DNA of 64,000 bases from an uncultured Actinomycetes bacterium (lineage in GTDB: Bacteria > Actinomycetota > Actinomycetes > Nanopelagicales > Nanopelagicaceae). Below are positions 1 to 64,000 of this stretch, one piece after another. The stretch's first letter is position 1. Every line of letters begins with the position of its first letter. Made by a program: the position numbers and the translations under genes. The notes below the pieces were generated by a model that was given only the letters and a program-made list of their open reading frames with translations, did not search any database and was not told the DNA's origin. The stretch spans positions 62,001 to 126,000 of the forward strand of contig CAILXX010000006.1 in the NCBI GenBank assembly GCA_903838295.1. Direction: 5' to 3'.

Positions 1-791
1 AAGATTTAGCGGGAGGAGTCGACATAACTTCTGTCGCCACAATACCTGCTGATCAACGCTCGATTGCTCAATTTGTGACACGCTCTTCTGGTGTCATCGC
101 TGGCATTCCAGCAGCTGTAGCCGTTCTAGAGCACGTAGGGATTACCGATATTTCGGTCCCCGTTACGTGCGCACATGAAGTCGTGGCAGGAACCGTAATT
201 TTAGAGGCGCGCGGGAAGACTCGGGATTTACTGCTTGCAGAGCGCACAACCCTTAATTTCCTCACACATTTAAGCGGCATAGCGACACTGACTCGTGCTT
301 GGGTTGATGCGGTAAGTCATACCAATTGCACGATAAGAGATACGCGCAAAACCACGCCGGGTTGGAGAACATTAGAAAAAGAGGCGGTTCGCATGGGCGG
401 TGGAACCAACCATCGCATGTCTTTGTCTGATGCGGCGTTGGTTAAAGATAACCATATAGTTGCAGCGGGTGGCGTACTTAAAGCATTTGAATTAGTTAGG
501 TCCAAATATTCATCCGCACTCATCGAAGTAGAAGTAGATACTTTGGATCAGTTGCAAGAAGTATTGGTGGGCAAACCAGATTTAATTCTGCTCGACAACA
601 TGTCCCCAGCAATGTGTAAAGAGGCGGTTGAACTGGTCAAAGGCAAAGTTCCGTTGGAAGCTTCCGGTGGTCTTACCTTAGAAAATGCTGCTGCTTATGC
701 CGAGACAGGTGTGGATTTTCTGGCGATTGGTGCACTGACTCATTCTGCTAAAGCACTAGATATTGGTCTAGACCTAAAGATGGAGAGATAA
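1..791 (+). CDS. nadC: Nicotinate-nucleotide diphosphorylase (quinolinate phosphoribosyltransferase), 5' partial
   Basis: This enzyme converts quinolinate and PRPP to nicotinate mononucleotide in cytosolic NAD synthesis. The reading frame is open from base 3, where translation already gives DLAGGVDITSVATIP, typical of the NadC N-terminal region; the true start lies before the window. The GTG at 75 is an internal valine, not the start. Visible family motifs include TRKTTPGWR, the GGGTNHR loop that binds quinolinate and phosphoribosyl groups, KDNHI, the LLDNM strand and the C-terminal EASGGL phosphate-binding segment. The stop is followed directly by the coaX start codon, which indicates one transcript. 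The nadC-coaX-lysS order is common in actinobacteria. Confidence 0.96.
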   Translation, partial: DLAGGVDITSVATIPADQRSIAQFVTRSSGVIAGIPAAVAVLEHVGITDISVPVTCAHEVVAGTVILEARGKTRDLLLAERTTLNFLTHLSGIATLTRAWVDAVSHTNCTIRDTRKTTPGWRTLEKEAVRMGGGTNHRMSLSDAALVKDNHIVAAGGVLKAFELVRSKYSSALIEVEVDTLDQLQEVLVGKPDLILLDNMSPAMCKEAVELVKGKVPLEASGGLTLENAAAYAETGVDFLAIGALTHSAKALDIGLDLKMER

Positions 792-1580
792 ATGTTACTT
801 GCCATTGATGTCGGAAATACAAATACCGTTCTTGGCGCATTTGATGGCGAGAAGTTAGTGCGATCATGGCGAGTAAAAACCGATCCACGGGATACCGCCG
901 ACGAACTTTGGCTTCAGTATCGTTCGCTTCTAGATGGAATCGCTATTGATGGATTATCTGTGTGTTCGACTGTTCCAGCAACTCTTCGCGAAATTCGTCA
1001 GATGATCAAGACGTATTTTGCTGACATTCCTACAACGATAGTCGAGCCTGGAATCAAAACTGGGGTTCCATTGCTGGTTGATAATCCAAAGGAAATTGGC
1101 GCAGATCGCATTGTTAACACTTTGGCTGCACATACGCTTTTTGGGTCGAGCGGACCATGCATCGTGGTTGACTTCGGAACATCAACAAATCTAGATGTGG
1201 TTTCTCCCAAAGGTGAATTTCTTGGCGGGGCATTGGCACCAGGAATCGAAATCTCGGTGGATGCGCTGGCAGCACGCGCTGCCCAATTGCGAAAAGTCGA
1301 ACTTGTAAAACCAAAATCTGTTATTGGAAAGAACACGGTAGAAGCATTGCAATCCGGGACCATTTACGGCTTTGCAGGCCAGGTTGATGGGCTGGTGACC
1401 CGGATAATTGAGGAACTCGAAATCCTTTATCCAGGGGCGGGCGCTACAACAGTGGTTGCCACCGGGGGGTTGGCGCCTCTCGTCGTTGGAATCAGCGAAA
1501 CAATTGATTCGCATGAGCCAGATCTGACCTTGTTGGGATTGGCAATGATCTTTGATCGTAATTCTGGGGCCAATAACTAG
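792..1580 (+). CDS. coaX: Type III pantothenate kinase
   Basis: CoaX phosphorylates pantothenate, the first step of coenzyme A synthesis. The 262-residue product has the type III hallmarks: the N-terminal phosphate-binding DVGNTNT, the GADRIVN segment near residue 100, and DFGTSTN around residue 123, which belongs to the ASKHA fold. The length is normal. The ATG begins at the base after the nadC stop, so the two genes are probably translationally coupled. The family usually reads DFGTATT at the third motif; the S/N variation here is mild and does not suggest loss of function. Confidence 0.96.
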   Translation: MLLAIDVGNTNTVLGAFDGEKLVRSWRVKTDPRDTADELWLQYRSLLDGIAIDGLSVCSTVPATLREIRQMIKTYFADIPTTIVEPGIKTGVPLLVDNPKEIGADRIVNTLAAHTLFGSSGPCIVVDFGTSTNLDVVSPKGEFLGGALAPGIEISVDALAARAAQLRKVELVKPKSVIGKNTVEALQSGTIYGFAGQVDGLVTRIIEELEILYPGAGATTVVATGGLAPLVVGISETIDSHEPDLTLLGLAMIFDRNSGANN

Positions 1581-1597
1581 ACTAATAATCGACACGG

Positions 1598-1603
1598 TAG
1601 GCT
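1598..1603 (+). promoter_or_regulatory. Putative -10 hexamer (TAGGCT) of lysS
   Basis: TAGGCT lies nine bases before the lysS ATG at 1613, and no Shine-Dalgarno sequence is visible in between. The same hexamer recurs before proC, the cysteine-rich gene at 49933 and the HAD gene at 60123. It fits the actinobacterial TAnnnT -10 element and would give a leaderless or nearly leaderless mRNA. No clear -35 was seen. Confidence 0.45.
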
Positions 1604-1612
1604 TGGCTGATT

Positions 1613-3112
1613 ATGAGCGAAGCACCAATCGAAGACGACCTACCCGAACAACTGCGGATTCGGCGCGAAAAGCGTGCTGCAATCTTGGCCAGGGGGGATG
1701 AGGCCTATCCAGTAGCGGTAGCCCGCACGGCTTCGCTTAAAGATATCCGGGAACGGCATATCGGATTAGATATTGATGTTGCAACAGGAATTTCTGAAAG
1801 TCTTTCGGGAAGAGTTATCTTTAAACGCGATACTGGCAAATTATGTTTTGCCACCTTGCGTGAAGGTGATGGCACCGAGCTTCAAGCTATGTTCTCGTTG
1901 GATAAAGTCGGTGCAGAAGTATTAGATCGTTGGAAGAGTGATATTGATTTGGGCGACTTGGTCAGTGTTACCGGAGAAATAATTACATCCAAGCGAGGCG
2001 AACTTTCCATTCTAGCTACTTCATTTACTTTGGCGGCAAAATCTCTGCGGCCATTGCCGGTAGAGCACAAACCGTTATCTGAAGAGACGCGTGTGCGGAT
2101 GCGTTATGTGGATTTGATTGTGCGACCAGAAGCTCGATACAACGCACGGCTTCGCCCACAAGTCATGACGGCGTTACGTAATTCATTTGCGCAGCGCGAA
2201 TTTATCGAGGTAGAAACGCCGATGCTGCAGGTTATGCATGGTGGCGCAGCGGCGCGGCCATTTAAAACAAATAGCAATGCTTACGATATGGATCTCTTCT
2301 TGCGGATAGCTCCAGAATTATTCTTGAAGCGGTGTGTAGTTGGTGGACTCGAACGTGTCTTTGAAATAAATCGCAACTTTCGTAATGAGGGCGCTGATTC
2401 AAGCCACTCTCCTGAATTCGCGATGATTGAGTCATACGCCGCGTACGGAGACTGGAATTCGATCGCAGTTCTTACACAAGACTTGATTCAAGAGGCAGCC
2501 ATGGCGGTCTTTGGCTCTCATGTTGTAAAACATCATGATGGCAGAGAAATAAATCTAGGCGGAAAATGGCGTGAGGCTAACCTCTTCGATCTAATCTCAG
2601 AAGGTGTAGGAGAAGTCATCTCCCCACAAACTTCTCTGGAAGAGCTTAAGAAGATTGCAACAAAATTGGGGATGAAAATCGATCCTAAGTGGATTACCGG
2701 CAAGCTTGCAGAAGAGATTTTTGAGCATGTTACGGACGGCCAATTAATCGAACCAATCTTCGTTCGGGGGTATCCAACTGATACTTCTCCTCTTGTTCGT
2801 GCCCACCGAGAAACCCCAGGCCTGGTTGAGAAGTGGGATCTTTATGTTGAAGGCTTTGAATTAGCAACTGGCTATTCCGAACTTATCGATCCTGTCATTC
2901 AACGTGAACGATTGGTCGAGCAGGCAACGCTTGGCGCAAAGGGCGATCTTGAAGCAATGCAGCTGGACGAAGATTTCTTACGTGCCATGGAATACGGAAT
3001 TCCACCAATGGGTGGAATGGGGATGGGCGTTGATCGCTTATTGATGGCACTAACTGGTCTTGGTATCCGCGAAACAATCCTCTTCCCGCTAGTGAAACCA
3101 GAAGAACAGTAA
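1613..3112 (+). CDS. lysS: Lysyl-tRNA synthetase, class II
   Basis: LysS charges tRNA-Lys with lysine. The 499-residue protein has the usual layout: an N-terminal OB-fold anticodon-binding domain (about residues 60-160), then the class II catalytic core with motif 1 around FIEVETPML, motif 2 around ERVFEINRNFRNE, and motif 3 in GMGMGVDRLLMALTG near the C-terminus. Length and motifs are complete. It is followed after two bases by argA. In many actinobacteria the next genes are lsr2 and clpC; here clpC is about 41 kb further on. Confidence 0.97.
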   Translation: MSEAPIEDDLPEQLRIRREKRAAILARGDEAYPVAVARTASLKDIRERHIGLDIDVATGISESLSGRVIFKRDTGKLCFATLREGDGTELQAMFSLDKVGAEVLDRWKSDIDLGDLVSVTGEIITSKRGELSILATSFTLAAKSLRPLPVEHKPLSEETRVRMRYVDLIVRPEARYNARLRPQVMTALRNSFAQREFIEVETPMLQVMHGGAAARPFKTNSNAYDMDLFLRIAPELFLKRCVVGGLERVFEINRNFRNEGADSSHSPEFAMIESYAAYGDWNSIAVLTQDLIQEAAMAVFGSHVVKHHDGREINLGGKWREANLFDLISEGVGEVISPQTSLEELKKIATKLGMKIDPKWITGKLAEEIFEHVTDGQLIEPIFVRGYPTDTSPLVRAHRETPGLVEKWDLYVEGFELATGYSELIDPVIQRERLVEQATLGAKGDLEAMQLDEDFLRAMEYGIPPMGGMGMGVDRLLMALTGLGIRETILFPLVKPEEQ

Positions 3113-3114
3113 TC

Positions 3115-3612
3115 ATGGCATTCATCATCCGCCCAGCGCGCACATCAGATATCAAGGCGATTCGCCAGATTATTGATATGTATGTTCTTGCACGCCGGTT
3201 GCTTCCAAAAGAAACTGTTACTTTGTATGAGACAGTTCAGGAATTCACAGTTGCAGAATCAGAGGGAGAAATCGTCGGTTGCGGTGCACTCCACGTACTT
3301 TGGGAAGATCTCGCAGAAGTTCGTACTGTTGCGGTGTTAGAGAAGATGCGTGGTCAAGGCGTCGGTAATGCAATCATTGAAAATATTATGATTCGCGCCA
3401 AAGAAATTGGTGTCAAACGGATTTTCTGCCTGACCTTTGAAACAGAGTTCTTTGGCCGCAATGGATTCAACGCCATAGAAGGTACGCCCGTAGATCACGA
3501 TGTTTATGAGCAGTTACTTCGCTCTTACGACGAAGGTATCGCAGAGTTTTTGGAGCTCGAACGCGTAAAGCCAAATACCTTGGGTAATACGCGGATGTTG
3601 CGGATTCTCTAA
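3115..3612 (+). CDS. argA: Amino-acid N-acetyltransferase (short actinobacterial N-acetylglutamate synthase)
   Basis: This is a single-domain GNAT protein of 165 residues that closely resembles the mycobacterial ArgA type (Rv2747), which makes N-acetylglutamate for arginine synthesis. Recognisable segments are the N-terminal IRPARTSD, GCGALHVLWEDL, the acetyl-CoA-binding turn after EVRTVAV (MRGQGVGNAI), LTFETEFFGRNGF, and the C-terminal KPNTLGNTRML. It lacks the amino-acid-kinase domain of the long E. coli ArgA, which is normal for this type. It follows lysS by two bases and is probably co-transcribed with it. Its 3' end faces the EtfD-like gene with an 11-bp gap. Confidence 0.88.
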   Translation: MAFIIRPARTSDIKAIRQIIDMYVLARRLLPKETVTLYETVQEFTVAESEGEIVGCGALHVLWEDLAEVRTVAVLEKMRGQGVGNAIIENIMIRAKEIGVKRIFCLTFETEFFGRNGFNAIEGTPVDHDVYEQLLRSYDEGIAEFLELERVKPNTLGNTRMLRIL

Positions 3613-3623
3613 CCCCCAGAGAT

Positions 3624-5669
3624 TTACTGGGCGCTCTTTACGCTGCGGAGCAGTATTTGGGCAACATCTAGAACTTCGACATCCGACTCACGAGAAGTGA
3701 CACCATCGCTGACCATTACGCGACAGAATGGGCAAGCCACGGCAACTTCTTCAGCGCCAGTAGCCAGAGCTTCATCTACACGATTCAGATTGATTTTAGT
3801 ACCAATACTCTCTTCCATCCACATCCGTCCACCACCTCCTCCGCAGCAGAATGAACGTTCTTGGTTACGAGGCATTTCTGTCACGTCGCAACCACTTGCT
3901 TGAAGCAATTCGCGAGGCGGTGCATAGATTTGATTATGGCGACCCAAATAACATGGATCGTGATACGTCAACTTCTTCTCAGATTTATGCGGACTTGGCT
4001 TTAGTCGTCCCTCTTTTATCAAAGTATTCAATAGTTGAGTGTGATGAAGCATTTCTAGTTCGAATCCACTTTGTGCGTAATCGCGGCCGATTGTTGTAAA
4101 GCAATGAGGGCAGGTAACAACGACTTTTTTAGTGCCTTTGGAGCGCCCTTCAAATACCTCACCAAATGTGGCGATGTTTTCTGATGCAAGAATCTGATAA
4201 AGAAATTCATTACCCGATCGACGAGCTGGATCTCCGGTGCAGGTCTCACGCTTTCCAAGAACGGCAAAGTTAACTCCTGCGACATACAATAATTCTGCCA
4301 CTGCCTTTGTCGTCTTCCGTGCGCGTTCTTCATAAGCACCAGCGCAACCAACCCAGAACAAGTATTCAACCTCGTCCGGAAGCGTGCCACTCACAACATT
4401 TATAGGAAAATCACATTCAGCAATCCAGCTTTCACGATCTTGTTTGTTGGCGCCCCAAGGATTTCCGGCTTGTTCTAGGTTCCTGAAAGTGCCACCCAAA
4501 GCACTTGGGAATTTAGATTCAACAAGTACTTGGAAGCGACGCATATTTACTATGTGATCAACGTGTTCGATATCTACAGGGCATTCGTTTACACAAGCAC
4601 CGCAGGATGTACATGACCATAAAACATCGAGAGATATAGGGGCTTTATCGCCGACTAAGTTCTCGGTCTCGACAACGTTGGCCATCGCATGATCGCGCAT
4701 AGCCATAATCAAAAGTTTTGGTGAGAGCGGCTTATCTGTGTGCCATGCGGGACATTGTGACTGACAGCGACCGCATTCGGTACAGCTGGTCATATCTAGC
4801 AAGCCCTTCCAGGAGATATCAGCTCGGGTGCCAAGACCAAAGAGATCATCTTCTGAGGGATCCTCGAAGTCAATTGGCTTGCCCTTAGAGAGCATTTCAG
4901 GGAGCGCTCCCAGGGCAGGCTTAGAAATATTTCGCTTGTAATAAATATTAAAGAATGCCAAGAACCGGTGCCAAGCAACGCCCATTGTTAAATTAGATGC
5001 AATCACAATAAACCATGCCATCGAGACCAAGATCTTCAGAGTCGCAACGATAACAATTGCATTCTTGATAGAACTTGGCGACATCGATCTAAAAGCAAGT
5101 ACGGCGGGCCACGAGATTGCGTAATGCCAGCTCCAAGACTGCTGCCCAGCGAGTGCACCTTCAAGTCCTCGAAGTGCAATTACACAGAAAACAACCGCAA
5201 TAATTGTGAATTCGACGTAATAAGCCTTTAACATTCCCGAACCCGCAAAACGATTACGTTTGCGCAAGCGAGTGACTTGACGGATTGCAATGAGCGTAAC
5301 GATTCCGATACCAGTCAATGCAGCAATTAATTCGGCAAAGAGTTCGTATCCTACGAAATGACCAATAATTGGTAATGAAAAACTTGGGCTAATTACTTGT
5401 CCATAAGCGGTGACCAAAGTACCAACGAGTGAAACAAACCCAACCATGACAAACCAGTGTGCGATTCCGGTTCCGGTGAAGTTGAGCATCTTCGAATGCG
5501 TGAGGACTTCTCGAAACATATTTCGCAACCGCGCAGATCGATTATTGCTTCGAGTTGGATCTGGTTGTTGCTTCTTATAAATCGCAATCAGTTGACGAAT
5601 CCTTATAGTGATAAGCGTCAATGCAAAGGAGGTAACAAGGTAAGAGAGAACCGCAAGTGAGGTAATCAT
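3624..5669 (-). CDS. etfD: Membrane Fe-S oxidoreductase, EtfD-like (ETF:quinone oxidoreductase)
   Basis: The protein has 681 residues. About residues 1-235 hold several membrane helices, like the cytochrome b / nitrate-reductase-gamma domain. Two [4Fe-4S] ferredoxin motifs follow, CTECGRCQSQC near 296-306 and CTSCGACVNEC near 353-363. Two cysteine-rich CCG domains complete it, one including SFCCGGGGGRMW. This layout matches mycobacterial EtfD (Rv0338c) and the EMO family, which pass electrons from electron-transfer flavoprotein to menaquinone. EtfBA and two dimethylglycine-dehydrogenase-like enzymes are in the same region, so the inferred role is reoxidation of EtfAB. The start overlaps the fdhD stop as ATGA, so translation is probably coupled. 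A generic HdrD/GlpC-like role cannot be excluded. Confidence 0.8.
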   Translation of the reverse strand: MITSLAVLSYLVTSFALTLITIRIRQLIAIYKKQQPDPTRSNNRSARLRNMFREVLTHSKMLNFTGTGIAHWFVMVGFVSLVGTLVTAYGQVISPSFSLPIIGHFVGYELFAELIAALTGIGIVTLIAIRQVTRLRKRNRFAGSGMLKAYYVEFTIIAVVFCVIALRGLEGALAGQQSWSWHYAISWPAVLAFRSMSPSSIKNAIVIVATLKILVSMAWFIVIASNLTMGVAWHRFLAFFNIYYKRNISKPALGALPEMLSKGKPIDFEDPSEDDLFGLGTRADISWKGLLDMTSCTECGRCQSQCPAWHTDKPLSPKLLIMAMRDHAMANVVETENLVGDKAPISLDVLWSCTSCGACVNECPVDIEHVDHIVNMRRFQVLVESKFPSALGGTFRNLEQAGNPWGANKQDRESWIAECDFPINVVSGTLPDEVEYLFWVGCAGAYEERARKTTKAVAELLYVAGVNFAVLGKRETCTGDPARRSGNEFLYQILASENIATFGEVFEGRSKGTKKVVVTCPHCFTTIGRDYAQSGFELEMLHHTQLLNTLIKEGRLKPSPHKSEKKLTYHDPCYLGRHNQIYAPPRELLQASGCDVTEMPRNQERSFCCGGGGGRMWMEESIGTKINLNRVDEALATGAEEVAVACPFCRVMVSDGVTSRESDVEVLDVAQILLRSVKSAQ

Positions 5670-6505
5670 TCGGATACAATAACGCTAATGAAATGTTTTG
5701 CAACGTTATTGCGTGCAAATGCGAGCAAGGTCAAATCAAATTCATCAGCCAATTCAACAGCTAGAGATGTGGGGGCACTGACTCCTACAAGGGCCGAAAT
5801 GCCTGCACAAATGGCTTTCTGGACTATCTCGTAACCGACTCTTCCAGAAACCACCAAGGTCCAATTGGATAATGGAATATGGCCTGCCATCAAGGCCGCT
5901 CCTATGACTTTATCCACTGCATTATGGCGACCAACATCTTCTCGAAGATAAAGCGCCTTGCCTTCTGGGTTAACTAAAACCGCAGCATGAAGTCCGCCAG
6001 TTTTTGAGAATACTTGTTGGTTGCCGATCAAGAGTTCTGGCAGCGCTGCTAGTTCGGGTAAGGGCTTAGTAGTTTTGAAAACCTTCGGAATACCACGTTG
6101 ATGAAGATCAGAAATGCTTGTTGATCCGCATACCCCACATGCCGAAGTGATCGTGAATCGTCGGTCCAGATTTCTGTGTGAAGTCGGTGCATCCATTGAA
6201 ACTTCTGCAATAACAACATTTGCGCGCTGCCTTGGGGAAAGTGTGCGATCTCCACAAACTTTAACTTCCATTAATTGATCTGGAGAAGTAAGAAAGCCTT
6301 CACCCCAGAGAAAACCCGCTGCCAGTTCTAGATCAGAGCCAGGGGTTCGCATCGTTATACCAAGCTGTTCTTCAACGTCGCCACGCTTCAAGCGGATCTC
6401 AAGTGGTTCTTCAACTACTACATTATCTGAGGTTGTGTTTTCTGAATCAGATTTTTGTACCTTTACTTTTGCAATCGCAGAAGGCGCACGATTGTTATCC
6501 GGCAT
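5666..6505 (-). CDS. fdhD: Formate dehydrogenase accessory sulfurtransferase
   Basis: FdhD transfers sulfur to the bis-MGD cofactor of formate dehydrogenase. The protein contains the CGVCG loop with the catalytic cysteines ([11 protein letters not shown]), the GGLHAA segment and [15 protein letters not shown], all FdhD hallmarks. A longer frame reaches a TTG at 6577, but that part lies inside betA; the ATG at 6505 (MPDNNRAPS, 279 residues) is preferred and overlaps the betA stop by 11 bases. The formate dehydrogenase it should serve is on the same strand about 15 kb away (21581-26543). Its place between betA and the EtfD-like gene links formate oxidation to the betaine unit. Confidence 0.93.
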
Positions 6506-8141
6506 GGCGATAATATTCGGTGTTTTCTGGAGGTAGTGGTTTATTTCCAAGAATAAGGTCAGCCGCTTTTTCTGCAACCATCATTACTGGAGCATAGATA
6601 TTTCCATTTGTGACATATGGGAAAACCGAAGCATCGCAGACACGCAAACCTTCTAAGCCATGGACCTTCATTGTTTGTGGATCTACAACTGACATGGAAT
6701 CGGTTCCCATTTTTGCTGTGCAGGATGGATGTAATGCGGTTTCACCATCTTTGCGTACCCAATCCAAAATTTCGGTATCGGTAGCAACGGATGGTCCAGG
6801 TGATGTTTCTCCCGCGTTGTATTTATCCATAGCTTTTTGAGTCAAAATATTACGAGCAACTTTTATAGCCTCAACCCATTCGCGCCGATCTTGATCTGTA
6901 GAAAGATAATTAAAACGTAGCGCTGGCTTTTCCAGCGGATCCGTACTCTTAATTTTGATGGAACCTCTGGCGTCGGAATACATAGGGCCGACGTGCACCT
7001 GATACCCATGCCCACCAGAGGGAGCGGTACCGTCGTACCTTATTGCCAGGGGCAGGAAGTGGAACATCAAATTTGGATATTTCACATCAGCATTGCTTCG
7101 GGCAAAACCACCAGCTTCAAAGTGATTAGTTGCCCCAGGGCCACTGCGTAAGAATAACCAGCGCGCACCAATAAATGGTCGGCGCCATAATTTGAGCATT
7201 GGTTGCATTGATACCGGTTCTTTGCAGGCGTATTGAACATAAACTTCTAAATGATCCTGAAGATTTTCGCCAACACCGGGAAGATCCTGGACAACATTGA
7301 TTCCCATTGCTGTTAGATCTGTTGCGTTACCAACACCAGATAATTGCAGGATTTGTGGCGTATTTATTGCACCACCGCAGAGAATTACTTCGCGCGAAGT
7401 GATGACTTCTCTCTTGCCTTTGATAATGACTTCAACACCAGTTGCACGCTTTCCCTCAAAGAGGACCTTGGTAACCATCGCACGAGTTTTAACGGTCAAA
7501 TTTTTGCGCTTCATAACAGGGTGTAGATATGCACGAGCAGAACTCAATCTGCGGCCACGACGCACATTGCGGTCGAAGGCAGCAAACCCTTCCTGTCGGT
7601 AGCCATTTACATCATCTGTGCGGGGATATCCAGCTTGTTCAGTTGATTTAAAGAATGCTTCAAAAAGCGGACTCTTGATTGGTCCGCGTTCGAGTTCTAG
7701 TGGGCCACTATTTCCACGAAAAGGATTATTGGGATCTGCTAAACAATTTTCCATCTTTTTAAAATAAGGCAAGCAATGGGCATAATCCCAATTTTCCATT
7801 CCAGGGTCTTTGCTCCAGCGTTCATAATCCAATGGATTACCTCGCTGCCAGATCATTCCATTGATGCTTGCGGATCCACCTAGTACTTTTCCACGCGCAT
7901 GATAAATACGGCGATTATTCATAAATGGTTCTGGTTCTGATTCGTATTGCCAGTCGTAATGCTTGTTGCCGATCGGAAATGCAAGCGCGGCCGGCATATG
8001 AATGAATACATCCCATTTGTAATCAGGACGTCCTGCTTCAAGAACCAGGACTTTATTTTTTGGATCAGAGCTCAAGCGGTTTGCGAGTGAGCTTCCTGCG
8101 GAACCGCCCCCGACTATGAGGTAGTCATAAGAGGCTGTCAT
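6495..8141 (-). CDS. betA: Choline dehydrogenase (GMC oxidoreductase)
   Basis: This FAD enzyme oxidises choline to betaine aldehyde, and possibly on to glycine betaine. The 548 residues begin with the FAD-binding [16 protein letters not shown] signatures follow ([13 protein letters not shown], and [16 protein letters not shown] around residue 260), then the C-terminal active-site region [10 protein letters not shown] with catalytic His and [11 protein letters not shown] with Asn. The stretch [16 protein letters not shown] is typical of BetA rather than other GMC enzymes. Its neighbours are betB and a glycine betaine transporter. It appears to have its own promoter (TAAAAT, 8148-8153) just past a strong hairpin that ends the proX message. 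Confidence 0.9.
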
Positions 8142-8147
8142 ATAGCT

Positions 8148-8153
8148 ATTTTA
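8148..8153 (-). promoter_or_regulatory. Putative -10 (TAAAAT) of betA, leaderless
   Basis: On the minus strand TAAAAT is followed by six bases (AGCTAT) and then the betA ATG, with no Shine-Dalgarno sequence. This is the spacing expected for a leaderless transcript. It would let betA, fdhD and the EtfD-like gene be expressed separately from the transporter genes upstream. Confidence 0.5.
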
Positions 8154-8166
8154 ATGCAGTAATAGA

Positions 8167-8210
8167 TCAGCGCGCCAGTGGGGCGATTTCTCAACTCACT
8201 GGCGCGCTGA
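8167..8210. terminator. Strong 14-bp hairpin after proX
   Basis: A perfect inverted repeat (TCAGCGCGCCAGTG, 8167-8180, and its complement, 8197-8210) encloses a 16-base loop. It lies between the proX stop and the betA start, both on the minus strand. The stem is GC-rich, but the T-run after it is weak on both strands, so it may be a partial terminator or an mRNA-stabilising structure that favours proX. Confidence 0.7.
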
Positions 8211-8243
8211 CTTTATGAATCAGTTCCGAAGTGGTGCTTGGCT

Positions 8244-9200
8244 TTAGTTACCCAACCACTGCTTCACGATTGCTGGGTGTGCTGTAACCCAGATCTTCGC
8301 TGCTGCATCATCTTTCATCTTGCCAACAGCAAGCGACTTTGCAACCGAGTTCTGGTCTGCATTAGTCCACTTGAAGTTCTTGATCACAGTTGCTGCTGGT
8401 GAACCAGAATTCATGAACTTTGCACTTGCCACCTTGTTAAGTGGATATGGAGGATAATCGCAAGCTACGGTCTTTGGATCGGCATCGCACCCTTGCGTCC
8501 AGGCTGGAAGCTTAATATGGACTAGCGGAACTTCAGCTAAGAACCATTGTGGTTCGTAGAAGTATCCGATAGCTGGCTTCTTCTGTGCTTGAGCCGCACG
8601 ATACGAAGTAATAAGTGCTGCTTCGCTACCAGTAAAGATAACTTTGTAATTCAATTTAAGGTTCTTTACGATTGCGGCATCGTTGGTTACATATGAAGGA
8701 TCGCCATCAAGGAATGCGCCTTGGCTTCCAGATTCAGAAGTCTTAAACAGGCTTGCATACTTGTTGAGGTTCTTCCAGTTAGTGATATCTGGGTACTTAG
8801 CAACCATCCAAGGAACCACGTACCAACCGATTATTCCGTTGTTACCAGTGCTTCCAAGATCAACAGCTGCCTTTTGTTGGGTAATGTACTTTGTAGCAAG
8901 GTCAGCATGGCCCCAGTTTTCAAGGATTGCATCTACTTGACCCGTTGGGAAACCCTGCCAAGAAACTTCTTCACTTAGATTCTTAACCACCACTTTGCAA
9001 CCAAGACTATTTTTCAAAACGTATGAGACAACAGCCAAATCGGCTTCATAACCAACCCAAGCATTGTCGGCTAAATTAACCGTTCCGCATTTTGCCGCCG
9101 CTTGCGCTGGGAGCGCTGCTGGAAATGCAAATGTCATTGCACTTACTGCAAGCAGTAATGCAGTTCCTCGACGGAACCGACGCGTCTTTAACTCCATCAT
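8244..9200 (-). CDS. proX: Glycine betaine/proline betaine ABC transporter, substrate-binding protein
   Basis: The product is an OpuAC/ProX-type periplasmic binding protein of 318 residues. It starts with a basic n-region, a hydrophobic core (ALLLAVSAMTFAFPAAL) and an AQA-type cleavage site, so it is secreted. No lipobox is visible (the first cysteine is preceded by AAK), which is unusual for a Gram-positive binding protein. The mature part has many tryptophans (NAWVGYEAD, SWQGFPTG, ENWGHAD, GWYVVPW), as expected for an aromatic box holding a quaternary amine. Two start codons are adjacent. AGGAGG at 9203-9208 is only 2 bases from the ATG at 9200 but 5 from the ATG at 9197, so 9197 may be the real start. 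Confidence 0.93.
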   Translation of the reverse strand: MMELKTRRFRRGTALLLAVSAMTFAFPAALPAQAAAKCGTVNLADNAWVGYEADLAVVSYVLKNSLGCKVVVKNLSEEVSWQGFPTGQVDAILENWGHADLATKYITQQKAAVDLGSTGNNGIIGWYVVPWMVAKYPDITNWKNLNKYASLFKTSESGSQGAFLDGDPSYVTNDAAIVKNLKLNYKVIFTGSEAALITSYRAAQAQKKPAIGYFYEPQWFLAEVPLVHIKLPAWTQGCDADPKTVACDYPPYPLNKVASAKFMNSGSPAATVIKNFKWTNADQNSVAKSLAVGKMKDDAAAKIWVTAHPAIVKQWLGN

Positions 9201-9258
9201 TTCCTCCTGATCTATTGACCGAAGTCGACTTAGCCGCCAACCGTTCGATTAGCGGAAC

Positions 9259-11253
9259 CTATTTATTACCTTGGAGAGTACTCCTAGCGGCGATGGCTTG
9301 GGTGATTCTGTCCAACATAATTCCCAATAAGACGATTGCCAACCCCGCGGCTAACCCCTTGCCCGTGAGGCTAATTTGTGCAAATCCAGCGACAACCAGA
9401 TAACCAAGTCCGCCGGCCCCGACGAGTCCACCGACAACGACCATGGCCAATACATAAATAATTCCTTGGTTGGTTGATAGCGCCAATGCTCGGCGGGCAC
9501 TTGGGAGCTGCACTTTGATGATCATCTGCCATTTACTGGAACCGGCTGCGATACCGGCTTCGGTGATTGTTGCCGGCACTCCCGCAATTCCATCTGCCAT
9601 TAACTTAATTGATGCGGGTGCTGCATAAACGATTGCTGCAAGAATTGCAGTAAATCGTGTTGCGCCAAAAAGTCCTAGGAATGGAACTAAGTAGACGAAT
9701 GCGGGCAGGACTTGGCCAGCATCGAGAATGGGCCTAATTATTCTGTCCGCTCGTTTACTTCTGCCAATCCACACACCAAAGATAATTCCAATCGCAACAG
9801 TAAGAATTGCGGCTACGAGAGTTGATGCCAATGTCGCCATAGTGTCTGACCAGAGCCCAGTTCCAACAATGCCTAAAACGCATACCGACGAAATTATTCC
9901 AAGTTTTTTACCGCCAAAAATTATTCCTAATCCAACAAATGCGATACCTGTTACAAACCAAGGGCTGTTCGTTAAAATAGATTGCAATGGATTTATTAAT
10001 CCATAAGAGACCGCATTTGTAATGCCATCTGTGTAATTGACGAAATGCGCTTGAAACCAATTTGTCGCGTTGTCCGTATATTTTGCGATATCGCTACCGA
10101 TAAATCCGGTCCCAGGGAAGTTGCCAGCCCAAGTGAAAATTCTTGAAAATATTATTGCGACGAATGAAAGGACTCCGCCAGCAATGAGAATCTGGCGATG
10201 ACGCTTGTGGCTAATTGCAAGAGTCATCTCGGCATCTACTTTTGATGCAGCCGCGGTAGTCGTACGGTCTAGGACAACGGCTAAAATAACAATTCCTAAG
10301 CCCGCTTGGAACGAGCTGCCAATATCAAGTGATTCAAGCGCACGAATTACGACTTTTCCCAAGCCCGGCGCATCGATCAACGCAGCAATGGTGACCATGG
10401 ATAGAGCCGCCATAATTGTTTGGTTGATGCCAACAACGATTGTGCGCTTAGCCTGCGGTAACTGAACTTTACGCAAAGCCTGCATTCTGGTGGAGCCCAT
10501 AGAGATTGCTGCTTCAACGCTGGACCAAGGGACTTCATGCAGTGCAACTGCAGTTATCCGAAGAGCCGGAGGTAAGGCATATACCAAAGTCACGATAGTT
10601 GCAGACGCCGGGCCAATCAGAAAGAAAAGTGTTACTGGCGTCAGATATACAAAAGTCGGCATTACTTGCGCAAAATCCAACAGGGGAGTTATTAACTTCT
10701 CAAAGCGTGGGAAGAGCCCAGCACAAATACCCAGTGGAATTCCGACGATCAGCGCCAAAACGACAGCTGCCAAAGTCAGCGCCAAAGTATCCATTGATTC
10801 TTGCCAGAAACCCAGTAGTCCCAAAGCAACCAATCCCGAAGCAACAAGAATTGCGATTCTGATATTTGCAACAGCGTAAGCAACAAAGCTAAGTAGAACT
10901 ACTATTCCAAACCAACCAATCAAAGGCGCAGAATTGTTGCCGATTGGCTGGCTAATAACATATTGAATTCCGGTAACAAAAGAGTTGATCGAGTCCCTAA
11001 TTATATTAATAAAGAAGGTAAAAATAGGATTTGAAGTTCTGTTGTTTCCGATCCAATCGCTGACGCTATTGAGCCAATTTTGAAATGGTGTCAGGCTAGA
11101 AGTATCTAATGGAAGAGTGGCAATGCCACGAAGTAGAATTGCGAAAAACAGAAAAACACAAGTAAGGATTGATAGCCGAAATCCTAATTTTGATCTCTTT
11201 TTTTCAGCTGGCTTTGATTCGTTAGACGGCCTTGAAAGCAAAGTTGTAGACAT
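9259..11253 (-). CDS. proW: Glycine betaine/proline betaine ABC transporter permease, two fused permease domains
   Basis: The membrane subunit of the betaine importer has 664 residues, about twice the length of a single ProW/OpuAB permease. It contains two BPD_transp_1 domains in tandem, at about residues 125-335 and 430-650. Each carries an EAA loop: SSVEAAISMGSTRMQALRK in the first and TITEAGIAAGSSKWQMIIK in the second. The fused protein can therefore supply both membrane halves of the transporter. A cytosolic, lysine-rich N-terminus comes before the first helix. The gene touches proV (stop at 11254) and lies 58 bp before proX, giving the order proV-proW-proX. Confidence 0.93.
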   Translation of the reverse strand: MSTTLLSRPSNESKPAEKKRSKLGFRLSILTCVFLFFAILLRGIATLPLDTSSLTPFQNWLNSVSDWIGNNRTSNPIFTFFINIIRDSINSFVTGIQYVISQPIGNNSAPLIGWFGIVVLLSFVAYAVANIRIAILVASGLVALGLLGFWQESMDTLALTLAAVVLALIVGIPLGICAGLFPRFEKLITPLLDFAQVMPTFVYLTPVTLFFLIGPASATIVTLVYALPPALRITAVALHEVPWSSVEAAISMGSTRMQALRKVQLPQAKRTIVVGINQTIMAALSMVTIAALIDAPGLGKVVIRALESLDIGSSFQAGLGIVILAVVLDRTTTAAASKVDAEMTLAISHKRHRQILIAGGVLSFVAIIFSRIFTWAGNFPGTGFIGSDIAKYTDNATNWFQAHFVNYTDGITNAVSYGLINPLQSILTNSPWFVTGIAFVGLGIIFGGKKLGIISSVCVLGIVGTGLWSDTMATLASTLVAAILTVAIGIIFGVWIGRSKRADRIIRPILDAGQVLPAFVYLVPFLGLFGATRFTAILAAIVYAAPASIKLMADGIAGVPATITEAGIAAGSSKWQMIIKVQLPSARRALALSTNQGIIYVLAMVVVGGLVGAGGLGYLVVAGFAQISLTGKGLAAGLAIVLLGIMLDRITQAIAARSTLQGNK

Positions 11254-12288
11254 CTATAACTCGCTTCCAGAAATGACGTTGAGTACATCTTGAGAAGTAA
11301 CAACGCCTAATAAGTTGCCGTTTTCCATTACGCGGATTGGCAAATTGGATTCTACGATCTGCCTGGTTGCATTATTGACGGTTATGGTGGGTGGCAAGAT
11401 CGGGCCATTCATATCTTCACCTATGGCAGGGGGACGCGCAATCCAACGCAGCGTAAGCACTTGTGATTTGGGAAAATCGCGAACAAAGTTTGCAACGTAA
11501 TCATCGGCGGGTTTTGCTACCAACTCTTCTGGAGTCCCAATCTGTACGACTGCACCATCTCGCATAATTGCAATGCGGTCACCAAGTTTGACTGCTTCGG
11601 CTAAGTCGTGAGTAATAAAGACCATGGTTTTACCGAGCTGATGGTGAAGCCTTATTACTTCTGCCTGCATATCTCTTCGGATAAGTGGATCAAGTGCGCT
11701 AAATGGCTCATCCAAAAATAACACCTGCGGATCCACGGCCAATGCTCGGGCTAGCCCGACGCGCTGTTGCATGCCGCCAGATAGTTGCTCTGGATATGCC
11801 TGGCCATAACCCTGCAGTCCGACTAACTCAATGACTTCATTTGCGCGAGAATGTCTTTCAGATTTTCCTACGCCATTGATTTCTAAACTATAAGCAACGT
11901 TGTCAATAACTTTACGATGCGGCAGTAATCCAAAATGTTGGAAGACCATAGAGAAACGAGTCTTACGTAGTTCACGCAATCGCTTCTCATCTACTTGCAA
12001 AATGTCTTCGCCTTCAAAGCGCAGTTCGCCTCGAGTGGGCTCAATTAATCGAGTCATACATCGGACCAACGTGGATTTTCCGGACCCTGACAGACCCATC
12101 ACGACGAAAACTTCTCCTGGCGCTACATCAAAGGAGACATCACGTACGGCGATGGTGTTGCCGGTCTTTGCACGCAATTCTTGACGAGTTAAATCGGCAT
12201 CTGGGTTTCCAATGATTTGCTCGGGATTGGCTCCAAAAACTTTCCACATATTGCGAACCGAAATCATGGGAGCCTGGCTATCCAACAT
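11254..12288 (-). CDS. proV: Glycine betaine/proline betaine ABC transporter, ATP-binding protein
   Basis: The ATPase of the importer has 344 residues. It shows Walker [10 protein letters not shown] near residue 70, the signature [10 protein letters not shown], Walker B VLFLDEP and the H-loop TFITHD-like segment. The N-terminal extension (about 50 residues before Walker A, with the RQELRAKTG segment) is typical of ProV/OpuAA. The C-terminal ~60 residues, ending [15 protein letters not shown], look like one CBS motif; in OpuA-type systems CBS modules sense ionic strength. A GGGGG Shine-Dalgarno stretch precedes the ATG. It is 8 bases downstream of betB. Confidence 0.95.
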
Positions 12289-12296
12289 CGCCCCCT

Positions 12297-13775
12297 TTAA
12301 ATCCCATCAGCAAACCAACCTGACTTACTTGGTGAATTGTTGGTCCAAATGTGTTTAATTTCAAGGTACTCCTGAAGGCCATGTTCACCTAGCTCCCGAC
12401 CATTTCCAGAGGCTTTAAAGCCACCCCATTCGGCCGCGGGTTTATAAGGGCCATAATCGTTGATCCAGACCGTCCCGTGGCGAAGTGCCTTTGAAACGCG
12501 CTCAGTTTTGGCGTTATCTTTACTCCAGACCGCGCCAGAGAGTCCATAAATAGTGTCGTTGCCCAGCCTGATGGCCTCTTCTTCGCTCTCAAAAACTTCT
12601 ACAGTCATTATTGGACCGAAAGACTCTTCTTGAACGCAATACATAGATGTATCGCAATTGTCCAGGATCGTTGGCGGGAAGTACCAGCCACGTGAAAGTT
12701 CTGGTGCCGTTGATCGAACTCCGCCCACCAATAATTTTGCGCCCTCTTGCACGCCTCTTGCTAAATATTCTTCAACTTTCTTTAAGTGCCCTTCGCTGAT
12801 CAACGGACCGGTTTCTGCGGTCAGGTCGGTAGGGCCACCTAATCGAATCAGCTTTGCGCGGCGCACGATTTCAGTCACCACTTGGTCGTGGATGCTTCGT
12901 TCCAGTATTAATCTCGTCCCGGCAGAACATACTTGTCCTGAATGTAAAAAAGCTGCGGTGACTGCAAAGTCGGTAGCAGCATCTAGATCTGCATCGGCAA
13001 AAATAATATGCGGATTCTTGCCACCAAGTTCTAGGGCAACCTTCTTCACTGTTTCTGCTGCCTTGCTCATAATGCGTTTACCGGTTGATAGACCGCCTGT
13101 AAAAGAAACAAAATCGACTCTGGGATCGGTGGTCAATGTGTCACCAATAACCGAACCAGCTCCGGTCACCAAATTTGCTACACCTCTGGGGACACCAGCC
13201 TCTTCAAGTAATTTAAGGAGGTGCATTGCAGTGGATGGCGTTAGTTCGCTGGGCTTTAAAATAAACGAGCATCCTGCTGCTAGTGCTGGCGCGACTTTCC
13301 AGGCAATTTGCAGGAGTGGGTAGTTCCAGGGTCCAATCAGTGAACAGACACCTATGGCGTCATAAGTAATTCGGCTTGAAACATGGGGTATGCCGCTGTC
13401 TATTTTCTTATCATGTTGTTCAGATGCCAACTGAGCGAAATGGCGAAAAGTTGCCGCGACATCTGCGACGTCATACTTAGATTCGATTATTCTCTTACCG
13501 GTGTCGCCGCTTTCCAACGCTGCAATAAGTTCGACATCACGTTCCAATAAGTCAGCAACTGTGGCGAGCAATGCACTTCTTCTGGCCCAACCCCACGATG
13601 TAAATACACCAGAATCAAATGAAGAACGCGCCGCGGCAATAGCCGCAAGCGCGTCATCAATTTTCCCTTCCGAAACGGTCGCGATTAGTGACCCATCGGC
13701 TGGGCTCCGTATTTCTCGGGTTGCGCCATCGGATGCTGGACGCCACTCACCATCAATAAATATGGAACTTCTCAT
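12297..13775 (-). CDS. betB: Betaine-aldehyde dehydrogenase
   Basis: This aldehyde dehydrogenase of 492 residues oxidises betaine aldehyde to glycine betaine with NAD(P)+. The general base Glu249 lies in [10 protein letters not shown] and the catalytic Cys283 in [11 protein letters not shown], a pattern resembling the GbsA/BetB branch. The NAD-binding FTGGLSTGK motif is present. Substrate choice among ALDH enzymes cannot be proved from sequence; the assignment rests on the neighbouring transporter, betA and the MttB-family gene 14 bases upstream. No clear Shine-Dalgarno sequence precedes the ATG. Confidence 0.85.
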
Positions 13776-13789
13776 TTATTTAGGTAAAA

Positions 13790-15226
13790 CTAGTCGAGTT
13801 CGCTTTTGCGTTTGGCAACATAGTCAGTCAAGCCTGTCAAAATCGATGCATCGATTTCTGGTGCTTGATAGTCGGCCAACTTCTTCTGCCAGATCTCTTC
13901 GGCGCGCATACGAGTGTCTTTGGCGCCTAAGCGAGTCCAACGCTCGTAGTTATCGCTATTAGTAAGGAATGGTCGATAGAAGCAGTCACGGAATCTATCC
14001 ATGGTGTGGGCTGCGCCCAGGAAGTGTCCGCCATGGCCAACTTCTAGGTGTGCGTCAAAAGCCAAGGAGGATTCATTGAATTCAAGAGGGGTAAATTCTG
14101 CAATAAGGCTCTGCAATATCTCAACGTCAACGATGAACTTGTCGTAAGAAGATACTAAGCCACCCTCAAGCCACCCCGCTGTGTGCATAACCCAGTTGGT
14201 GCCAGCAAGGAAAGTTGGCATCATGGTCATCATTGTTTGATAAGCAGATTGTGCATCTACTGACTGAGAAGAGTTGAGTCCACCGCCACCACGGAAGGGA
14301 AGATTAAAGCTGCGCGCAATCTGGCCGGTACAGAGCAAACCGATTCCTGATTCTGGAGTGCCAAATTGTGGTGACCCTGACTGCATATCAATGTTCGATA
14401 AAAATGAACCAAAAACAATGGGACACCCAGGTCGGATCAGTTGTGCCAACGCGATCGCCGAAAGTGCTTCTGCAATCTGCTGTGCCAGTGTTGCTGGAAT
14501 TGTTACAGGGCTCATTGCCCCCATTAGCAAGAATGGTGTTGTGACGACTGGCTGACCAGCAAGAACGTATTCGCGCATCGAGTCAAGCATCCGATCATCC
14601 CAACGTAATGGCGAATTGCAGTTGACTAGTGAGATCAAAGCAGGAGTCTCTTCGATTGCCTTTCTTCCACCATGGATGATTTCTGCCATGGCAATCACAT
14701 CGCGGGCATTTTCGGCGGTAACCACGTTACCCATAAAGAATTTGTCAGTAAGGGTTGCAGCTGCAAAGGCCATATCTAAGTGGCGACTATCCAGTGATAA
14801 ATCATTTGGCTCACATACGACTCCACCGACGCTATCAATTGCGTCAAAGCTCTGAGCTAATTTGCAGAAATTTTCGTAATCTTTAAATGTGGCATCGCGG
14901 CGAGTAGTTCCTTCAAGGACGAAGGGAGGTCCATACACTCCACCAAATACCATCGAGTCTCCACCGATATGTACATTATTCTTAGGATTTCGGGCGCGAA
15001 GATTGAAATCCTTTGGTGCCTTAGCAACCTGCTTTAAAATCCAATCTGGATCAAATTTAACGTTTTCGCCGATGACGGTCTGGCCGGCTTCACGCAACAT
15101 ATCTACGGCCCAAGGACTAGCGAATTCGATCCCGATCTCTGAAACGATTCGGCGCCAACCCTTTGTGAGGGTGGCCATCGACTCTTCACTCAAAATATCG
15201 TATCGAGGCATCTTGTTTTGAAACAC
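13790..15226 (-). CDS. Trimethylamine methyltransferase (MttB) family protein without pyrrolysine; probable glycine betaine:corrinoid methyltransferase
   Basis: The 478-residue protein belongs to the MttB superfamily (DEGIGIEF-like N-terminus IVSEIGIEF, GGVYGPPFVLEG, VNCNSPLRWDD, and the glycine-rich FRGGGGLNSSQSVDAQSAY). The frame has no internal TAG, so there is no pyrrolysine. Non-pyrrolysine members such as MtgB of Desulfitobacterium move a methyl group from glycine betaine to a corrinoid protein. With betA, betB, the betaine transporter and a corrinoid protein next to it, glycine betaine is the most likely substrate; proline betaine, carnitine or another quaternary amine remains possible. 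The GTG at 15226 is chosen because GGGGGAG lies five bases before it; an ATG at 15211 is the alternative. It heads the left arm of the region. Confidence 0.85.
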   Translation of the reverse strand: MFQNKMPRYDILSEESMATLTKGWRRIVSEIGIEFASPWAVDMLREAGQTVIGENVKFDPDWILKQVAKAPKDFNLRARNPKNNVHIGGDSMVFGGVYGPPFVLEGTTRRDATFKDYENFCKLAQSFDAIDSVGGVVCEPNDLSLDSRHLDMAFAAATLTDKFFMGNVVTAENARDVIAMAEIIHGGRKAIEETPALISLVNCNSPLRWDDRMLDSMREYVLAGQPVVTTPFLLMGAMSPVTIPATLAQQIAEALSAIALAQLIRPGCPIVFGSFLSNIDMQSGSPQFGTPESGIGLLCTGQIARSFNLPFRGGGGLNSSQSVDAQSAYQTMMTMMPTFLAGTNWVMHTAGWLEGGLVSSYDKFIVDVEILQSLIAEFTPLEFNESSLAFDAHLEVGHGGHFLGAAHTMDRFRDCFYRPFLTNSDNYERWTRLGAKDTRMRAEEIWQKKLADYQAPEIDASILTGLTDYVAKRKSELD

Positions 15227-15238
15227 GCTTGCTCCCCC

Positions 15239-15256
15239 TTTTGGGACTTTTGGGAC
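15239..15256. repeat. Two tandem 9-bp repeats (TTTTGGGAC) before the MttB-family gene
   Basis: TTTTGGGAC occurs twice in direct succession at 15239-15247 and 15248-15256, just upstream of the Shine-Dalgarno sequence of the MttB-family gene. It would lie in that gene's 5' leader. Its function is unknown; it could be a duplicated regulator site or chance. Confidence 0.6.
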
Positions 15257-15305
15257 CCTGAAAAATCATCACTCGGTGTGAGCCGATATTAACTACTAGT
15301 TTCTT

Positions 15306-15331
15306 ACTTTGGTTACATACTTTGGTTACAT
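15306..15331. repeat. Two tandem 13-bp repeats (ACTTTGGTTACAT) in the divergent regulatory region
   Basis: ACTTTGGTTACAT occurs twice without a break at 15306-15318 and 15319-15331, in the 226-bp region between the MttB-family gene and the iclR gene. Exact tandem repeats in a divergent promoter region suggest binding of a regulator to two sites on one face, but no family consensus is recognised. Confidence 0.65.
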
Positions 15332-15377
15332 ATTGTGGCCAAGGTATTGCAGTCGAACACAGAAAAGAATACGCTGG

Positions 15378-15410
15378 ATTATGGAACAAGCGTTCCATAA
15401 TGTGGAACAC
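15378..15410. promoter_or_regulatory. Probable IclR-type operator (perfect 10+10 palindrome plus extra half site)
   Basis: ATTATGGAAC (15378-15387), a 4-base spacer and GTTCCATAAT (15392-15401) form a perfect inverted repeat. Its core TGGAAC-N4-GTTCCA resembles known IclR-family operators. A further half site, GTGGAACAC, follows at 15402-15410. The palindrome lies 52 bases before the iclR start and about 150 bases from the MttB-family start, so it could control both arms and the regulator itself. Binding is inferred. Confidence 0.7.
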
Positions 15411-15452
15411 TACTTCTGTGGGACCGATTGCCTCAAGTGATGGGAGAAAGAT

Positions 15453-16232
15453 ATGACGCAGACAGCGCTCGCCGGAACGCGCGCAGTTGATCGCGCAACC
15501 GCACTTCTCACACACATTATTACCGCAACTAATCCTCCTCATTTAGGAACTCTGGCTCGTGAATTTGATATTCCAAAGAGCACAACATCACGATTGATCA
15601 GCGCTCTTGAGCGTCAAGGATTTGTAAAACGTGATCGCAACGGCGCCTTTCTACCTGGCGATGTCCTTACTCAATTTGCCCGCGAACAAAATCAAGATTC
15701 AGTCCTTGTGGCCCGAATGCGTCCAATCCTTGAAGAATTAGCAAAAGAGAGTGGTGAGACCGCGAATCTGGCAATTGTCGGTCATGGGCATTTAAAGATT
15801 ATCGATCAAGTAGATAGCTTGTTTTTGTTGGGGGCGACTAACTGGATTGGTAGAGATGTTCCTTATCATTGCTCCGCGCTCGGAAAGATTTTGCTTGCCT
15901 ATGGCGCCAACACAATAAAGGCTGGACCTCTCTCAAAATTGACTTCTAAGTCGATTACTTCTCGCACAAAATTATTGACCGAATTAGAAGGTATTCGAAA
16001 AACTGGATATGCAATCATTGATGGCGAACTCGAAGAAGGACTAGTTGCTGTTGCCGCGCCGGTTCGAGAAAGTGATGGTCGCGTGATTGCGGCTATCTCT
16101 ATTTCTGGTCCCACTGCACGGCTGTCACACAAAGATTTGAATCGGATCGGACTATCTATTATCGGAAAGTTAGATGAAGCATCGACTCCACTCCCACATC
16201 AGATAAAGCTAGGAAAGGTAGGCGCAGCATGA
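15453..16232 (+). CDS. IclR-family transcriptional regulator
   Basis: The 259-residue protein has an N-terminal winged helix-turn-helix (about residues 10-75, with LAREFDIPKSTTSRLISALERQ) and a C-terminal ligand-binding IclR domain that includes ANLAIVGHGHLKIIDQV, the PYHCSALGKILLA segment and GYAIIDGELEEGLVAVAAPV. It starts the plus-strand arm encoding the corrinoid pathway and is divergent from the MttB-family gene. A clear GGGAGAAAG site precedes the ATG. Its stop overlaps the start of the corrinoid-protein gene as ATGA. The probable effector is a betaine-pathway metabolite; activator versus repressor cannot be told. Confidence 0.93.
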   Translation: MTQTALAGTRAVDRATALLTHIITATNPPHLGTLAREFDIPKSTTSRLISALERQGFVKRDRNGAFLPGDVLTQFAREQNQDSVLVARMRPILEELAKESGETANLAIVGHGHLKIIDQVDSLFLLGATNWIGRDVPYHCSALGKILLAYGANTIKAGPLSKLTSKSITSRTKLLTELEGIRKTGYAIIDGELEEGLVAVAAPVRESDGRVIAAISISGPTARLSHKDLNRIGLSIIGKLDEASTPLPHQIKLGKVGAA

Positions 16233-16894
16233 CACACGAAGAGATCTTAAAGGCGCTATTTGACGAGACCCTCGTTGGTAATGCGCCAGAAGTACTTCGC
16301 TTAACAGAACTTGGGATTACAGAAGGCATGACACCTAGTTCTATCCTCTTTGATGCGCTGATTCCATCACTGGAAGAAGTAGGAGCTCGTTTTGAACGCG
16401 GTGACTTCTTCGTTCCAGAGATGTTGATCTCTGGAAAAGCCATGTCTGGCGCTCTTAATGTGCTTCGGCCATTGCTCGCAGCAACCGGTGCAGAAACTGT
16501 CGGGACCTACTTGATGGGCACCGTAAAAGGCGATGTTCACGATATTGGCAAGAACCTAGTCAACATTATGTTGGAAGGCGCTGGTTTTAACGTTATTGAT
16601 ATTGGCGTGCAAGTTGCACCAGAAAAATTTGTTGCTGCCATTATTGAACACAAGCCAGATATCGTCGGAATGTCAGCATTCCTCACAACAACTATGCCAA
16701 TGTTCAAGGTAAATATTCATGAAATTACTAAGGCCGGGCTTCGTGATCAGGTCATAATCATGGTCGGTGGCGCTCCTGTGACTCAAGAGTATGCAGATGT
16801 TGTTGGAGCCGATGGCTTTGCAGCCGATGCTTCGACCGCTGTCCGAGTTGCTAAGGATTTGATCCAAAAGCGTCGCGCCCTGGTTACAGCTTAA
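16229..16894 (+). CDS. Corrinoid (cobalamin-binding) methyl carrier protein, MttC/MtgC-like
   Basis: This 221-residue protein carries a methyl group on a corrinoid cofactor between methyltransferases. About residues 1-90 form the helical methionine-synthase-type cap domain (B12-binding_2), and about 90-215 the Rossmann-like B12-binding domain. The hallmark GDVHDIG provides the lower axial ligand His104. Further cofactor-binding segments are VGMSAFLTTT and IMVGGAPVT. Length and layout match methylamine and glycine betaine corrinoid proteins. Its start overlaps the iclR stop (ATGA). The partners should be the MttB-family protein (methyl donor side) and the methyl-THF methyltransferase encoded at 18211. 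Confidence 0.94.
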   Translation: MTHEEILKALFDETLVGNAPEVLRLTELGITEGMTPSSILFDALIPSLEEVGARFERGDFFVPEMLISGKAMSGALNVLRPLLAATGAETVGTYLMGTVKGDVHDIGKNLVNIMLEGAGFNVIDIGVQVAPEKFVAAIIEHKPDIVGMSAFLTTTMPMFKVNIHEITKAGLRDQVIIMVGGAPVTQEYADVVGADGFAADASTAVRVAKDLIQKRRALVTA

Positions 16895-16903
16895 GTCAAG
16901 GTA

Positions 16904-17287
16904 ATGCCTAAGCTGCTGCCTCTTATAGAGGATGCCATTAAAAAACCGATCTGGGGATGCCAGATGTGCGGACAGTGCGTTCTACATTCAACCGGAATGG
17001 TCTGCCCGATGACTTGCCCTAAAACTTTGCGCAATGGTCCATGCGGCGGTGTCCGTGAAAACGGCAATTGCGAAGTTAAGCCAGAGATGCAATGTATTTG
17101 GGTAAAGGCATATGAACGAAAAGAAAAATTGCCATTGCCTCAATCGTGGCGTAACCACTATAACGACTTGCGACCACCGGTCGATATGCAATTAAAGGGC
17201 ACTTCTTCATGGATCAACTTGCTAACTAAACGCGATCAAAAGCGGCCAGCAGGCTGGCAAGCCTCTTTCGAAAATAGTGAGCATTAA
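16904..17287 (+). CDS. metV: Methylenetetrahydrofolate reductase C-terminal domain protein (MetV-like)
   Basis: This small protein of 127 residues has a dense cysteine pattern in its first half: GCQMCGQC, then CPMTCPK and NGPCGG, then two more cysteines at NCEVKPEMQC. This matches the MTHFR_C/MetV family, the partner of MetF in acetogens and other one-carbon specialists, where it binds a metal or Fe-S cluster and stabilises MetF. The stop overlaps the metF start as TAATG, which supports a stoichiometric MetVF complex. It is shorter than many acetogen MetV proteins, but the cysteine core is intact. Confidence 0.85.
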   Translation: MPKLLPLIEDAIKKPIWGCQMCGQCVLHSTGMVCPMTCPKTLRNGPCGGVRENGNCEVKPEMQCIWVKAYERKEKLPLPQSWRNHYNDLRPPVDMQLKGTSSWINLLTKRDQKRPAGWQASFENSEH

Positions 17288-18183
17288 TGTCTATTGTTCG
17301 TGAGATTCTCGAAAATTCAGAAGAGAAGTTATTCACCGTTGAGTTTCCAGAAATTGATAGCGGTGGCATGGAGAAGATTGCAAAGCATGTAGCACGGATC
17401 GCGCCTTGGTTTGATGCCGCAAATTCAACCGACAATACGGCTGCCCATGCTCATGCCTCTAATCTCTCAGTCGCAATTGCCATGAAAATGCACGGTGTAG
17501 AGCCTATTTTGCAGATCGTCTGTAGAGATAAGAATCGATTGGCAATCCAGGCCGACCTGATGGGAGCCGCACTTCACGGTATCTCGAATGTAGCGATGCT
17601 AACTGGGGATGATGTCACCGCAGGGGATGAACCCGAAGCTCGTAGAGTCTTTGACTTAGATGGCCCACAAGCAGTAGCTGTTGCCAAAGTGCTTACCACT
17701 GGACAATATCTTTCTGGCCGCAAGATCAACCCAGCACCCGATTTTTATATTAGTGCTGTTGAAAATCCTGGCGCACCTCCATTCGATTATCGCATTGAGC
17801 GCGCATTAAAGAAACATCGTGCGGGTGCCCGATATTTGCAGTTGCAAATTTGTTATCACCCAGACCGACTCGAAAATTTCTGCCGGGGTGTTTCGCAAGG
17901 AGCTCCTGGTCTTCACATAATTCCGACAGTCGTAATGGTGAAGAACGAGAAAGCTCTCAATTTTATGAATGACAAGGTACCTGGCATTGATATTCCGTTG
18001 GCGACAATCGATCGAGTAAAGAAGAGTTCTGATCCCAGCGAAGCTGCTTATCAACTGGTTCTCGAAGAGTCCAAACATGCACTTTCATTACCTGGCGTAC
18101 GTGGGCTGCATGTGATTGATTTTCGTCGAGATGATTCACTCGAACGCTTGATGCGCGAACTCGGTCGAACCCCTAAATTTTAA
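17287..18183 (+). CDS. metF: Methylenetetrahydrofolate reductase
   Basis: MetF interconverts methyl-THF and methylene-THF through FAD. The 298 residues show the TIM-barrel pattern: FTVEFPE near the N-terminus, the PILQIVCRDKNR strand, and the VAMLTGDD flavin-binding segment. Next to metV and the methyltransferase genes, the likely direction here is oxidation of methyl-THF made from betaine methyl groups, the reverse of the usual biosynthetic reaction. The electron acceptor is not clear from sequence; with MetV it might be something other than NAD. A biosynthetic role in methionine synthesis cannot be excluded. Confidence 0.92.
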   Translation: MSIVREILENSEEKLFTVEFPEIDSGGMEKIAKHVARIAPWFDAANSTDNTAAHAHASNLSVAIAMKMHGVEPILQIVCRDKNRLAIQADLMGAALHGISNVAMLTGDDVTAGDEPEARRVFDLDGPQAVAVAKVLTTGQYLSGRKINPAPDFYISAVENPGAPPFDYRIERALKKHRAGARYLQLQICYHPDRLENFCRGVSQGAPGLHIIPTVVMVKNEKALNFMNDKVPGIDIPLATIDRVKKSSDPSEAAYQLVLEESKHALSLPGVRGLHVIDFRRDDSLERLMRELGRTPKF

Positions 18184-18210
18184 ATAACTAGCGAACAAAC
18201 GGAGAAAATA

Positions 18211-19080
18211 ATGCATACCATCGTCAAGTCGGCCACCAAGACACTTACCATTGGCCATGATCAACCGTTCTGCATTATTGGAGAACGTATCAATCCAACA
18301 GGTCGCAAGAAGTTTCAGGAGCAATTACGTGCGGGTGATTTGTCGGCAATTAATAAGGATGTTGCAGATCAAGTTGCTGGAGGTTGCGACATGCTTGATG
18401 TCAACATGGGTGTGCCTTTAACTGATGAACCAGTTTTGTTGAGCAAGGCCATCAAATTAATTCAAACTTTGACCGATCTACCAATCTGTATTGACTCTTC
18501 GATCATCGAGGCGTTGCAGGCAGGTTTAGAGGCCTATGAAGGCAAGGCCCTCGTAAACAGCGTCACCGGCGAAGATGAGCGTATGGAGATCGTGCTTCCG
18601 CTTATAAAGCAGCACGGGGCCGCGATTATCGCGTTGCCAAATGATGAAACAGGTATCCCAGCAACTGTTGAAGAACGCCTTGTTATTACTGAAAAAATTA
18701 TGCGAGCAGTCGAACATCACGGAATCGCACTCGATGATTTAGTGATTGATCCACTTGCGATGACAGTCGGTGCGGATCCAGAAGCTGTAAAAATTACATT
18801 AGAAACCATCTATCAAATTCGCCAACGTTGGGGCCTTAATATGACTTTGGGAGCATCAAACATCTCCTTCGGTTTGCCTCATCGTCATGCGCTAAATGCG
18901 GCATTTCTGCCAGCGGCAATGAGCGCTGGTTTAACTTCTGCAGTGATGGATGGCCGAACCGCGCAGATTGTGGATGCGGTTCGTGCTTCAGATCTTCTTC
19001 TAGGATTAGATCCTTGGGGTGGAAATTGGATTTCACGGTATCGGGCCGTAGAAGCAGCAAAGGCAGCGGCAGGGGCATAA
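18211..19080 (+). CDS. Methyltetrahydrofolate:corrinoid methyltransferase (MtgA-like, pterin-binding)
   Basis: This 289-residue protein is a pterin-binding TIM barrel. It moves a methyl group from the methylated corrinoid protein to tetrahydrofolate, giving methyl-THF for MetF. Family marks are IGERINPTGRKKF, the DVNMGVP loop, ICIDSS, ALVNSVTG, DPLAMTVGAD and LGASNISFGLPHR. It resembles MtgA of Desulfitobacterium and AcsE/MtrH-like enzymes. A GGAG site precedes the ATG. Its stop lies one base before the proposed ATT start of the reactivation protein gene, so they are probably coupled. Confidence 0.92.
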   Translation: MHTIVKSATKTLTIGHDQPFCIIGERINPTGRKKFQEQLRAGDLSAINKDVADQVAGGCDMLDVNMGVPLTDEPVLLSKAIKLIQTLTDLPICIDSSIIEALQAGLEAYEGKALVNSVTGEDERMEIVLPLIKQHGAAIIALPNDETGIPATVEERLVITEKIMRAVEHHGIALDDLVIDPLAMTVGADPEAVKITLETIYQIRQRWGLNMTLGASNISFGLPHRHALNAAFLPAAMSAGLTSAVMDGRTAQIVDAVRASDLLLGLDPWGGNWISRYRAVEAAKAAAGA

Positions 19081-19081
19081 C

Positions 19082-20986
19082 ATTAGTAAACGCCAGCTAG
19101 AGGAGTCATCACTTCCAGATCATGATGGCACAGGACGGATAAAACTCTCTTTTCGCGCGCTCGAAAAAGATGGCACTGTTGCCAGCGAGAAAGTCATAAC
19201 CGTCCCAACCGGTGTAAGTGCATTTGATGCTGCATCCTGGAACGGCATAGCTATTGATTCGACATGTGGTGGATACGGCACATGTAAAAAGTGTCGCATC
19301 AAGGTTACTGATGGCGAAATTGAACCTTCTAAATTAGATTTCCGAGCATTTTCGCAGGACGAGATCAAAGCCGGCTGGCGGCTTGCATGCATGGTTCGTC
19401 CCGTTCAAAATATTTCAATTGATGTTCCACCACTTACAACTAGGCCAAAGGCTGCAACGGTTGGAGTGGGACGTCAGGTCATATTGCGGCCAGCAGTGCA
19501 GAAACGTTATGTCGAACTTGAATCACCCACGTTGCATGATCAACGTACGGACATAGTTCGACTCTTGGATGCGATCGATGATTTTGAGGCGACTGTTTCA
19601 CTCCCGGTGATGCGTCGACTTCCGGTAGTGCTTCGTAAAGCAGATTACAAAGTAACCGCTGTATTTATCGAGCAAGAGCTGATTGACATCGAGCCAGGGG
19701 ATACCACGTCGATCAGGTACGGAATTGCCTTTGACCTGGGAACTACTACCGTGGTGGCAACCCTCCTAGACCTAAATACAGGTGCTCCGGCAGCGGTAGC
19801 TTCTATGTTAAACAAGCAACAGCCTTTTGGCGCGGATGTAATTACTCGTATAAGTACAACAATGCTTGACCCAGAAGGCCTCAACAAACTGCGTAGCCTG
19901 GCGCAGCAGACTTTGTCAGAATTGACCGAAGAAGTTATCGCTGAAGCAGGGATCGATCGAAATAATATTTATGAAGTTGCCCTTGCTGGTAATGCCACCA
20001 TGACTCAGATCATTCTAGGAATCGATCCAGAGCCACTCGGGGTAGCCCCATTCATTATGGCTAGTGCCACATATCCTGATGTGAGTGCTGCGGAATTGGG
20101 CCTCAATCTGCACCCACTGGCAAGAGCTTTGGTGATGCCATCGCTTGGTGCGTACGTAGGCGGAGACATTATTGCTGGTGCATTGGCATCTGGAATGGAT
20201 CGCGACAAGCGACTGAGATTATTTATTGACGTCGGCACTAACTGCGAAATTATCCTGGGAGATGGCGATCGAATTCTTGCAACAGCGGCTCCTGCCGGAC
20301 CAGCTTTTGAAGCAGCTTCGATCAAATGTGGTGTACGCGCTGCTGCCGGTGCGATCGAGACAGTCAAGGTGAAAGATGGCGAATTGATTATAGGAACCAT
20401 CGAAGATGCACCTGCGATCGGAATATGCGGCTCTGGTCTTGTTGATGCCTGTGCTGTCTTAGTCGAACTTGGCTTGCTAGATGCATCCGGTAAATTTGTT
20501 CCGGACGAGAAAGTTTTAGAAATTGCGCCGCAGCTATCAGATCGATTGTTGATGCGCGAAGGCGAACGCGTCTTTGTTCTTACCTGGGGGAAAAACGTCG
20601 GAGATCCAAGCGACGCTGTATTTTTAAGTCAACGCGACGTTAGAGAATTGCAATTTGCAAAGGCCGCTATTGCAACTGGTTGGGCACTACTGGTTGAAGA
20701 GTTCGGGATTCAAGAAGCCGATATCCAGCAAGTCTTGCTTGCAGGTTCCTTTGGCTCTTACCTCTCGCCAGCGTCGGCGATCAAAATTGGCTTGGTCCCC
20801 AAGATCTCTGTTTTGAGAATCATCTCTGCGGGTAATGTTGCTGGCGAAGGCGCGAAAATGGTGCTTTTATCCGCTCAAGAGCGCAATGGCGCTGATGCTT
20901 TGCTCGAGCAAATTGATTATGTCGAACTTTCTGATCGCTCTGATTTCAACGACAAATTCGTAGAACGCCTAGCCTTTCCGGCATAG
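19082..20986 (+). CDS. Corrinoid-activating Fe-S ATPase (RACo/RamA-like), probably starting at an ATT codon
   Basis: RACo proteins reduce inactive Co(II) corrinoid back to Co(I) using ATP. The C-terminal part is the ASKHA domain (GIAFDLGTTTVVATLLD, ALAGNATMTQIILG, DVGTNCEI, ICGSGLVDA, LLAGSFGSYL). The frame upstream of the first ATG (19391) stays open back to 19052. It encodes a clear [2Fe-2S] ferredoxin domain with Cys62, Cys68 and Cys71 in CGGYGTCKKC and Cys103 in RLACMV. No ATG, GTG, TTG or CTG exists in this upstream part. ATT at 19082 is favoured: it follows the mtgA-like stop, has AGGGGC six bases before it, and gives 634 residues, a normal RACo length. ATA at 19139 is a weaker alternative. 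Starting at 19391 would delete the iron-sulfur domain. Confidence 0.85.
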   Translation: MSKRQLEESSLPDHDGTGRIKLSFRALEKDGTVASEKVITVPTGVSAFDAASWNGIAIDSTCGGYGTCKKCRIKVTDGEIEPSKLDFRAFSQDEIKAGWRLACMVRPVQNISIDVPPLTTRPKAATVGVGRQVILRPAVQKRYVELESPTLHDQRTDIVRLLDAIDDFEATVSLPVMRRLPVVLRKADYKVTAVFIEQELIDIEPGDTTSIRYGIAFDLGTTTVVATLLDLNTGAPAAVASMLNKQQPFGADVITRISTTMLDPEGLNKLRSLAQQTLSELTEEVIAEAGIDRNNIYEVALAGNATMTQIILGIDPEPLGVAPFIMASATYPDVSAAELGLNLHPLARALVMPSLGAYVGGDIIAGALASGMDRDKRLRLFIDVGTNCEIILGDGDRILATAAPAGPAFEAASIKCGVRAAAGAIETVKVKDGELIIGTIEDAPAIGICGSGLVDACAVLVELGLLDASGKFVPDEKVLEIAPQLSDRLLMREGERVFVLTWGKNVGDPSDAVFLSQRDVRELQFAKAAIATGWALLVEEFGIQEADIQQVLLAGSFGSYLSPASAIKIGLVPKISVLRIISAGNVAGEGAKMVLLSAQERNGADALLEQIDYVELSDRSDFNDKFVERLAFPA

Positions 20987-20987
20987 C

Positions 20988-21011
20988 TGAATACTCAGAT
21001 GAATACTCAGA
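20988..21011 (+). repeat. 12-bp tandem duplication at the DUF1638 start
   Basis: TGAATACTCAGA occurs twice in a row (20988-20999, 21000-21011), followed by a partial third copy. Each full copy ends with the A of an ATG, so the gene has two in-frame start codons, at 20999 and 21011, that differ by MNTQ. Confidence 0.75.
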
Positions 21012-21595
21012 TGAATATTGGCATCGTTGCATGTGGTGCAATAGCGACCCATATCGAATCGGTGGCTAAGAATCACAACTTAGATATAACGATCTACCCA
21101 CTCCCGCCGTTGCTTCACAATCATCCAGAGAAAATTGCTGGCGAAGTCGATCAATTGCTTAATGAGATACAAGAAAAACACAGTAAGTGTGCGGTCGCGT
21201 ATGCCGATTGCGGGACATATGGCGCGTTGGATCTCGTGCTAGAACGTCACAATGTGCCACGATTGAGTGGCAATCACTGTTATGACGTCTTTGCTGGCAA
21301 GGCGATGGTCGAAGATTTGCTAGCAGAGAATGCCGGGACCTATTTTCTAACTGACTATTTAGTTAAATCTTTTCACCGAAGTGTGATTGTAGAACTGGGA
21401 TTGGATCGTCGACCAGAGTTACGTGACGATTACTTCAAAAATTACTCGAAGGTAATCTGGTTAGCGCAGTCACCTACTCAAGAATTAGAGAGCGCAGCAA
21501 GGGCAGCTGCAGAATTACTCAAATTACCTCTAGAAATAACGCAGGTCGGTGAAACTGGATTAGCCGATCAAATCCTTAAGCTAGTTGCTGGTTGA
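20999..21595 (+). CDS. DUF1638 domain-containing protein (corrinoid-pathway associated)
   Basis: This is a 198-residue protein of unknown function in the DUF1638 family, which often sits beside MttB/corrinoid methyltransferase genes. Conserved-looking segments carry cysteines: IVACGAIATHIE near the N-terminus, YADCGTYGALD, and SGNHCYDVFAG. Together with nearby His residues they could bind a metal, an Fe-S cluster or the corrinoid. No catalytic function is claimed. It closes the plus-strand arm, 12 bases after the reactivation protein gene. Its 3' end overlaps the formate dehydrogenase alpha gene by 15 bases in convergent orientation. The ATG at 21011 (MNIGIVACGA) may be the real start. Confidence 0.8.
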   Translation: MNTQMNIGIVACGAIATHIESVAKNHNLDITIYPLPPLLHNHPEKIAGEVDQLLNEIQEKHSKCAVAYADCGTYGALDLVLERHNVPRLSGNHCYDVFAGKAMVEDLLAENAGTYFLTDYLVKSFHRSVIVELGLDRRPELRDDYFKNYSKVIWLAQSPTQELESAARAAAELLKLPLEITQVGETGLADQILKLVAG

Positions 21596-24571
21596 TTCGA
21601 GCTCTAGCGCCTTTAATACAACTGGTGATAACAAGGACTTATCAACATCTTCATGAAGATGTTTGCGCATGGTAGGTGTCCAGAATTGAACTATGTGATG
21701 AGCAACTTCTATTTCTGGAGCTCCGCTAGATGGAATATTGGCGGCAATCTGATTAGCCATTCGGACTATTGAAGATAGCTGAATGTTCTTATCAACGTCA
21801 TGTTCGTGGATCGCGCCAGGTCCTTTAGCGCTTGGAGATACCTCTACGGCAGTAACTTTGTATTCTGGACAGTTAGTGGCCCAATCTGAAAAATCGGTAG
21901 TGATGACGTTGGCACCACTTTCTGGGAAATGGAAAGTCGTGTAAACCACTCCGGCAGGGACTTCATCAGTAATTCGAGCACGCATGATTGTGTCTCCCAC
22001 GCGACTTCCGAGTTTTACCCATGTCCCATCTTTGATTCCACGCATTTCTGCATCCGACTCATGGATATCGAGCGTATCTTCTGGATGCCAGATGGAATTT
22101 TGAGTTCGACGGGTCTGGGCTCCTACGTTGTATTGACTCAAAACTCTGCCGGTAGTCAGCAACAGTGGGAATTTCCGATTTGCCTTCTCTTCGGTAGCAA
22201 CAAAAGGTGTCGGCATAAATTTACCTTCACCTCGAACAAATTGATCCTTGTGCATGGTTGGAGTGCCATCCGGTGCGTTGGCAGTAACCGGCCATTGCAA
22301 GCTTCCAGCAGCATCCAATTTTGCAAAAGACACTCCTGCAAAAGTTGGTGTGACAGCAGCGATCTCATCCATGATTGCGGCACCATTTTCATAGCTCATC
22401 GGGTAACCCATTGCAGTGGCCAAATCGCAAGTAACTTCGTATTCACTCTTGCCAGTTTTGCTCGGCATGACCGGGCGTACCCGATTAATTCGTCTTTCGG
22501 CATTGGTAAAAGTTCCATCTTTTTCAAGGAAAGAAGTGCCGGGTAAAAAGACATGTGCAAATTTCGACGTTTCATTTAAGAACAGATCCTGGACAATGAC
22601 CATATCCATTGCACGAAGTGCTGCATGCACGTGGACGGTATTTGGATCAGACTGAGCAATGTCTTCACCCTGGATATAAAGTCCCTTGAACTCGCCGGCA
22701 AGGGCAGCATCGAACATATTTGGTATGCGCAAGCCAGGTTGTGAAGGAAGTGTCACTTCCCACTTTCTATCAAAGATTGCGCGAGCGTCAGGATCAGAGA
22801 TATGGCGATACCCAGATAATTCGTGAGGGAATGAACCCATGTCGCAAGAACCTTGGACATTGTTCTGTCCCCGCAGCGGATTAACTCCAACGCCTTTGCG
22901 GCCAATATTTCCGGTAGCCATGGCTAGATTCGCGATTCCCATAACCATTGTTGAACCTTGCGAGTGTTCGGTTACTCCAAGGCCATAATAAATTGCTCCA
23001 TTTGGCGCTGCTGCAAAGTGACGAGCGGCTTGGCGGATGTTTTCTGCCGGCACACGCGTGAATTCTTCTAGCGCTTCAGGACTATTTTCTGGCAATCTAA
23101 TGAAGGATTCCCATTGGGCAAATGACTCTAGGTCGCAACGAGCATTAACAAATTCACGGTCTATCAAACCTTCGGTGGCTATGACATGCGCGAGGGCGTT
23201 GATGACAGCAACGTTTGTACCGGGCATCAGTTGTAAATGGTGTTCTGCTTTGACGTGTGGTGTACGAACAAATGGAATCACGCGAGGATCAATGACGATT
23301 AGTGATGCGCCTTTACGTAACGCTTTCTTCATTCGTGAGGCAAAGACTGGGTGCGCTGCAGTTGGGTTTGCGCCAATTAGCATGATGACATCCGCGTGTT
23401 CGACTGACTCAAAATCCTGAGTTCCGGCGGATGTACCAAAAGTTTGCTTTAGACCATAACCGGTAGGGGAGTGGCAGACACGTGCACAGGTATCGATATT
23501 GTTATTTCCAAAGGCAGCACGTACTAATTTTGTCACCACAAATACTTCTTCATTTGTGCAGCGTGAAGAAGATATTCCACCGATTGCGTTTACCCCAAGC
23601 TCAGATTGAATCTTTTTTAGACCATTTGATGCGTACTCAATAGCTTCTTGCCACGAAACTTTTTGCCATTCGTCGTTGATCGACTTTCTGATCATTGGGG
23701 ATGTGATGCGATCATCATGTGTGGCATAACCCCAAGCAAATCTTCCCTTGACGCAAGAGTGACCTTCATTTGCACCACCATCCTTAAGTGGGACCATGCG
23801 GACTAATTCATCACCTTTTAGTTCGGCTTTGAAGGAACATCCGACGCCGCAGTATGCACACGTTGTTACTACAGATCGAGTCGGGCTTCCGATTGTAAGA
23901 AGGGTCTTTTCGGTCAAGGCGCCAGTTGGACAAGCTTGCACACAGGCACCACAAGAGACGCATTCGGATTCGATAAACGAGGTGCCGGATGAAGAAACTC
24001 GAGCTTCAAAACCACGATTTTCAATAGTTAAAGCGAAGGTACCCTGTACCTCATCACACGCACGTACGCAGCGATTGCAAACTATGCATTCGGTGGAGTC
24101 AAAGGTGAAATATGGATTTGATTCATCTTTAGGAAGATCTAAGTGAGTCTTTCCTGAGTATCGAATCTCCTTTAGCCCAACTTCTCGGGCCATACCGTGC
24201 ATTTTACATTCCTCGCCAGTGGCACAATTTTCCGGATGATCAGACATGTAAAGTTCCATGACGCCTTGGCGCAGACGGTCGAGCTTCTCTGACTTTGTTG
24301 AGACCTTCATTCCGTCTGCAACTGGCGTTGTACAAGAAGAAGGAGTGCCATTTCTTCCATCAATTTCGACGATACAGAGTCGGCAAGAGCCAAATGCATT
24401 TAACTTATCAGTGGCACAGAGTTTTGGAACAGTCACGCCAGCGTTAATTGCTGCTCGCATGATGGATGTATCAGCTGGCACTTCTATGGTGGTGCCGTCA
24501 ATTGTGACTATAACTTTTTCAGTTCGCTTACTTGCCGGGGTCCCGAAGTCTGGTTCAATTAGTAGGGTCAT
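21581..24571 (-). CDS. fdsA: NAD-linked formate dehydrogenase, molybdenum (alpha) subunit
   Basis: The catalytic subunit oxidises formate to CO2. In its 996 residues, a [2Fe-2S] domain (about 20-95; C52, C63, C66, C80) comes first. A His/Cys cluster segment (DHPENC...C, about 112-122) follows, then two [4Fe-4S] motifs (CIVCNRCVRAC near 162 and CVSCGACVQAC near 204), the CAYCGVGC cluster near 238, and the large bis-MGD domains. The metal-ligand position is Cys366 in CARVCHSPTGYG. Its codon is TGC (23474-23476), so this is a cysteine and not a selenocysteine enzyme. The layout matches FdsA of soluble NAD-dependent formate dehydrogenases. Its start overlaps the fdsB stop as ATGA. Confidence 0.95.
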   Translation of the reverse strand: MTLLIEPDFGTPASKRTEKVIVTIDGTTIEVPADTSIMRAAINAGVTVPKLCATDKLNAFGSCRLCIVEIDGRNGTPSSCTTPVADGMKVSTKSEKLDRLRQGVMELYMSDHPENCATGEECKMHGMAREVGLKEIRYSGKTHLDLPKDESNPYFTFDSTECIVCNRCVRACDEVQGTFALTIENRGFEARVSSSGTSFIESECVSCGACVQACPTGALTEKTLLTIGSPTRSVVTTCAYCGVGCSFKAELKGDELVRMVPLKDGGANEGHSCVKGRFAWGYATHDDRITSPMIRKSINDEWQKVSWQEAIEYASNGLKKIQSELGVNAIGGISSSRCTNEEVFVVTKLVRAAFGNNNIDTCARVCHSPTGYGLKQTFGTSAGTQDFESVEHADVIMLIGANPTAAHPVFASRMKKALRKGASLIVIDPRVIPFVRTPHVKAEHHLQLMPGTNVAVINALAHVIATEGLIDREFVNARCDLESFAQWESFIRLPENSPEALEEFTRVPAENIRQAARHFAAAPNGAIYYGLGVTEHSQGSTMVMGIANLAMATGNIGRKGVGVNPLRGQNNVQGSCDMGSFPHELSGYRHISDPDARAIFDRKWEVTLPSQPGLRIPNMFDAALAGEFKGLYIQGEDIAQSDPNTVHVHAALRAMDMVIVQDLFLNETSKFAHVFLPGTSFLEKDGTFTNAERRINRVRPVMPSKTGKSEYEVTCDLATAMGYPMSYENGAAIMDEIAAVTPTFAGVSFAKLDAAGSLQWPVTANAPDGTPTMHKDQFVRGEGKFMPTPFVATEEKANRKFPLLLTTGRVLSQYNVGAQTRRTQNSIWHPEDTLDIHESDAEMRGIKDGTWVKLGSRVGDTIMRARITDEVPAGVVYTTFHFPESGANVITTDFSDWATNCPEYKVTAVEVSPSAKGPGAIHEHDVDKNIQLSSIVRMANQIAANIPSSGAPEIEVAHHIVQFWTPTMRKHLHEDVDKSLLSPVVLKALELESTSN

Positions 24572-26121
24572 TTCGCTACCTCCACTCGACTATCAAAATC
24601 CTCCGGAAAGTTAATCATCGCACTTTTAACAGGCATTGGAGTCAACCCGCCCATTGCGCACAGCGAACCATCGGTCATTACTTCGCAGAGATCTAAAAGC
24701 AACTTCTTGTTCGACTCTGGGTTATGACCATCAATAATCAATTGAATTGTCTCAGCGCCTCGAGTGGAGCCAAGACGGCAAGGAGTGCATTTGCCGCAGG
24801 ATTCAATTGCACAAAATTCCATGGCGAACTTTGCCTGCACTGCTAGGTCAACATTCTCATCAAATATAACGAGGCCACCATGCCCAAGCATCCCTCCAGC
24901 TGCGATCAAAGATTCGTAATCCATAGAAATGCCAAAATTCTTCACCGCAAAATAGGCGCCTAGTGGTCCACCAATTTGGACGGCTTTAACTGGTTTTCCA
25001 GAGAAAGTTCCGCCACCATAATCCATTACTAATTTTTCGAGGGTGATACCAAATCCGGTTTCGACTATGCCGCCACGTTTGACATTGCCAGCGATTTGAA
25101 AGATTTGAGTACCCAGTGATCGACCAACACCGCGTGATTTGTACGAAGCAGCCCCATCAGCCAAGACCGCCGGAACGCTAGAAAGTGTCAGTACATTATT
25201 GATGACAGTAGGTTTCCCAAAAAGTCCAGATATGGCAGGCAGCGGCGGCTTGGATCTAACAACGCCCCGCTTACCTTCGATACTTTCTAGCATTGCGGTT
25301 TCTTCTCCGCATACATAAGAGCCAGCACCAATTCTAATTTTCACATTAAATGTTCGCCCAGAACCCAGAATATTTGGGCCAAGTAATTTGAATTCTTGCG
25401 CAATGGCGATTGCTGCTTCTAATTGTGCAATAGCGGCTGGATATTCTGACCGAATATAGATGATGCCTTCTTTTGCACCTACCGCGATCCCAGCGATAGT
25501 CATTCCTTCGATTAATGTGAATGGATCGCCTTCCATCAAGATCCGGTCTGCAAAGGTCCCGCTATCGCCTTCGTCGGCGTTACAGCAAATGTATTTGGTC
25601 TCACTTGATGCTTCTGAAACCGTCTTCCATTTAATGCCAGCGGGGAAGCCAGCTCCACCTCTGCCACGCAAACCTGATTCTGTTACTTCTGCAATTATCT
25701 CTTTTTCGCTGATCGCCAATGCGCGACGTAGGCCTACCAATCCACCATTGGATTCATAATCTACGATAGAAAGTGGATCAATGATTCCTACTCGCTTAAA
25801 AGTAATTCGATCTTGTTCTGCAAGCCATGGCAACTCATCAACCTTGTTGATGCAGAGTTGGTGTGCGCCACCCTCCAAGAATTTCGCTTTAAATAGGTCT
25901 GCTACATCTGCAACCTGTACCGGTCCATAACCGATTCGATCTGCGCCCACCTGCACTTCTACTAATGGTTCTAGCCAAAGTGCGCCTCGAGTACCGTTTC
26001 GAATTATTTCGACTGAGAGATTTTCCGCCACCGCACGTCGTGCTATTTCTAGGGCAACATCATCGGCCCCGACTGAAACCGCTGCGCTATCTCTTGGGAT
26101 GAATATCTTTATTGTGCTCAT
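24568..26121 (-). CDS. fdsB: NAD-linked formate dehydrogenase, beta (NuoF-like) subunit
   Basis: This subunit passes electrons from the alpha subunit to NAD+ through FMN and a [4Fe-4S] cluster. The 517 residues have an N-terminal thioredoxin-like region (about 1-110) and the NuoF core with the FMN/NADH motif GRGGAGFPAGIKW, YICCNADEGDSGTF and SGAYxCGEE-like GAGSYVCGEETA. The cluster-binding ESCGKCTPCRLG lies about 80 residues from the end. It overlaps both neighbours by ATGA. The fdsG-fdsB-fdsA order and the subunit lengths match the Fds complex rather than respiratory complex I. Confidence 0.94.
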   Translation of the reverse strand: MSTIKIFIPRDSAAVSVGADDVALEIARRAVAENLSVEIIRNGTRGALWLEPLVEVQVGADRIGYGPVQVADVADLFKAKFLEGGAHQLCINKVDELPWLAEQDRITFKRVGIIDPLSIVDYESNGGLVGLRRALAISEKEIIAEVTESGLRGRGGAGFPAGIKWKTVSEASSETKYICCNADEGDSGTFADRILMEGDPFTLIEGMTIAGIAVGAKEGIIYIRSEYPAAIAQLEAAIAIAQEFKLLGPNILGSGRTFNVKIRIGAGSYVCGEETAMLESIEGKRGVVRSKPPLPAISGLFGKPTVINNVLTLSSVPAVLADGAASYKSRGVGRSLGTQIFQIAGNVKRGGIVETGFGITLEKLVMDYGGGTFSGKPVKAVQIGGPLGAYFAVKNFGISMDYESLIAAGGMLGHGGLVIFDENVDLAVQAKFAMEFCAIESCGKCTPCRLGSTRGAETIQLIIDGHNPESNKKLLLDLCEVMTDGSLCAMGGLTPMPVKSAMINFPEDFDSRVEVAK

Positions 26122-26543
26122 CTAATAACCGCTGCAATCTTCGCTGCCGTCGCACGACCAATGAGTTTCCCATTGACCATGACCGCTGGGCCAAGGGCAC
26201 AGTTACCAAAGCAGTAAGCATCAGTGACCTGATCTTTGTATTGGTTTTTGAGTGCTTTCTCTAAATCGCGTGAACCTACGGCTTGGCAGGCTTCGGCAAC
26301 ACAGATGTGTATTGCATTTGCTAATGGTGGGGTAGTCCGTAGATCGTGATAAAAAGTTAGAACCCCGTGAACATCGGCTCTGGAAACGTTGAAGAAAGTC
26401 GCCACTAAAGCAACCGCTTCTACATGAACATACCCGAACTCCGCTTGTAGCGCTTGTAGCGCAATCAGAACTGGACCTGGTTCATGCCGCAGTGGCTCAA
26501 GGAGAGCCAGTGCGTGATCTTTTGACCAGGTTGCAGTACTCAT
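26118..26543 (-). CDS. fdsG: NAD-linked formate dehydrogenase, gamma (NuoE-like) subunit
   Basis: This 141-residue thioredoxin-fold protein carries a [2Fe-2S] cluster through C-x4-C (CVAEAC) and C-x3-C (CFGNC), both visible in the second half. The preceding part (LQAEFGYV, ATFFNVSRADVHGVLTFYHD) is typical of NuoE/FdsG. The product completes the FdsABG complex. It overlaps fdsB (ATGA), and its ATG overlaps the fhs stop by one base. No FdsD-like small subunit gene was seen nearby, and FdhD is encoded in another unit. Confidence 0.93.
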   Translation of the reverse strand: MSTATWSKDHALALLEPLRHEPGPVLIALQALQAEFGYVHVEAVALVATFFNVSRADVHGVLTFYHDLRTTPPLANAIHICVAEACQAVGSRDLEKALKNQYKDQVTDAYCFGNCALGPAVMVNGKLIGRATAAKIAAVIR

Positions 26544-28207
26544 CAGAACAAGCCAACTACCTTTCCATCAATGTAATCAATGCGTTCACTCGATGGGATT
26601 TTTGGCAATCCTGGCATAGTCATGATCTCTCCACAAACAATAACTATGAACTGCGCTCCGGCAGACAATCGTACTTCACGGATATTGAGTATATGGCCAG
26701 TCGGTGCGCCCCGAAGTGCTGCATCTGTCGAGAACGAGTATTGAGTTTTTGCAATACAAATCGGGAACGAACCATAACCAGCTTCTTGAAGCTCCTTGAG
26801 CTTGTTGCGAATCTTTGCGTCAGCGCTTACGTCGCTGGCTCCATAAACCTTGGTCGCTACTGAATTGATCTTCTCCCAGAGGCTTGCCTCATCCTGATAG
26901 ACGAAGGTCATTTTGTTAGGCTCTTCGCAAAGTTCGACGACCGCATGAGCCAAATCAGCTGCGCCGGCGCCACCATCAGCCCAATGGGTAGCAAGGACGA
27001 TCTTTACGCCGAGTGCCTCAACTTTTTTACGAAGTAGCGCAACTTCAGCCTCAGTATCACTGGTGAAATTATTGATTGATACAACGACCGGAAGGTTGTA
27101 GACATCACGAATGTTCTTTACATGGCGTTCGAGATTAACCATGCCGGCCTCTAGTGCTGGCAAATTTTCTTCGGTAATGGTCTTGAGATCAGCGCCACCG
27201 TGATACTTGAGCGCACGTATCGTGGCCACCAATACACAGGCAGAAGGTCGCAAGCCGGACTTGCGGCACTTAATATCAATAAATTTTTCTGCGCCAAGGT
27301 CTGCGCCAAAACCAGCCTCCGTCACAACATAATCCGCTAGTTTCATGGCCGATGTCGTTGCAATAACAGAGTTGCAGCCATGGGCAATATTGGCAAATGG
27401 TCCGCCATGAATAAATGCAGGAGTGTTCTCTAAAGTTTGTACCAAGTTGGGCTTAAACGCATCTTTGAGGATAACAGTCATGGCTCCTTGGGCATTTAGG
27501 TCGCGGGCACATATCGCTTTTTTATCTTTTGAGTAACCAATGACAATATTGCCGATTCGTTCTTTAAGATCTTCGATCGAAGTCGCAAGACAGAAGATTG
27601 CCATGATCTCTGAGGCAACAACAATGTCGAATCCGTCACTTCGTGGAAATCCATTACCGACCCCACCAAGTGATTGCACGATTTCTCGAAGGGCGCGATC
27701 GTTCATATCCACAACGCGCTTCCACGAAATTCGGCGAACATCAATATCGAGCACATTGCCGTGGTGAATATGGTTGTCGATCAGCGCGGCTAACAAATTA
27801 TTGGCTAGTGCAATGGCGTTGAAATCACCCGTGAAGTGCAGATTGATATCTTCCATCGGAACAACTTGTGCATATCCACCACCAGCTGCGCCACCCTTCA
27901 TGCCAAAGACTGGCCCAAGTGAAGGTTCCCGCAAGGCGATCATGGCGTTTTTACCAATATGGCGAAGCGCATCGCCTAAGCCAACCGTGGTTGTGGTTTT
28001 GCCTTCTCCGGCCGGTGTTGGACTGATTGCAGTGACAAGAATCAACTTACTGTTTGCACGCTTTGGCAGCGAATCAAGATACTTCAGTGAAACTTTAGCC
28101 TTATAACGGCCATAATTTTCTAAATCATCTTCTGCGATACCCAACGCATGGCCAATTTCAAGAATTGGCTTCATGACCGCGCCTTGCGCAATTTCGATAT
28201 CAGACAC
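26543..28207 (-). CDS. fhs: Formate--tetrahydrofolate ligase
   Basis: Fhs interconverts formyl-THF, ADP and phosphate with formate, THF and ATP. The 554-residue length is standard. The ATP-binding [41 protein letters not shown] and FITGDFNAI-like [13 protein letters not shown] motifs are clear. In this setting, directly upstream of formate dehydrogenase, the enzyme likely works toward formate and yields ATP. The start is a GTG with a GAGGGG site six bases before it. It lies 2 bases after etfA in the same unit. Confidence 0.95.
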
Positions 28208-28209
28208 GA

Positions 28210-29166
28210 TTAACCCCTCGCCGCTTTTACTGCTGCCGTCAAAGCCGGAATGACTTTGTGTAAGTCGCCGATGATTGCATAATCGGCATAACCCAGAATC
28301 GGTGCCTCTGGATCGGTGTTGATAACAACGATTGTTTTACTGTTTTTGCAGCCAGCAATATGTTGCATAGCGCCACTAATTCCACAGGCCAGGTACAGAT
28401 CTGGCGCAACTTTAGTACCAGTCTGACCAACTTGTTCTGCATGGGGACGCCAGCCAGAGCTAGTAACAACGCGAGAGCAACCGACTGTGCCTTCAAGTAA
28501 TCCGGCAAGCTCTTCTAGAATTCCAAAACCTTCTGGGCCGCCAACACCGCGCCCACCAGAAACGATGACCTTGGCATCGGTAAGTGAGACTCCACCACCC
28601 TTGCTTTCACCAGCGCGACCAAGAACTTTCACCATGGTGTCCGCCGGTTCTAACTTTACTTCGAACTCTTTCACTTCTGCAGAACCACCAACAGCTTCAG
28701 CTTCTACCGAAAAAGCCAAGACGGTAGCGATCAGCAAATCAGCATGGACAAGCGCTTCTTCATACAAGTTGGCGGCCCAACGAGCGCGAGTTACTTGGTG
28801 TGGATTGCCGATCTTGATGGAGCTACATTCTGCTGCCATTGGTAGATCCATAAAAGCTGCCAAATGCGCTAGCTGTTCGTTACCGCGTGGACTTCCCGCT
28901 GCTAAAACTGCTTCTGGCTTGATTTCTTGGACTAGTTGTAGCAAGGCACGTCCGCTGGCCATTGGTGTGTAATCCGTAAGCTGGGCGTTGGTGGCAACAT
29001 GAAGAACTTTGGCACCGTATTCGCCAACTTCCTGTGCAACCTTTGCGCCATCTTTTCCAATAACTATTGCTTGGACATCACCCGATAATTTTCGTGCTGC
29101 GGTTAAGGCGCGCAGTGAAAGTGGATCTATAACACCACGATCATGGTCAACGAGTACAAGAATCAT
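28210..29166 (-). CDS. etfA: Electron transfer flavoprotein, alpha subunit
   Basis: EtfA binds the FAD of the EtfAB dimer. In this 318-residue protein the N-terminal half is an adenine-nucleotide-hydrolase-like fold, and the C-terminal part holds the FAD signature: [15 protein letters not shown]-like [14 protein letters not shown], then [28 protein letters not shown] and [11 protein letters not shown]. It overlaps etfB by ATGA. The gene lies next to a dimethylglycine-dehydrogenase-like gene, which gives the likely electron donor; the EtfD-like protein encoded at 3624 is the likely acceptor. Confidence 0.95.
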
Positions 29167-29921
29167 GCGAGTATTCCAATCTTCTTCAGAACTTCGATTA
29201 AAGCAGGGACGGCCGCTTCGCCCTCACCCAAAATTTCTGCACCCTTTGAATTAGATGGTGCAACCGTAAGCTGTAGCTTCTCCAACTTTGGAACCCGTGG
29301 CTCGGCCTTCTTGATATCTAATGGCTTTTTACGAGATTGAATTCGTCCAGGCACAGATGGGTAACGGGGAATATTTAAGCCATCACGGACGGTCACAATC
29401 GCAGGAAGTGGTGCTTCGTATAGTTCGCGTTCGGAACCGACGACTCGTTCACACTTAGCAATGCCGTCAGCTATGGTCATCGCCTTAACATTGGTGATAA
29501 TTGGACGATTAAGTGCATGCGCGACTCGGACGTGAATCTGGTAACCAGCGCTGTCAGCAGATTCGGCGCCGAAGAGAATCAAATCAAATTTTGTCTCTTC
29601 TGCATTGATTGCATCTACTAAGGCTGCCGCAGTTGCTTGGGGGTCCCAATCTTCGCCATCGGTTTCTAGCAAGATCGCGCGAGATGCACCGATCGCTAAT
29701 TGAGCCCGTAATTGTTCTTCAGAATCCGTTGGTCCAAGTGTCAACAATGTGAGCGAACCACCCATTTGCTCTACTAATTGGACGCCGGCTTCAACTGCAT
29801 TTTCTTCGTGAGGGCTTACTCCAAATCCCAAATGCTTGGTTTCTATATTGCGATTATCTGGTGTCAATAAAAAGGTGCCACCAGCAATAGGGACTCGCTT
29901 TAAGCAGACAAGGACATCCAT
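29163..29921 (-). CDS. etfB: Electron transfer flavoprotein, beta subunit
   Basis: EtfB, 252 residues, has the usual MDVLVCLKRVP start, the SPHEENAVEAGVQL helix, the ALVDAINAE region and the IVTVRDGLNIPRYPS segment with the recognition-loop area before it. In the dimer it binds AMP and docks dehydrogenases. The ATG overlaps the stop of the upstream dehydrogenase gene as TAATG, a strong sign that it is made together with that enzyme. Confidence 0.95.
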   Translation of the reverse strand: MDVLVCLKRVPIAGGTFLLTPDNRNIETKHLGFGVSPHEENAVEAGVQLVEQMGGSLTLLTLGPTDSEEQLRAQLAIGASRAILLETDGEDWDPQATAAALVDAINAEETKFDLILFGAESADSAGYQIHVRVAHALNRPIITNVKAMTIADGIAKCERVVGSERELYEAPLPAIVTVRDGLNIPRYPSVPGRIQSRKKPLDIKKAEPRVPKLEKLQLTVAPSNSKGAEILGEGEAAVPALIEVLKKIGILA

Positions 29922-32440
29922 TACGCCAAAATCCTCTCGTTTGCTGGGTCAAATAGTGGGGTTGCGCCTACACCAGCAACGCTGACTGGATAGAACTCAC
30001 CAAGGTATTCGACCAAGAACTTATTACCCATAACTGCAAGTTCGGTAGGCAAGTAGGTCATCAATACATGTTTTCCAAGTGATGGCGCCGATCCAGCGCT
30101 TGTTACATAAGAGCGACGGCCATGTGAATCAATTATTGGCTTCTTATCGAGGGTCAGAATTGGTTCGCGACCAAGCATGTAGCGCTTCTCTCCAGTTGAT
30201 GATGTGTGATCATCAACAAATAGAGAGACCAAAGTTGCCTCTGGTTTTGTAGCGCGGTGTTTCTCATGTGCTGCACGTCCAATAAAATCTTGCTCTTTTA
30301 ACTTAGGACTTTGCATGCCGGCTTCGACCACGTTGTACTCAGTTTCTAGTTCTGCACCGTATGCGCGATAACTTTTTTCCAGACGGCCAGTAGTTCCGTA
30401 GACACCGATTCCGACTGGAATCAATCCATGCTTCTTACCTGATTCCCAGATCATCTCCCAAAGCTTTGCACCTTGTTCGATGGGGATATAAAGCTCCCAA
30501 CCAAGTTCTCCTACGTAAGAGATTCGTGAAGCCAAAACATTTAGGGGACCAACTTCAATGTTCCGGCAGGTACTGAATTTGAAATTCTCTTTCGTAAGAT
30601 CTTCCGAGGTAATGGCTGCAAGAATTTCTCTCGCCTTTGGACCCCAGATACCTATCGTTGTGTAATTAGAGGTGAGGTCGACTATCTGCGCCGAACCGTC
30701 TGCTGGCAATTGATCCTTAAACCACTTCTTATCAGCCATGCCATGTGCACCACCAGTAACAACGCGGAAGTGATCTGCGCCTAGGCGCATGATGGTTAGG
30801 TCGGACTTGAATCCACCGTTGATTCCAAGAACTGGTGTGTAAACAACGCGACCAATCGCGACATCCATTTGGCGAAGTGCAACTTTTTGAACTACAGCTA
30901 ACGCATTTGGACCAGTGACATCGAAGATTGCGAAGGCGCTCAAGTCAACTACGCCTGCGGTTTCACGCATTTGCAGGTGCTCTGCATTGATTATTGGTGA
31001 CCACCAGCGTGATTCCCACTCGGCTGTACGTGGCATGACCTTATCGCCATATTTGGCAACCAATGAAGAATTTGATTCATACCAGAATGGCCGTTCCCAT
31101 CCAGCAGTCTCAAAGAAAACAGCCCCAAGTTCCTTTTCGTGGGCATTGAATGGAGATAACCGAACATTGCGGTTGCTGCTCCACTGCTCGTTTGGATGCA
31201 CGATGCCGTACATCTTGTTGAATCCTTCATGGGATCGAGCCTTGATGTGATACGTCATCTTCTGATGCTGATGGAAACGAGCAACATCTGATGAATGTAA
31301 ATCGATTTCGGATTCCCCAAGGACCATCCATTCGGCAACTGACTTACCAAATCCTGGGCCTTCTTTAACCCAGATTGCCGACGCGGTCCAGAGTCCTTTA
31401 ACTTCAGGTGTCTCGCCAACAATCGGATTGCCATCTGGTGTGAGTGAAAGAATTCCGTTGATCGCATATTTTTCACGGACGTTTTCATCGCCAACGATTG
31501 ATGGCATTAGCTCTAGCGAATGCTCATCTTGAATATCAAAATCTTCCTGCGTAAACGGAAATTCTGTAGGGGATAAAGCCGCTGTAGCATTTGAAGGAAT
31601 GTCTTGTGGGGTATACAAAATTGGACGGTGTGCATACGAACCAACTTCAAGACCGGTTCCGTGCTGGCGCTCGTACATATTTGTATCCATGTCACGAATA
31701 ATCGGCCATTCGATATCGCCCTTTGTGTCTTTAAAGAATGGGACCGGACCAATATCTTTCATCTGATGTACTGCGGGAGTTAGCGGAATAAATGCACCGG
31801 CCATTGCTGCCAATTTTGGACTCCAGCAACCTGTCGCAATAACTACATATTCTGCTTCGATGTCACCTTGGTCGGTACGAACTCGCTTGATGCGACCATT
31901 TTCAACATCCATTCCCAAGACTTCTATATTTGCAAAAGTTTGAAGTGCGCCCATAGATACGGCCTCTTCGCGCATCAGGGTTCCGGCGCGTAATGAATCC
32001 ACGACGCCAACAGATGGCGTATAAAAGCCACCCAGGATTACGGATTCATCGATATATGGCACCAGCTCTTTTATTTCTGCTGGTGTAACAATCTTCGTAT
32101 CTGGGATTCCCCAAGAATGTGCAGAAGACATTCGGCGCTCTAGTTCTTGCATACGCTCTGGTGTACGTGCAACTTCTATGCCACCGCATTCGGTAAATGT
32201 TCCGCGCTCTTTATATTGGCGCATTGAATCTGCAGTGATCGCGGTCATCTCTTTAGAGTGATCGGTTGGGAAAATAAAGTTTGATGCATGGCCAGTGGAT
32301 CCGCCTGGATTTGGCAATGGGCCCTTATCGATCTGGACCAAATCACGCCAGCCCAGACGCGCTAGGTGATAGGCAACACTGTTGCCAACGATACCTGCGC
32401 CAATTACTACGGCCTTCGCCTTTGCTGGAACTGTGCTCAT
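29921..32440 (-). CDS. Dimethylglycine/sarcosine dehydrogenase-like FAD enzyme with GcvT domain
   Basis: The protein has 839 residues. About residues 1-400 form a DAO-type FAD oxidoreductase with the dinucleotide motif GAGIVGNSVAYHLARLG. His51 in GGSTGHASNF sits where dimethylglycine and sarcosine dehydrogenases attach FAD covalently. An FAO_M linker and a GcvT-like folate-binding domain (about 430-830; GELGWELYIP, GVYGTTGRLEKSYRA) follow. Such enzymes demethylate dimethylglycine or sarcosine and hand the carbon to THF as methylene-THF, with electrons going to ETF. The downstream etfBA genes, overlapping by one base, fit this exactly. Whether dimethylglycine or sarcosine is the substrate cannot be decided. 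A paralogue lies at 37395-39836. Confidence 0.88.
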   Translation of the reverse strand: MSTVPAKAKAVVIGAGIVGNSVAYHLARLGWRDLVQIDKGPLPNPGGSTGHASNFIFPTDHSKEMTAITADSMRQYKERGTFTECGGIEVARTPERMQELERRMSSAHSWGIPDTKIVTPAEIKELVPYIDESVILGGFYTPSVGVVDSLRAGTLMREEAVSMGALQTFANIEVLGMDVENGRIKRVRTDQGDIEAEYVVIATGCWSPKLAAMAGAFIPLTPAVHQMKDIGPVPFFKDTKGDIEWPIIRDMDTNMYERQHGTGLEVGSYAHRPILYTPQDIPSNATAALSPTEFPFTQEDFDIQDEHSLELMPSIVGDENVREKYAINGILSLTPDGNPIVGETPEVKGLWTASAIWVKEGPGFGKSVAEWMVLGESEIDLHSSDVARFHQHQKMTYHIKARSHEGFNKMYGIVHPNEQWSSNRNVRLSPFNAHEKELGAVFFETAGWERPFWYESNSSLVAKYGDKVMPRTAEWESRWWSPIINAEHLQMRETAGVVDLSAFAIFDVTGPNALAVVQKVALRQMDVAIGRVVYTPVLGINGGFKSDLTIMRLGADHFRVVTGGAHGMADKKWFKDQLPADGSAQIVDLTSNYTTIGIWGPKAREILAAITSEDLTKENFKFSTCRNIEVGPLNVLASRISYVGELGWELYIPIEQGAKLWEMIWESGKKHGLIPVGIGVYGTTGRLEKSYRAYGAELETEYNVVEAGMQSPKLKEQDFIGRAAHEKHRATKPEATLVSLFVDDHTSSTGEKRYMLGREPILTLDKKPIIDSHGRRSYVTSAGSAPSLGKHVLMTYLPTELAVMGNKFLVEYLGEFYPVSVAGVGATPLFDPANERILA

Positions 32441-32472
32441 GATCTTTCCTATCTGTTCTTTGAGGTAGTTGT

Positions 32473-33135
32473 TTATAAACTCTTACGGATACTTGTTTCA
32501 AAACCTTCGACATGTTCTTTCATTGCTTTCGATGCAGCTTTGGCGTCGTTCTTGGAAATTGCTTCTAGCAGTGTGCGGTGTTCGATGATTGCATCAGCAA
32601 GTCCAACAACCCGGTCTAGGGCCAAGAACCAGATGCGAAGCACGTGGGCATAATAATTATCGAGAGCTGATGCCAAGAATTCGTTATGCGTGCACTGATA
32701 AATATGGTGGTGGATTCGCTGATCCAAACCGATCAGCTTTGCCATGTCGGGCTGGCCCTTTATCGCTTTAATTTCGGCGATCAAGGCTTTGGTGATTTCG
32801 TGGTCTTCAGGAGTCGAACGTTCGGCGGCTAATTCTGCTGCTTTGATTTCTAGAACGCCGCGTACTTCAGAGATCGCGGATAAATTCTGAACATCGACGC
32901 TTGAAACAAACATTCCGCGACGCGGGTAAACTTCGACCAATTTTTCATTTGCGAGCGCTCGCAAAGCTTCGCGCACTGGAGTTCGACCGAATTTTAATTT
33001 GGCCATCAAATCGCTCTCGCTGATCAAAGAACCGGGCTTTAATTCAAGACGAATGATCATCGAACGGATCTGGCTATAGGCCTCTTCAGAGAGGGAAGCG
33101 CTCTCTCTGGCGAGAATATGTATGGCCTGGCTCAC
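32473..33135 (-). CDS. GntR-family (FCD) transcriptional regulator
   Basis: This 220-residue protein has a winged helix-turn-helix (about 12-75; KFGRTPVREALRALANEKLVEVYPRRG) and a C-terminal all-helical FCD ligand domain with the metal-binding pattern of His residues (DQRIHHHIYQCTHN, EHRTLLEAI, MKEHVEGF). The GTG start has TATCAT six bases before it, overlapping a palindrome, which suggests a leaderless, self-regulated gene. It lies just upstream of the dehydrogenase-etf-fhs-fds genes on the same strand and probably controls them. Confidence 0.92.
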   Translation of the reverse strand: MSQAIHILARESASLSEEAYSQIRSMIIRLELKPGSLISESDLMAKLKFGRTPVREALRALANEKLVEVYPRRGMFVSSVDVQNLSAISEVRGVLEIKAAELAAERSTPEDHEITKALIAEIKAIKGQPDMAKLIGLDQRIHHHIYQCTHNEFLASALDNYYAHVLRIWFLALDRVVGLADAIIEHRTLLEAISKNDAKAASKAMKEHVEGFETSIRKSL

Positions 33136-33141
33136 GGTTTG

Positions 33142-33152
33142 ATGATATATCA
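33142..33152 (-). promoter_or_regulatory. GntR promoter -10 overlapping palindrome TGATATATCA
   Basis: On the minus strand TATCAT (33147-33142) ends six bases before the GTG of the GntR gene. The 10-bp perfect palindrome TGATATATCA (33143-33152) covers most of that hexamer. A regulator bound there would block polymerase, so autorepression is likely. Confidence 0.55.
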
Positions 33153-33188
33153 GTTGCTGTTTAATTGATACACAGCGTTGGGAACTTT

Positions 33189-34358
33189 TTAAGGCAGCGG
33201 GAGCCAGCCCACATCGCTACCTTCTCTGACTCCACCAGGAGGCACAATGGCGAATCCACTCGAGGCGGCAAGCCCCCGGAGCATGCCCGATCCCAGATGG
33301 GTACCCATTTCAAAGCGGCCAGATCTCAGGTTTCCAAGTATCAGACGAGTCGAGTCATCTGGCGAATTGAGAGCCTGGGCGCTGGAAACCATCTCTAATT
33401 CTGCATAACTTTTCCCGAGCATCGCAGAAGTCATGACCTGCCCCAAAGACATTAATGCAGCTATTGCCGATTGTGGGTTACCTGGCAGTCCCAAGATTGC
33501 GACGCCACCCAATTTTGCAAGGATCATGGGATGACCAGGCCGGACTTTGACGCCATCAACCACAACATCGGCAGAGATTTCAGAGAGCGCATTATGTAAG
33601 TGATCATGCGAACCGCGAGCCGTTCCTCCAGTTGTGACAATGACATCTGCGTTTTCTACATTCAGAGATAGTGCGGATACAAAATCAGCGTGCCGATCCT
33701 GTATGTAGTTGACCTTAACTATTTCGCAGCCCATTCTTTCTAGCCAGCCAGGAAGCATCACTCCTATTGAATCGCGCACGAGTCCTTTGGATGGTAGTCC
33801 GGTCTTGATAATTTCATCTCCGCTTAGGAGCAGCACAACTTTGGGTTTGCGGTGAACATGCACGACATCATGACCAGCCGCAGAAATCAGACCGAGTAAC
33901 CCTGGATTGATTGTGGTGCCTGCGCTCGCAATTATCTCCCCAGTTTTACATTCAGTTCCTGATGGGCGGATATCTTTATCTTTTGTGGTCGAACCATGCA
34001 GAATCGTGCCATCTACTTTTGCATCTTCCCACCGCAATATTCCATATGTGTTTACAGGGATGGCGCCGCCCGTAGATATTTTTACTGCAGTACCATCCAC
34101 AAGATCAATACTGGTTGAGGTAAAAGCGGTTACCTCACCGACTAATTTCCACGGTCCATTTCCGGCAACGGCGTAACCATCCATTGCCGAAGTCGTAGTA
34201 GTGGGTAGATCGACTAAGGCCAGAACATCACTAGACAGGGTTCGCCAGAAAGAATTGTTTACTGCAACAACTTCTGACGCATTTTCTGCATTATGTGAAA
34301 ATGCAAGAAATGCTGCTCTACGTGCGTCTTCCCAACGTCCATCGACAAGTGGAGCCAT
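33189..34358 (-). CDS. moeA: Molybdopterin molybdotransferase
   Basis: MoeA inserts molybdate into adenylated molybdopterin. The 389 residues include the N-terminal TTTSAMDGYAV motif, the KISTGGAIPVNT region, the MoCF domain with VTTGGTARGSHDHL and the LPGNPQSA loop. The cofactor is needed by the formate dehydrogenase encoded downstream on the same strand. The C-terminal domain IV is present but short. It directly adjoins the DUF6457 gene. MoeA supporting other molybdoenzymes elsewhere cannot be excluded. Confidence 0.92.
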   Translation of the reverse strand: MAPLVDGRWEDARRAAFLAFSHNAENASEVVAVNNSFWRTLSSDVLALVDLPTTTTSAMDGYAVAGNGPWKLVGEVTAFTSTSIDLVDGTAVKISTGGAIPVNTYGILRWEDAKVDGTILHGSTTKDKDIRPSGTECKTGEIIASAGTTINPGLLGLISAAGHDVVHVHRKPKVVLLLSGDEIIKTGLPSKGLVRDSIGVMLPGWLERMGCEIVKVNYIQDRHADFVSALSLNVENADVIVTTGGTARGSHDHLHNALSEISADVVVDGVKVRPGHPMILAKLGGVAILGLPGNPQSAIAALMSLGQVMTSAMLGKSYAELEMVSSAQALNSPDDSTRLILGNLRSGRFEMGTHLGSGMLRGLAASSGFAIVPPGGVREGSDVGWLPLP

Positions 34359-34601
34359 TTAATTGGATGGCCATTTTTCTGCCAGCTCCGAAATTTTCTT
34401 GGTGGAATCGTTCATGTCCTTACCAAGTGCGACGGCGTAACCCAATAAGAAAGTAGTGATCGGCGCAGCTGGCCTTTCGACAGCATGTGCCGCGTCACGA
34501 GCCACATCTAAAATTGCCGTGACATCACAATCGACGTCTAGCCCAAGTTCAGCTTTTACTTGTTCAATCCATGTAGTCGTGTCACTGGCTTGGCCTGTCA
34601 T
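34359..34601 (-). CDS. Small DUF6457 domain protein of the molybdenum cofactor cluster
   Basis: This 80-residue soluble protein resembles the DUF6457 family, found in actinobacteria beside or fused to MobA. Its visible features are an N-terminal WIEQVKAELGLDVDCDVTAILDVARDAAHAVERPAAPIT stretch (given here only as position 11-49) and a helix with FLLGYAVALG. No catalytic motif is seen. It overlaps mobA by four bases and abuts moeA, so a helper role in molybdopterin guanine dinucleotide synthesis is inferred. Confidence 0.75.
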   Translation of the reverse strand: MTGQASDTTTWIEQVKAELGLDVDCDVTAILDVARDAAHAVERPAAPITTFLLGYAVALGKDMNDSTKKISELAEKWPSN

Positions 34602-35224
34602 AAAACTCCACCCATCTTTGATTTATCGTCGCTTCTTAAACTATCAGCAATTGCAATAGCTCTCTCATAATCTGCTGGTGTATCTATGTCTATAAAAGCG
34701 GTTTCGACCTCTTGCGTCATCGTAACCGCTTGAATCTTTAGCGTAGATATAAACCTTCGCATTGATTCTCCCGTCGGGTCACCCAATTCGGTAAACCTTT
34801 TTACAAGCGCAGACCTTCGATATATCCCTGCGAGAGGTTGTAGAAAACCCTTGGAGTCCTGAAAAAGAATTGCGTCATCTTCTTTCTCGAGTAAATCCAT
34901 TAAAGAGAGGACATAACTAAGGGCGAACGGCATATCTGTAGCTAGAAGAATTAATAAGTCGAATTTAGCTTGGGCTAACCCGGCCATTAAACCGGCTACC
35001 GGACCCCCGCTGGGTGGATTCTCGCTGACTACGGTGAAGTCACGATCAGTGGATGTCTTGGGATCGGGCCCAACAATGATCAACGGTATCGAATCTGGAA
35101 TTGAACCCACAATAAAGTCGAAGATAGAGCGACCATTTATTTGCGCTTGTGATTTATCTGATCCAAAGCGCCTACTGGTGCCACCCGTCAGCAGGACAAG
35201 ACCTACCTGACCTACCTGGCTCAT
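34598..35224 (-). CDS. mobA: Molybdenum cofactor guanylyltransferase
   Basis: MobA attaches GMP to molybdopterin to give the MGD cofactor used by formate dehydrogenase. In its 208 residues the nucleotide-binding LLTGGTSRRFGSDKS motif lies near the N-terminus. The metal-binding ATDMPF segment is near residue 97, and FIDIDTPADYERA near the C-terminus, both typical. A TAGTCT hexamer six bases upstream suggests that it begins a leaderless transcript covering the whole minus-strand unit down to fdsA (about 13.6 kb). Confidence 0.93.
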   Translation of the reverse strand: MSQVGQVGLVLLTGGTSRRFGSDKSQAQINGRSIFDFIVGSIPDSIPLIIVGPDPKTSTDRDFTVVSENPPSGGPVAGLMAGLAQAKFDLLILLATDMPFALSYVLSLMDLLEKEDDAILFQDSKGFLQPLAGIYRRSALVKRFTELGDPTGESMRRFISTLKIQAVTMTQEVETAFIDIDTPADYERAIAIADSLRSDDKSKMGGVL

Positions 35225-35230
35225 ACGGGA

Positions 35231-35236
35231 AGACTA
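35231..35236 (-). promoter_or_regulatory. Putative -10 (TAGTCT) of mobA, leaderless
   Basis: TAGTCT on the minus strand is followed by TCCCGT and the mobA ATG, a six-base gap without a usual Shine-Dalgarno site. It faces away from the plus-strand hexamer at 35254, so two leaderless promoters lie back to back in a 41-bp gap. Confidence 0.5.
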
Positions 35237-35253
35237 CGCCTGATTGCATTAGA

Positions 35254-35259
35254 TAGACT
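35254..35259 (+). promoter_or_regulatory. Putative -10 (TAGACT) of the PF13769-like gene, leaderless
   Basis: TAGACT is followed by six bases (CTACTT) and the ATG at 35266. No Shine-Dalgarno sequence is present, so a leaderless transcript is likely. Confidence 0.5.
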
Positions 35260-35265
35260 CTACTT

Positions 35266-35562
35266 ATGAGCGAATATCAAGTGATGCGGTGGCGCGAAAT
35301 CCCCTCGATGATTATTGCGCGTCAAGGAGAGACCCAAATCAAAATTGCACTCCCAGCCAGATTCCAAGAGGCGATCGATGAAGCTGCCATGCGCCTTGGA
35401 GAAATAGATGCCGACGCATATACCGCCGGTTGGATCCGTGACCCGTGGGTTGAAGCAGAAGGCGCCCCGGATGAGTTGGCTGCAAGAATTGTTGCCGAAT
35501 ATGAAGTTAGTTTGAGTGAAGTAAAAATGGCTGAGTTCTTAGATTCGTTAAACAAAGGATAA
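35266..35562 (+). CDS. Small conserved protein, 'virulence factor' family (PF13769-like)
   Basis: This 98-residue protein resembles a family labelled 'virulence factor' in Pfam; the name gives no real function. Typical segments are the N-terminal MRWREIPSMIIARQG and the middle LPARFQEAIDEAAMRLG followed by DADAYTAGW. No signal peptide or membrane helix is seen. It starts 3 bases before the homocysteine methyltransferase gene, and such small proteins are found near one-carbon methyltransferase genes in other bacteria. A helper role for the methyltransferase is only inferred. Pathogenicity is not implied. Confidence 0.7.
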   Translation: MSEYQVMRWREIPSMIIARQGETQIKIALPARFQEAIDEAAMRLGEIDADAYTAGWIRDPWVEAEGAPDELAARIVAEYEVSLSEVKMAEFLDSLNKG

Positions 35563-35565
35563 ATC

Positions 35566-36444
35566 ATGTCAATAATTTATGAAGCGCTCGAAAAAACGGT
35601 ATTGGCTTCGGACGGCGCCATGGGCACAATGTTGCAAGAAGCTGGACTTGTCGATGGCGGCGCACCTGAGTTGTGGAACGTTGAAAAACCAGAAGAGATT
35701 GAGAAAATCCTTGAAGCATATGCATCAGCCGGTGCTAGCTTCATAACAACAAATACTTTTGGTGGCACACGTGGTCGTCTAGCAATGCATGGCCTAGAAG
35801 CTCGGGTGCATGAGTTGAATAAAGCTGGTGCAGAGATTGCTCGCAAAGTTGCGGATCGTCATCCCGGTACTTTTGTCATGGGAGATATTGGTCCATCTGG
35901 AGATTTGATGGAACCTATGGGGACTCTTACTTTAGAAAGCGGTCAAGAGTTATTTGCCGAACAAATTCGTGGACTTGTGGCCGGTGGCGTCGATGCGATT
36001 CTTATCGAAACAATGTCAGATTTAGGCGAGGTAGAAGCTGTTGTTAAGGCGGTTAATGAAGTGGCGCCAGGGTTACCGATTATTGCGACAATGAGCTTTG
36101 ACACCAACTTGCGAACAATGATGGGTGTTAAGCCGGCAATGGCAGTCACTCAGCTCGCCGCGCTTGGGGTTCGAATCATTGGCGCCAATTGTGGTCGGGG
36201 TGTTGATGAAATGCTACAAATTGCAAAGGAATTGGTAGGTGCCAGACCCGAAGGCGTATTCATTATTACGCAGTCAAATGCTGGCCTGCCAAAGCTTCAA
36301 GGAGATGTATTTATTTACGATGGAACTCCTGAAGAGATGGCTCGATATGCGCACGAAGTAAAGGAACTTGGCGTCAACATAGTTGGATCATGTTGTGGTT
36401 CAAGCCCGGCACATACTGCTGCAATCGTTGCGAGTATAAAGTAA
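35566..36444 (+). CDS. Homocysteine S-methyltransferase family protein (betaine--homocysteine methyltransferase-like)
   Basis: This 292-residue single-domain protein is of the zinc-dependent homocysteine methyltransferase fold, related to BHMT, MmuM and the N-terminal domain of MetH. Marks are LASDGAMGTMLQ at the N-terminus, FITTNTFGGTR, ILIETMSDLGE, and the zinc ligands: Cys in GANCGRG and the Cys pair in GSCCGSSPAH. In this cluster it could move a methyl group from betaine, dimethylglycine or a corrinoid/THF donor to homocysteine. The exact donor cannot be told. It is co-transcribed with the PF13769-like gene. Confidence 0.85.
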   Translation: MSIIYEALEKTVLASDGAMGTMLQEAGLVDGGAPELWNVEKPEEIEKILEAYASAGASFITTNTFGGTRGRLAMHGLEARVHELNKAGAEIARKVADRHPGTFVMGDIGPSGDLMEPMGTLTLESGQELFAEQIRGLVAGGVDAILIETMSDLGEVEAVVKAVNEVAPGLPIIATMSFDTNLRTMMGVKPAMAVTQLAALGVRIIGANCGRGVDEMLQIAKELVGARPEGVFIITQSNAGLPKLQGDVFIYDGTPEEMARYAHEVKELGVNIVGSCCGSSPAHTAAIVASIK

Positions 36445-36457
36445 AAAACGCCTAACC

Positions 36458-37366
36458 TTACAAATTGGTTAGTTGCTCGTTAAAGAATTTGGAACCAAAA
36501 TCACTTTGAGCACCTTCGTACTTTCGCATTGCCCACTCCCAGAAATCGAATTCTAGGTCAGACATTGAATCCTGGATTGCGCCCCATAGGGTCCATCCGT
36601 ATTTTGCAAATACCGAGTAAAGCCAAGCACGTGCAAATTTATCGGGCCGCTCTTCTCCGTAGTACGCCGTGACCAATTCGTGTAGCGCATCAATTTCTAA
36701 ATAAGCTTCTGCCCAAATATTGCCGAGTTCGAAGCATGGATCGTTATTGCCAGAATATTCGTAATCGATAATCCAAATTTTGGAACCATCATCAATAAAA
36801 TTTGCAGGGAGTAAGTCGTTGTTGCATGGAACGAGCCCTGTGTTCGTTGCCGCAAATGCTTTAGATAAGATATCCGCATATTTCTGGTAATCGTCGTATT
36901 TATCTGGCTTACGGAATCCTCTGTCGTTGACGATTTTTAAATAATTTTTCTGAACGCTAAACATATTGAATTCGCGTAAGAATGGTCGAGCCGAATGCAG
37001 AGTCCGACAACTTTCTGCAATTCGCGGAAGGTTGTTCTTTACATCGCTACTATCAAAGGTTTTTCCAGGTAAATAACCTATGACCAACAACCCGCCGCCA
37101 GGTACATAGTCATAAACCGGAGCAGCAATTGCCACTTCGGCGGCAAGTTTTGAATTTTCAAATTCTGACTGGCGATCAATTTCTAGCAATTGGGAGTCGT
37201 TACTAGATACTCTGGCCACATAAGTACCAGAGGGTGTTGAGACTTTGAGGTTTCTGTTTGTCAGTCCGCCAGAAAGTTCAGAAATTTCAGTACGGCCGCG
37301 CAAAATGTCAACACGATCCAATAATTCACCAAAAATTTTTTCTAATTCCAGTGCGGACAAAGTCAC
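36458..37366 (-). CDS. Choline kinase-like phosphotransferase
   Basis: This 302-residue protein has the aminoglycoside/choline kinase fold: N-terminal ELSGGLTNRNLKV nucleotide-binding region, the Brenner-type catalytic segment CNNDLLPANF (usually HNDL..N), and the metal-binding IDYEYSGNNDPCFELGN. The last motif resembles LicA/choline-ethanolamine kinases. The substrate may be choline or a related amino alcohol; phosphorylation would compete with oxidation by BetA. The Cys in place of the usual His of the catalytic motif is a variant to note. The GTG start has TATCCT six bases upstream (leaderless). It is divergent from the second dehydrogenase gene. Confidence 0.75.
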   Translation of the reverse strand: MTLSALELEKIFGELLDRVDILRGRTEISELSGGLTNRNLKVSTPSGTYVARVSSNDSQLLEIDRQSEFENSKLAAEVAIAAPVYDYVPGGGLLVIGYLPGKTFDSSDVKNNLPRIAESCRTLHSARPFLREFNMFSVQKNYLKIVNDRGFRKPDKYDDYQKYADILSKAFAATNTGLVPCNNDLLPANFIDDGSKIWIIDYEYSGNNDPCFELGNIWAEAYLEIDALHELVTAYYGEERPDKFARAWLYSVFAKYGWTLWGAIQDSMSDLEFDFWEWAMRKYEGAQSDFGSKFFNEQLTNL

Positions 37367-37372
37367 TCAAGA

Positions 37373-37388
37373 AGGATACATTTATCAT
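37373..37388. promoter_or_regulatory. Back-to-back leaderless promoters of the choline-kinase-like and dehydrogenase genes
   Basis: On the minus strand TATCCT (37378-37373) ends six bases before the GTG at 37366. On the plus strand TATCAT (37383-37388) ends six bases before the ATG at 37395. The genes are separated by only 28 bases, so the two -10 elements are four bases apart and transcription must be mutually influenced. Confidence 0.55.
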
Positions 37389-37394
37389 GTGTCT

Positions 37395-39836
37395 ATGTCA
37401 CAGCTCCCTACTCGCGCAAAGATAGTGGTCATAGGCGGCGGGGTAGGCGGGACTTCGGTTGCCTATCATCTATCCAAATTTGGCGAACGCGATGTTGTAC
37501 TGCTGGACCGGAGCGAACTGACCAGTGGTTCCACTTTTCACTCTGCTGGTTTAGTAGGGCAGTTGCGAGCAGATCCAACACTCACGAAGATGAACATGTA
37601 CTCCGTCGAGCTGTATAGAGAATTGCAAGGAACTGATTCACCCCCTTCCTGGAATGAATGCGGAAGCATTAAATTGGCATCGACCCCAGAGCGCATGGAA
37701 GAAATAAGGCGCCAAATCGGGTGGGCAAAAACTTTCAATCTGGACTTACACGAAATTTCGCCACAGGAAGCACAAGCGAAGTTTCCGCTGATAGATCTGA
37801 CTGGGATTGTCGGTGCTTGCTATATGGGTTCAGATGGACAAGTAGATCCGTCACAACTTGCACAAGCAATGGCAAAAGGTGCGCGTAAAAACGGAGTGTC
37901 AATCTTTACAAATACTCGTGTGCTAAAAATTAACCAAAAAGGTGGTCGGGTTACAAGTGTCTTGACCGACAAAGGCGAAATCGAGTGCGAAATCGTCGTG
38001 AACTGTGGCGGAATATATGCAGCAGAAATCGGTCGGATGCTAGATGTTCGTATCCCTATAGTTCCGATGAGTCATCAATACCTGATCACCGAGAATTTCT
38101 TGCCAACCGGAACTACGACCCTTCCTTCGTTACGCGATCCAGACCTGCTTATTTATTTCCGGCAAGAGGTGAATGGATTGTTAATGGGCGGGTACGAGAG
38201 AAATTCACGCCCATGGCTTGCAACTCGCGAAGTTTACGAAGAGATTCCTCAGGATTTCAACTCTAAATTGCTGCCCGAAGATTGGGATCGGTTCGAAGAA
38301 ATTGCGGTTAATTCGCAGATTCGCGTTCCAAAGATGGCAGAACTAGGAATCAAAAGCTTTATTAATGGCCCCGAAGGTTTTACTCCAGATAACGAATTTT
38401 GTTTAGGCGAAACGAGTGTTGGCGGATTTTATGTCGCCGCTGGATTCTGCGCGCATGGTATCGCTGGCGCTGGTGGTATTGGAAAAGTAGTTGCCGAATG
38501 GATTATTGGAAATGAACCACCGATGGATTTGTGGCACATGGACATTCGCCGATTCGGTGACTCATATAAGTCCCCCGCATTCACTCTTGATCGAATCCAG
38601 GAGAACTATGAAGAGTATTACGACATTCATTACCCATTAGAAGAACGTAAGACTTGTCGCCCAATGCGAACATCGCCTGTTTATGAATGGCATAAAGCAC
38701 ATGGCGCTGTATTTGGCGAGAAGGCCAGCTGGGAACGCGTGAATTATTATCAATCGAACCAGGGCGATGATGCGCTTCGTCCTAACGGGTGGGCTGGTAA
38801 AAATTGGTCCAATTCAGTCCAGGTAGAGCATAAATTAACGCGTGAAATTGCCGGAATCTTTGATGAATCAAGTTTTGCAAAATTCAAGGTCGCTGGTGAT
38901 CGTGCCGGAGAATTCCTGAATCTGGTCTGCGCTAACAACGTTGTCCGGGGTGAGGGCCGAACAATTTATACACAGGCGCTTGGGACCAAGGGTGGAATAG
39001 AAGCCGATTACACAGTGACCCAACTGAGCAATACGGATTTTATGATTATTACGGGTACTGCTTTTGCAACTCACGATATTCAATGGCTTCGCAAGAAACA
39101 ACGCGAACATTCTTATCTAGATGTAACGATTACTGACATTACATCTGATTTGGCAGTTTTTGGTATTTGGGGACCTAAAGCCCGCGACATTCTTGCGCAG
39201 GTAACCCGCACTAGTCTGACTAATGAAAATTTCCCCTTCATGACTTCGAAAGAAATCGAGATAGCTGGGATCAATCTTCGTGCAACCCGCATTACATATG
39301 TTGGAGAACTTGGGTGGGAGCTATACATTCCCGTTGTTGATGCGCTTAAAGTATGGGAAGCACTTATCGCTGCTGGCGAGGCTTTTGGTGCTAAACCATG
39401 TGGCTATCGCGCGATCGAATCACTTCGCCTAGAAAAAGGTTATTTGGCATGGGGAACAGAAATTTCTACCGAGACTACTCCCATTGAAGCTGGATTAGAT
39501 TTTGCGGTATCGAAGAAGAAGAGTGAATTTATCGGTAAGAAAGCCTTGGAACTCGCCGGGCCTGCCACACGTAAGCTAGTTGTCATAACTTTTAACAACA
39601 TTTGTGATGTTCCATTGGGAAATGAACCAATACGCGTCGCCGGGAATGTGGTGGGGCGCGTTAAGAGCGGCGGGCAGGGGTATTCGATTGAAAAGGCGAT
39701 CGGCTATGCCTATCTACCGATAGCTATGTGTAATCCAGGAACACCAGTTGAAGTTGAATTCTTTGGGGAGTGGAAATCTGGAGTTATAGGGAAGTCACCC
39801 CTGTTTGATCCAGAAGGCATACGTATAAAGTCTTAA
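37395..39836 (+). CDS. Second dimethylglycine/sarcosine dehydrogenase-like FAD enzyme with GcvT domain
   Basis: This 813-residue protein has the same layout as the enzyme encoded at 29921: FAD motif GGGVGGTSVAYHL, His49 in SGSTFHSAG for covalent FAD, a linker, and a GcvT-like folate-binding half (GELGWELYIP, GYRAIESLRLEKGYLAWG). The His and flanking SGSTFHSAGL are closer to classical dimethylglycine dehydrogenase than in the other copy. The two paralogues might act in sequence on dimethylglycine and sarcosine. A longer open frame runs back to 37245 inside the kinase gene, but the ATG at 37395 is supported by a TATCAT hexamer exactly six bases before it. Confidence 0.88.
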   Translation: MSQLPTRAKIVVIGGGVGGTSVAYHLSKFGERDVVLLDRSELTSGSTFHSAGLVGQLRADPTLTKMNMYSVELYRELQGTDSPPSWNECGSIKLASTPERMEEIRRQIGWAKTFNLDLHEISPQEAQAKFPLIDLTGIVGACYMGSDGQVDPSQLAQAMAKGARKNGVSIFTNTRVLKINQKGGRVTSVLTDKGEIECEIVVNCGGIYAAEIGRMLDVRIPIVPMSHQYLITENFLPTGTTTLPSLRDPDLLIYFRQEVNGLLMGGYERNSRPWLATREVYEEIPQDFNSKLLPEDWDRFEEIAVNSQIRVPKMAELGIKSFINGPEGFTPDNEFCLGETSVGGFYVAAGFCAHGIAGAGGIGKVVAEWIIGNEPPMDLWHMDIRRFGDSYKSPAFTLDRIQENYEEYYDIHYPLEERKTCRPMRTSPVYEWHKAHGAVFGEKASWERVNYYQSNQGDDALRPNGWAGKNWSNSVQVEHKLTREIAGIFDESSFAKFKVAGDRAGEFLNLVCANNVVRGEGRTIYTQALGTKGGIEADYTVTQLSNTDFMIITGTAFATHDIQWLRKKQREHSYLDVTITDITSDLAVFGIWGPKARDILAQVTRTSLTNENFPFMTSKEIEIAGINLRATRITYVGELGWELYIPVVDALKVWEALIAAGEAFGAKPCGYRAIESLRLEKGYLAWGTEISTETTPIEAGLDFAVSKKKSEFIGKKALELAGPATRKLVVITFNNICDVPLGNEPIRVAGNVVGRVKSGGQGYSIEKAIGYAYLPIAMCNPGTPVEVEFFGEWKSGVIGKSPLFDPEGIRIKS

Positions 39837-39876
39837 GTCCTATGCACTTCTCTATTTATATAGTAACTTGCGATAT

Positions 39877-40761
39877 ATGGAAACAATCCTTGATGCAATT
39901 GGTGATACCCCGCTAATAAATATCGAGGGTATATATGTAAAGATGGAATTTCTTAATCCATCGGGATCCATCAAGGCACGCATTGCAAAATACATGATCG
40001 AGCGGGCAGAACAAGAAGGATTGTTAAAGCCTGGTGACACCATCGTTGAAGCCAGCAGTGGTAACACTGGTAACGCAATGAGCATGGTTGCCGCGGTCAA
40101 GGGTTACAAAATGTTAGTTGTCATGCCCGAAGGATTGACGCAAGAGCGCACCGCGATCTCTCGAGCATTTGGCGCAGAAGTCCGCACCATCGGAGATTTC
40201 CATGTGAATCACGCACTCGAAGAGGTGCGCAGACTTGCACAACTACCTGGCTACTTCGCGCCACAACAATTTGATAATGAATGGAATGTCACCGAAAATC
40301 ATGATTGGTTAGGTAAAGAAATTCTTAAAGAGTTGCCAGCAAAACCAGACCTTGTGATCAATGGTGTTGGAACCGGTGGAACTCTCGTAGGCGTCGGTAG
40401 GGCATTCAAAGAAGTAAACCCCAACTGCAAAAGTTATGCGCTAGAGCCATCGGAATCTTGCACGATCGCATGTGGAGAAGTAGCAAAACATTTAATTGAA
40501 GGAATTTCGGATGGATTCGTACCGGGCATCATTTCTCGTCACAGCAAAGAGATAGATGGATTCGTGCATGTGCATTCGCAAGAGGCAGTTGAGGAGACTC
40601 GTCGACTAGCTCGCACTCACGGACTATTCGTTGGACCATCATCAGGTGCGCATATGATCGCCGCAAAGCGTCTTAAAGCACAACTAGGCGTCGAAACTGT
40701 TGTCACCTTCTTCTGCGATGAAGGCGAAAAGTACATCAACGATTTCTGGCTTAATCTGTAG
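39877..40761 (+). CDS. Cysteine synthase-like PLP-dependent enzyme
   Basis: This 294-residue fold-type II PLP enzyme is similar to O-acetylserine sulfhydrylase/cystathionine beta-synthase. The PLP lysine lies in NPSGSIKAR (family NP(G)GSVKDR), the substrate loop in ASSGNTGNAM, the phosphate loop in GVGTGGTL, and GPSSGAH near the C-terminus. The Ala replacing Asp after the lysine is a small deviation. Nothing in the neighbours gives a sulfur-assimilation context; a link to homocysteine/cysteine handling through the methyltransferase is only a guess. The ATG at 39877 is preferred to a TTG at 39868; TAACTT at 39864-39869 would be a leaderless -10. Confidence 0.8.
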   Translation: METILDAIGDTPLINIEGIYVKMEFLNPSGSIKARIAKYMIERAEQEGLLKPGDTIVEASSGNTGNAMSMVAAVKGYKMLVVMPEGLTQERTAISRAFGAEVRTIGDFHVNHALEEVRRLAQLPGYFAPQQFDNEWNVTENHDWLGKEILKELPAKPDLVINGVGTGGTLVGVGRAFKEVNPNCKSYALEPSESCTIACGEVAKHLIEGISDGFVPGIISRHSKEIDGFVHVHSQEAVEETRRLARTHGLFVGPSSGAHMIAAKRLKAQLGVETVVTFFCDEGEKYINDFWLNL

Positions 40762-42265
40762 TTGCTGGGGACTCCACCAGATCTTTGCGGGTAGATGATC
40801 CCATGGCGTAGAAAACCGCACCAACCACCAAAGTGGCAGCAATCGCGATGAATGCATACGTCGTAAATTGAATTCTGGTTACCCCATCTGGCAAGGCACT
40901 GTTATCCAAGATCTTTCCATTAGATAGTAGTCCAGGAAAAATTCCAGTTGTGGTTGCAAGTATTGCCCAGAAAGTTGTCACGATCGAACAGATCCATACG
41001 CCGGCTACTCCACCTGGTACGCGGTAAGGACGATGAACATCTGGATGGCTCTTTCGCAGTTTAATTAGCGCTGGGAATGTAACGATGTAATTTACAGTGG
41101 TGAATAAGAGCACGATACCGATCATGATATTAAAAGCCTTTGCCGCGCTGCCGCTTCCTAGGTTGGCGGCAACCAAAAATGCAATGGTTCCGACTATTCC
41201 GGAAACGATATTGGCGTTGATAGGTGTACCAAATTTTGAAGAGAATGTCCCCAGCCATTTAGGTCCAGTTCCATCGATCGAAGCTATCGCTTGAATACGG
41301 TCAGCTCCCATGAGCCAAGAAACGCCGCCAGCAAACATAGCTAGAATAAATATGATCGCAGCAATTTTGAGCATCACATTTCCAGCTGATCCATAAACTG
41401 TAAAAACGGTTCCAACGGCATCCAAGAACGAATCAACGCCCTTGCCTTTGATCTGATCAGAAGGAACAACGCAGACAATTGCGAGGACCGGGAGTCCATA
41501 GAGCAAGACCGAGGTTGTAATAGCCCGCAGAACCGTGAAAGGAACATCCCGCTTTGGATTCTTCATCTCTTCACCAGCAGAATTTGGAAGTTCGAATCCG
41601 ACAAGATTATAAAAAAGAACTGGTGTCAATGCGATAAAGCTTGCCCATGTTGGCGAGAATTCATGAACCTTAGGAAGATGTAAACCCTTTTTCACGCCAT
41701 AAATAATCGTGGTGATAGCAAAAATTCCTATGAGAAGTATTCTTAACGCTGCGCCAAAAGTTGGAATCCACTTTCCAATATCAAAAGAGATGATCGCCAT
41801 AGTGGTGGTGATCCAAATGAAACTTAAACCAATGAGATAGAACCAGATGCTTCCGTTAGAGAAATGGAATATGTAGTTCTGGATGGCAGCAATGGCTAAC
41901 AGTGCAAGGGTGGCACCAACCCAAACCGGGTTTGCAAACCAGTAAAAAATGGAGTTCATGCCTGCCGTGCGGCGTCCCCAAGCCATTCGATTCCAAACAT
42001 ACGGGCCACCTTCACCCGTGAATGCTGATCCAAGTTCTGCAACCAAGAGGCCATAAGGGGCAAAGAAAAATATTCCAAGAAACATTAGCCACAAGAATCC
42101 ACGTGGACCGGCCGCCGCCACCTGGCCCAAAGTATCGACACCAACGATTGCACAGATGAGAAATGCCAACATATCGAAACGTCCAAAATGTTTTCGGAGT
42201 TTCAACTTTTCTAATAAAGCTGCCTTAGTTATCAAATTGGAACGTGAAATACTTGTTGTGGCCAT
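40751..42265 (-). CDS. APC-family amino acid/amine permease
   Basis: This 504-residue integral membrane protein has about 12 hydrophobic helices. It shows APC-superfamily signs: an early glycine-rich helix (FLICAIVGVDTLGQVAAAGP), EGGPYVWNR near residue 90, and LVGFELPNSAGEEMKNPKRDVP around residue 230. It likely imports an amino acid or amine. It is divergent from the copper amine oxidase gene, so an amine substrate is plausible. A longer frame starts at 42277, but GGAGA six bases before the ATG at 42265 favours that start (MATTSISRS). The 3' end overlaps the cysteine-synthase-like gene by 11 bases, tail to tail. Confidence 0.85.
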   Translation of the reverse strand: MATTSISRSNLITKAALLEKLKLRKHFGRFDMLAFLICAIVGVDTLGQVAAAGPRGFLWLMFLGIFFFAPYGLLVAELGSAFTGEGGPYVWNRMAWGRRTAGMNSIFYWFANPVWVGATLALLAIAAIQNYIFHFSNGSIWFYLIGLSFIWITTTMAIISFDIGKWIPTFGAALRILLIGIFAITTIIYGVKKGLHLPKVHEFSPTWASFIALTPVLFYNLVGFELPNSAGEEMKNPKRDVPFTVLRAITTSVLLYGLPVLAIVCVVPSDQIKGKGVDSFLDAVGTVFTVYGSAGNVMLKIAAIIFILAMFAGGVSWLMGADRIQAIASIDGTGPKWLGTFSSKFGTPINANIVSGIVGTIAFLVAANLGSGSAAKAFNIMIGIVLLFTTVNYIVTFPALIKLRKSHPDVHRPYRVPGGVAGVWICSIVTTFWAILATTTGIFPGLLSNGKILDNSALPDGVTRIQFTTYAFIAIAATLVVGAVFYAMGSSTRKDLVESPATTD

Positions 42266-42394
42266 GTCTATCTCCATCCGCGTCTGTCTAGAAGAATTAA
42301 CGTAAGGAACTGTACGCAGGTACTAGCCACGTATTCAATGACCTTGCATAAGATTCTTGGGACAAATATTGGGAAATCCATAAGCCGGCACGCT

Positions 42395-42400
42395 TATACT
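42395..42400 (+). promoter_or_regulatory. Putative -10 (TATACT) of the amine oxidase gene, leaderless
   Basis: TATACT lies seven bases before the GTG at 42408, with no Shine-Dalgarno sequence between. The rest of the gap back to the permease gene (42278-42394) holds no other recognised signal. Confidence 0.55.
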
Positions 42401-42407
42401 TAATTAC

Positions 42408-44276
42408 GTGAGGCACCCACTCGATCCACTCAGCGCAGTCGAACAAGAGCAAGTCGTTTCCCACGCGAAAACTGCTTGGAAGCTTGACCATCGACACATT
42501 TTTTCTATGGTTCAACTTGAAGAGCCTACAAAAATTCAGATCCTCAATTGGAAGTCAGATGAGGATTTTGAACGAGTAGCAAGAGTCACCATATGGAATA
42601 TGGCGACAGCAACTGTTTCGGAGGGTTTAATAAGTGTCGATGGTGTTGTAAAGGAGTGGAAAGAGATCCCTGGCGCAAAATCTCCGGTCTCAGTCATCGA
42701 ATCAACTATTGCGCTGGAAGTTGCGAGAAAGGATCAATCGGTAATTGATGCTCTTAAGCGCCGTGGAATTAATGATCCGCAATCAATACATATGGAGGCG
42801 TGGCCTATTGGTGCGCAGATCCCCAAGCACTTGGCTGATGGCCGCCGACTCATTTGGACGCCAATGTGGCACAAGGTAACTGCAGATGGGAATTTTTATG
42901 CTCACCCAATTAGTGGACTGCATGCCATAGTTGATATTGATGCTCACAAAGTTGTCGATCTGGAAGATAAAGAAGATATTCCAATTCCACAGACGCCTGG
43001 TCCTTATCGTGCAAGTCAAACCGGCGGTACCGTTGAATTAAAACCTTTAATGATTCATCAACCCGATGGCCCATCTTTTACTGTCGATGACTGGAAAATA
43101 AACTGGGAACGCTGGCAGTTTCGAATCGGATTTGATCAGCGCGAAGGTTTAGTGATTCATGATGTTCAATTCAACGACAATGGAAAAATGCGACGGATCG
43201 CGCACCGACTATCTATTGCAGAATTGGTTATTCCCTATGGCGATCCAAGCCAGGGTGCTTACCGAAAAAACGCCTTTGATACTGGTGAATACGGACTTGG
43301 TAATTTCACTAATTCATTAGTACTTGGATGTGACTGCCTCGGTGAGATCTATTATCTTGATGCAGCCGTAACCGAAGGTGATGGCACGGTGCGCACGATC
43401 AAAAATGCTATCTGTATGCATGAAGAGGATTTTGGAATTCTCTGGAAGCATGTCGATGTTGATGGCCATACAGAAGTGCGACGTGCCAGACGCTTTGTGG
43501 CTTCATCTATCGTTACCGTTAATAATTATGAATACGGGTATTTTTGGTATTTCTATCAAGATGGATCAATTGAATTTGAAGCAAAACTCACCGGAATTGT
43601 TCTTACATTGGCCGACCATCCTGGGGCGGATCATCCATCTGCAACAGAAATCGAACCTGGACTTTTTGCTCCGTATCACCAACATATTCTCTGCGCCCGT
43701 CTTGATTTAGATATAGATGGCACCGAAAATAGTGTTGTAGAAGTTGAATCATTTGCCCATCCACGTGGCGAAAAGAATCCTTATGGCGGTGCTTACGAGA
43801 CCAGAGAGACCACACTAAAGAGTGAAAGCGGTGCTGGACGATTGATGGATGTCATGAAAAGTAGATATTGGAAAGTCATAAATCCCAATCGCAAAAATCA
43901 TATGAATCAGCCGGTTGGCTACAAGCTGGTTCCAGGTCATAACACCTTTCCACTGGCTCTTGAGGATTCAGTGTTAGGTAAGCGCGCGGCATTTATGTAC
44001 AAACATCTTTGGGTGACAAGAAATGCCCAACATGAGCGTTACCCCGCTGGGGATTATCCATTCCAGCATGACGGTGGTGCCGGGATTCCAGAGTGGATTG
44101 CTGCCGACCGAGATATCGAAAACGAGGATGTAGTGGTTTGGTATGTATTTGGAACCAACCACATTCCTCGGATAGAGGATTGGCCAGTTATGCCAGTTGA
44201 GAGAGCCGGATTCCACCTCAAGCCAAGTGGTTTCTTCGCCAGAAGTCCCGCGATGGACGTTGCTCCAAGCGAGTAG
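42408..44276 (+). CDS. Copper-containing primary-amine oxidase
   Basis: This 622-residue enzyme oxidises primary amines to aldehydes with O2, releasing NH3 and H2O2. The topaquinone precursor is Tyr374 in the NNYEYG segment (consensus N-Y-D/E). The catalytic base Asp lies in AFDTGEYGLGN, and the copper His-x-His is in YHQHILCARLD. No signal peptide is seen, so it is probably cytosolic, as in Arthrobacter enzymes. Length is normal for bacterial forms. The start is GTG. With the permease gene next to it, uptake and oxidation of an amine is likely; methylamine or phenethylamine-type substrates are possible but unproven. Confidence 0.92.
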   Translation: MRHPLDPLSAVEQEQVVSHAKTAWKLDHRHIFSMVQLEEPTKIQILNWKSDEDFERVARVTIWNMATATVSEGLISVDGVVKEWKEIPGAKSPVSVIESTIALEVARKDQSVIDALKRRGINDPQSIHMEAWPIGAQIPKHLADGRRLIWTPMWHKVTADGNFYAHPISGLHAIVDIDAHKVVDLEDKEDIPIPQTPGPYRASQTGGTVELKPLMIHQPDGPSFTVDDWKINWERWQFRIGFDQREGLVIHDVQFNDNGKMRRIAHRLSIAELVIPYGDPSQGAYRKNAFDTGEYGLGNFTNSLVLGCDCLGEIYYLDAAVTEGDGTVRTIKNAICMHEEDFGILWKHVDVDGHTEVRRARRFVASSIVTVNNYEYGYFWYFYQDGSIEFEAKLTGIVLTLADHPGADHPSATEIEPGLFAPYHQHILCARLDLDIDGTENSVVEVESFAHPRGEKNPYGGAYETRETTLKSESGAGRLMDVMKSRYWKVINPNRKNHMNQPVGYKLVPGHNTFPLALEDSVLGKRAAFMYKHLWVTRNAQHERYPAGDYPFQHDGGAGIPEWIAADRDIENEDVVVWYVFGTNHIPRIEDWPVMPVERAGFHLKPSGFFARSPAMDVAPSE

Positions 44277-44332
44277 CTGTTCCTGAGAATTACCCTTTTT
44301 GGGCATAAATCGAGGGAGTCGGGCGTTACAGG

Positions 44333-44338
44333 TAGGCT
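44333..44338 (+). promoter_or_regulatory. Putative -10 (TAGGCT) of clpC
   Basis: TAGGCT lies 36 bases before the clpC ATG, with a Shine-Dalgarno-like GAAAGAGG in between, so this transcript would have a leader. No CtsR- or ClgR-type operator could be recognised in the 98-bp gap (44277-44374). Confidence 0.35.
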
Positions 44339-44374
44339 AACCCTGAGTAGTTAAGTACCCGAAAGAGGTGTTCT

Positions 44375-46882
44375 ATGTTCGAGCGGTTTACAGATCGAGC
44401 TCGTCGCGTCGTCGTTTTGGCGCAAGAAGAAGCTCGCATGCTCAATCACAATTACATTGGCACCGAACATATTCTTCTTGGACTTATCCATGAAGGCGAA
44501 GGCGTTGCAGCTAAGGGACTCGAAGCCTTAGGCATATCCCTCGAAGCGGTGCGCTCGCAGGTTGAAGAGATCATCGGCCAAGGCCAACAAGCGCCATCTG
44601 GTCATATTCCCTTTACTCCTCGCGCCAAGAAAGTTCTCGAACTCTCACTTCGTGAAGCGCTACAACTTGGTCACAATTACATTGGCACAGAACATATTCT
44701 CCTTGGACTTATCCGTGAAGGTGAAGGTGTCGCTGCACAAGTCCTCGTTAAATTGGGAGCCGACCTCAATCGTGTCCGTCAGCAAGTTATTCAATTGCTC
44801 TCTGGTTACCAAGGTAAAGAAGCTGCGATTTCTAGCGGTCCACAAGAAGGTACTCCAACAACTTCGTTGGTCCTTGATCAATTTGGCCGCAATCTGACAC
44901 AAGCTGCGCGCGAAGGAAAATTAGATCCAGTAATAGGTCGCGAAAAAGAGATCGAACGCGTCATGCAGGTTCTTTCACGCCGCACAAAAAATAATCCAGT
45001 GCTTATTGGAGAACCAGGCGTTGGCAAGACCGCGATTGTAGAAGGTTTAGCCCAGGCAATCGTCAAGGGAGATATTCCAGAGACGCTTCGCGATAAGCAA
45101 CTTTATTCACTCGATCTTGGAGCCTTGGTTGCAGGAAGTCGTTACCGTGGTGATTTTGAAGAGCGACTAAAGAAAGTCCTCAAGGAGATTCGCACGCGTG
45201 GGGATATTGTTCTATTTATTGACGAGATTCACACTCTTGTTGGTGCTGGCGCAGCAGAAGGCGCGATTGATGCTGCAAGCATTCTCAAGCCAATGCTCGC
45301 TCGTGGTGAGTTGCAGACAATTGGTGCAACCACACTCGATGAATACCGTAAGCACCTTGAGAAGGATGCAGCACTTGAGCGCCGCTTCCAGCCCATTCAA
45401 GTTGCTGAACCAACCCTGACTCACACAATCGAAATTCTTAAAGGACTTCGTGATCGTTACGAATCCCACCACAAAGTTTCAATTTCTGATAGCGCGCTCG
45501 TTGCAGCGGCAACTCTCGCCGACCGTTACGTTGCTGACCGCTTCTTGCCGGATAAGGCAATCGATCTGATTGATGAAGCTGGTTCACGTCTACGTATTCG
45601 TCGTATGACTGCCCCACCAGAGCTTCGTGAATTCGATGAGAAGATCGCAAACGCTCGTCGTGATAAGGAATCTGCGATCGATGGTCAAGATTTCGAGAAG
45701 GCAGCCTCACTGCGCGATAAAGAGAAGAGTCTGATCGCAGAGAAAGCCGAACGTGAAAAGACATGGAAGGCAGGGGATCTCGACGTCGTTTCAGAAGTGA
45801 ACGAGGAATTGATCGCCGAAGTTCTCTCCCACTCAACTGGAATCCCAGTATTCAAGCTGACCGAAGAAGAGACTGCTCGACTTTTGCGTATGGAAGATGA
45901 ATTGCATCGCCGTGTCATCGGACAAGATCAGGCAATCAAAGCCTTGTCTCAGGCTATTCGTCGTACCCGTGCCGGACTCAAGGATCCTAAGCGCCCTGGT
46001 GGCTCTTTCATCTTTGCCGGTCCATCAGGCGTCGGAAAAACCGAACTTTCGCGCACACTTGCAGCATTCCTCTTTGGCGATCAAGATGCTTTGATCCAGC
46101 TCGATATGTCTGAGTATTCAGAGAAGCACACAGCGTCTCGCTTGTTTGGTGCGCCTCCTGGTTACGTTGGTTATGACGAAGGTGGACAGTTGACCGAAAA
46201 AGTTCGCCGCAAGCCTTTCTCTGTGGTGCTCTTCGATGAAATCGAAAAAGCGCATCCAGATATCTTCAATTCGCTTCTGCAAGTTTTGGAAGATGGTCGT
46301 CTGACAGATTCACAAGGACGAGTCGTTGACTTCAAGAACACGGTGATCATCATGACCACCAACCTTGGAACCCGCGATATCTCCAAAACCCTTGGCCTTG
46401 GTTTCCATAATGCTGATGATGTCCTCGGAAATTATGAGCGAATGAAGGGCAAGGTCAGTGACGAACTCAAGGCTCATTTCCGCCCAGAGTTCTTAAACCG
46501 TATCGATGATGTCATTGTCTTCCATCAATTATCAGAACAAGAGATTGTTCAGATTGTTGACCTGATGATCGCCAATCTTGATGAGCGTCTGCGTGCCAAA
46601 GACATGGGTATCGAACTCACATTTGCAGCGAAGGCTTTGCTTGCAAAGCGTGGCTACGATCCACTCCTAGGAGCACGTCCGCTGCGTCGCACTATCCAGC
46701 GCGAAATCGAAGATGTTCTCTCAGAAAAGATCCTCTTTGGGGATGTTAAGGCTGGGGAAATCACTCTCGTTGACGTGCAAACCGTTGATGAGAAAGAGTC
46801 CTTCACCTTCACTGGTGTTGTTAAGTCAACAATGCCTGACACGCCTGGCGACCTCGAAAGTGCGACGCCTACCAGCAACTAA
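44375..46882 (+). CDS. clpC: ATP-dependent Clp protease ATP-binding subunit ClpC
   Basis: ClpC is the unfoldase partner of ClpP. The 835 residues hold two N-terminal Clp repeats ([15 protein letters not shown] and [15 protein letters not shown]). AAA1 follows with Walker [10 protein letters not shown], then a UVR-like coiled middle domain ([18 protein letters not shown]), and AAA2 with GPSGVGKTE and the [15 protein letters not shown] sensor region. Length is normal. It begins the return of conserved backbone genes. Its stop overlaps that of mutY tail to tail. Confidence 0.98.
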
Positions 46883-47718
46883 TCCGGTAATTTAAAACTA
46901 TTGCCGACGGACTCTATGAGACCGTCGGCAATTAGTGTTTTTAGGGCTAATTCGAGCTGAGATTTTAGATGCCACAATTCGTGAAGTTGCTTCTTAGAAA
47001 GTTTTGGATTTTCACGCAGGGCTTGCAAAATTGTGCCGCGACATTGTCTATCGGTTCCGGTCCACGGTTGGCTTTTACGGATTAATTCGGATTTTGGATA
47101 CCCAGCTTTTCGCCATTCGCATTGCGTCATCACTGGACATTCCGTGCATTGTGGATTTCGGGAGGTGCAGACCAAGGCACCTAGCTCCATCGTGGCCGCT
47201 GCCCATTTGGCACCATCAGTAGGGATTAATTCATATCGAAGTTTGCGCTCTATCCTTGATGGAGCGCTACTAGGGTGTTCGACACCATCTAAGACTCTTC
47301 CAAAGAGGCGGCGAATATTTATATCGAGGACCAAGGTAGATTCGTTATATGCAAAAGCTGCAATTGCTGCTGCTGTGTAATCTCCCACACCAGGTAATGA
47401 AAGTAAATCTTCGATAGATCGAGGAACCTCATTATTGTAATCACGCGCGATGATCGCCGCTGATTCATGTAGGCGTAGCGCTCGGCGTGGATAGCCCAAT
47501 CGCCCCCAGGCAGTAATTACTTCTGATCTCTTTGCAGCGGCCAAAGATTCGGCAGATGGCCAGCTTCTCATCCACTGTGTCCATATTGGTAGAACTCGAT
47601 TGACCGGAGTCTGCTGCAACATGAATTCGCTCACCATGACTCCCCAAGGAGTTGTATTACGCCATGGCAGATCTCGTCTGTTCTGATCAAACCATTGGAG
47701 GATTAGATCTTGCTCCAC
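46879..47718 (-). CDS. mutY: A/G-specific adenine glycosylase
   Basis: MutY removes adenine mispaired with 8-oxoguanine. The 279-residue protein has the helix-hairpin-helix LPGVGDYTAAAI, the catalytic Asp in LVLDINIRR and the [4Fe-4S] motif C-x6-C-x2-C-x5-C (CTSRNPQCTECPVMTQC). The N-terminal WFDQNRRDLPWRNTTPWGVMVSE is typical. The C-terminal NUDIX-like domain of E. coli MutY is missing, as in other short actinobacterial forms. The gene lies directly after radA on the same strand. Confidence 0.95.
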   Translation of the reverse strand: MEQDLILQWFDQNRRDLPWRNTTPWGVMVSEFMLQQTPVNRVLPIWTQWMRSWPSAESLAAAKRSEVITAWGRLGYPRRALRLHESAAIIARDYNNEVPRSIEDLLSLPGVGDYTAAAIAAFAYNESTLVLDINIRRLFGRVLDGVEHPSSAPSRIERKLRYELIPTDGAKWAAATMELGALVCTSRNPQCTECPVMTQCEWRKAGYPKSELIRKSQPWTGTDRQCRGTILQALRENPKLSKKQLHELWHLKSQLELALKTLIADGLIESVGNSFKLPD

Positions 47719-49089
47719 TTAATTAATCTTTACCTTGGCAATCGCTTGTTCGAGCCGGCCTACTTCCATGATTTCTATTCCCGGGATTTTAAGGTCAGAA
47801 CCGACTGGAACCATTGCTCTCTTAAAGCCAAGCCGGGCGGCCTCAGAGATGCGTTGCTGGGCTCCGGTTACCTTGCGAATTTCTCCTGCCAATCCCACTT
47901 CACCAATTGCCACAAGGTCTGATGGCAGAGCCAAACCTTTTGCCGCAGATGCGACCGCCAGAGCAACAGCCAAATCAGCAGAGGGTTCGTTCATCTTCAT
48001 TCCACCAACGGTTGCAACGTAAACATCGCGACCAGATAAACGGATATTTGCGCGCAGTTCTAAGACAGCGAGGGTCATGGCCGTACGAGGATTGTCGAGG
48101 CCAGAAGTCACACGACGGGAATTTCCGAAATCACGACCTTCGGCAACAGGAGTTCCGACAAGTGCTTGAATTTCTGCAAGCAATGGTCGACGGCCTTCTA
48201 GTGCCACGGTGACACATGTGCCTGGCACAGGTTCGGTATGACGGGTGGTAAATAAACCAGTCGGATCGGGAAGTCCGATAATGCCCGCTTCAGACATATC
48301 AAAACATCCGACTTCATCGGATGCTCCAAATCGATTCTTCATTGCACGAATTAATCGCAGTCTTGAGTGGCGTTCGCCTTCGAAGTTAAGGACAACATCT
48401 ACTAAATGTTCGAGTAAACGCGGTCCAGCTATCGAACCATCTTTAGTTACATGTCCAACTAAAACCAAAGTTATGTTGCGCTCTTTTGCAATTCGAATTA
48501 AAGCAGCAGCGATCTCTCTGACTTGAGTCACCCCACCAGGTGCACCGTCTACGGCGGCACTTGCGATGGTCTGGATCGAGTCAATAATCAGGAGTTCTGG
48601 CGAAACCGCGTCGATATGACCTATGACTGCACTTAATTCATTCTCTGCTGCCAGCCATAATTTAGGATCGATTGCATTGAGACGTTCTGCGCGAAGTCGC
48701 ACTTGCGATGCTGATTCTTCACCGCTGATATAAAGCGCCGTCATATTTTGGCGGGCCGATTCGGCGGCGACAGATAAAAGGAGAGTGGATTTTCCTACAC
48801 CAGGTTCACCGGCCAAGAGAATTGCAGCTCCCGGTACTAATCCGCCACCTAGGACACGATCTAATTCGCCAACTCCACTTGTACGCGCCTTAGCACTTTC
48901 CAGGCTTACTTCACCAATCGGTGTCGCGGCTTGAGAGACAGGACCTGCTACTAAAGATAGTTTCTTAGGTGCGGCAATTTCCTCTACCGATCCCCATGCT
49001 TGGCATTCACCACAACGTCCGACCCATTTGGTTGATGTCCAACCACATTCAGAGCAACGGAATGGATCTTTAGCGGGAGCCTTTGCCAT
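47719..49089 (-). CDS. radA: DNA repair protein RadA
   Basis: RadA (Sms) is a RecA-related helicase that works in recombination and branch migration. The 456 residues have an N-terminal zinc finger (CSECG...CGEC, residues 13-30), Walker A GEPGVGKSTLL, the KNRFG motif (RAMKNRFGASDEVG) and a C-terminal Lon-protease-like domain. AGGAGG five bases before the ATG indicates normal initiation. It is followed by mutY without a gap and preceded by the cysteine-rich gene, so the three form one unit. Confidence 0.97.
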   Translation of the reverse strand: MAKAPAKDPFRCSECGWTSTKWVGRCGECQAWGSVEEIAAPKKLSLVAGPVSQAATPIGEVSLESAKARTSGVGELDRVLGGGLVPGAAILLAGEPGVGKSTLLLSVAAESARQNMTALYISGEESASQVRLRAERLNAIDPKLWLAAENELSAVIGHIDAVSPELLIIDSIQTIASAAVDGAPGGVTQVREIAAALIRIAKERNITLVLVGHVTKDGSIAGPRLLEHLVDVVLNFEGERHSRLRLIRAMKNRFGASDEVGCFDMSEAGIIGLPDPTGLFTTRHTEPVPGTCVTVALEGRRPLLAEIQALVGTPVAEGRDFGNSRRVTSGLDNPRTAMTLAVLELRANIRLSGRDVYVATVGGMKMNEPSADLAVALAVASAAKGLALPSDLVAIGEVGLAGEIRKVTGAQQRISEAARLGFKRAMVPVGSDLKIPGIEIMEVGRLEQAIAKVKIN

Positions 49090-49114
49090 TCAATCCTCCT
49101 CGAAATTCCTCTGG

Positions 49115-49933
49115 CTACTTTTGAGCAGCGACCGTGGCAGGGTGGATGACAAAGAGTGGAAGTTCGCGCTTTTTATTTGCCTTTGCAGTCAGCGCGATTG
49201 CTTCTACACGCGCATCGCAATGCTTGACGAGCTCGGCATAAGCTTCTTCACCCATAAGGGCAATCAACTCATTGTTGTTAGATTTATAAACTGGTTCGCG
49301 TCCTACATGTGCTTCGGTATTTGCGGTGCAATACCAGGAAAAATCTGCGCCACCTTCTCCCCAAGCCAATCGTTCGTACTCTCCGATAACAGTTACAGAA
49401 ATCTCTCGGTCACCAAATTCGCGAACCTCGAAGGAACGTCTGATTGGTAATTGCCAACATACATCTGGTTTTGTTTCAACAAAATGTACGCCCTCTTTTT
49501 CGGCGAGATGATGGAGTACGCAACCAAAAGTTCCAGTAAAGCCTTCGGCTTGGTGACCTTTACGATTTAAAAAGATACAAGAATCTTCGACCATACGCGT
49601 TTTACGATCACCATCAAGTCCAACCTCAGAGATCTTTAGCGCACCGTTCTTCTTCTTGGGTTGTGCCTCGCTATAAAACTGCCACATCTCTGGAGTCAAG
49701 CGTTCGGCAACTTTTAGAGTGCGGGTCTCGTCTTCTGCATCCGAGTAATACGCACCATCGGAACAGCAACCTGCATCTGGCTTATCTGCATCGATCCCGC
49801 AACAGCCGGCCCCATAGATACAGGTCCAATAAGAGGTGAGCCACGTCAGGTCGCAGCGAAAGATATCTCCATCCTTTGCGGGGTCAGCAAACTCAACATA
49901 ATCACGCGCAAAACCATCTTTTACTTCGGGCAT
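49115..49933 (-). CDS. Cysteine-rich conserved protein, YkgJ/DUF3109-like
   Basis: This 272-residue protein has no assigned function. It has many cysteines: CDLTW..C near residue 28, GAGCCG, AGCCSDG, and later DSCIFLN, FGCVLHHLAEKEG, and KPDVCWQLPIRR. The last three resemble the C...C...KP..C..yP pattern of YkgJ/DUF3109 metal-binding proteins, so a metal or Fe-S site is likely. It lacks a signal peptide. It begins the radA-mutY unit, with a TAGGCT hexamer eight bases before the ATG. A role near DNA repair is only suggested by position. Confidence 0.7.
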   Translation of the reverse strand: MPEVKDGFARDYVEFADPAKDGDIFRCDLTWLTSYWTCIYGAGCCGIDADKPDAGCCSDGAYYSDAEDETRTLKVAERLTPEMWQFYSEAQPKKKNGALKISEVGLDGDRKTRMVEDSCIFLNRKGHQAEGFTGTFGCVLHHLAEKEGVHFVETKPDVCWQLPIRRSFEVREFGDREISVTVIGEYERLAWGEGGADFSWYCTANTEAHVGREPVYKSNNNELIALMGEEAYAELVKHCDARVEAIALTAKANKKRELPLFVIHPATVAAQK

Positions 49934-49941
49934 AGTGCAAG

Positions 49942-49947
49942 AGCCTA
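49942..49947 (-). promoter_or_regulatory. Putative -10 (TAGGCT) before the cysteine-rich gene and radA
   Basis: On the minus strand TAGGCT is followed by eight bases and the ATG at 49933. No Shine-Dalgarno sequence lies between them, so the radA unit probably starts leaderless here. Confidence 0.5.
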
Positions 49948-50001
49948 CTAGCAGCCACCCTCGTCGGCATCCACTGCTCCTTTTATCAACAGCTCATTGG
50001 C

Positions 50002-50007
50002 TAGGCT
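50002..50007 (+). promoter_or_regulatory. Putative -10 (TAGGCT) of proC, leaderless
   Basis: TAGGCT is followed by ACTTCT and the proC ATG, an exact six-base gap without a Shine-Dalgarno sequence. Confidence 0.55.
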
Positions 50008-50013
50008 ACTTCT

Positions 50014-50829
50014 ATGAACCAGATCAAGTTGGCTACCGCTTCTGTTGGCTTTATAGGTGTAGGCAATATGGGCGAGGCCTTGCTCTCAGCGTTGCTCAAG
50101 GCCGGTGCTCCTGCCGCCAAGATCTCTTTTTCCGAACGTGGCACAGAACGCAGCGCCCAAATCGTTGAGCGATATGGAGTCACATCTTCGACCATCGCTG
50201 AATTGTCTTCTCAGAGCGATGTCTTGCTAATAATCGTAAAACCACAAGATTTGGAGACCGTTCTTGATGCGGTTCGCCCGACCCTAAAAACGGATTCATT
50301 AGTAATTTCATTTTTAGCCGGAAAGCGAATTTCGACAATCGAAGCGGGTTTGGGAAGTCAAACATCTGTAGTGCGAGTAATGCCAAATACACCGACGCTA
50401 TTGGGAGCGGGAATGTGTATTGTCTCTTTTGGTTCATTCATAAATGATATCCAAAGAGAGTATGTCCGCGATTTCATGAAGGCATGTGGAAAATTTGTCG
50501 AACTTCCAGAGGAATTACAAGATGCTGCTGCCGCAACTAGCGGTTCTGGTCCCGCTTACTTCTTCGCTTTTGTCGAGGCAATGATTGCCGGTGCAACAGA
50601 TATGGGAATTGATGAGGCAACAGCCACACAACTAACAATTCAAACAATAGTAGGCGCTGCAAAAATGTTGGATGAATCTGGCAAAAGCGCTACAACACTT
50701 CGCGAAAATGTGACGAGTCCCAAAGGAATGACCTATGAAGGACTCAAAGTATTTGCTGAAGCAGATCTCAACTCGCTAGTTGCCAAGGCTATGAAAGCAG
50801 CTGCTGACCGATCCCGAGAAATGGCGTGA
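50014..50829 (+). CDS. proC: Pyrroline-5-carboxylate reductase
   Basis: ProC makes proline from pyrroline-5-carboxylate with NAD(P)H. The 271 residues show the nucleotide-binding GFIGVGNMGEALL, VKPQDLE, RVMPNTPTLLGAG, and the C-terminal dimer segment SGSGPAYFFAFVEAM, VTSPKGMTYEGL. The length is normal. The stop overlaps the GTG of the next gene as GTGA. Confidence 0.97.
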   Translation: MNQIKLATASVGFIGVGNMGEALLSALLKAGAPAAKISFSERGTERSAQIVERYGVTSSTIAELSSQSDVLLIIVKPQDLETVLDAVRPTLKTDSLVISFLAGKRISTIEAGLGSQTSVVRVMPNTPTLLGAGMCIVSFGSFINDIQREYVRDFMKACGKFVELPEELQDAAAATSGSGPAYFFAFVEAMIAGATDMGIDEATATQLTIQTIVGAAKMLDESGKSATTLRENVTSPKGMTYEGLKVFAEADLNSLVAKAMKAAADRSREMA

Positions 50830-51791
50830 AATCTTTCGGCGCCAAGTTATTAACTATATTTTTGATCCTGGGATTAACTCCTGCCAATGCCGCAACAAAA
50901 GTAATTACAAAGCCGATAACGGTCACTCAACTTGTCCCAACTTTAAGTACAAATTTTGCAAGCGGGGATGATCTTTCGCAACTCCTTCCTGCGCAAACAG
51001 CTATTTATCTCACCGGAACAATTGAATCCAATACCGTCTCAGTAGTCTCATCTGCTCTTCTGGGGGGCACAGATGGGTATTTGGTGAGCCTTGATGCCAC
51101 TGGCAAACATCTTTGGGACCTCAGATTAGGCACGACTAATGATGACCTCGCAACGACTATGACTACTGATAGTTATGGAAATATTTGGGTAGCAGGGGCA
51201 TCAACAATTCCTACGCCACCATCAACACCCTCTAGCACTCCGGCCGCAACGCTAAATCCAGCCCAAGTGAACGCACAGCCTGTGACACAACCACCAGTGG
51301 GATTCCAGCGAATTTTGGTCTGGGAAATTACTTCGGCAGGTGTATTACTAAACACTTACTCCACAGATTTTGTTGACGTCGCGGTTCCGTCAGTAATTAC
51401 ACTAAAAAATAAAGTTTTTACGATCAGTGGATTTTCGACAAACACTAAGCTCAATAAATTTTCATTAACAATGAGCGCCACTGGAAAATTTGGGGTTCCC
51501 TCATTCACAACCCAAAGAATTTCTCTCCCAAGTCCAGTCGTGATGGTAAAGAGTCCGAAGTATACATGGCAGAGTTTTCTTACCACCGGAGGGATTCAGG
51601 GTGTGAGTGGATTCAAACCCAAGACACCGACTTCTGTTTTAATTAAAAGTTCTCTGAAGAGTGGTGCTATTGCCAGTGTTTATTCTTTCGCCGGAACGTT
51701 GATATCCATGAATTACCTTGCAGGGACTGGAATTGTTTTAGCAACAACCTACGGCCAAAGTGAATATATTACTATCATTCACACTAGTTAA
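50826..51791 (+). CDS. Secreted hypothetical protein with propeller-like repeats
   Basis: The 321-residue protein is not recognised as a named family. It begins (GTG start) with a clear signal peptide (LLTIFLILGLTPANA, cleavage after about residue 22). The segment GGTDGYLVSLDATGKHLWD followed by SYGNIWVAGAS resembles SBBP/beta-propeller repeats. A low-complexity Pro/Ser/Thr linker (PTPPSTPSSTPAATLNP) follows. It overlaps proC by four bases, though a functional link to proline synthesis is not evident. It is convergent with the protease-like gene. Confidence 0.75.
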   Translation: MKSFGAKLLTIFLILGLTPANAATKVITKPITVTQLVPTLSTNFASGDDLSQLLPAQTAIYLTGTIESNTVSVVSSALLGGTDGYLVSLDATGKHLWDLRLGTTNDDLATTMTTDSYGNIWVAGASTIPTPPSTPSSTPAATLNPAQVNAQPVTQPPVGFQRILVWEITSAGVLLNTYSTDFVDVAVPSVITLKNKVFTISGFSTNTKLNKFSLTMSATGKFGVPSFTTQRISLPSPVVMVKSPKYTWQSFLTTGGIQGVSGFKPKTPTSVLIKSSLKSGAIASVYSFAGTLISMNYLAGTGIVLATTYGQSEYITIIHTS

Positions 51792-51793
51792 AT

Positions 51794-54169
51794 TTAGAGT
51801 GCTTTCAAAAGGACTAGCTTCCCGCCAACCCCGACCAAGGCGTATCTGACTTTATTAAGTACAACCCACGATGCGCCGAGCGAACTAGATATATCGCTGG
51901 ATGTAACTAGTGATACGGTTTCATCAGAGGTATTAAATGCGCATAGTCGACTCTGACAATTGAAGAGGAATTTTTCGCCATCACTAGCCAATGGCGCACT
52001 CGGAGTTCCGTATATGTCCGTACTTGAAGAATTTACGGATCCGCTATGCGTGAAATCCATCCAACGCAATTGATCGGGATGTGGAATCGTCAACGCTTCA
52101 GCGACCATCCAGGTTGCAACAATTGTCGATCTTGCGCTGCTTAAAGCCACGTCATAACCCGCAACAGCGGTATCCGCCGATGCGCTATCTAAGACGTTAT
52201 ATTTCCAGTCCTCTGGATACGCGCTAGAGCGAACAACCAAGCGTACTTCGCCTTGGATCGCTTGCTTCTGTTGGTTCACTTGCAAAATAGAGTCATATAC
52301 AAGATATACCGTGGGACCAAGATTGGTAGCTTCGATATGGAATCCAACGTCACCCGTTGTACGGCCATTAGTTGCCCGATCACCATCAACTAATTCGTAC
52401 TGCCAGTTTTTACCATTTTTGACTGCACCAAGCAGAATTCCCTGACCTTGATCACGATAGAAGACTTGTAGTCCATCTTTAGTGTCAACGCATGCACTTG
52501 GGCCGCTGACATCACTTGAAGTTCTGACACGATTTGGATCCGTGTATTTGTTGATTTCGGGTCCGTTGCCATCAACAATACTAAAAGTCCACGATTTACC
52601 GTCATAGGCCGCATATCGTAACGATTTGTTACTCAGGTCTGCATAGAAGATATTTAGTCGCTGCTTTGGTCCGGAAGCAGAAGTACAAACTGAAATATTT
52701 CCAGAGACATCATCTAAAGTTCTGCCAGCAAGAGTCGAATTTCCATCTATCGTGGATTTGACCCAGCTCTTTGCGTTCCACGTAGCAATTTTAAGATCAC
52801 CTTTTTTAGTATCGGTATAAACAACTATTGGATTATTTCTGAAAGTTGTAGAAACCAAGTACTTTGCGTCTGCTGATGAATCCAGAACCGTTGATTTCCA
52901 TTGTGCTTGTGGGAAAATTGCATTGCTAGTAGCACCCATGGAAGTCCCCATGGCATTTGTAGCGGTCACGGTAAATGAATAGTGCGAGCCGTTCTGAAGT
53001 CCGCTGATCGTTACAGGGCTATTCAAAGCCTGCACAATCGCACCTGTTTCATTGACTTTAATCGCATAGGAAGCAACTTGAGAAGTACGGGCATTATCTG
53101 GTGGATCGAAGCTGACAATTGCGGTTTTATCACCGACAATGGCATAGACATTCCTTGGTGGGTTAGGAATTCCAGCCGGTATACCTGCGGGAGGCTTAAT
53201 GCGCATATCTTTCATCATGGCTAAAGCCAAGGGGCCGGGTTGATGGTAAACCGCTCCTGCGGGCCAACTTGGTGTCATAAGTGCATTTGCCCCAGCATTT
53301 GTAAATGTATTTTGATCAAGGTGACTGACAGATGAGCCGGATTGATAAGGAGTAGGAGTGTAAAGCAACGGCTTTACACCATTATTTGCAAGAACTCCGT
53401 TTTTGCCTGACCACACTAATTTATTTTGAAGTGCTAATCCCAATTGAATCGATGGTGATGGTAGATCCATCAACCTGCCACCATCAGGTGTTTGTGCATA
53501 TGCATCAAAAGGAGTTGGTTGGTCAATTGTCCCGTAGCCCAGAGTCATGTCATAAGTATCGTTAGATAAAAAACCAAGTCCATGTGCCAATTCGTGCAAG
53601 ATTATTGATTCAAGGTCGTACTGATTATTCGGACAGTTACCATCTGTTCCAAGGTAATAACTACTAGCCATCGTGGAATTAATATTGATCGTAATTTCTG
53701 GATTAGCTGGATCTAAATCTTTTCCGGCAAGGGCATTGGCGAGTGCTGATGCATACCAAAGAGTAGAGTCTGGGGCGCCAGAAAAATTATGGAAGAAACT
53801 CACGGGTGTGGCCGATGCTAAAATTCCGCCAGTACCCTCATTGACATAATTAGCAACAACGTTTACCGGGACCGTAGAAATCCAATTGTCAGACCAGATA
53901 TCAACTGCTGCCTGAACCGCCGCCTGTTCGAGCGTGGGTACATCTTTATAGGTAACTTTAATTGAACTAAGAGTTCCAACATGTTGACCGGCAGGATTTA
54001 CACCGACCACATGGGGAGAGCGTTCGGTAGAAGGGGACGCGTAAAAATTGACCCAAGGAGCAGAAACCTTTTCAACAAGGAGCGCTTGCGCACCGGGGAT
54101 TGGCAGTAAGAAAGTAGATAACAATGAGGAGACCACAAGCGTACTGAGGGCAATTCTCCTGGCTCGCAT
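51794..54169 (-). CDS. Secreted metallopeptidase-like protein with fibronectin III and propeller-like repeats
   Basis: This 792-residue exported protein starts with a signal peptide (RRIALSTLVVSSLLSTFLLPIPGAQA). Around residues 190-200 it carries HELAHGLGF, a zincin HExxH motif; the residue where metzincins have the third His is a Ser, so the third ligand is uncertain. A fibronectin type III domain (about 355-440) follows. The C-terminal part has repeats of the kind YAAYDGKSWTFSIVDG and AVKNGKNWQYELVDGD, like a sialidase-type beta-propeller. A longer frame to 54244 overlaps the glutaredoxin gene; the ATG at 54169 is preferred, with TAAGAT eight bases before it. The substrate is unknown. Confidence 0.75.
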   Translation of the reverse strand: MRARRIALSTLVVSSLLSTFLLPIPGAQALLVEKVSAPWVNFYASPSTERSPHVVGVNPAGQHVGTLSSIKVTYKDVPTLEQAAVQAAVDIWSDNWISTVPVNVVANYVNEGTGGILASATPVSFFHNFSGAPDSTLWYASALANALAGKDLDPANPEITININSTMASSYYLGTDGNCPNNQYDLESIILHELAHGLGFLSNDTYDMTLGYGTIDQPTPFDAYAQTPDGGRLMDLPSPSIQLGLALQNKLVWSGKNGVLANNGVKPLLYTPTPYQSGSSVSHLDQNTFTNAGANALMTPSWPAGAVYHQPGPLALAMMKDMRIKPPAGIPAGIPNPPRNVYAIVGDKTAIVSFDPPDNARTSQVASYAIKVNETGAIVQALNSPVTISGLQNGSHYSFTVTATNAMGTSMGATSNAIFPQAQWKSTVLDSSADAKYLVSTTFRNNPIVVYTDTKKGDLKIATWNAKSWVKSTIDGNSTLAGRTLDDVSGNISVCTSASGPKQRLNIFYADLSNKSLRYAAYDGKSWTFSIVDGNGPEINKYTDPNRVRTSSDVSGPSACVDTKDGLQVFYRDQGQGILLGAVKNGKNWQYELVDGDRATNGRTTGDVGFHIEATNLGPTVYLVYDSILQVNQQKQAIQGEVRLVVRSSAYPEDWKYNVLDSASADTAVAGYDVALSSARSTIVATWMVAEALTIPHPDQLRWMDFTHSGSVNSSSTDIYGTPSAPLASDGEKFLFNCQSRLCAFNTSDETVSLVTSSDISSSLGASWVVLNKVRYALVGVGGKLVLLKAL

Positions 54170-54177
54170 AGGAAAGA

Positions 54178-54183
54178 ATCTTA
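54178..54183 (-). promoter_or_regulatory. Putative -10 (TAAGAT) of the metallopeptidase-like gene
   Basis: On the minus strand TAAGAT is followed by eight bases and the ATG at 54169, with no Shine-Dalgarno site. This supports the short start over the longer open frame. Confidence 0.45.
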
Positions 54184-54205
54184 CGGCTCTGAGAGGATAG
54201 ACACC

Positions 54206-54448
54206 ATGCGCATAGTTCAGGTTTACTCCCGCCAGCATTGCCATCTATGTGAAACGGCGGTCGAAACCTTAAAAGTTCTGCAACGAGAGCTGGAATTTGA
54301 GATTGTCGTGATTCACATCGATGGTGACAAGGTGTTAGAAGATTTGTACGGCGAACAGGTTCCGGTTATTCAGATCGACGGCGTGCAACATGATTTCTTC
54401 CGAGTTAACCCCGAAAGGTTTAAGAACTCGTTTAATCAGAGTCTTTAG
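54206..54448 (+). CDS. Glutaredoxin-family (DUF836) small redox protein
   Basis: This 80-residue thioredoxin-fold protein has an N-terminal CHLC (C-x2-C) after VYSRQH and the cis-Pro segment EQVPVIQIDG, both typical of glutaredoxin-like DUF836 proteins. It probably reduces disulfides in the cytosol; the partner is not known. GAGAGGA lies eight bases before the ATG. It is divergent from the peptidase-like gene, and its 3' end overlaps that of the XPB gene by 17 bases. Confidence 0.87.
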   Translation: MRIVQVYSRQHCHLCETAVETLKVLQRELEFEIVVIHIDGDKVLEDLYGEQVPVIQIDGVQHDFFRVNPERFKNSFNQSL

Positions 54449-56084
54449 ACAGTACCTCGTCTGCATCAATGATGCGATACGCGTATCCCTGCTCTGCGAG
54501 AAATCTCTGACGATTTTGAGCAAAATCTTGATCAATGGTGTCACGTGCAACTAAAGAATAAAAACGTGCGGTACGGCCATCGGCTTTAGGTCGCAGAATT
54601 CTTCCAAGTCGTTGTGCTTCTTCTTGTCTTGATCCAAAAGTTCCGGATACTTGAATTGCAATCGTTGCATCTGGAAGATCAACCGAGAAATTTGCAACTT
54701 TTGAAACAACCAAACACTTTATTTCACCTGATCTGTAAAGGTTATATAGGCGTTCGCGTTCTTTGACAGGTGTGTCACCTTTAATGAGAGGAACTCCAAG
54801 TTCTTCCGAGAGTGCATCTAACTGATCTATGTACTGCCCAATAACCAAAACTTGGTCATCTGCATGTTGTCGCGCCAATGCAACTGCAACTTTAAGTTTT
54901 GTCCGCGTTGTCGAACAGAAGCGATACCTATCTTCCTGCTCTGCGGTTGCATAGTTAAGACGTTCTTCTTCGGTCAGAGTAATTCTCACTTCAACGCAAT
55001 CAGCCGGTGCAATGTACCCCTGAGATTCGATTTCTCGCCATGGTACGTCGAACCTCTTTGGTCCGATCAAGGAAAATACTTCGCCTTCCATGCCATCTTC
55101 TCGAACCAAGGTTGCGGTTAAACCTAAACGACGCCTGGATTGAATATCTGCCGTAAAGCGGAAGATTGGCGCAGGCAATAAATGGACTTCGTCATAAATA
55201 ATGAGGCCCCAGTCGATCGCGTCAAAGAGGTCTAGATGCGTATAAACGCCTTTACGCCGCATAGTCATCACTTGATAAGTAGCAATAGTGACGGGACGAA
55301 TCTCTTTTTTTGCACCCGAATATTCGCCAATTTCATCTTCGTGCAGAGTGGTTCTACGTAACAATTCATCACGCCACTGTCTGGCTGCCACTGTGTTTGT
55401 TACCAAAATCAAGGTTGTGGCTTTGGCGTGTGCCATTGCTGCCGCGCCTACGATTGTTTTTCCTGCCCCGCAAGGGAGTACGACTACCCCGGATCCACCG
55501 TGCCAAAATCCTTCTGCAGCCATTGACTGATACTTGCGAATAGACCAACCATCTTCACGAAGCGCAATTTCGTGGTGTTCGCCATCAACGTATCCGGCAA
55601 AGTCTTCCGCCGGCCAGCCTAATTTTAAGAGCGCTTGTTTGAGAAAGCCGCGCTGTCCTGGATGAACAACGATAGTTTCATCATCGATTTGCAGACCCAA
55701 CATAGGTGCAATCTTCTTACCTCGAGTAACTTCTTTAAGAACTGCGGGATCGTGCGAGACCAGCGTCAAGCCATGAACTGGGTGGGCTTCAAGGCGAAGG
55801 CGTCCATATCTGGACATAGTTTCTGCAATATCAACCAAGAGTGCGTGAGGAACTGCAAAGCGAGAATATTTGAGCAAGACATCAATTACTTGTTCGGCGT
55901 CATGTCCGGCGGCGCGCGCGTTCCATAAACCGAGGGGAGTAAGACGATATGTATGAATATGTTCAGGTGATTTTTCGAGTTCTGCAAAGGGTGCGATCGA
56001 TTTTCGGCATTCGTCAGATAACGGATGGTCAATATCCAAAAGTAGGGTCTTGTCACTCTGAACGATTAATGGGCCATCAGTCAT
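54432..56084 (-). CDS. DNA repair helicase of the XPB/Ssl2 family
   Basis: This 550-residue superfamily 2 helicase is similar to mycobacterial XPB (Rv0861c). Present are Walker A VLPCGAGKTIV, motif II DEVH, motif III LTATLVRED and motif VI QEEAQRLGRILRP. The N-terminal region (about 1-130) matches the damage-recognition-like and Helicase_C_3-type part of bacterial XPB. It follows the M20 peptidase gene by overlap at the ATG and forms a unit with the Rv0862c-like gene, its usual neighbour in actinobacteria. Confidence 0.94.
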   Translation of the reverse strand: MTDGPLIVQSDKTLLLDIDHPLSDECRKSIAPFAELEKSPEHIHTYRLTPLGLWNARAAGHDAEQVIDVLLKYSRFAVPHALLVDIAETMSRYGRLRLEAHPVHGLTLVSHDPAVLKEVTRGKKIAPMLGLQIDDETIVVHPGQRGFLKQALLKLGWPAEDFAGYVDGEHHEIALREDGWSIRKYQSMAAEGFWHGGSGVVVLPCGAGKTIVGAAAMAHAKATTLILVTNTVAARQWRDELLRRTTLHEDEIGEYSGAKKEIRPVTIATYQVMTMRRKGVYTHLDLFDAIDWGLIIYDEVHLLPAPIFRFTADIQSRRRLGLTATLVREDGMEGEVFSLIGPKRFDVPWREIESQGYIAPADCVEVRITLTEEERLNYATAEQEDRYRFCSTTRTKLKVAVALARQHADDQVLVIGQYIDQLDALSEELGVPLIKGDTPVKERERLYNLYRSGEIKCLVVSKVANFSVDLPDATIAIQVSGTFGSRQEEAQRLGRILRPKADGRTARFYSLVARDTIDQDFAQNRQRFLAEQGYAYRIIDADEVLSKDSD

Positions 56085-57154
56085 TAAATTAATTCCTTTA
56101 AAAGTCCAGCGATGAGTGAGATTCGATCAGGTACACGACTAGCAAAGATATGTTCATGTGCGGCGTGAGCACCATTTCCAGATGCACCTAAGCCGTCTAA
56201 TACTTGGGCCCCTGCGGCAGCTGCGATATTGCCATCACTTGCTCCACCAACTGAAACGTGGCCAACAGGAGGTGCTCCCAATTTCTTTGCTACCTCTTCG
56301 ATCTTTTCGTACAACTCCATAGTGGCGTTGTGTTCTAACGGTGGGCGATTAATTCCGCCCGTGATTTCGATTCGCGCTTCTGGATGTACAGGCTTGAAGG
56401 ATTTAATGGCAACATCTATCCGTTGAAGTTCGGAAGACAAGAATGATCGAGCATCGATATCAAGGGTAGCCGTAGCTGGCACTGTGTTTGTCGTAGATCC
56501 TGACTGCATCATCGTTGGTACAACTGTAGTTCCGTACTCTAAATTTTCTAGCGCCGCCAGTGCCAGAACAATATGTGAAATTTCTGTCGTTGCATTAATG
56601 CCTTTTTCAGGTTCGAGCCCGGCATGTGCAGCTCGTCCACGTACCGTGATTCGATACATAGAAGTACCTTTGCGGCCGATCTTGACGGTGTCATCGATAG
56701 AAGATTCAAAAACTAGAGTTGCCTTGCTTGACTTTGCCAATCGTTGGATTAAATCTCGTGATGCATGCGATCCAATTTCTTCATCAGTAGTACCGATTAA
56801 TGCAATTTTTTCGTGAGCGTTTGGAATCTCTTTTAACGCATACATTGCTTGCAAGAAACCGGCTTTCATATCGAAAATCCCGGGTCCAAATATTTGATCG
56901 CCATCAACGCGCCATAACGGAAGGTAAGAATCAATCGGCCACACGGTATCTAGGTGACAAAGCAGGACGACTTCTGGATTTTGCGATCCCCACCAAAAAA
57001 CTGGACGACCAGATTCTGTAATTATCTTTGCATCATGCGGCAAGTTATTGCCAGAGATTTTGACAGCCAATTTAATAACCGAGTTACAGGCATCTAGATC
57101 TTCACTGGGTGATTGACACTCAACAAGTTCTTGGAGGTCTGATAAAAAAGTCAT
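56084..57154 (-). CDS. M20-family metallopeptidase, carboxypeptidase G2-like
   Basis: This 356-residue zinc peptidase shows the M20 metal-site pattern: LLCHLDTVWP (first His/Asp), FGPGIFDMKAGF (bridging Asp), TTDEEIGS (catalytic Glu and ligand) and a dimerisation domain with RGRAAHAG. The C-terminal His site is in NGAHAAHEH. It likely cleaves a C-terminal amino acid or deacylates a small substrate. It lies between the XPB gene and the Rv0862c-like gene, which are usually adjacent in relatives, so it appears inserted into that pair. Substrate unknown. Confidence 0.88.
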   Translation of the reverse strand: MTFLSDLQELVECQSPSEDLDACNSVIKLAVKISGNNLPHDAKIITESGRPVFWWGSQNPEVVLLCHLDTVWPIDSYLPLWRVDGDQIFGPGIFDMKAGFLQAMYALKEIPNAHEKIALIGTTDEEIGSHASRDLIQRLAKSSKATLVFESSIDDTVKIGRKGTSMYRITVRGRAAHAGLEPEKGINATTEISHIVLALAALENLEYGTTVVPTMMQSGSTTNTVPATATLDIDARSFLSSELQRIDVAIKSFKPVHPEARIEITGGINRPPLEHNATMELYEKIEEVAKKLGAPPVGHVSVGGASDGNIAAAAGAQVLDGLGASGNGAHAAHEHIFASRVPDRISLIAGLLKELI

Positions 57155-57163
57155 GGGATAAGC

Positions 57164-59323
57164 CTAGTTGGCTGGGCTTACGCCGGTGATACGGGGTATG
57201 CGGAAATGGGCGATTTCACCGGTTGCGTGATCTCTGGCGACCAGAGTTCCCAGCGAAATGGAGAGCGGATCAATTAAACGGTTCGAAACCCCGCCATTGG
57301 TGTCTGCATATCCGATCGTCAGACTGGCCCGCTCTTCTATATATTGATGAAGCAGGTCTAGAGTTTCGTTGGCGGTGGTCCGAGGAATGTCACGTGGCTT
57401 ATGAGAACTAGCTCGTTCACCAGCACGCAACGCCCTGACCGCTGATGTAATCAATGTTGGGTTTGGCGCAGTGATGTCGGTTATTACTCGTGGAGGTTTA
57501 GGTCGAGTTTTTGCACGGCGAACTGTTGGAGCAGAAATAAGAATTCCGGTCGCATTTTCTGCAGCCGGCAAGTATCCGGCTTCACGAAGTGCGATTATCA
57601 ATTCATTTGATTCCACATCACTAATCAGGACTTGCGGAGCTAATTTGCGCAATCGCAAAGGTTCTAATCTCTTATCGTGTAGTAATTCTTGGATAAGTCC
57701 TTCGTCTTCACACCGGAGATAAGAATTATTGTGTCCCACTCGTAGCTTTCCATGTCGCTTAGAAACATCTGCAATCAAGTATTCAAGTGGTTGTGGCATT
57801 GGAGTTTTAGAGATCTTCTTCAAAAAGTCTTTAATCTGATCGCCAGTTTGTCCATGGTCAAGTCCACGCCTGATCGATGCTTCACTAAATCGATACACAC
57901 TGGCACCGCCGCGACTTTCTATATCTGCAATCGTGCCGATGGCATTTGCAAGTTCCAAAGTTAAAGGACCTGGTGCGATGGCACTATTATCAGCCTGGAT
58001 CAGAATATGATCAACTGGTTTTGGCAGTGCTGCTTCAATCCCTAAATCATCTCCTTTTAACAGCGCAGCTCCGAATGCAGAGATGGCTCCTTGTCCAGTA
58101 ATACCTAGCCATTCAGCCTCACGCAAAATCCACTCTACATATTCATCGTTGGCTCGCGTTGGCGCCAACCACTTAACCACCGATTTGATGGAATCGAGAG
58201 CTGGATCTTTTTCAGGATTTTCTACAAGCAGCGCTACGATCAATTTTTTGAGTGCCGACGTTCCACCTCGATCTAATTCTGGCCCCAGGGCTGCAACACT
58301 CTTGCTTTCGGCTTTACCTACTAGGCCACTCATGCGAGATGTCTCTAACCACAGCACTGCCAGTGAGTGCCACTGCTCTTCTATCGTGCGGGTTAAAAAT
58401 ACATCGAAAGTACTTGTCGGAAGTATTTGATCATTGGTGTCGATGACTATCAACCCGGCGATATAAAGAAGTTCGGCGACAAAAGCTGCACAGTTTTCTG
58501 CAATGCCTAAATGCTCTGCTGTTCTCTTAAGATCTCTGACACCTAATCCACCAGTCTTAAGTGCAGCAGGAGGTTCATCTGACCAATTGTGCCCTAGCTC
58601 TTCTGCCCACCGGACAAAGGTAGAAATATTTGCAATAGCGGCCAAGTCAGCCGCTTTCTGCTTGCGTGCGACGCCGGTGAATAGTGGTTGCGCAGATTGC
58701 ATATCCTTAAAGATTTTTCCACCACGAAAATGCATCGCAACTTCGCGAGGCAAAAGTACGGTTTGCGAATCAAAGGCGATAAGAAAATTCTTCTCTATTA
58801 GCCACCTTACATTTGGTGCAGCTTTTTTTACATCAGCAACTTGGCCCTTTGGTGGCCCCCAAACCATACGCTGCAATACCTCGGTTGCACCTTTTGGAGC
58901 AGCTTCTAACTCTGCGAAATCAATTTTCTTATTTGATTGCGGCCCAAGACCAGCAGGGTGTTCGCCAACCATTGTTCGAATATTTGTTGGAACTCGATAG
59001 CGCTCATTTTCGAGATAAAGCAGACCGATTTCCCAGAGCGCTTGGACGGCGCCTTTAGCCTCTTTGGATGTCATGCTCATGATTTCTACAAGTGAAACCG
59101 GTTCTTGAAGTGCGCAGATGGTGGTGAGAATATCGAACTGCCATTTATTAAGTGATTCACGGGCTCTCATCAAACTTGGCATCGAATTAGCGCGAGCAGC
59201 AAGTGCAGTGATATCAGTCGGAACTGGAGAGATCAGATCTGGACGCAAAGTAAAAAGCATGGCAATCTGATCGTCGGTTCGACCGCGTAGCTCGTCGGCG
59301 AAGGAAATAGTTGGATTAGACAT
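57164..59323 (-). CDS. Helicase-associated (Helicase_C_3) domain protein, Rv0862c-like
   Basis: This 719-residue protein matches the actinobacterial XPB partner family. N-terminal helical regions include LREQ-type winged-helix stretches (LNKWQFDILTTICALQEPVSLVEIMS). The middle part contains the Helicase_C_3-like ILIQADNSAIAPGPLTLELA. The C-terminus ends in a WYL-like/regulatory stretch (ASLTIGYADTNGGVSNRLIDPLSI). It lacks Walker motifs, so it is not itself a helicase. A role together with XPB in repair or transcription is assumed from neighbourhood. TAATGT nine bases before the start codon may be its -10. Confidence 0.85.
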   Translation of the reverse strand: MSNPTISFADELRGRTDDQIAMLFTLRPDLISPVPTDITALAARANSMPSLMRARESLNKWQFDILTTICALQEPVSLVEIMSMTSKEAKGAVQALWEIGLLYLENERYRVPTNIRTMVGEHPAGLGPQSNKKIDFAELEAAPKGATEVLQRMVWGPPKGQVADVKKAAPNVRWLIEKNFLIAFDSQTVLLPREVAMHFRGGKIFKDMQSAQPLFTGVARKQKAADLAAIANISTFVRWAEELGHNWSDEPPAALKTGGLGVRDLKRTAEHLGIAENCAAFVAELLYIAGLIVIDTNDQILPTSTFDVFLTRTIEEQWHSLAVLWLETSRMSGLVGKAESKSVAALGPELDRGGTSALKKLIVALLVENPEKDPALDSIKSVVKWLAPTRANDEYVEWILREAEWLGITGQGAISAFGAALLKGDDLGIEAALPKPVDHILIQADNSAIAPGPLTLELANAIGTIADIESRGGASVYRFSEASIRRGLDHGQTGDQIKDFLKKISKTPMPQPLEYLIADVSKRHGKLRVGHNNSYLRCEDEGLIQELLHDKRLEPLRLRKLAPQVLISDVESNELIIALREAGYLPAAENATGILISAPTVRRAKTRPKPPRVITDITAPNPTLITSAVRALRAGERASSHKPRDIPRTTANETLDLLHQYIEERASLTIGYADTNGGVSNRLIDPLSISLGTLVARDHATGEIAHFRIPRITGVSPAN

Positions 59324-59346
59324 AACTGCCCTACATTACTGGGGTT

Positions 59347-60123
59347 TTACTTCGTGCCGCGCCGCCAAGTTCGAGGTGAAGCGAGCGTGGCAGCTTTCAT
59401 AAATACCCCCAGGATCGGCGCCACAGCCTTTTTGAGGGCACGAGCGCGCCGGAAATCGTGGATTGGCCAATGTTCGCGGAGTGCATGAAGCTGCAATAGA
59501 GCATCTGGATTAATGACTCGAGGATTGCCGACTGCTTCAAGGAGTGGAAGGTCATGGTGACTGTCAGAATATGCGTAGGAATTTTCTAGATCGATTCCGC
59601 GTTCGGCGGCTAGCTGTCGGACCGCAATCGCCTTGTAAGGTCCGTGCAACAACTGACCAATTATTTTTCCGGTGTATTTACCACCTTTAACCTCTGCCAC
59701 AGTGCCCAGTCCACCTGTAAATCCCAATCGTTTCGCAATTAACTCAGCCAAATCTTTTGGAGTGGCGGTCACCAACCAGACTTCTTCGTTCTGACTCAGA
59801 TGTTCATTCGCAATTTCGATGGTTCCTTGCCATAGCGCAGGAGAGACGTATTCATCATAAATCTCAATGCCCATTTTTTCGATTTCGCTAGCTTCATGGC
59901 CTCGGATAAATTCGCAGGCAGCACTTTGAATCTTTGCGATTTCGTCCTTGTTTTCGACTCCAGAAAGGCGGTAGCGCAGATTGGCCACAACGAAGTTAGA
60001 GATATCTTTCTTTGTGAAGAACCCACGCTGATACATACCTTTGCTCAAAAAAAAGAGCGAGGAACCCCTCATCAACGTATTGTCGACATCAAAGAAGGCC
60101 ACTCGCCTCTGATTGAGCGTCAT
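59347..60123 (-). CDS. HAD-IB family hydrolase (phosphatase-like)
   Basis: This 258-residue HAD-superfamily protein has motif I AFFDVDNTLMRGSS, motif II VTATPKD and motif III/IV around AYSDSHHDLPLLEAVG. It belongs to the SerB-like IB subclass, which is common in actinobacteria and acts on small phosphate esters, including lysophosphatidate-type lipids in some members. The C-terminal basic segment (RRARALKKAVAPILG) may touch the membrane. The gene begins with a TAGGCT hexamer six bases before the ATG and is divergent from the mutase-like gene. Confidence 0.87.
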   Translation of the reverse strand: MTLNQRRVAFFDVDNTLMRGSSLFFLSKGMYQRGFFTKKDISNFVVANLRYRLSGVENKDEIAKIQSAACEFIRGHEASEIEKMGIEIYDEYVSPALWQGTIEIANEHLSQNEEVWLVTATPKDLAELIAKRLGFTGGLGTVAEVKGGKYTGKIIGQLLHGPYKAIAVRQLAAERGIDLENSYAYSDSHHDLPLLEAVGNPRVINPDALLQLHALREHWPIHDFRRARALKKAVAPILGVFMKAATLASPRTWRRGTK

Positions 60124-60129
60124 ATCACT

Positions 60130-60135
60130 AGCCTA
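60130..60135 (-). promoter_or_regulatory. Putative -10 (TAGGCT) of the HAD gene, leaderless
   Basis: On the minus strand TAGGCT is followed by AGTGAT and the ATG at 60123, the six-base spacing seen for other leaderless genes here. Confidence 0.55.
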
Positions 60136-60171
60136 TCCATCCTCGCTGAGAAGGCGCCTCTTAGGCTCGTT

Positions 60172-60177
60172 TATGAT
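60172..60177 (+). promoter_or_regulatory. Putative -10 (TATGAT) of the mutase-like gene and cytochrome c assembly operon
   Basis: TATGAT is followed by six bases (TGCGCA) and the ATG at 60184, without a Shine-Dalgarno site. It supports 60184 as the start, although the frame is open further upstream into the HAD gene. The operon downstream probably begins here. Confidence 0.55.
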
Positions 60178-60183
60178 TGCGCA

Positions 60184-60807
60184 ATGGCTACCACGGTTCA
60201 CCTGTTGCGTCACGGAGAGGTGCACAACCCTGAAAAAATTCTCTACGGTCGACAGCCGGGCTGGCGCTTGTCAGACCGTGGTCAAGAGATGGCGCGAGTC
60301 GTTGCAGATTGGTCAAAACAATTTGATGTTGGAGCAGTTATTGCATCACCACTACAGCGTGCGCAGGAAACGGCTGCGCCACTTGCACAAACGCATGGTT
60401 TAGAAATCCTTACCGATGCAGATTTAATCGAAGCCGCAAATATATTTGAAGGCCAGAAATTTGAGCTGGGTTCTGGGGTGCTTCGCCACCCAAAGTCGTG
60501 GCGTTACCTCACCAAACCATGGGTGCCATCTTGGGGGGAACCATACGACGTCTTAATCGAACGGATGTTACGCGCGGTCTTTTCCGCACGAGATATTGCT
60601 AATGGAAAAGATGTCTTTTGTGTATCTCACCAACTTCCAATTTGGATATTGCGCTCGGCGGTAGAAGGTAAACGTCTGATGCATGATCCACGTCGCCGGG
60701 AATGTACTTTGGCATCAGTAACAAGTTTTCACATAGATAGTTCGGGAGCGATCGAAGGTGTTAGTTATTTAGAACCAGCAAAGCATCTGCTGCCGGTAAA
60801 GAAGTGA
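60184..60807 (+). CDS. Histidine phosphatase family protein (phosphoglycerate-mutase-like)
   Basis: This 207-residue protein has the catalytic LLRHGEV motif at residues 7-13, the SPLQRAQETA segment and a second His in VSHQLPIW. The family covers phosphatases of varied substrates; the specific one is unknown. The same gene stands before the resA-type gene in mycobacteria (Rv0525). The GTGA overlap with the next gene shows they are one transcript. Confidence 0.9.
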   Translation: MATTVHLLRHGEVHNPEKILYGRQPGWRLSDRGQEMARVVADWSKQFDVGAVIASPLQRAQETAAPLAQTHGLEILTDADLIEAANIFEGQKFELGSGVLRHPKSWRYLTKPWVPSWGEPYDVLIERMLRAVFSARDIANGKDVFCVSHQLPIWILRSAVEGKRLMHDPRRRECTLASVTSFHIDSSGAIEGVSYLEPAKHLLPVKK

Positions 60808-61364
60808 AGAAACTTCTCCCTGTGCTCTTAGCAAGCACGGTCTTGCTAACCGCATGCAGTACTGGCGGTATTTCGACCAGCAACCAGAATGCATTTGTAT
60901 CTGGTAATGGAGTCGCTGTTTACGTTAAATCTGCTGATAGAAAACCCGCACCAGTTCTGAGTGGAGCCACTTTAATAAATGGCACTATTACTTTGCCGCA
61001 TGCAAAAATTACGGTTGTAAATGTCTGGGCTTCATGGTGCTCCCCATGTCGCGCAGAAGCCCCACTCCTTTCAGATTTTGCTAAGAAGTACGCTTCGCAA
61101 GATGTTCAATTTGTAGGGATTGTGACTCGAGATAATCTTTCGTCGGCACTAGCATTTGTACGGAGATTTAAGCTCGATTACCCCTCATTTACCGATGACT
61201 CTGTTCTTGCTTCATTTCGGAATTCGTTGGTTCCAAATGCGATTCCTACGACCTTGATCATTGACGCTCATGGATATGTAGCAGCCCGCGTGAGTGGTGA
61301 AGTGACTGTTGCGCTCTTGAGCGAATTAATTGCCCGAGTCCGTAAGGACCCAGCTCATGCATAA
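60804..61364 (+). CDS. resA: TlpA/ResA-like thiol-disulfide oxidoreductase lipoprotein
   Basis: This 186-residue exported thioredoxin-like protein starts with a lipoprotein signal ([12 protein letters not shown], lipid attachment at the Cys of LTAC). It carries the redox motif WCSPC in [14 protein letters not shown]. It keeps apocytochrome c cysteines reduced for heme attachment. The GTG start overlaps the previous stop. The gene is followed by ccdA, resB and ccsB, the complete system II order. Confidence 0.92.
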
Positions 61365-62088
61365 TTTCTTTGTTAATCAGATATTTTCTGGCAATTTGAT
61401 CTTGGCGATGATCGTCGCGGTTATTGCTGGTCTAATCTCTTTCTTCTCGCCATGTGTACTTCCATTGGTTCCAGGGTATTTGGCGTATTCGGCGGGCATG
61501 ACAGATGTTAAAAACAAGGGCAGAACCGCTCTAGGGGCGCTCCTTTTCGTTCTGGGATTTTCTCTACTCTTTATAAGTTACGGCGCACTCTTTGGATCTC
61601 TTGGTGCAAAGATCGTAACTGGGTCGCGTTGGATTTCGATTGTTCTTGGACTGCTGACCATCTTCATGGGAATTGTCTTTCTTTTTAATCAGAAGTTTTA
61701 TCGCTCCTTTAAGCCACAATGGAAATCCACAGCCGGACTTATGGGAGCACCACTCCTAGGATTCTTATTTGGAATTGGTTGGACGCCTTGCATTGGTCCA
61801 ACGCTGGGAGCTGTACAAGCTCTTTCGTTCCAAAGTTCGAGCGCTCTGCGTGGCGCAATTCTTTCGGTCGCGTATTGCTTTGGTATCGGCGCACCATTTA
61901 TCTTGGTTGGTGTTTTCTTTGACCAATCTGCAAAGTTACGACGTTTCATATCTAAGCGTGGCAATGTCCTAACAATTCTTGGGGGAATCTTTTTGATTCT
62001 TATTGGGCTCTTGCAAGTCACTGGACTTTGGATTCATTTAGTAAATACGCTTCGCGATTCAATTTCGGGATTTGTGCCGGTGCTATAA
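61357..62088 (+). CDS. ccdA: Cytochrome c biogenesis protein CcdA
   Basis: CcdA carries electrons across the membrane to the ResA-like protein. The 243 residues form about six membrane helices. The conserved Pro/Cys pairs are in [16 protein letters not shown] and [11 protein letters not shown], with one redox Cys each. The ATG at 61357 overlaps the resA end by 8 bases; an upstream TTG at 61330 gives nine extra residues and is less likely. It directly precedes resB. Confidence 0.95.
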
Positions 62089-63561
62089 ATGACTCAGACA
62101 TCGCATTCCGCGCCAGAACTAGGTTTTATGGGCCTGCTCCGTTGGGCTTGGCGCCAACTTACGAGTATGAAAATTGCGTTGATCTTGCTGATGATGCTTG
62201 GTGTTGCCGCAATTCCCGGCTCGCTCTTCCCTCAAAGAAGTCAGAATCCTCAGAAGGTAGATCAGTACTTCACTAGTTATCCCACGCTCTCTAAATGGAT
62301 GGATCACCTCCATTTCTTTAGCGTTTATTCATCACCCTGGTTTAGCGCTATTTATTTACTCCTTTTTATTTCGCTCATAGGCTGTGTTTTACCACGTACT
62401 TTTCATCATCTCAAAGCCATAGGCCAGAAACCTCCGTTAACACCTCGCAATTTGGATCGAATGGAAGGCCACAGAGTTGTTAGTGCATCAAGCGTGGATG
62501 CAATTGCCAAGTCAGAAATATGGCTGAAGAAGAATCGGTTTAGAGTCCGCAGTGACGGCGACGCTATTTCTGCCGAGAAAGGTTATAGCCGCGAAACTGG
62601 CAATTTGATGTTCCACTTATCACTCATTTTAATTCTTGTTGGCGTGGGTATGGGCGGATTGTTTGGAATGAAGGGCGAAGCGATATTGAACGTGGGTGAG
62701 CGATTTATTAATACTCCAACGTCATACGACAATATTTCTTATGGAAAATTCCAGAGCCAGGGATCATTGGTTCCCTTCTCGCTTTCAGTAACTGATTTCA
62801 AAGCGACTTATGATCCAATTACTCAGCAGCCGAGTAACTATGTTTTAACCACCATGGTTTCTAATCCAATTGGAACCCCTGCAAAACCAGTAACCATCCA
62901 AGTCAATCATCCACTCACATTTGGTAGTACAAAGATTTACCTTCAGGCCAATGGATATTCACCGGTGGTTACAGTCCGAGATGCTTCTGGTTCCATAACT
63001 TTCCGAGGTCCCACAACATTCTTGCCGCAAGATGCAGATTTGAGTTCATTGGGTGCAATCAAGGTCCCTGATATGAAACCTCAGATTGGATTCATAGCTT
63101 CATTTCTCCCTACGGCGTCGAGCAGTCCAACGCGTGGAATATTTTCCTCTTACCCAGAAGTGCTTGATCCTCGGTTGGTCTTATCGGCTTGGTCTGGAAA
63201 CTTAGGGCTAGATTCCGGAAACCCGCAATCGGTGTATTCGTTGAACACTTCACAAATGAAAAAGATCGGGTTAAAAGCCCTGACCCTGGGCAGTACATAC
63301 AATTTTGGTGCCGGCTCGATCACTTTTGATGGATGGAAGCCTTGGGTCAACCTGCAGATTGTTGATGACCCTGGGAAGATATACGCATTCCTAGGAGCAA
63401 TTTGCGCGATCTTGGGGTTGCTGATGTCACTATTCACACGCCAACGTCGGATTTGGGTCAGGGTAGGTGATCGTGTTGAAATTGCCGGGTTGGCAAAGAA
63501 CGGGATTCCTGGTCTGGAAGAAGAGCTGACTTTACTACAGAAGAAATTAGAGGAGCAGTAG
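62089..63561 (+). CDS. resB: Cytochrome c biogenesis protein ResB
   Basis: ResB, with CcsB, exports heme and joins it to apocytochrome c. The 490-residue protein has N-terminal helices (TSMKIALILLMMLGVAAIPGSLFPQ, at about 24-48), a further pair near residues 85 and 185, a large extracytoplasmic domain (about 200-435) and a last helix (about 440-460). It starts right after ccdA. The stop overlaps the ccsB GTG as TAGTG. Confidence 0.94.
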   Translation: MTQTSHSAPELGFMGLLRWAWRQLTSMKIALILLMMLGVAAIPGSLFPQRSQNPQKVDQYFTSYPTLSKWMDHLHFFSVYSSPWFSAIYLLLFISLIGCVLPRTFHHLKAIGQKPPLTPRNLDRMEGHRVVSASSVDAIAKSEIWLKKNRFRVRSDGDAISAEKGYSRETGNLMFHLSLILILVGVGMGGLFGMKGEAILNVGERFINTPTSYDNISYGKFQSQGSLVPFSLSVTDFKATYDPITQQPSNYVLTTMVSNPIGTPAKPVTIQVNHPLTFGSTKIYLQANGYSPVVTVRDASGSITFRGPTTFLPQDADLSSLGAIKVPDMKPQIGFIASFLPTASSSPTRGIFSSYPEVLDPRLVLSAWSGNLGLDSGNPQSVYSLNTSQMKKIGLKALTLGSTYNFGAGSITFDGWKPWVNLQIVDDPGKIYAFLGAICAILGLLMSLFTRQRRIWVRVGDRVEIAGLAKNGIPGLEEELTLLQKKLEEQ

Positions 63562-64000
63562 TGTCATCAACAAGTTTTTCCTACTTTTCGAACGACGCCA
63601 TCTACGCATCTTTAGCAATCTTCACGATTGCATTTATTGCGCACACATTTGAAGTCGCTTGGTCGGTTAAAAATGTTGAAGGCGTGAGCGCTACAACCTT
63701 TGATTTTGAAAAAACAGATCGTGTCGGCCGTATCGGCACCGCGATGATGATCCTTGGTTTTACGCTCTTGATTGTGGCAGATACAACTCGTGGACTTTCT
63801 GCACACCGGGTTCCCTGGGGCAACATGTACGAGTTTTCAATTACCGGTGCGCTGATGTTGACCGGCGCCTATCTATTTTCCTTAGCAAAGTATAAATTAC
63901 GTTGGCTTGGATTACCTGTTTCAATTTCGGTACTTCTCACATTAGGTACTGCTATTACAGTCTTGTATCGACCTAGCGCTCCACTTGTCCCCGCTCTTAA
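63561..64000 (+). CDS. ccsB: Cytochrome c biogenesis protein CcsB/CcsA, 3' partial
   Basis: The frame opens with a GTG that overlaps the resB stop and remains open to the window end (about 146 residues). It shows hydrophobic helices (IFTIAFIAHTFEVAW, MMILGFTLLIVADTT), the VPWGNMYEFSITGALM segment typical of CcsA-type heme-handling proteins, and another helix at the end. The WWD heme motif would be beyond the window. It completes the system II set with resA, ccdA and resB. Confidence 0.92.
   Translation, partial: MSSTSFSYFSNDAIYASLAIFTIAFIAHTFEVAWSVKNVEGVSATTFDFEKTDRVGRIGTAMMILGFTLLIVADTTRGLSAHRVPWGNMYEFSITGALMLTGAYLFSLAKYKLRWLGLPVSISVLLTLGTAITVLYRPSAPLVPAL

Follow-up and report, generated by a model that had tools for sequence, protein, structure and literature searches.

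Conserved start codons other than AUG, GUG and UUG are very rare in bacteria; among those that we found, infC and sigR of Streptomyces have been worked out. The infC gene encodes an autoregulated translation factor and has a conserved AUU/AUC start, against which initiation factor IF3 discriminates. The GTC start of sigR is shared by 32 of 34 Streptomyces species, was shown experimentally to be repressed by IF3, and sets the stoichiometric ratio of the sigma factor to its partner from the same operon (PMC5472188). A third example, pncA (BBE22) of Borrelia burgdorferi, starts with AUU, and its database entries are still truncated, with essential N-terminal residues lost (PMC13398362).

The gene for the reductive activator of corrinoid proteins (RACo) in the Nanopelagicaceae joins this small group. 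It resembles infC in its conserved AUU/AUC start, sigR in its actinobacterial origin, non-canonical conserved start and strong Shine-Dalgarno (SD) sequence, and pncA in being a metabolic gene with an AUU start and an annotation that is cut short. However, RACo is not an autoregulated translation factor like the infC product but a metabolic activator encoded right after the stop codon of another gene. It also differs from sigR, which has a GTC/GTT codon, is the first gene of its pair and encodes a sigma factor; IF3 control was tested experimentally for sigR, and both this control and a ratio to an operon partner would hold for RACo by analogy. In contrast to pncA, which is known from one organism, the RACo start occurs family-wide. 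The combination of a metabolic gene placed directly after a stop codon, family-wide retention and free exchange of AUU and AUC sets RACo apart from all three. No earlier report of a non-NUG start on a RACo gene was found in a literature search, and the present case adds a metabolic gene in which the trait is kept across dozens of abundant freshwater bacterial species.

The RACo of Carboxydothermus serves the corrinoid protein of CO dehydrogenase/acetyl-CoA synthase, and activators of this type, which repair vitamin-B12-type cofactors, are required only in catalytic amounts. The gene studied here lies in a window of 64 kb (the whole stretch of DNA that was analysed), with the following features in and around it:

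19049..19051, + strand: in-frame TAG, the 5' bound of the RACo frame (read directly; inside the upstream gene, in another frame)
19071..19076, + strand: Shine-Dalgarno-like AGGGGC in the last codons of the upstream gene (anti-SD duplex -6.2 kcal/mol)
19082..20986, + strand: RACo-type corrinoid reactivase, 634 aa (Pfam domains; match to PDB 3zyy)
19082..19084, + strand: predicted ATT start codon of the corrinoid reactivase (ATT/ATC aligned in 56 of 64 genomes; pN/pS boundary)
19187..19402, + strand: [2Fe-2S] Fer2 domain, residues 36-107 (Pfam Fer2, E 1.1e-10)
19391..19393, + strand: first canonical in-frame start, ATG, an internal Met codon after the last cluster cysteine

Read from the ATT, the protein has the domain order Fer2, RACo linker, middle domain and ASKHA C-terminal domain, and all four RACo Pfam domains scored above cut-off in one chain. 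The solved RACo structure of Carboxydothermus (PDB 3zyy) has the same order of [2Fe-2S] ferredoxin-like domain, linker, middle domain and ASKHA ATPase, and it aligned with residues 36-630 (E 7.4e-97). By these similarities, the gene at 19082-20986 is a full-length, RACo-type reductive activator of corrinoid protein. The original prediction had placed the Fer2 domain, with its four cysteines, and the ATPase domain in one frame, which agrees with the domains found in the ATT-start protein. The frame is open from the TAG at 19049-19051 to position 20986, where its stop codon ends, and re-reading confirmed that there is no in-frame ATG, GTG, TTG or CTG between this TAG and the ATG at 19391. A listing of open reading frames limited to standard starts accordingly places the gene start at 19391. 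The cluster cysteines fall at positions 62, 68, 71 and 103 of the protein. ATG 19391 encodes the methionine at position 104, and a start there would lose the whole Fe-S domain, all four cysteines included, as had been foreseen. Gene callers limited to NUG starts would therefore cut the [2Fe-2S] domain off RACo in the Nanopelagicaceae and mislead the annotation of the pathway.

RACo is encoded together with a corrinoid protein and methyltransferases, the methyltetrahydrofolate:corrinoid methyltransferase gene lying directly upstream with its TAA stop at 19078-19080:

13790..15226, - strand: MttB-family methyltransferase, a frame without in-frame TAG (TIGR02369, E 1e-74, below cut-off)
16229..16894, + strand: predicted cognate corrinoid protein, MtgC-like, in the same operon (B12-binding Pfam; MtgC/MtbC NCBIfam below cut-off)
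16904..18183, + strand: methylenetetrahydrofolate reductase (MTHFR) pair
16904-17287, + strand: separate C-terminal DUF5981 protein of MTHFR, 127 aa, ahead of the catalytic MTHFR
17287-18183, + strand: catalytic MTHFR
18211..19080, + strand: methyltetrahydrofolate:corrinoid methyltransferase, MtgA/MtvB-like, with a pterin-binding fold (PRK07535, E 6.5e-92, above cut-off; Pterin_bind, E 6.5e-29)

Unlike the system served by the Carboxydothermus RACo, the operon encodes an MtgB/MtgC-like methyl transfer system. The MttB-family protein is a probable partner of the pathway, and since its frame has no in-frame TAG, it is probably of the pyrrolysine-free type. Its gene, in a small actinobacterial genome, neighbours those for the MtgC-like protein and RACo.

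RACo was found in 69 of 296 Nanopelagicaceae genomes (the family being the whole order as sampled), and the start codon was readable in 64 of them. The codon aligned with ATT 19082 was ATT or ATC in 56 genomes, ATG in six (L007, L141 and, with a start located further downstream, the four g5 genomes L142-L145) and TTG in two (L092 and L094). The 56 comprise 54 in register and two (L093 and L121) shifted by a two-codon insertion. Among the 54, ATT occurred 39 times, ATC 15 times and ATA never; this choice hardly differed from that in ordinary isoleucine columns (Fisher p 0.049) and is not our main evidence. Within the window's genus, five genomes have ATC at this position and the window has ATT. 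In 33 of the 64 genomes, the window included, no ATG, GTG or TTG stands between the conserved DG motif and the in-frame stop, and CTG is also absent there in 26 of these 33. The named RACo matches belonged to Candidatus Planktophila and other Nanopelagicaceae. The complete chromosome CP015605.1 of strain IMCC19121 carries ATT, and two single-contig genomes (G128 and G255) are also among the ATT/ATC set; a complete genome of at least one named strain makes the trait directly testable. Where a canonical codon does stand at the aligned start, its context is the same: L007 has ATG TCA AAG and the outgroup L237, from another family, has ATG GCT AAA, matching ATT AGT AAA and ATC GCA AAA elsewhere, with Ser/Ala and Lys as codons 2 and 3; L237 is only distantly related.

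The pattern of substitution marks the same boundary. Across 52 distinct sequences, pN/pS was 0.31 in codons 2-10 after the ATT/ATC and 0.23 in the next domain stretch of RACo, against 0.92 in the same frame just upstream of the ATT/ATC. Protein-level selection, as read from these alignments, sets in at the ATT/ATC codon. The original prediction had named ATT as the best-fit start and had raised the question of whether orthologues use ATT or ATG here; the alignment answers it in favour of ATT/ATC and bears out the choice of codon. Translation of RACo thus almost certainly begins at the AUU at 19082, as far as comparative sequence evidence can tell.

The ATT follows the upstream TAA by one base, as originally described, and the AGGGGC reported before it is indeed present, although it ends five bases before the ATT and not six. 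A strong SD sequence is general for these starts: the mean anti-SD duplex energy was -6.3 before RACo in the family and -4.0 before conserved-ATG genes, the medians were -5.7 kcal/mol before ATT/ATC and -3.7 before conserved-ATG genes, and energies of -4 kcal/mol or lower were found before 96% and 46%, respectively, a comparison drawn from related species, so that its p-value is overstated. SD pairing was lost in two ATG reversions with ATG at or next to the site, L007 (-0.3) and L056 (-2.5), as expected if total RACo output is held constant. The distance from the upstream stop to the RACo start was 1-4 nt in 51 of 54 genomes. This spacing, together with an SD sequence inside the upstream gene, has the sequence characteristics of translationally coupled pairs. 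No conserved RNA structure was found around the RACo start, and no Rfam element matched in the 64-kb window.

These features suggest a mechanism in which AUU would presumably be read by the ordinary initiator fMet-tRNA with a third-position mismatch. Ribosomes that finish the methyltransferase gene 1-4 nt earlier would re-engage at the good SD site, and reinitiation at AUU/AUC would be inefficient, so that the amount of RACo would stay low and in fixed proportion to the methyltransferase and the corrinoid protein. IF3 represses non-canonical starts in E. coli and Streptomyces (PMC5472188), and its overproduction lowers reinitiation in E. coli (PMC2268962). Since IF3 rejects non-NUG starts, RACo output may be expected to vary inversely with the IF3 level, as for infC, and IF3 would tune RACo; the regulatory role suggested for infC-like starts fits this gene as well. 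We give the full account, an AUU start of RACo plus a low, translation-coupled and IF3-sensitive dose, a probability of roughly 0.7. Dosage and coupling probably explain the AUU/AUC start, and the weak start probably keeps RACo scarce relative to its partners. More tentatively, and at somewhat short of even odds, the family-wide AUU/AUC start after the methyltransferase stop could be a dose-setting, IF3-sensitive switch that limits RACo synthesis to ribosomes coming straight from the partner gene. If so, the repair of the corrinoid cofactor would be coupled both to its client enzyme and to the condition of the translation machinery, and a metabolic gene would be added to the very small number of bacterial genes with a known conserved non-NUG start.

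An alternative is that the AUU/AUC start is real and has no regulatory role: in these small, streamlined genomes the ancestral AUG would have disappeared by drift, with a strong SD sequence making up for the loss. The strength of the SD in ATT/ATC species and its weakness in the ATG reversions fit such simple compensation too. However, the history of the codon argues against drift. The ATT/ATC sequences span nearly all of the family in the RACo tree, on which the third base changed between T and C at least five to ten times and to G, which gives ATG at this very site, in only about two instances, despite synonymous sites being near saturation. Across 36 prokaryote groups, switches from AUG to AUU amounted to 1 in 61,358 AUG starts, and weak starts often revert to AUG (PMC5622118). 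Actinobacteria outside the Nanopelagicaceae have ATG or GTG starts on RACo, which indicates that a canonical start was most likely replaced by the weak one close to the root of the family, and that the weak one was then retained.

The background of other genes also counts against drift. We took as background 400-kb stretches of two complete genomes, with 167 orthologous gene pairs after removal of shadow frames, and looked for a conserved N-terminus of at least 20 codons upstream of the first ATG, GTG or TTG. RACo was the only gene with this property among the 167 pairs, and also the only one among the 26-27 genes of the window. A genome-wide relaxation of start choice was rejected, RACo being the sole case in the 167-gene sample. 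We therefore regard a start without a role as unlikely, and retention of the AUU/AUC start by selection as very probable. In the same family infC starts with ATC AGC at all 15 loci that showed the motif, the window genome (L151) included (loci L146-L175), which is consistent with IF3 autoregulation in the Nanopelagicaceae.

A start at a canonical codon further downstream, either ATG 19391 or codon 11, is very improbable. ATG 19391 is the first NUG in the window frame, but starting there would remove the conserved Fer2 domain, and by conservation it is not a start. Codon 11 is a variable position: among 60 genomes it is GTG in 13, TTG in two and ATG in two, and the g12 species L015 and L019 plausibly start at their codon-11 TTG. 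However, the window has CTT there, most species have ATA, ATT, GTA or GTC, and codons 2-10 are under purifying selection across the family. A minor short form of RACo from codon 11 is possible where GTG, TTG or ATG stands there (about a quarter of loci), beside the main product from AUU/AUC.

Fusion of RACo to the methyltransferase encoded upstream, through a programmed frameshift or through readthrough of the stop, can hardly be entertained; a frameshift fusion had been named in the original prediction as a way in which it could fail. In the window 1 nt separates the two genes, and ten of 54 genomes have both in one frame with a stop between them. However, all three relative frames occur among the species (29, 15 and 10 of the 54 genomes), so that neither frameshifting nor readthrough can be common to them; moreover, the codons upstream of the start lack protein constraint, and two relatives have separate ATG starts. 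The window contains no slippery run. Slippage at an A6/A7 run 3' of the start, present in many relatives, was considered and rejected, because the upstream gene stops before the run and the run is absent from the window. Finally, the window comes from a draft genome, but an error of sequencing or assembly that made ATT from ATG, the other foreseen objection, has a negligible chance, since dozens of genomes sequenced independently of one another have ATC/ATT at this codon, among them the five nearest genomes of the genus, CP015605.1 and two single-contig genomes.

Several minor observations were made along with the AUU/AUC start. In L097 and L108, both within the 56 genomes, an ATG stands two codons upstream of the conserved ATT and may be the start; an upstream ATG overlaps the TGA of the upstream gene in two species (listed loci L020, L097 and L108). 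An ATG ahead of the conserved ATT is possibly an independent regain of a canonical start. L055, which belongs to another family and is 74% identical (also L236), has ATA as the aligned codon after GGGAG (1480-1510), whereas other members of its family have a GTG or ATG start; this ATA could represent a third near-cognate start, or else a mistake in a single draft genome. L014, L023 and L025 carry the public labels Streptomyces griseus or Streptomycetaceae, yet their RACo sequences group among the Nanopelagicaceae in the tree, and these organism labels look wrong. The DUF1638 gene that follows RACo in the window opens with a short tandem repeat, two copies of gaatactcagat at 20989-21015, which provides two ATG starts 12 bases apart.
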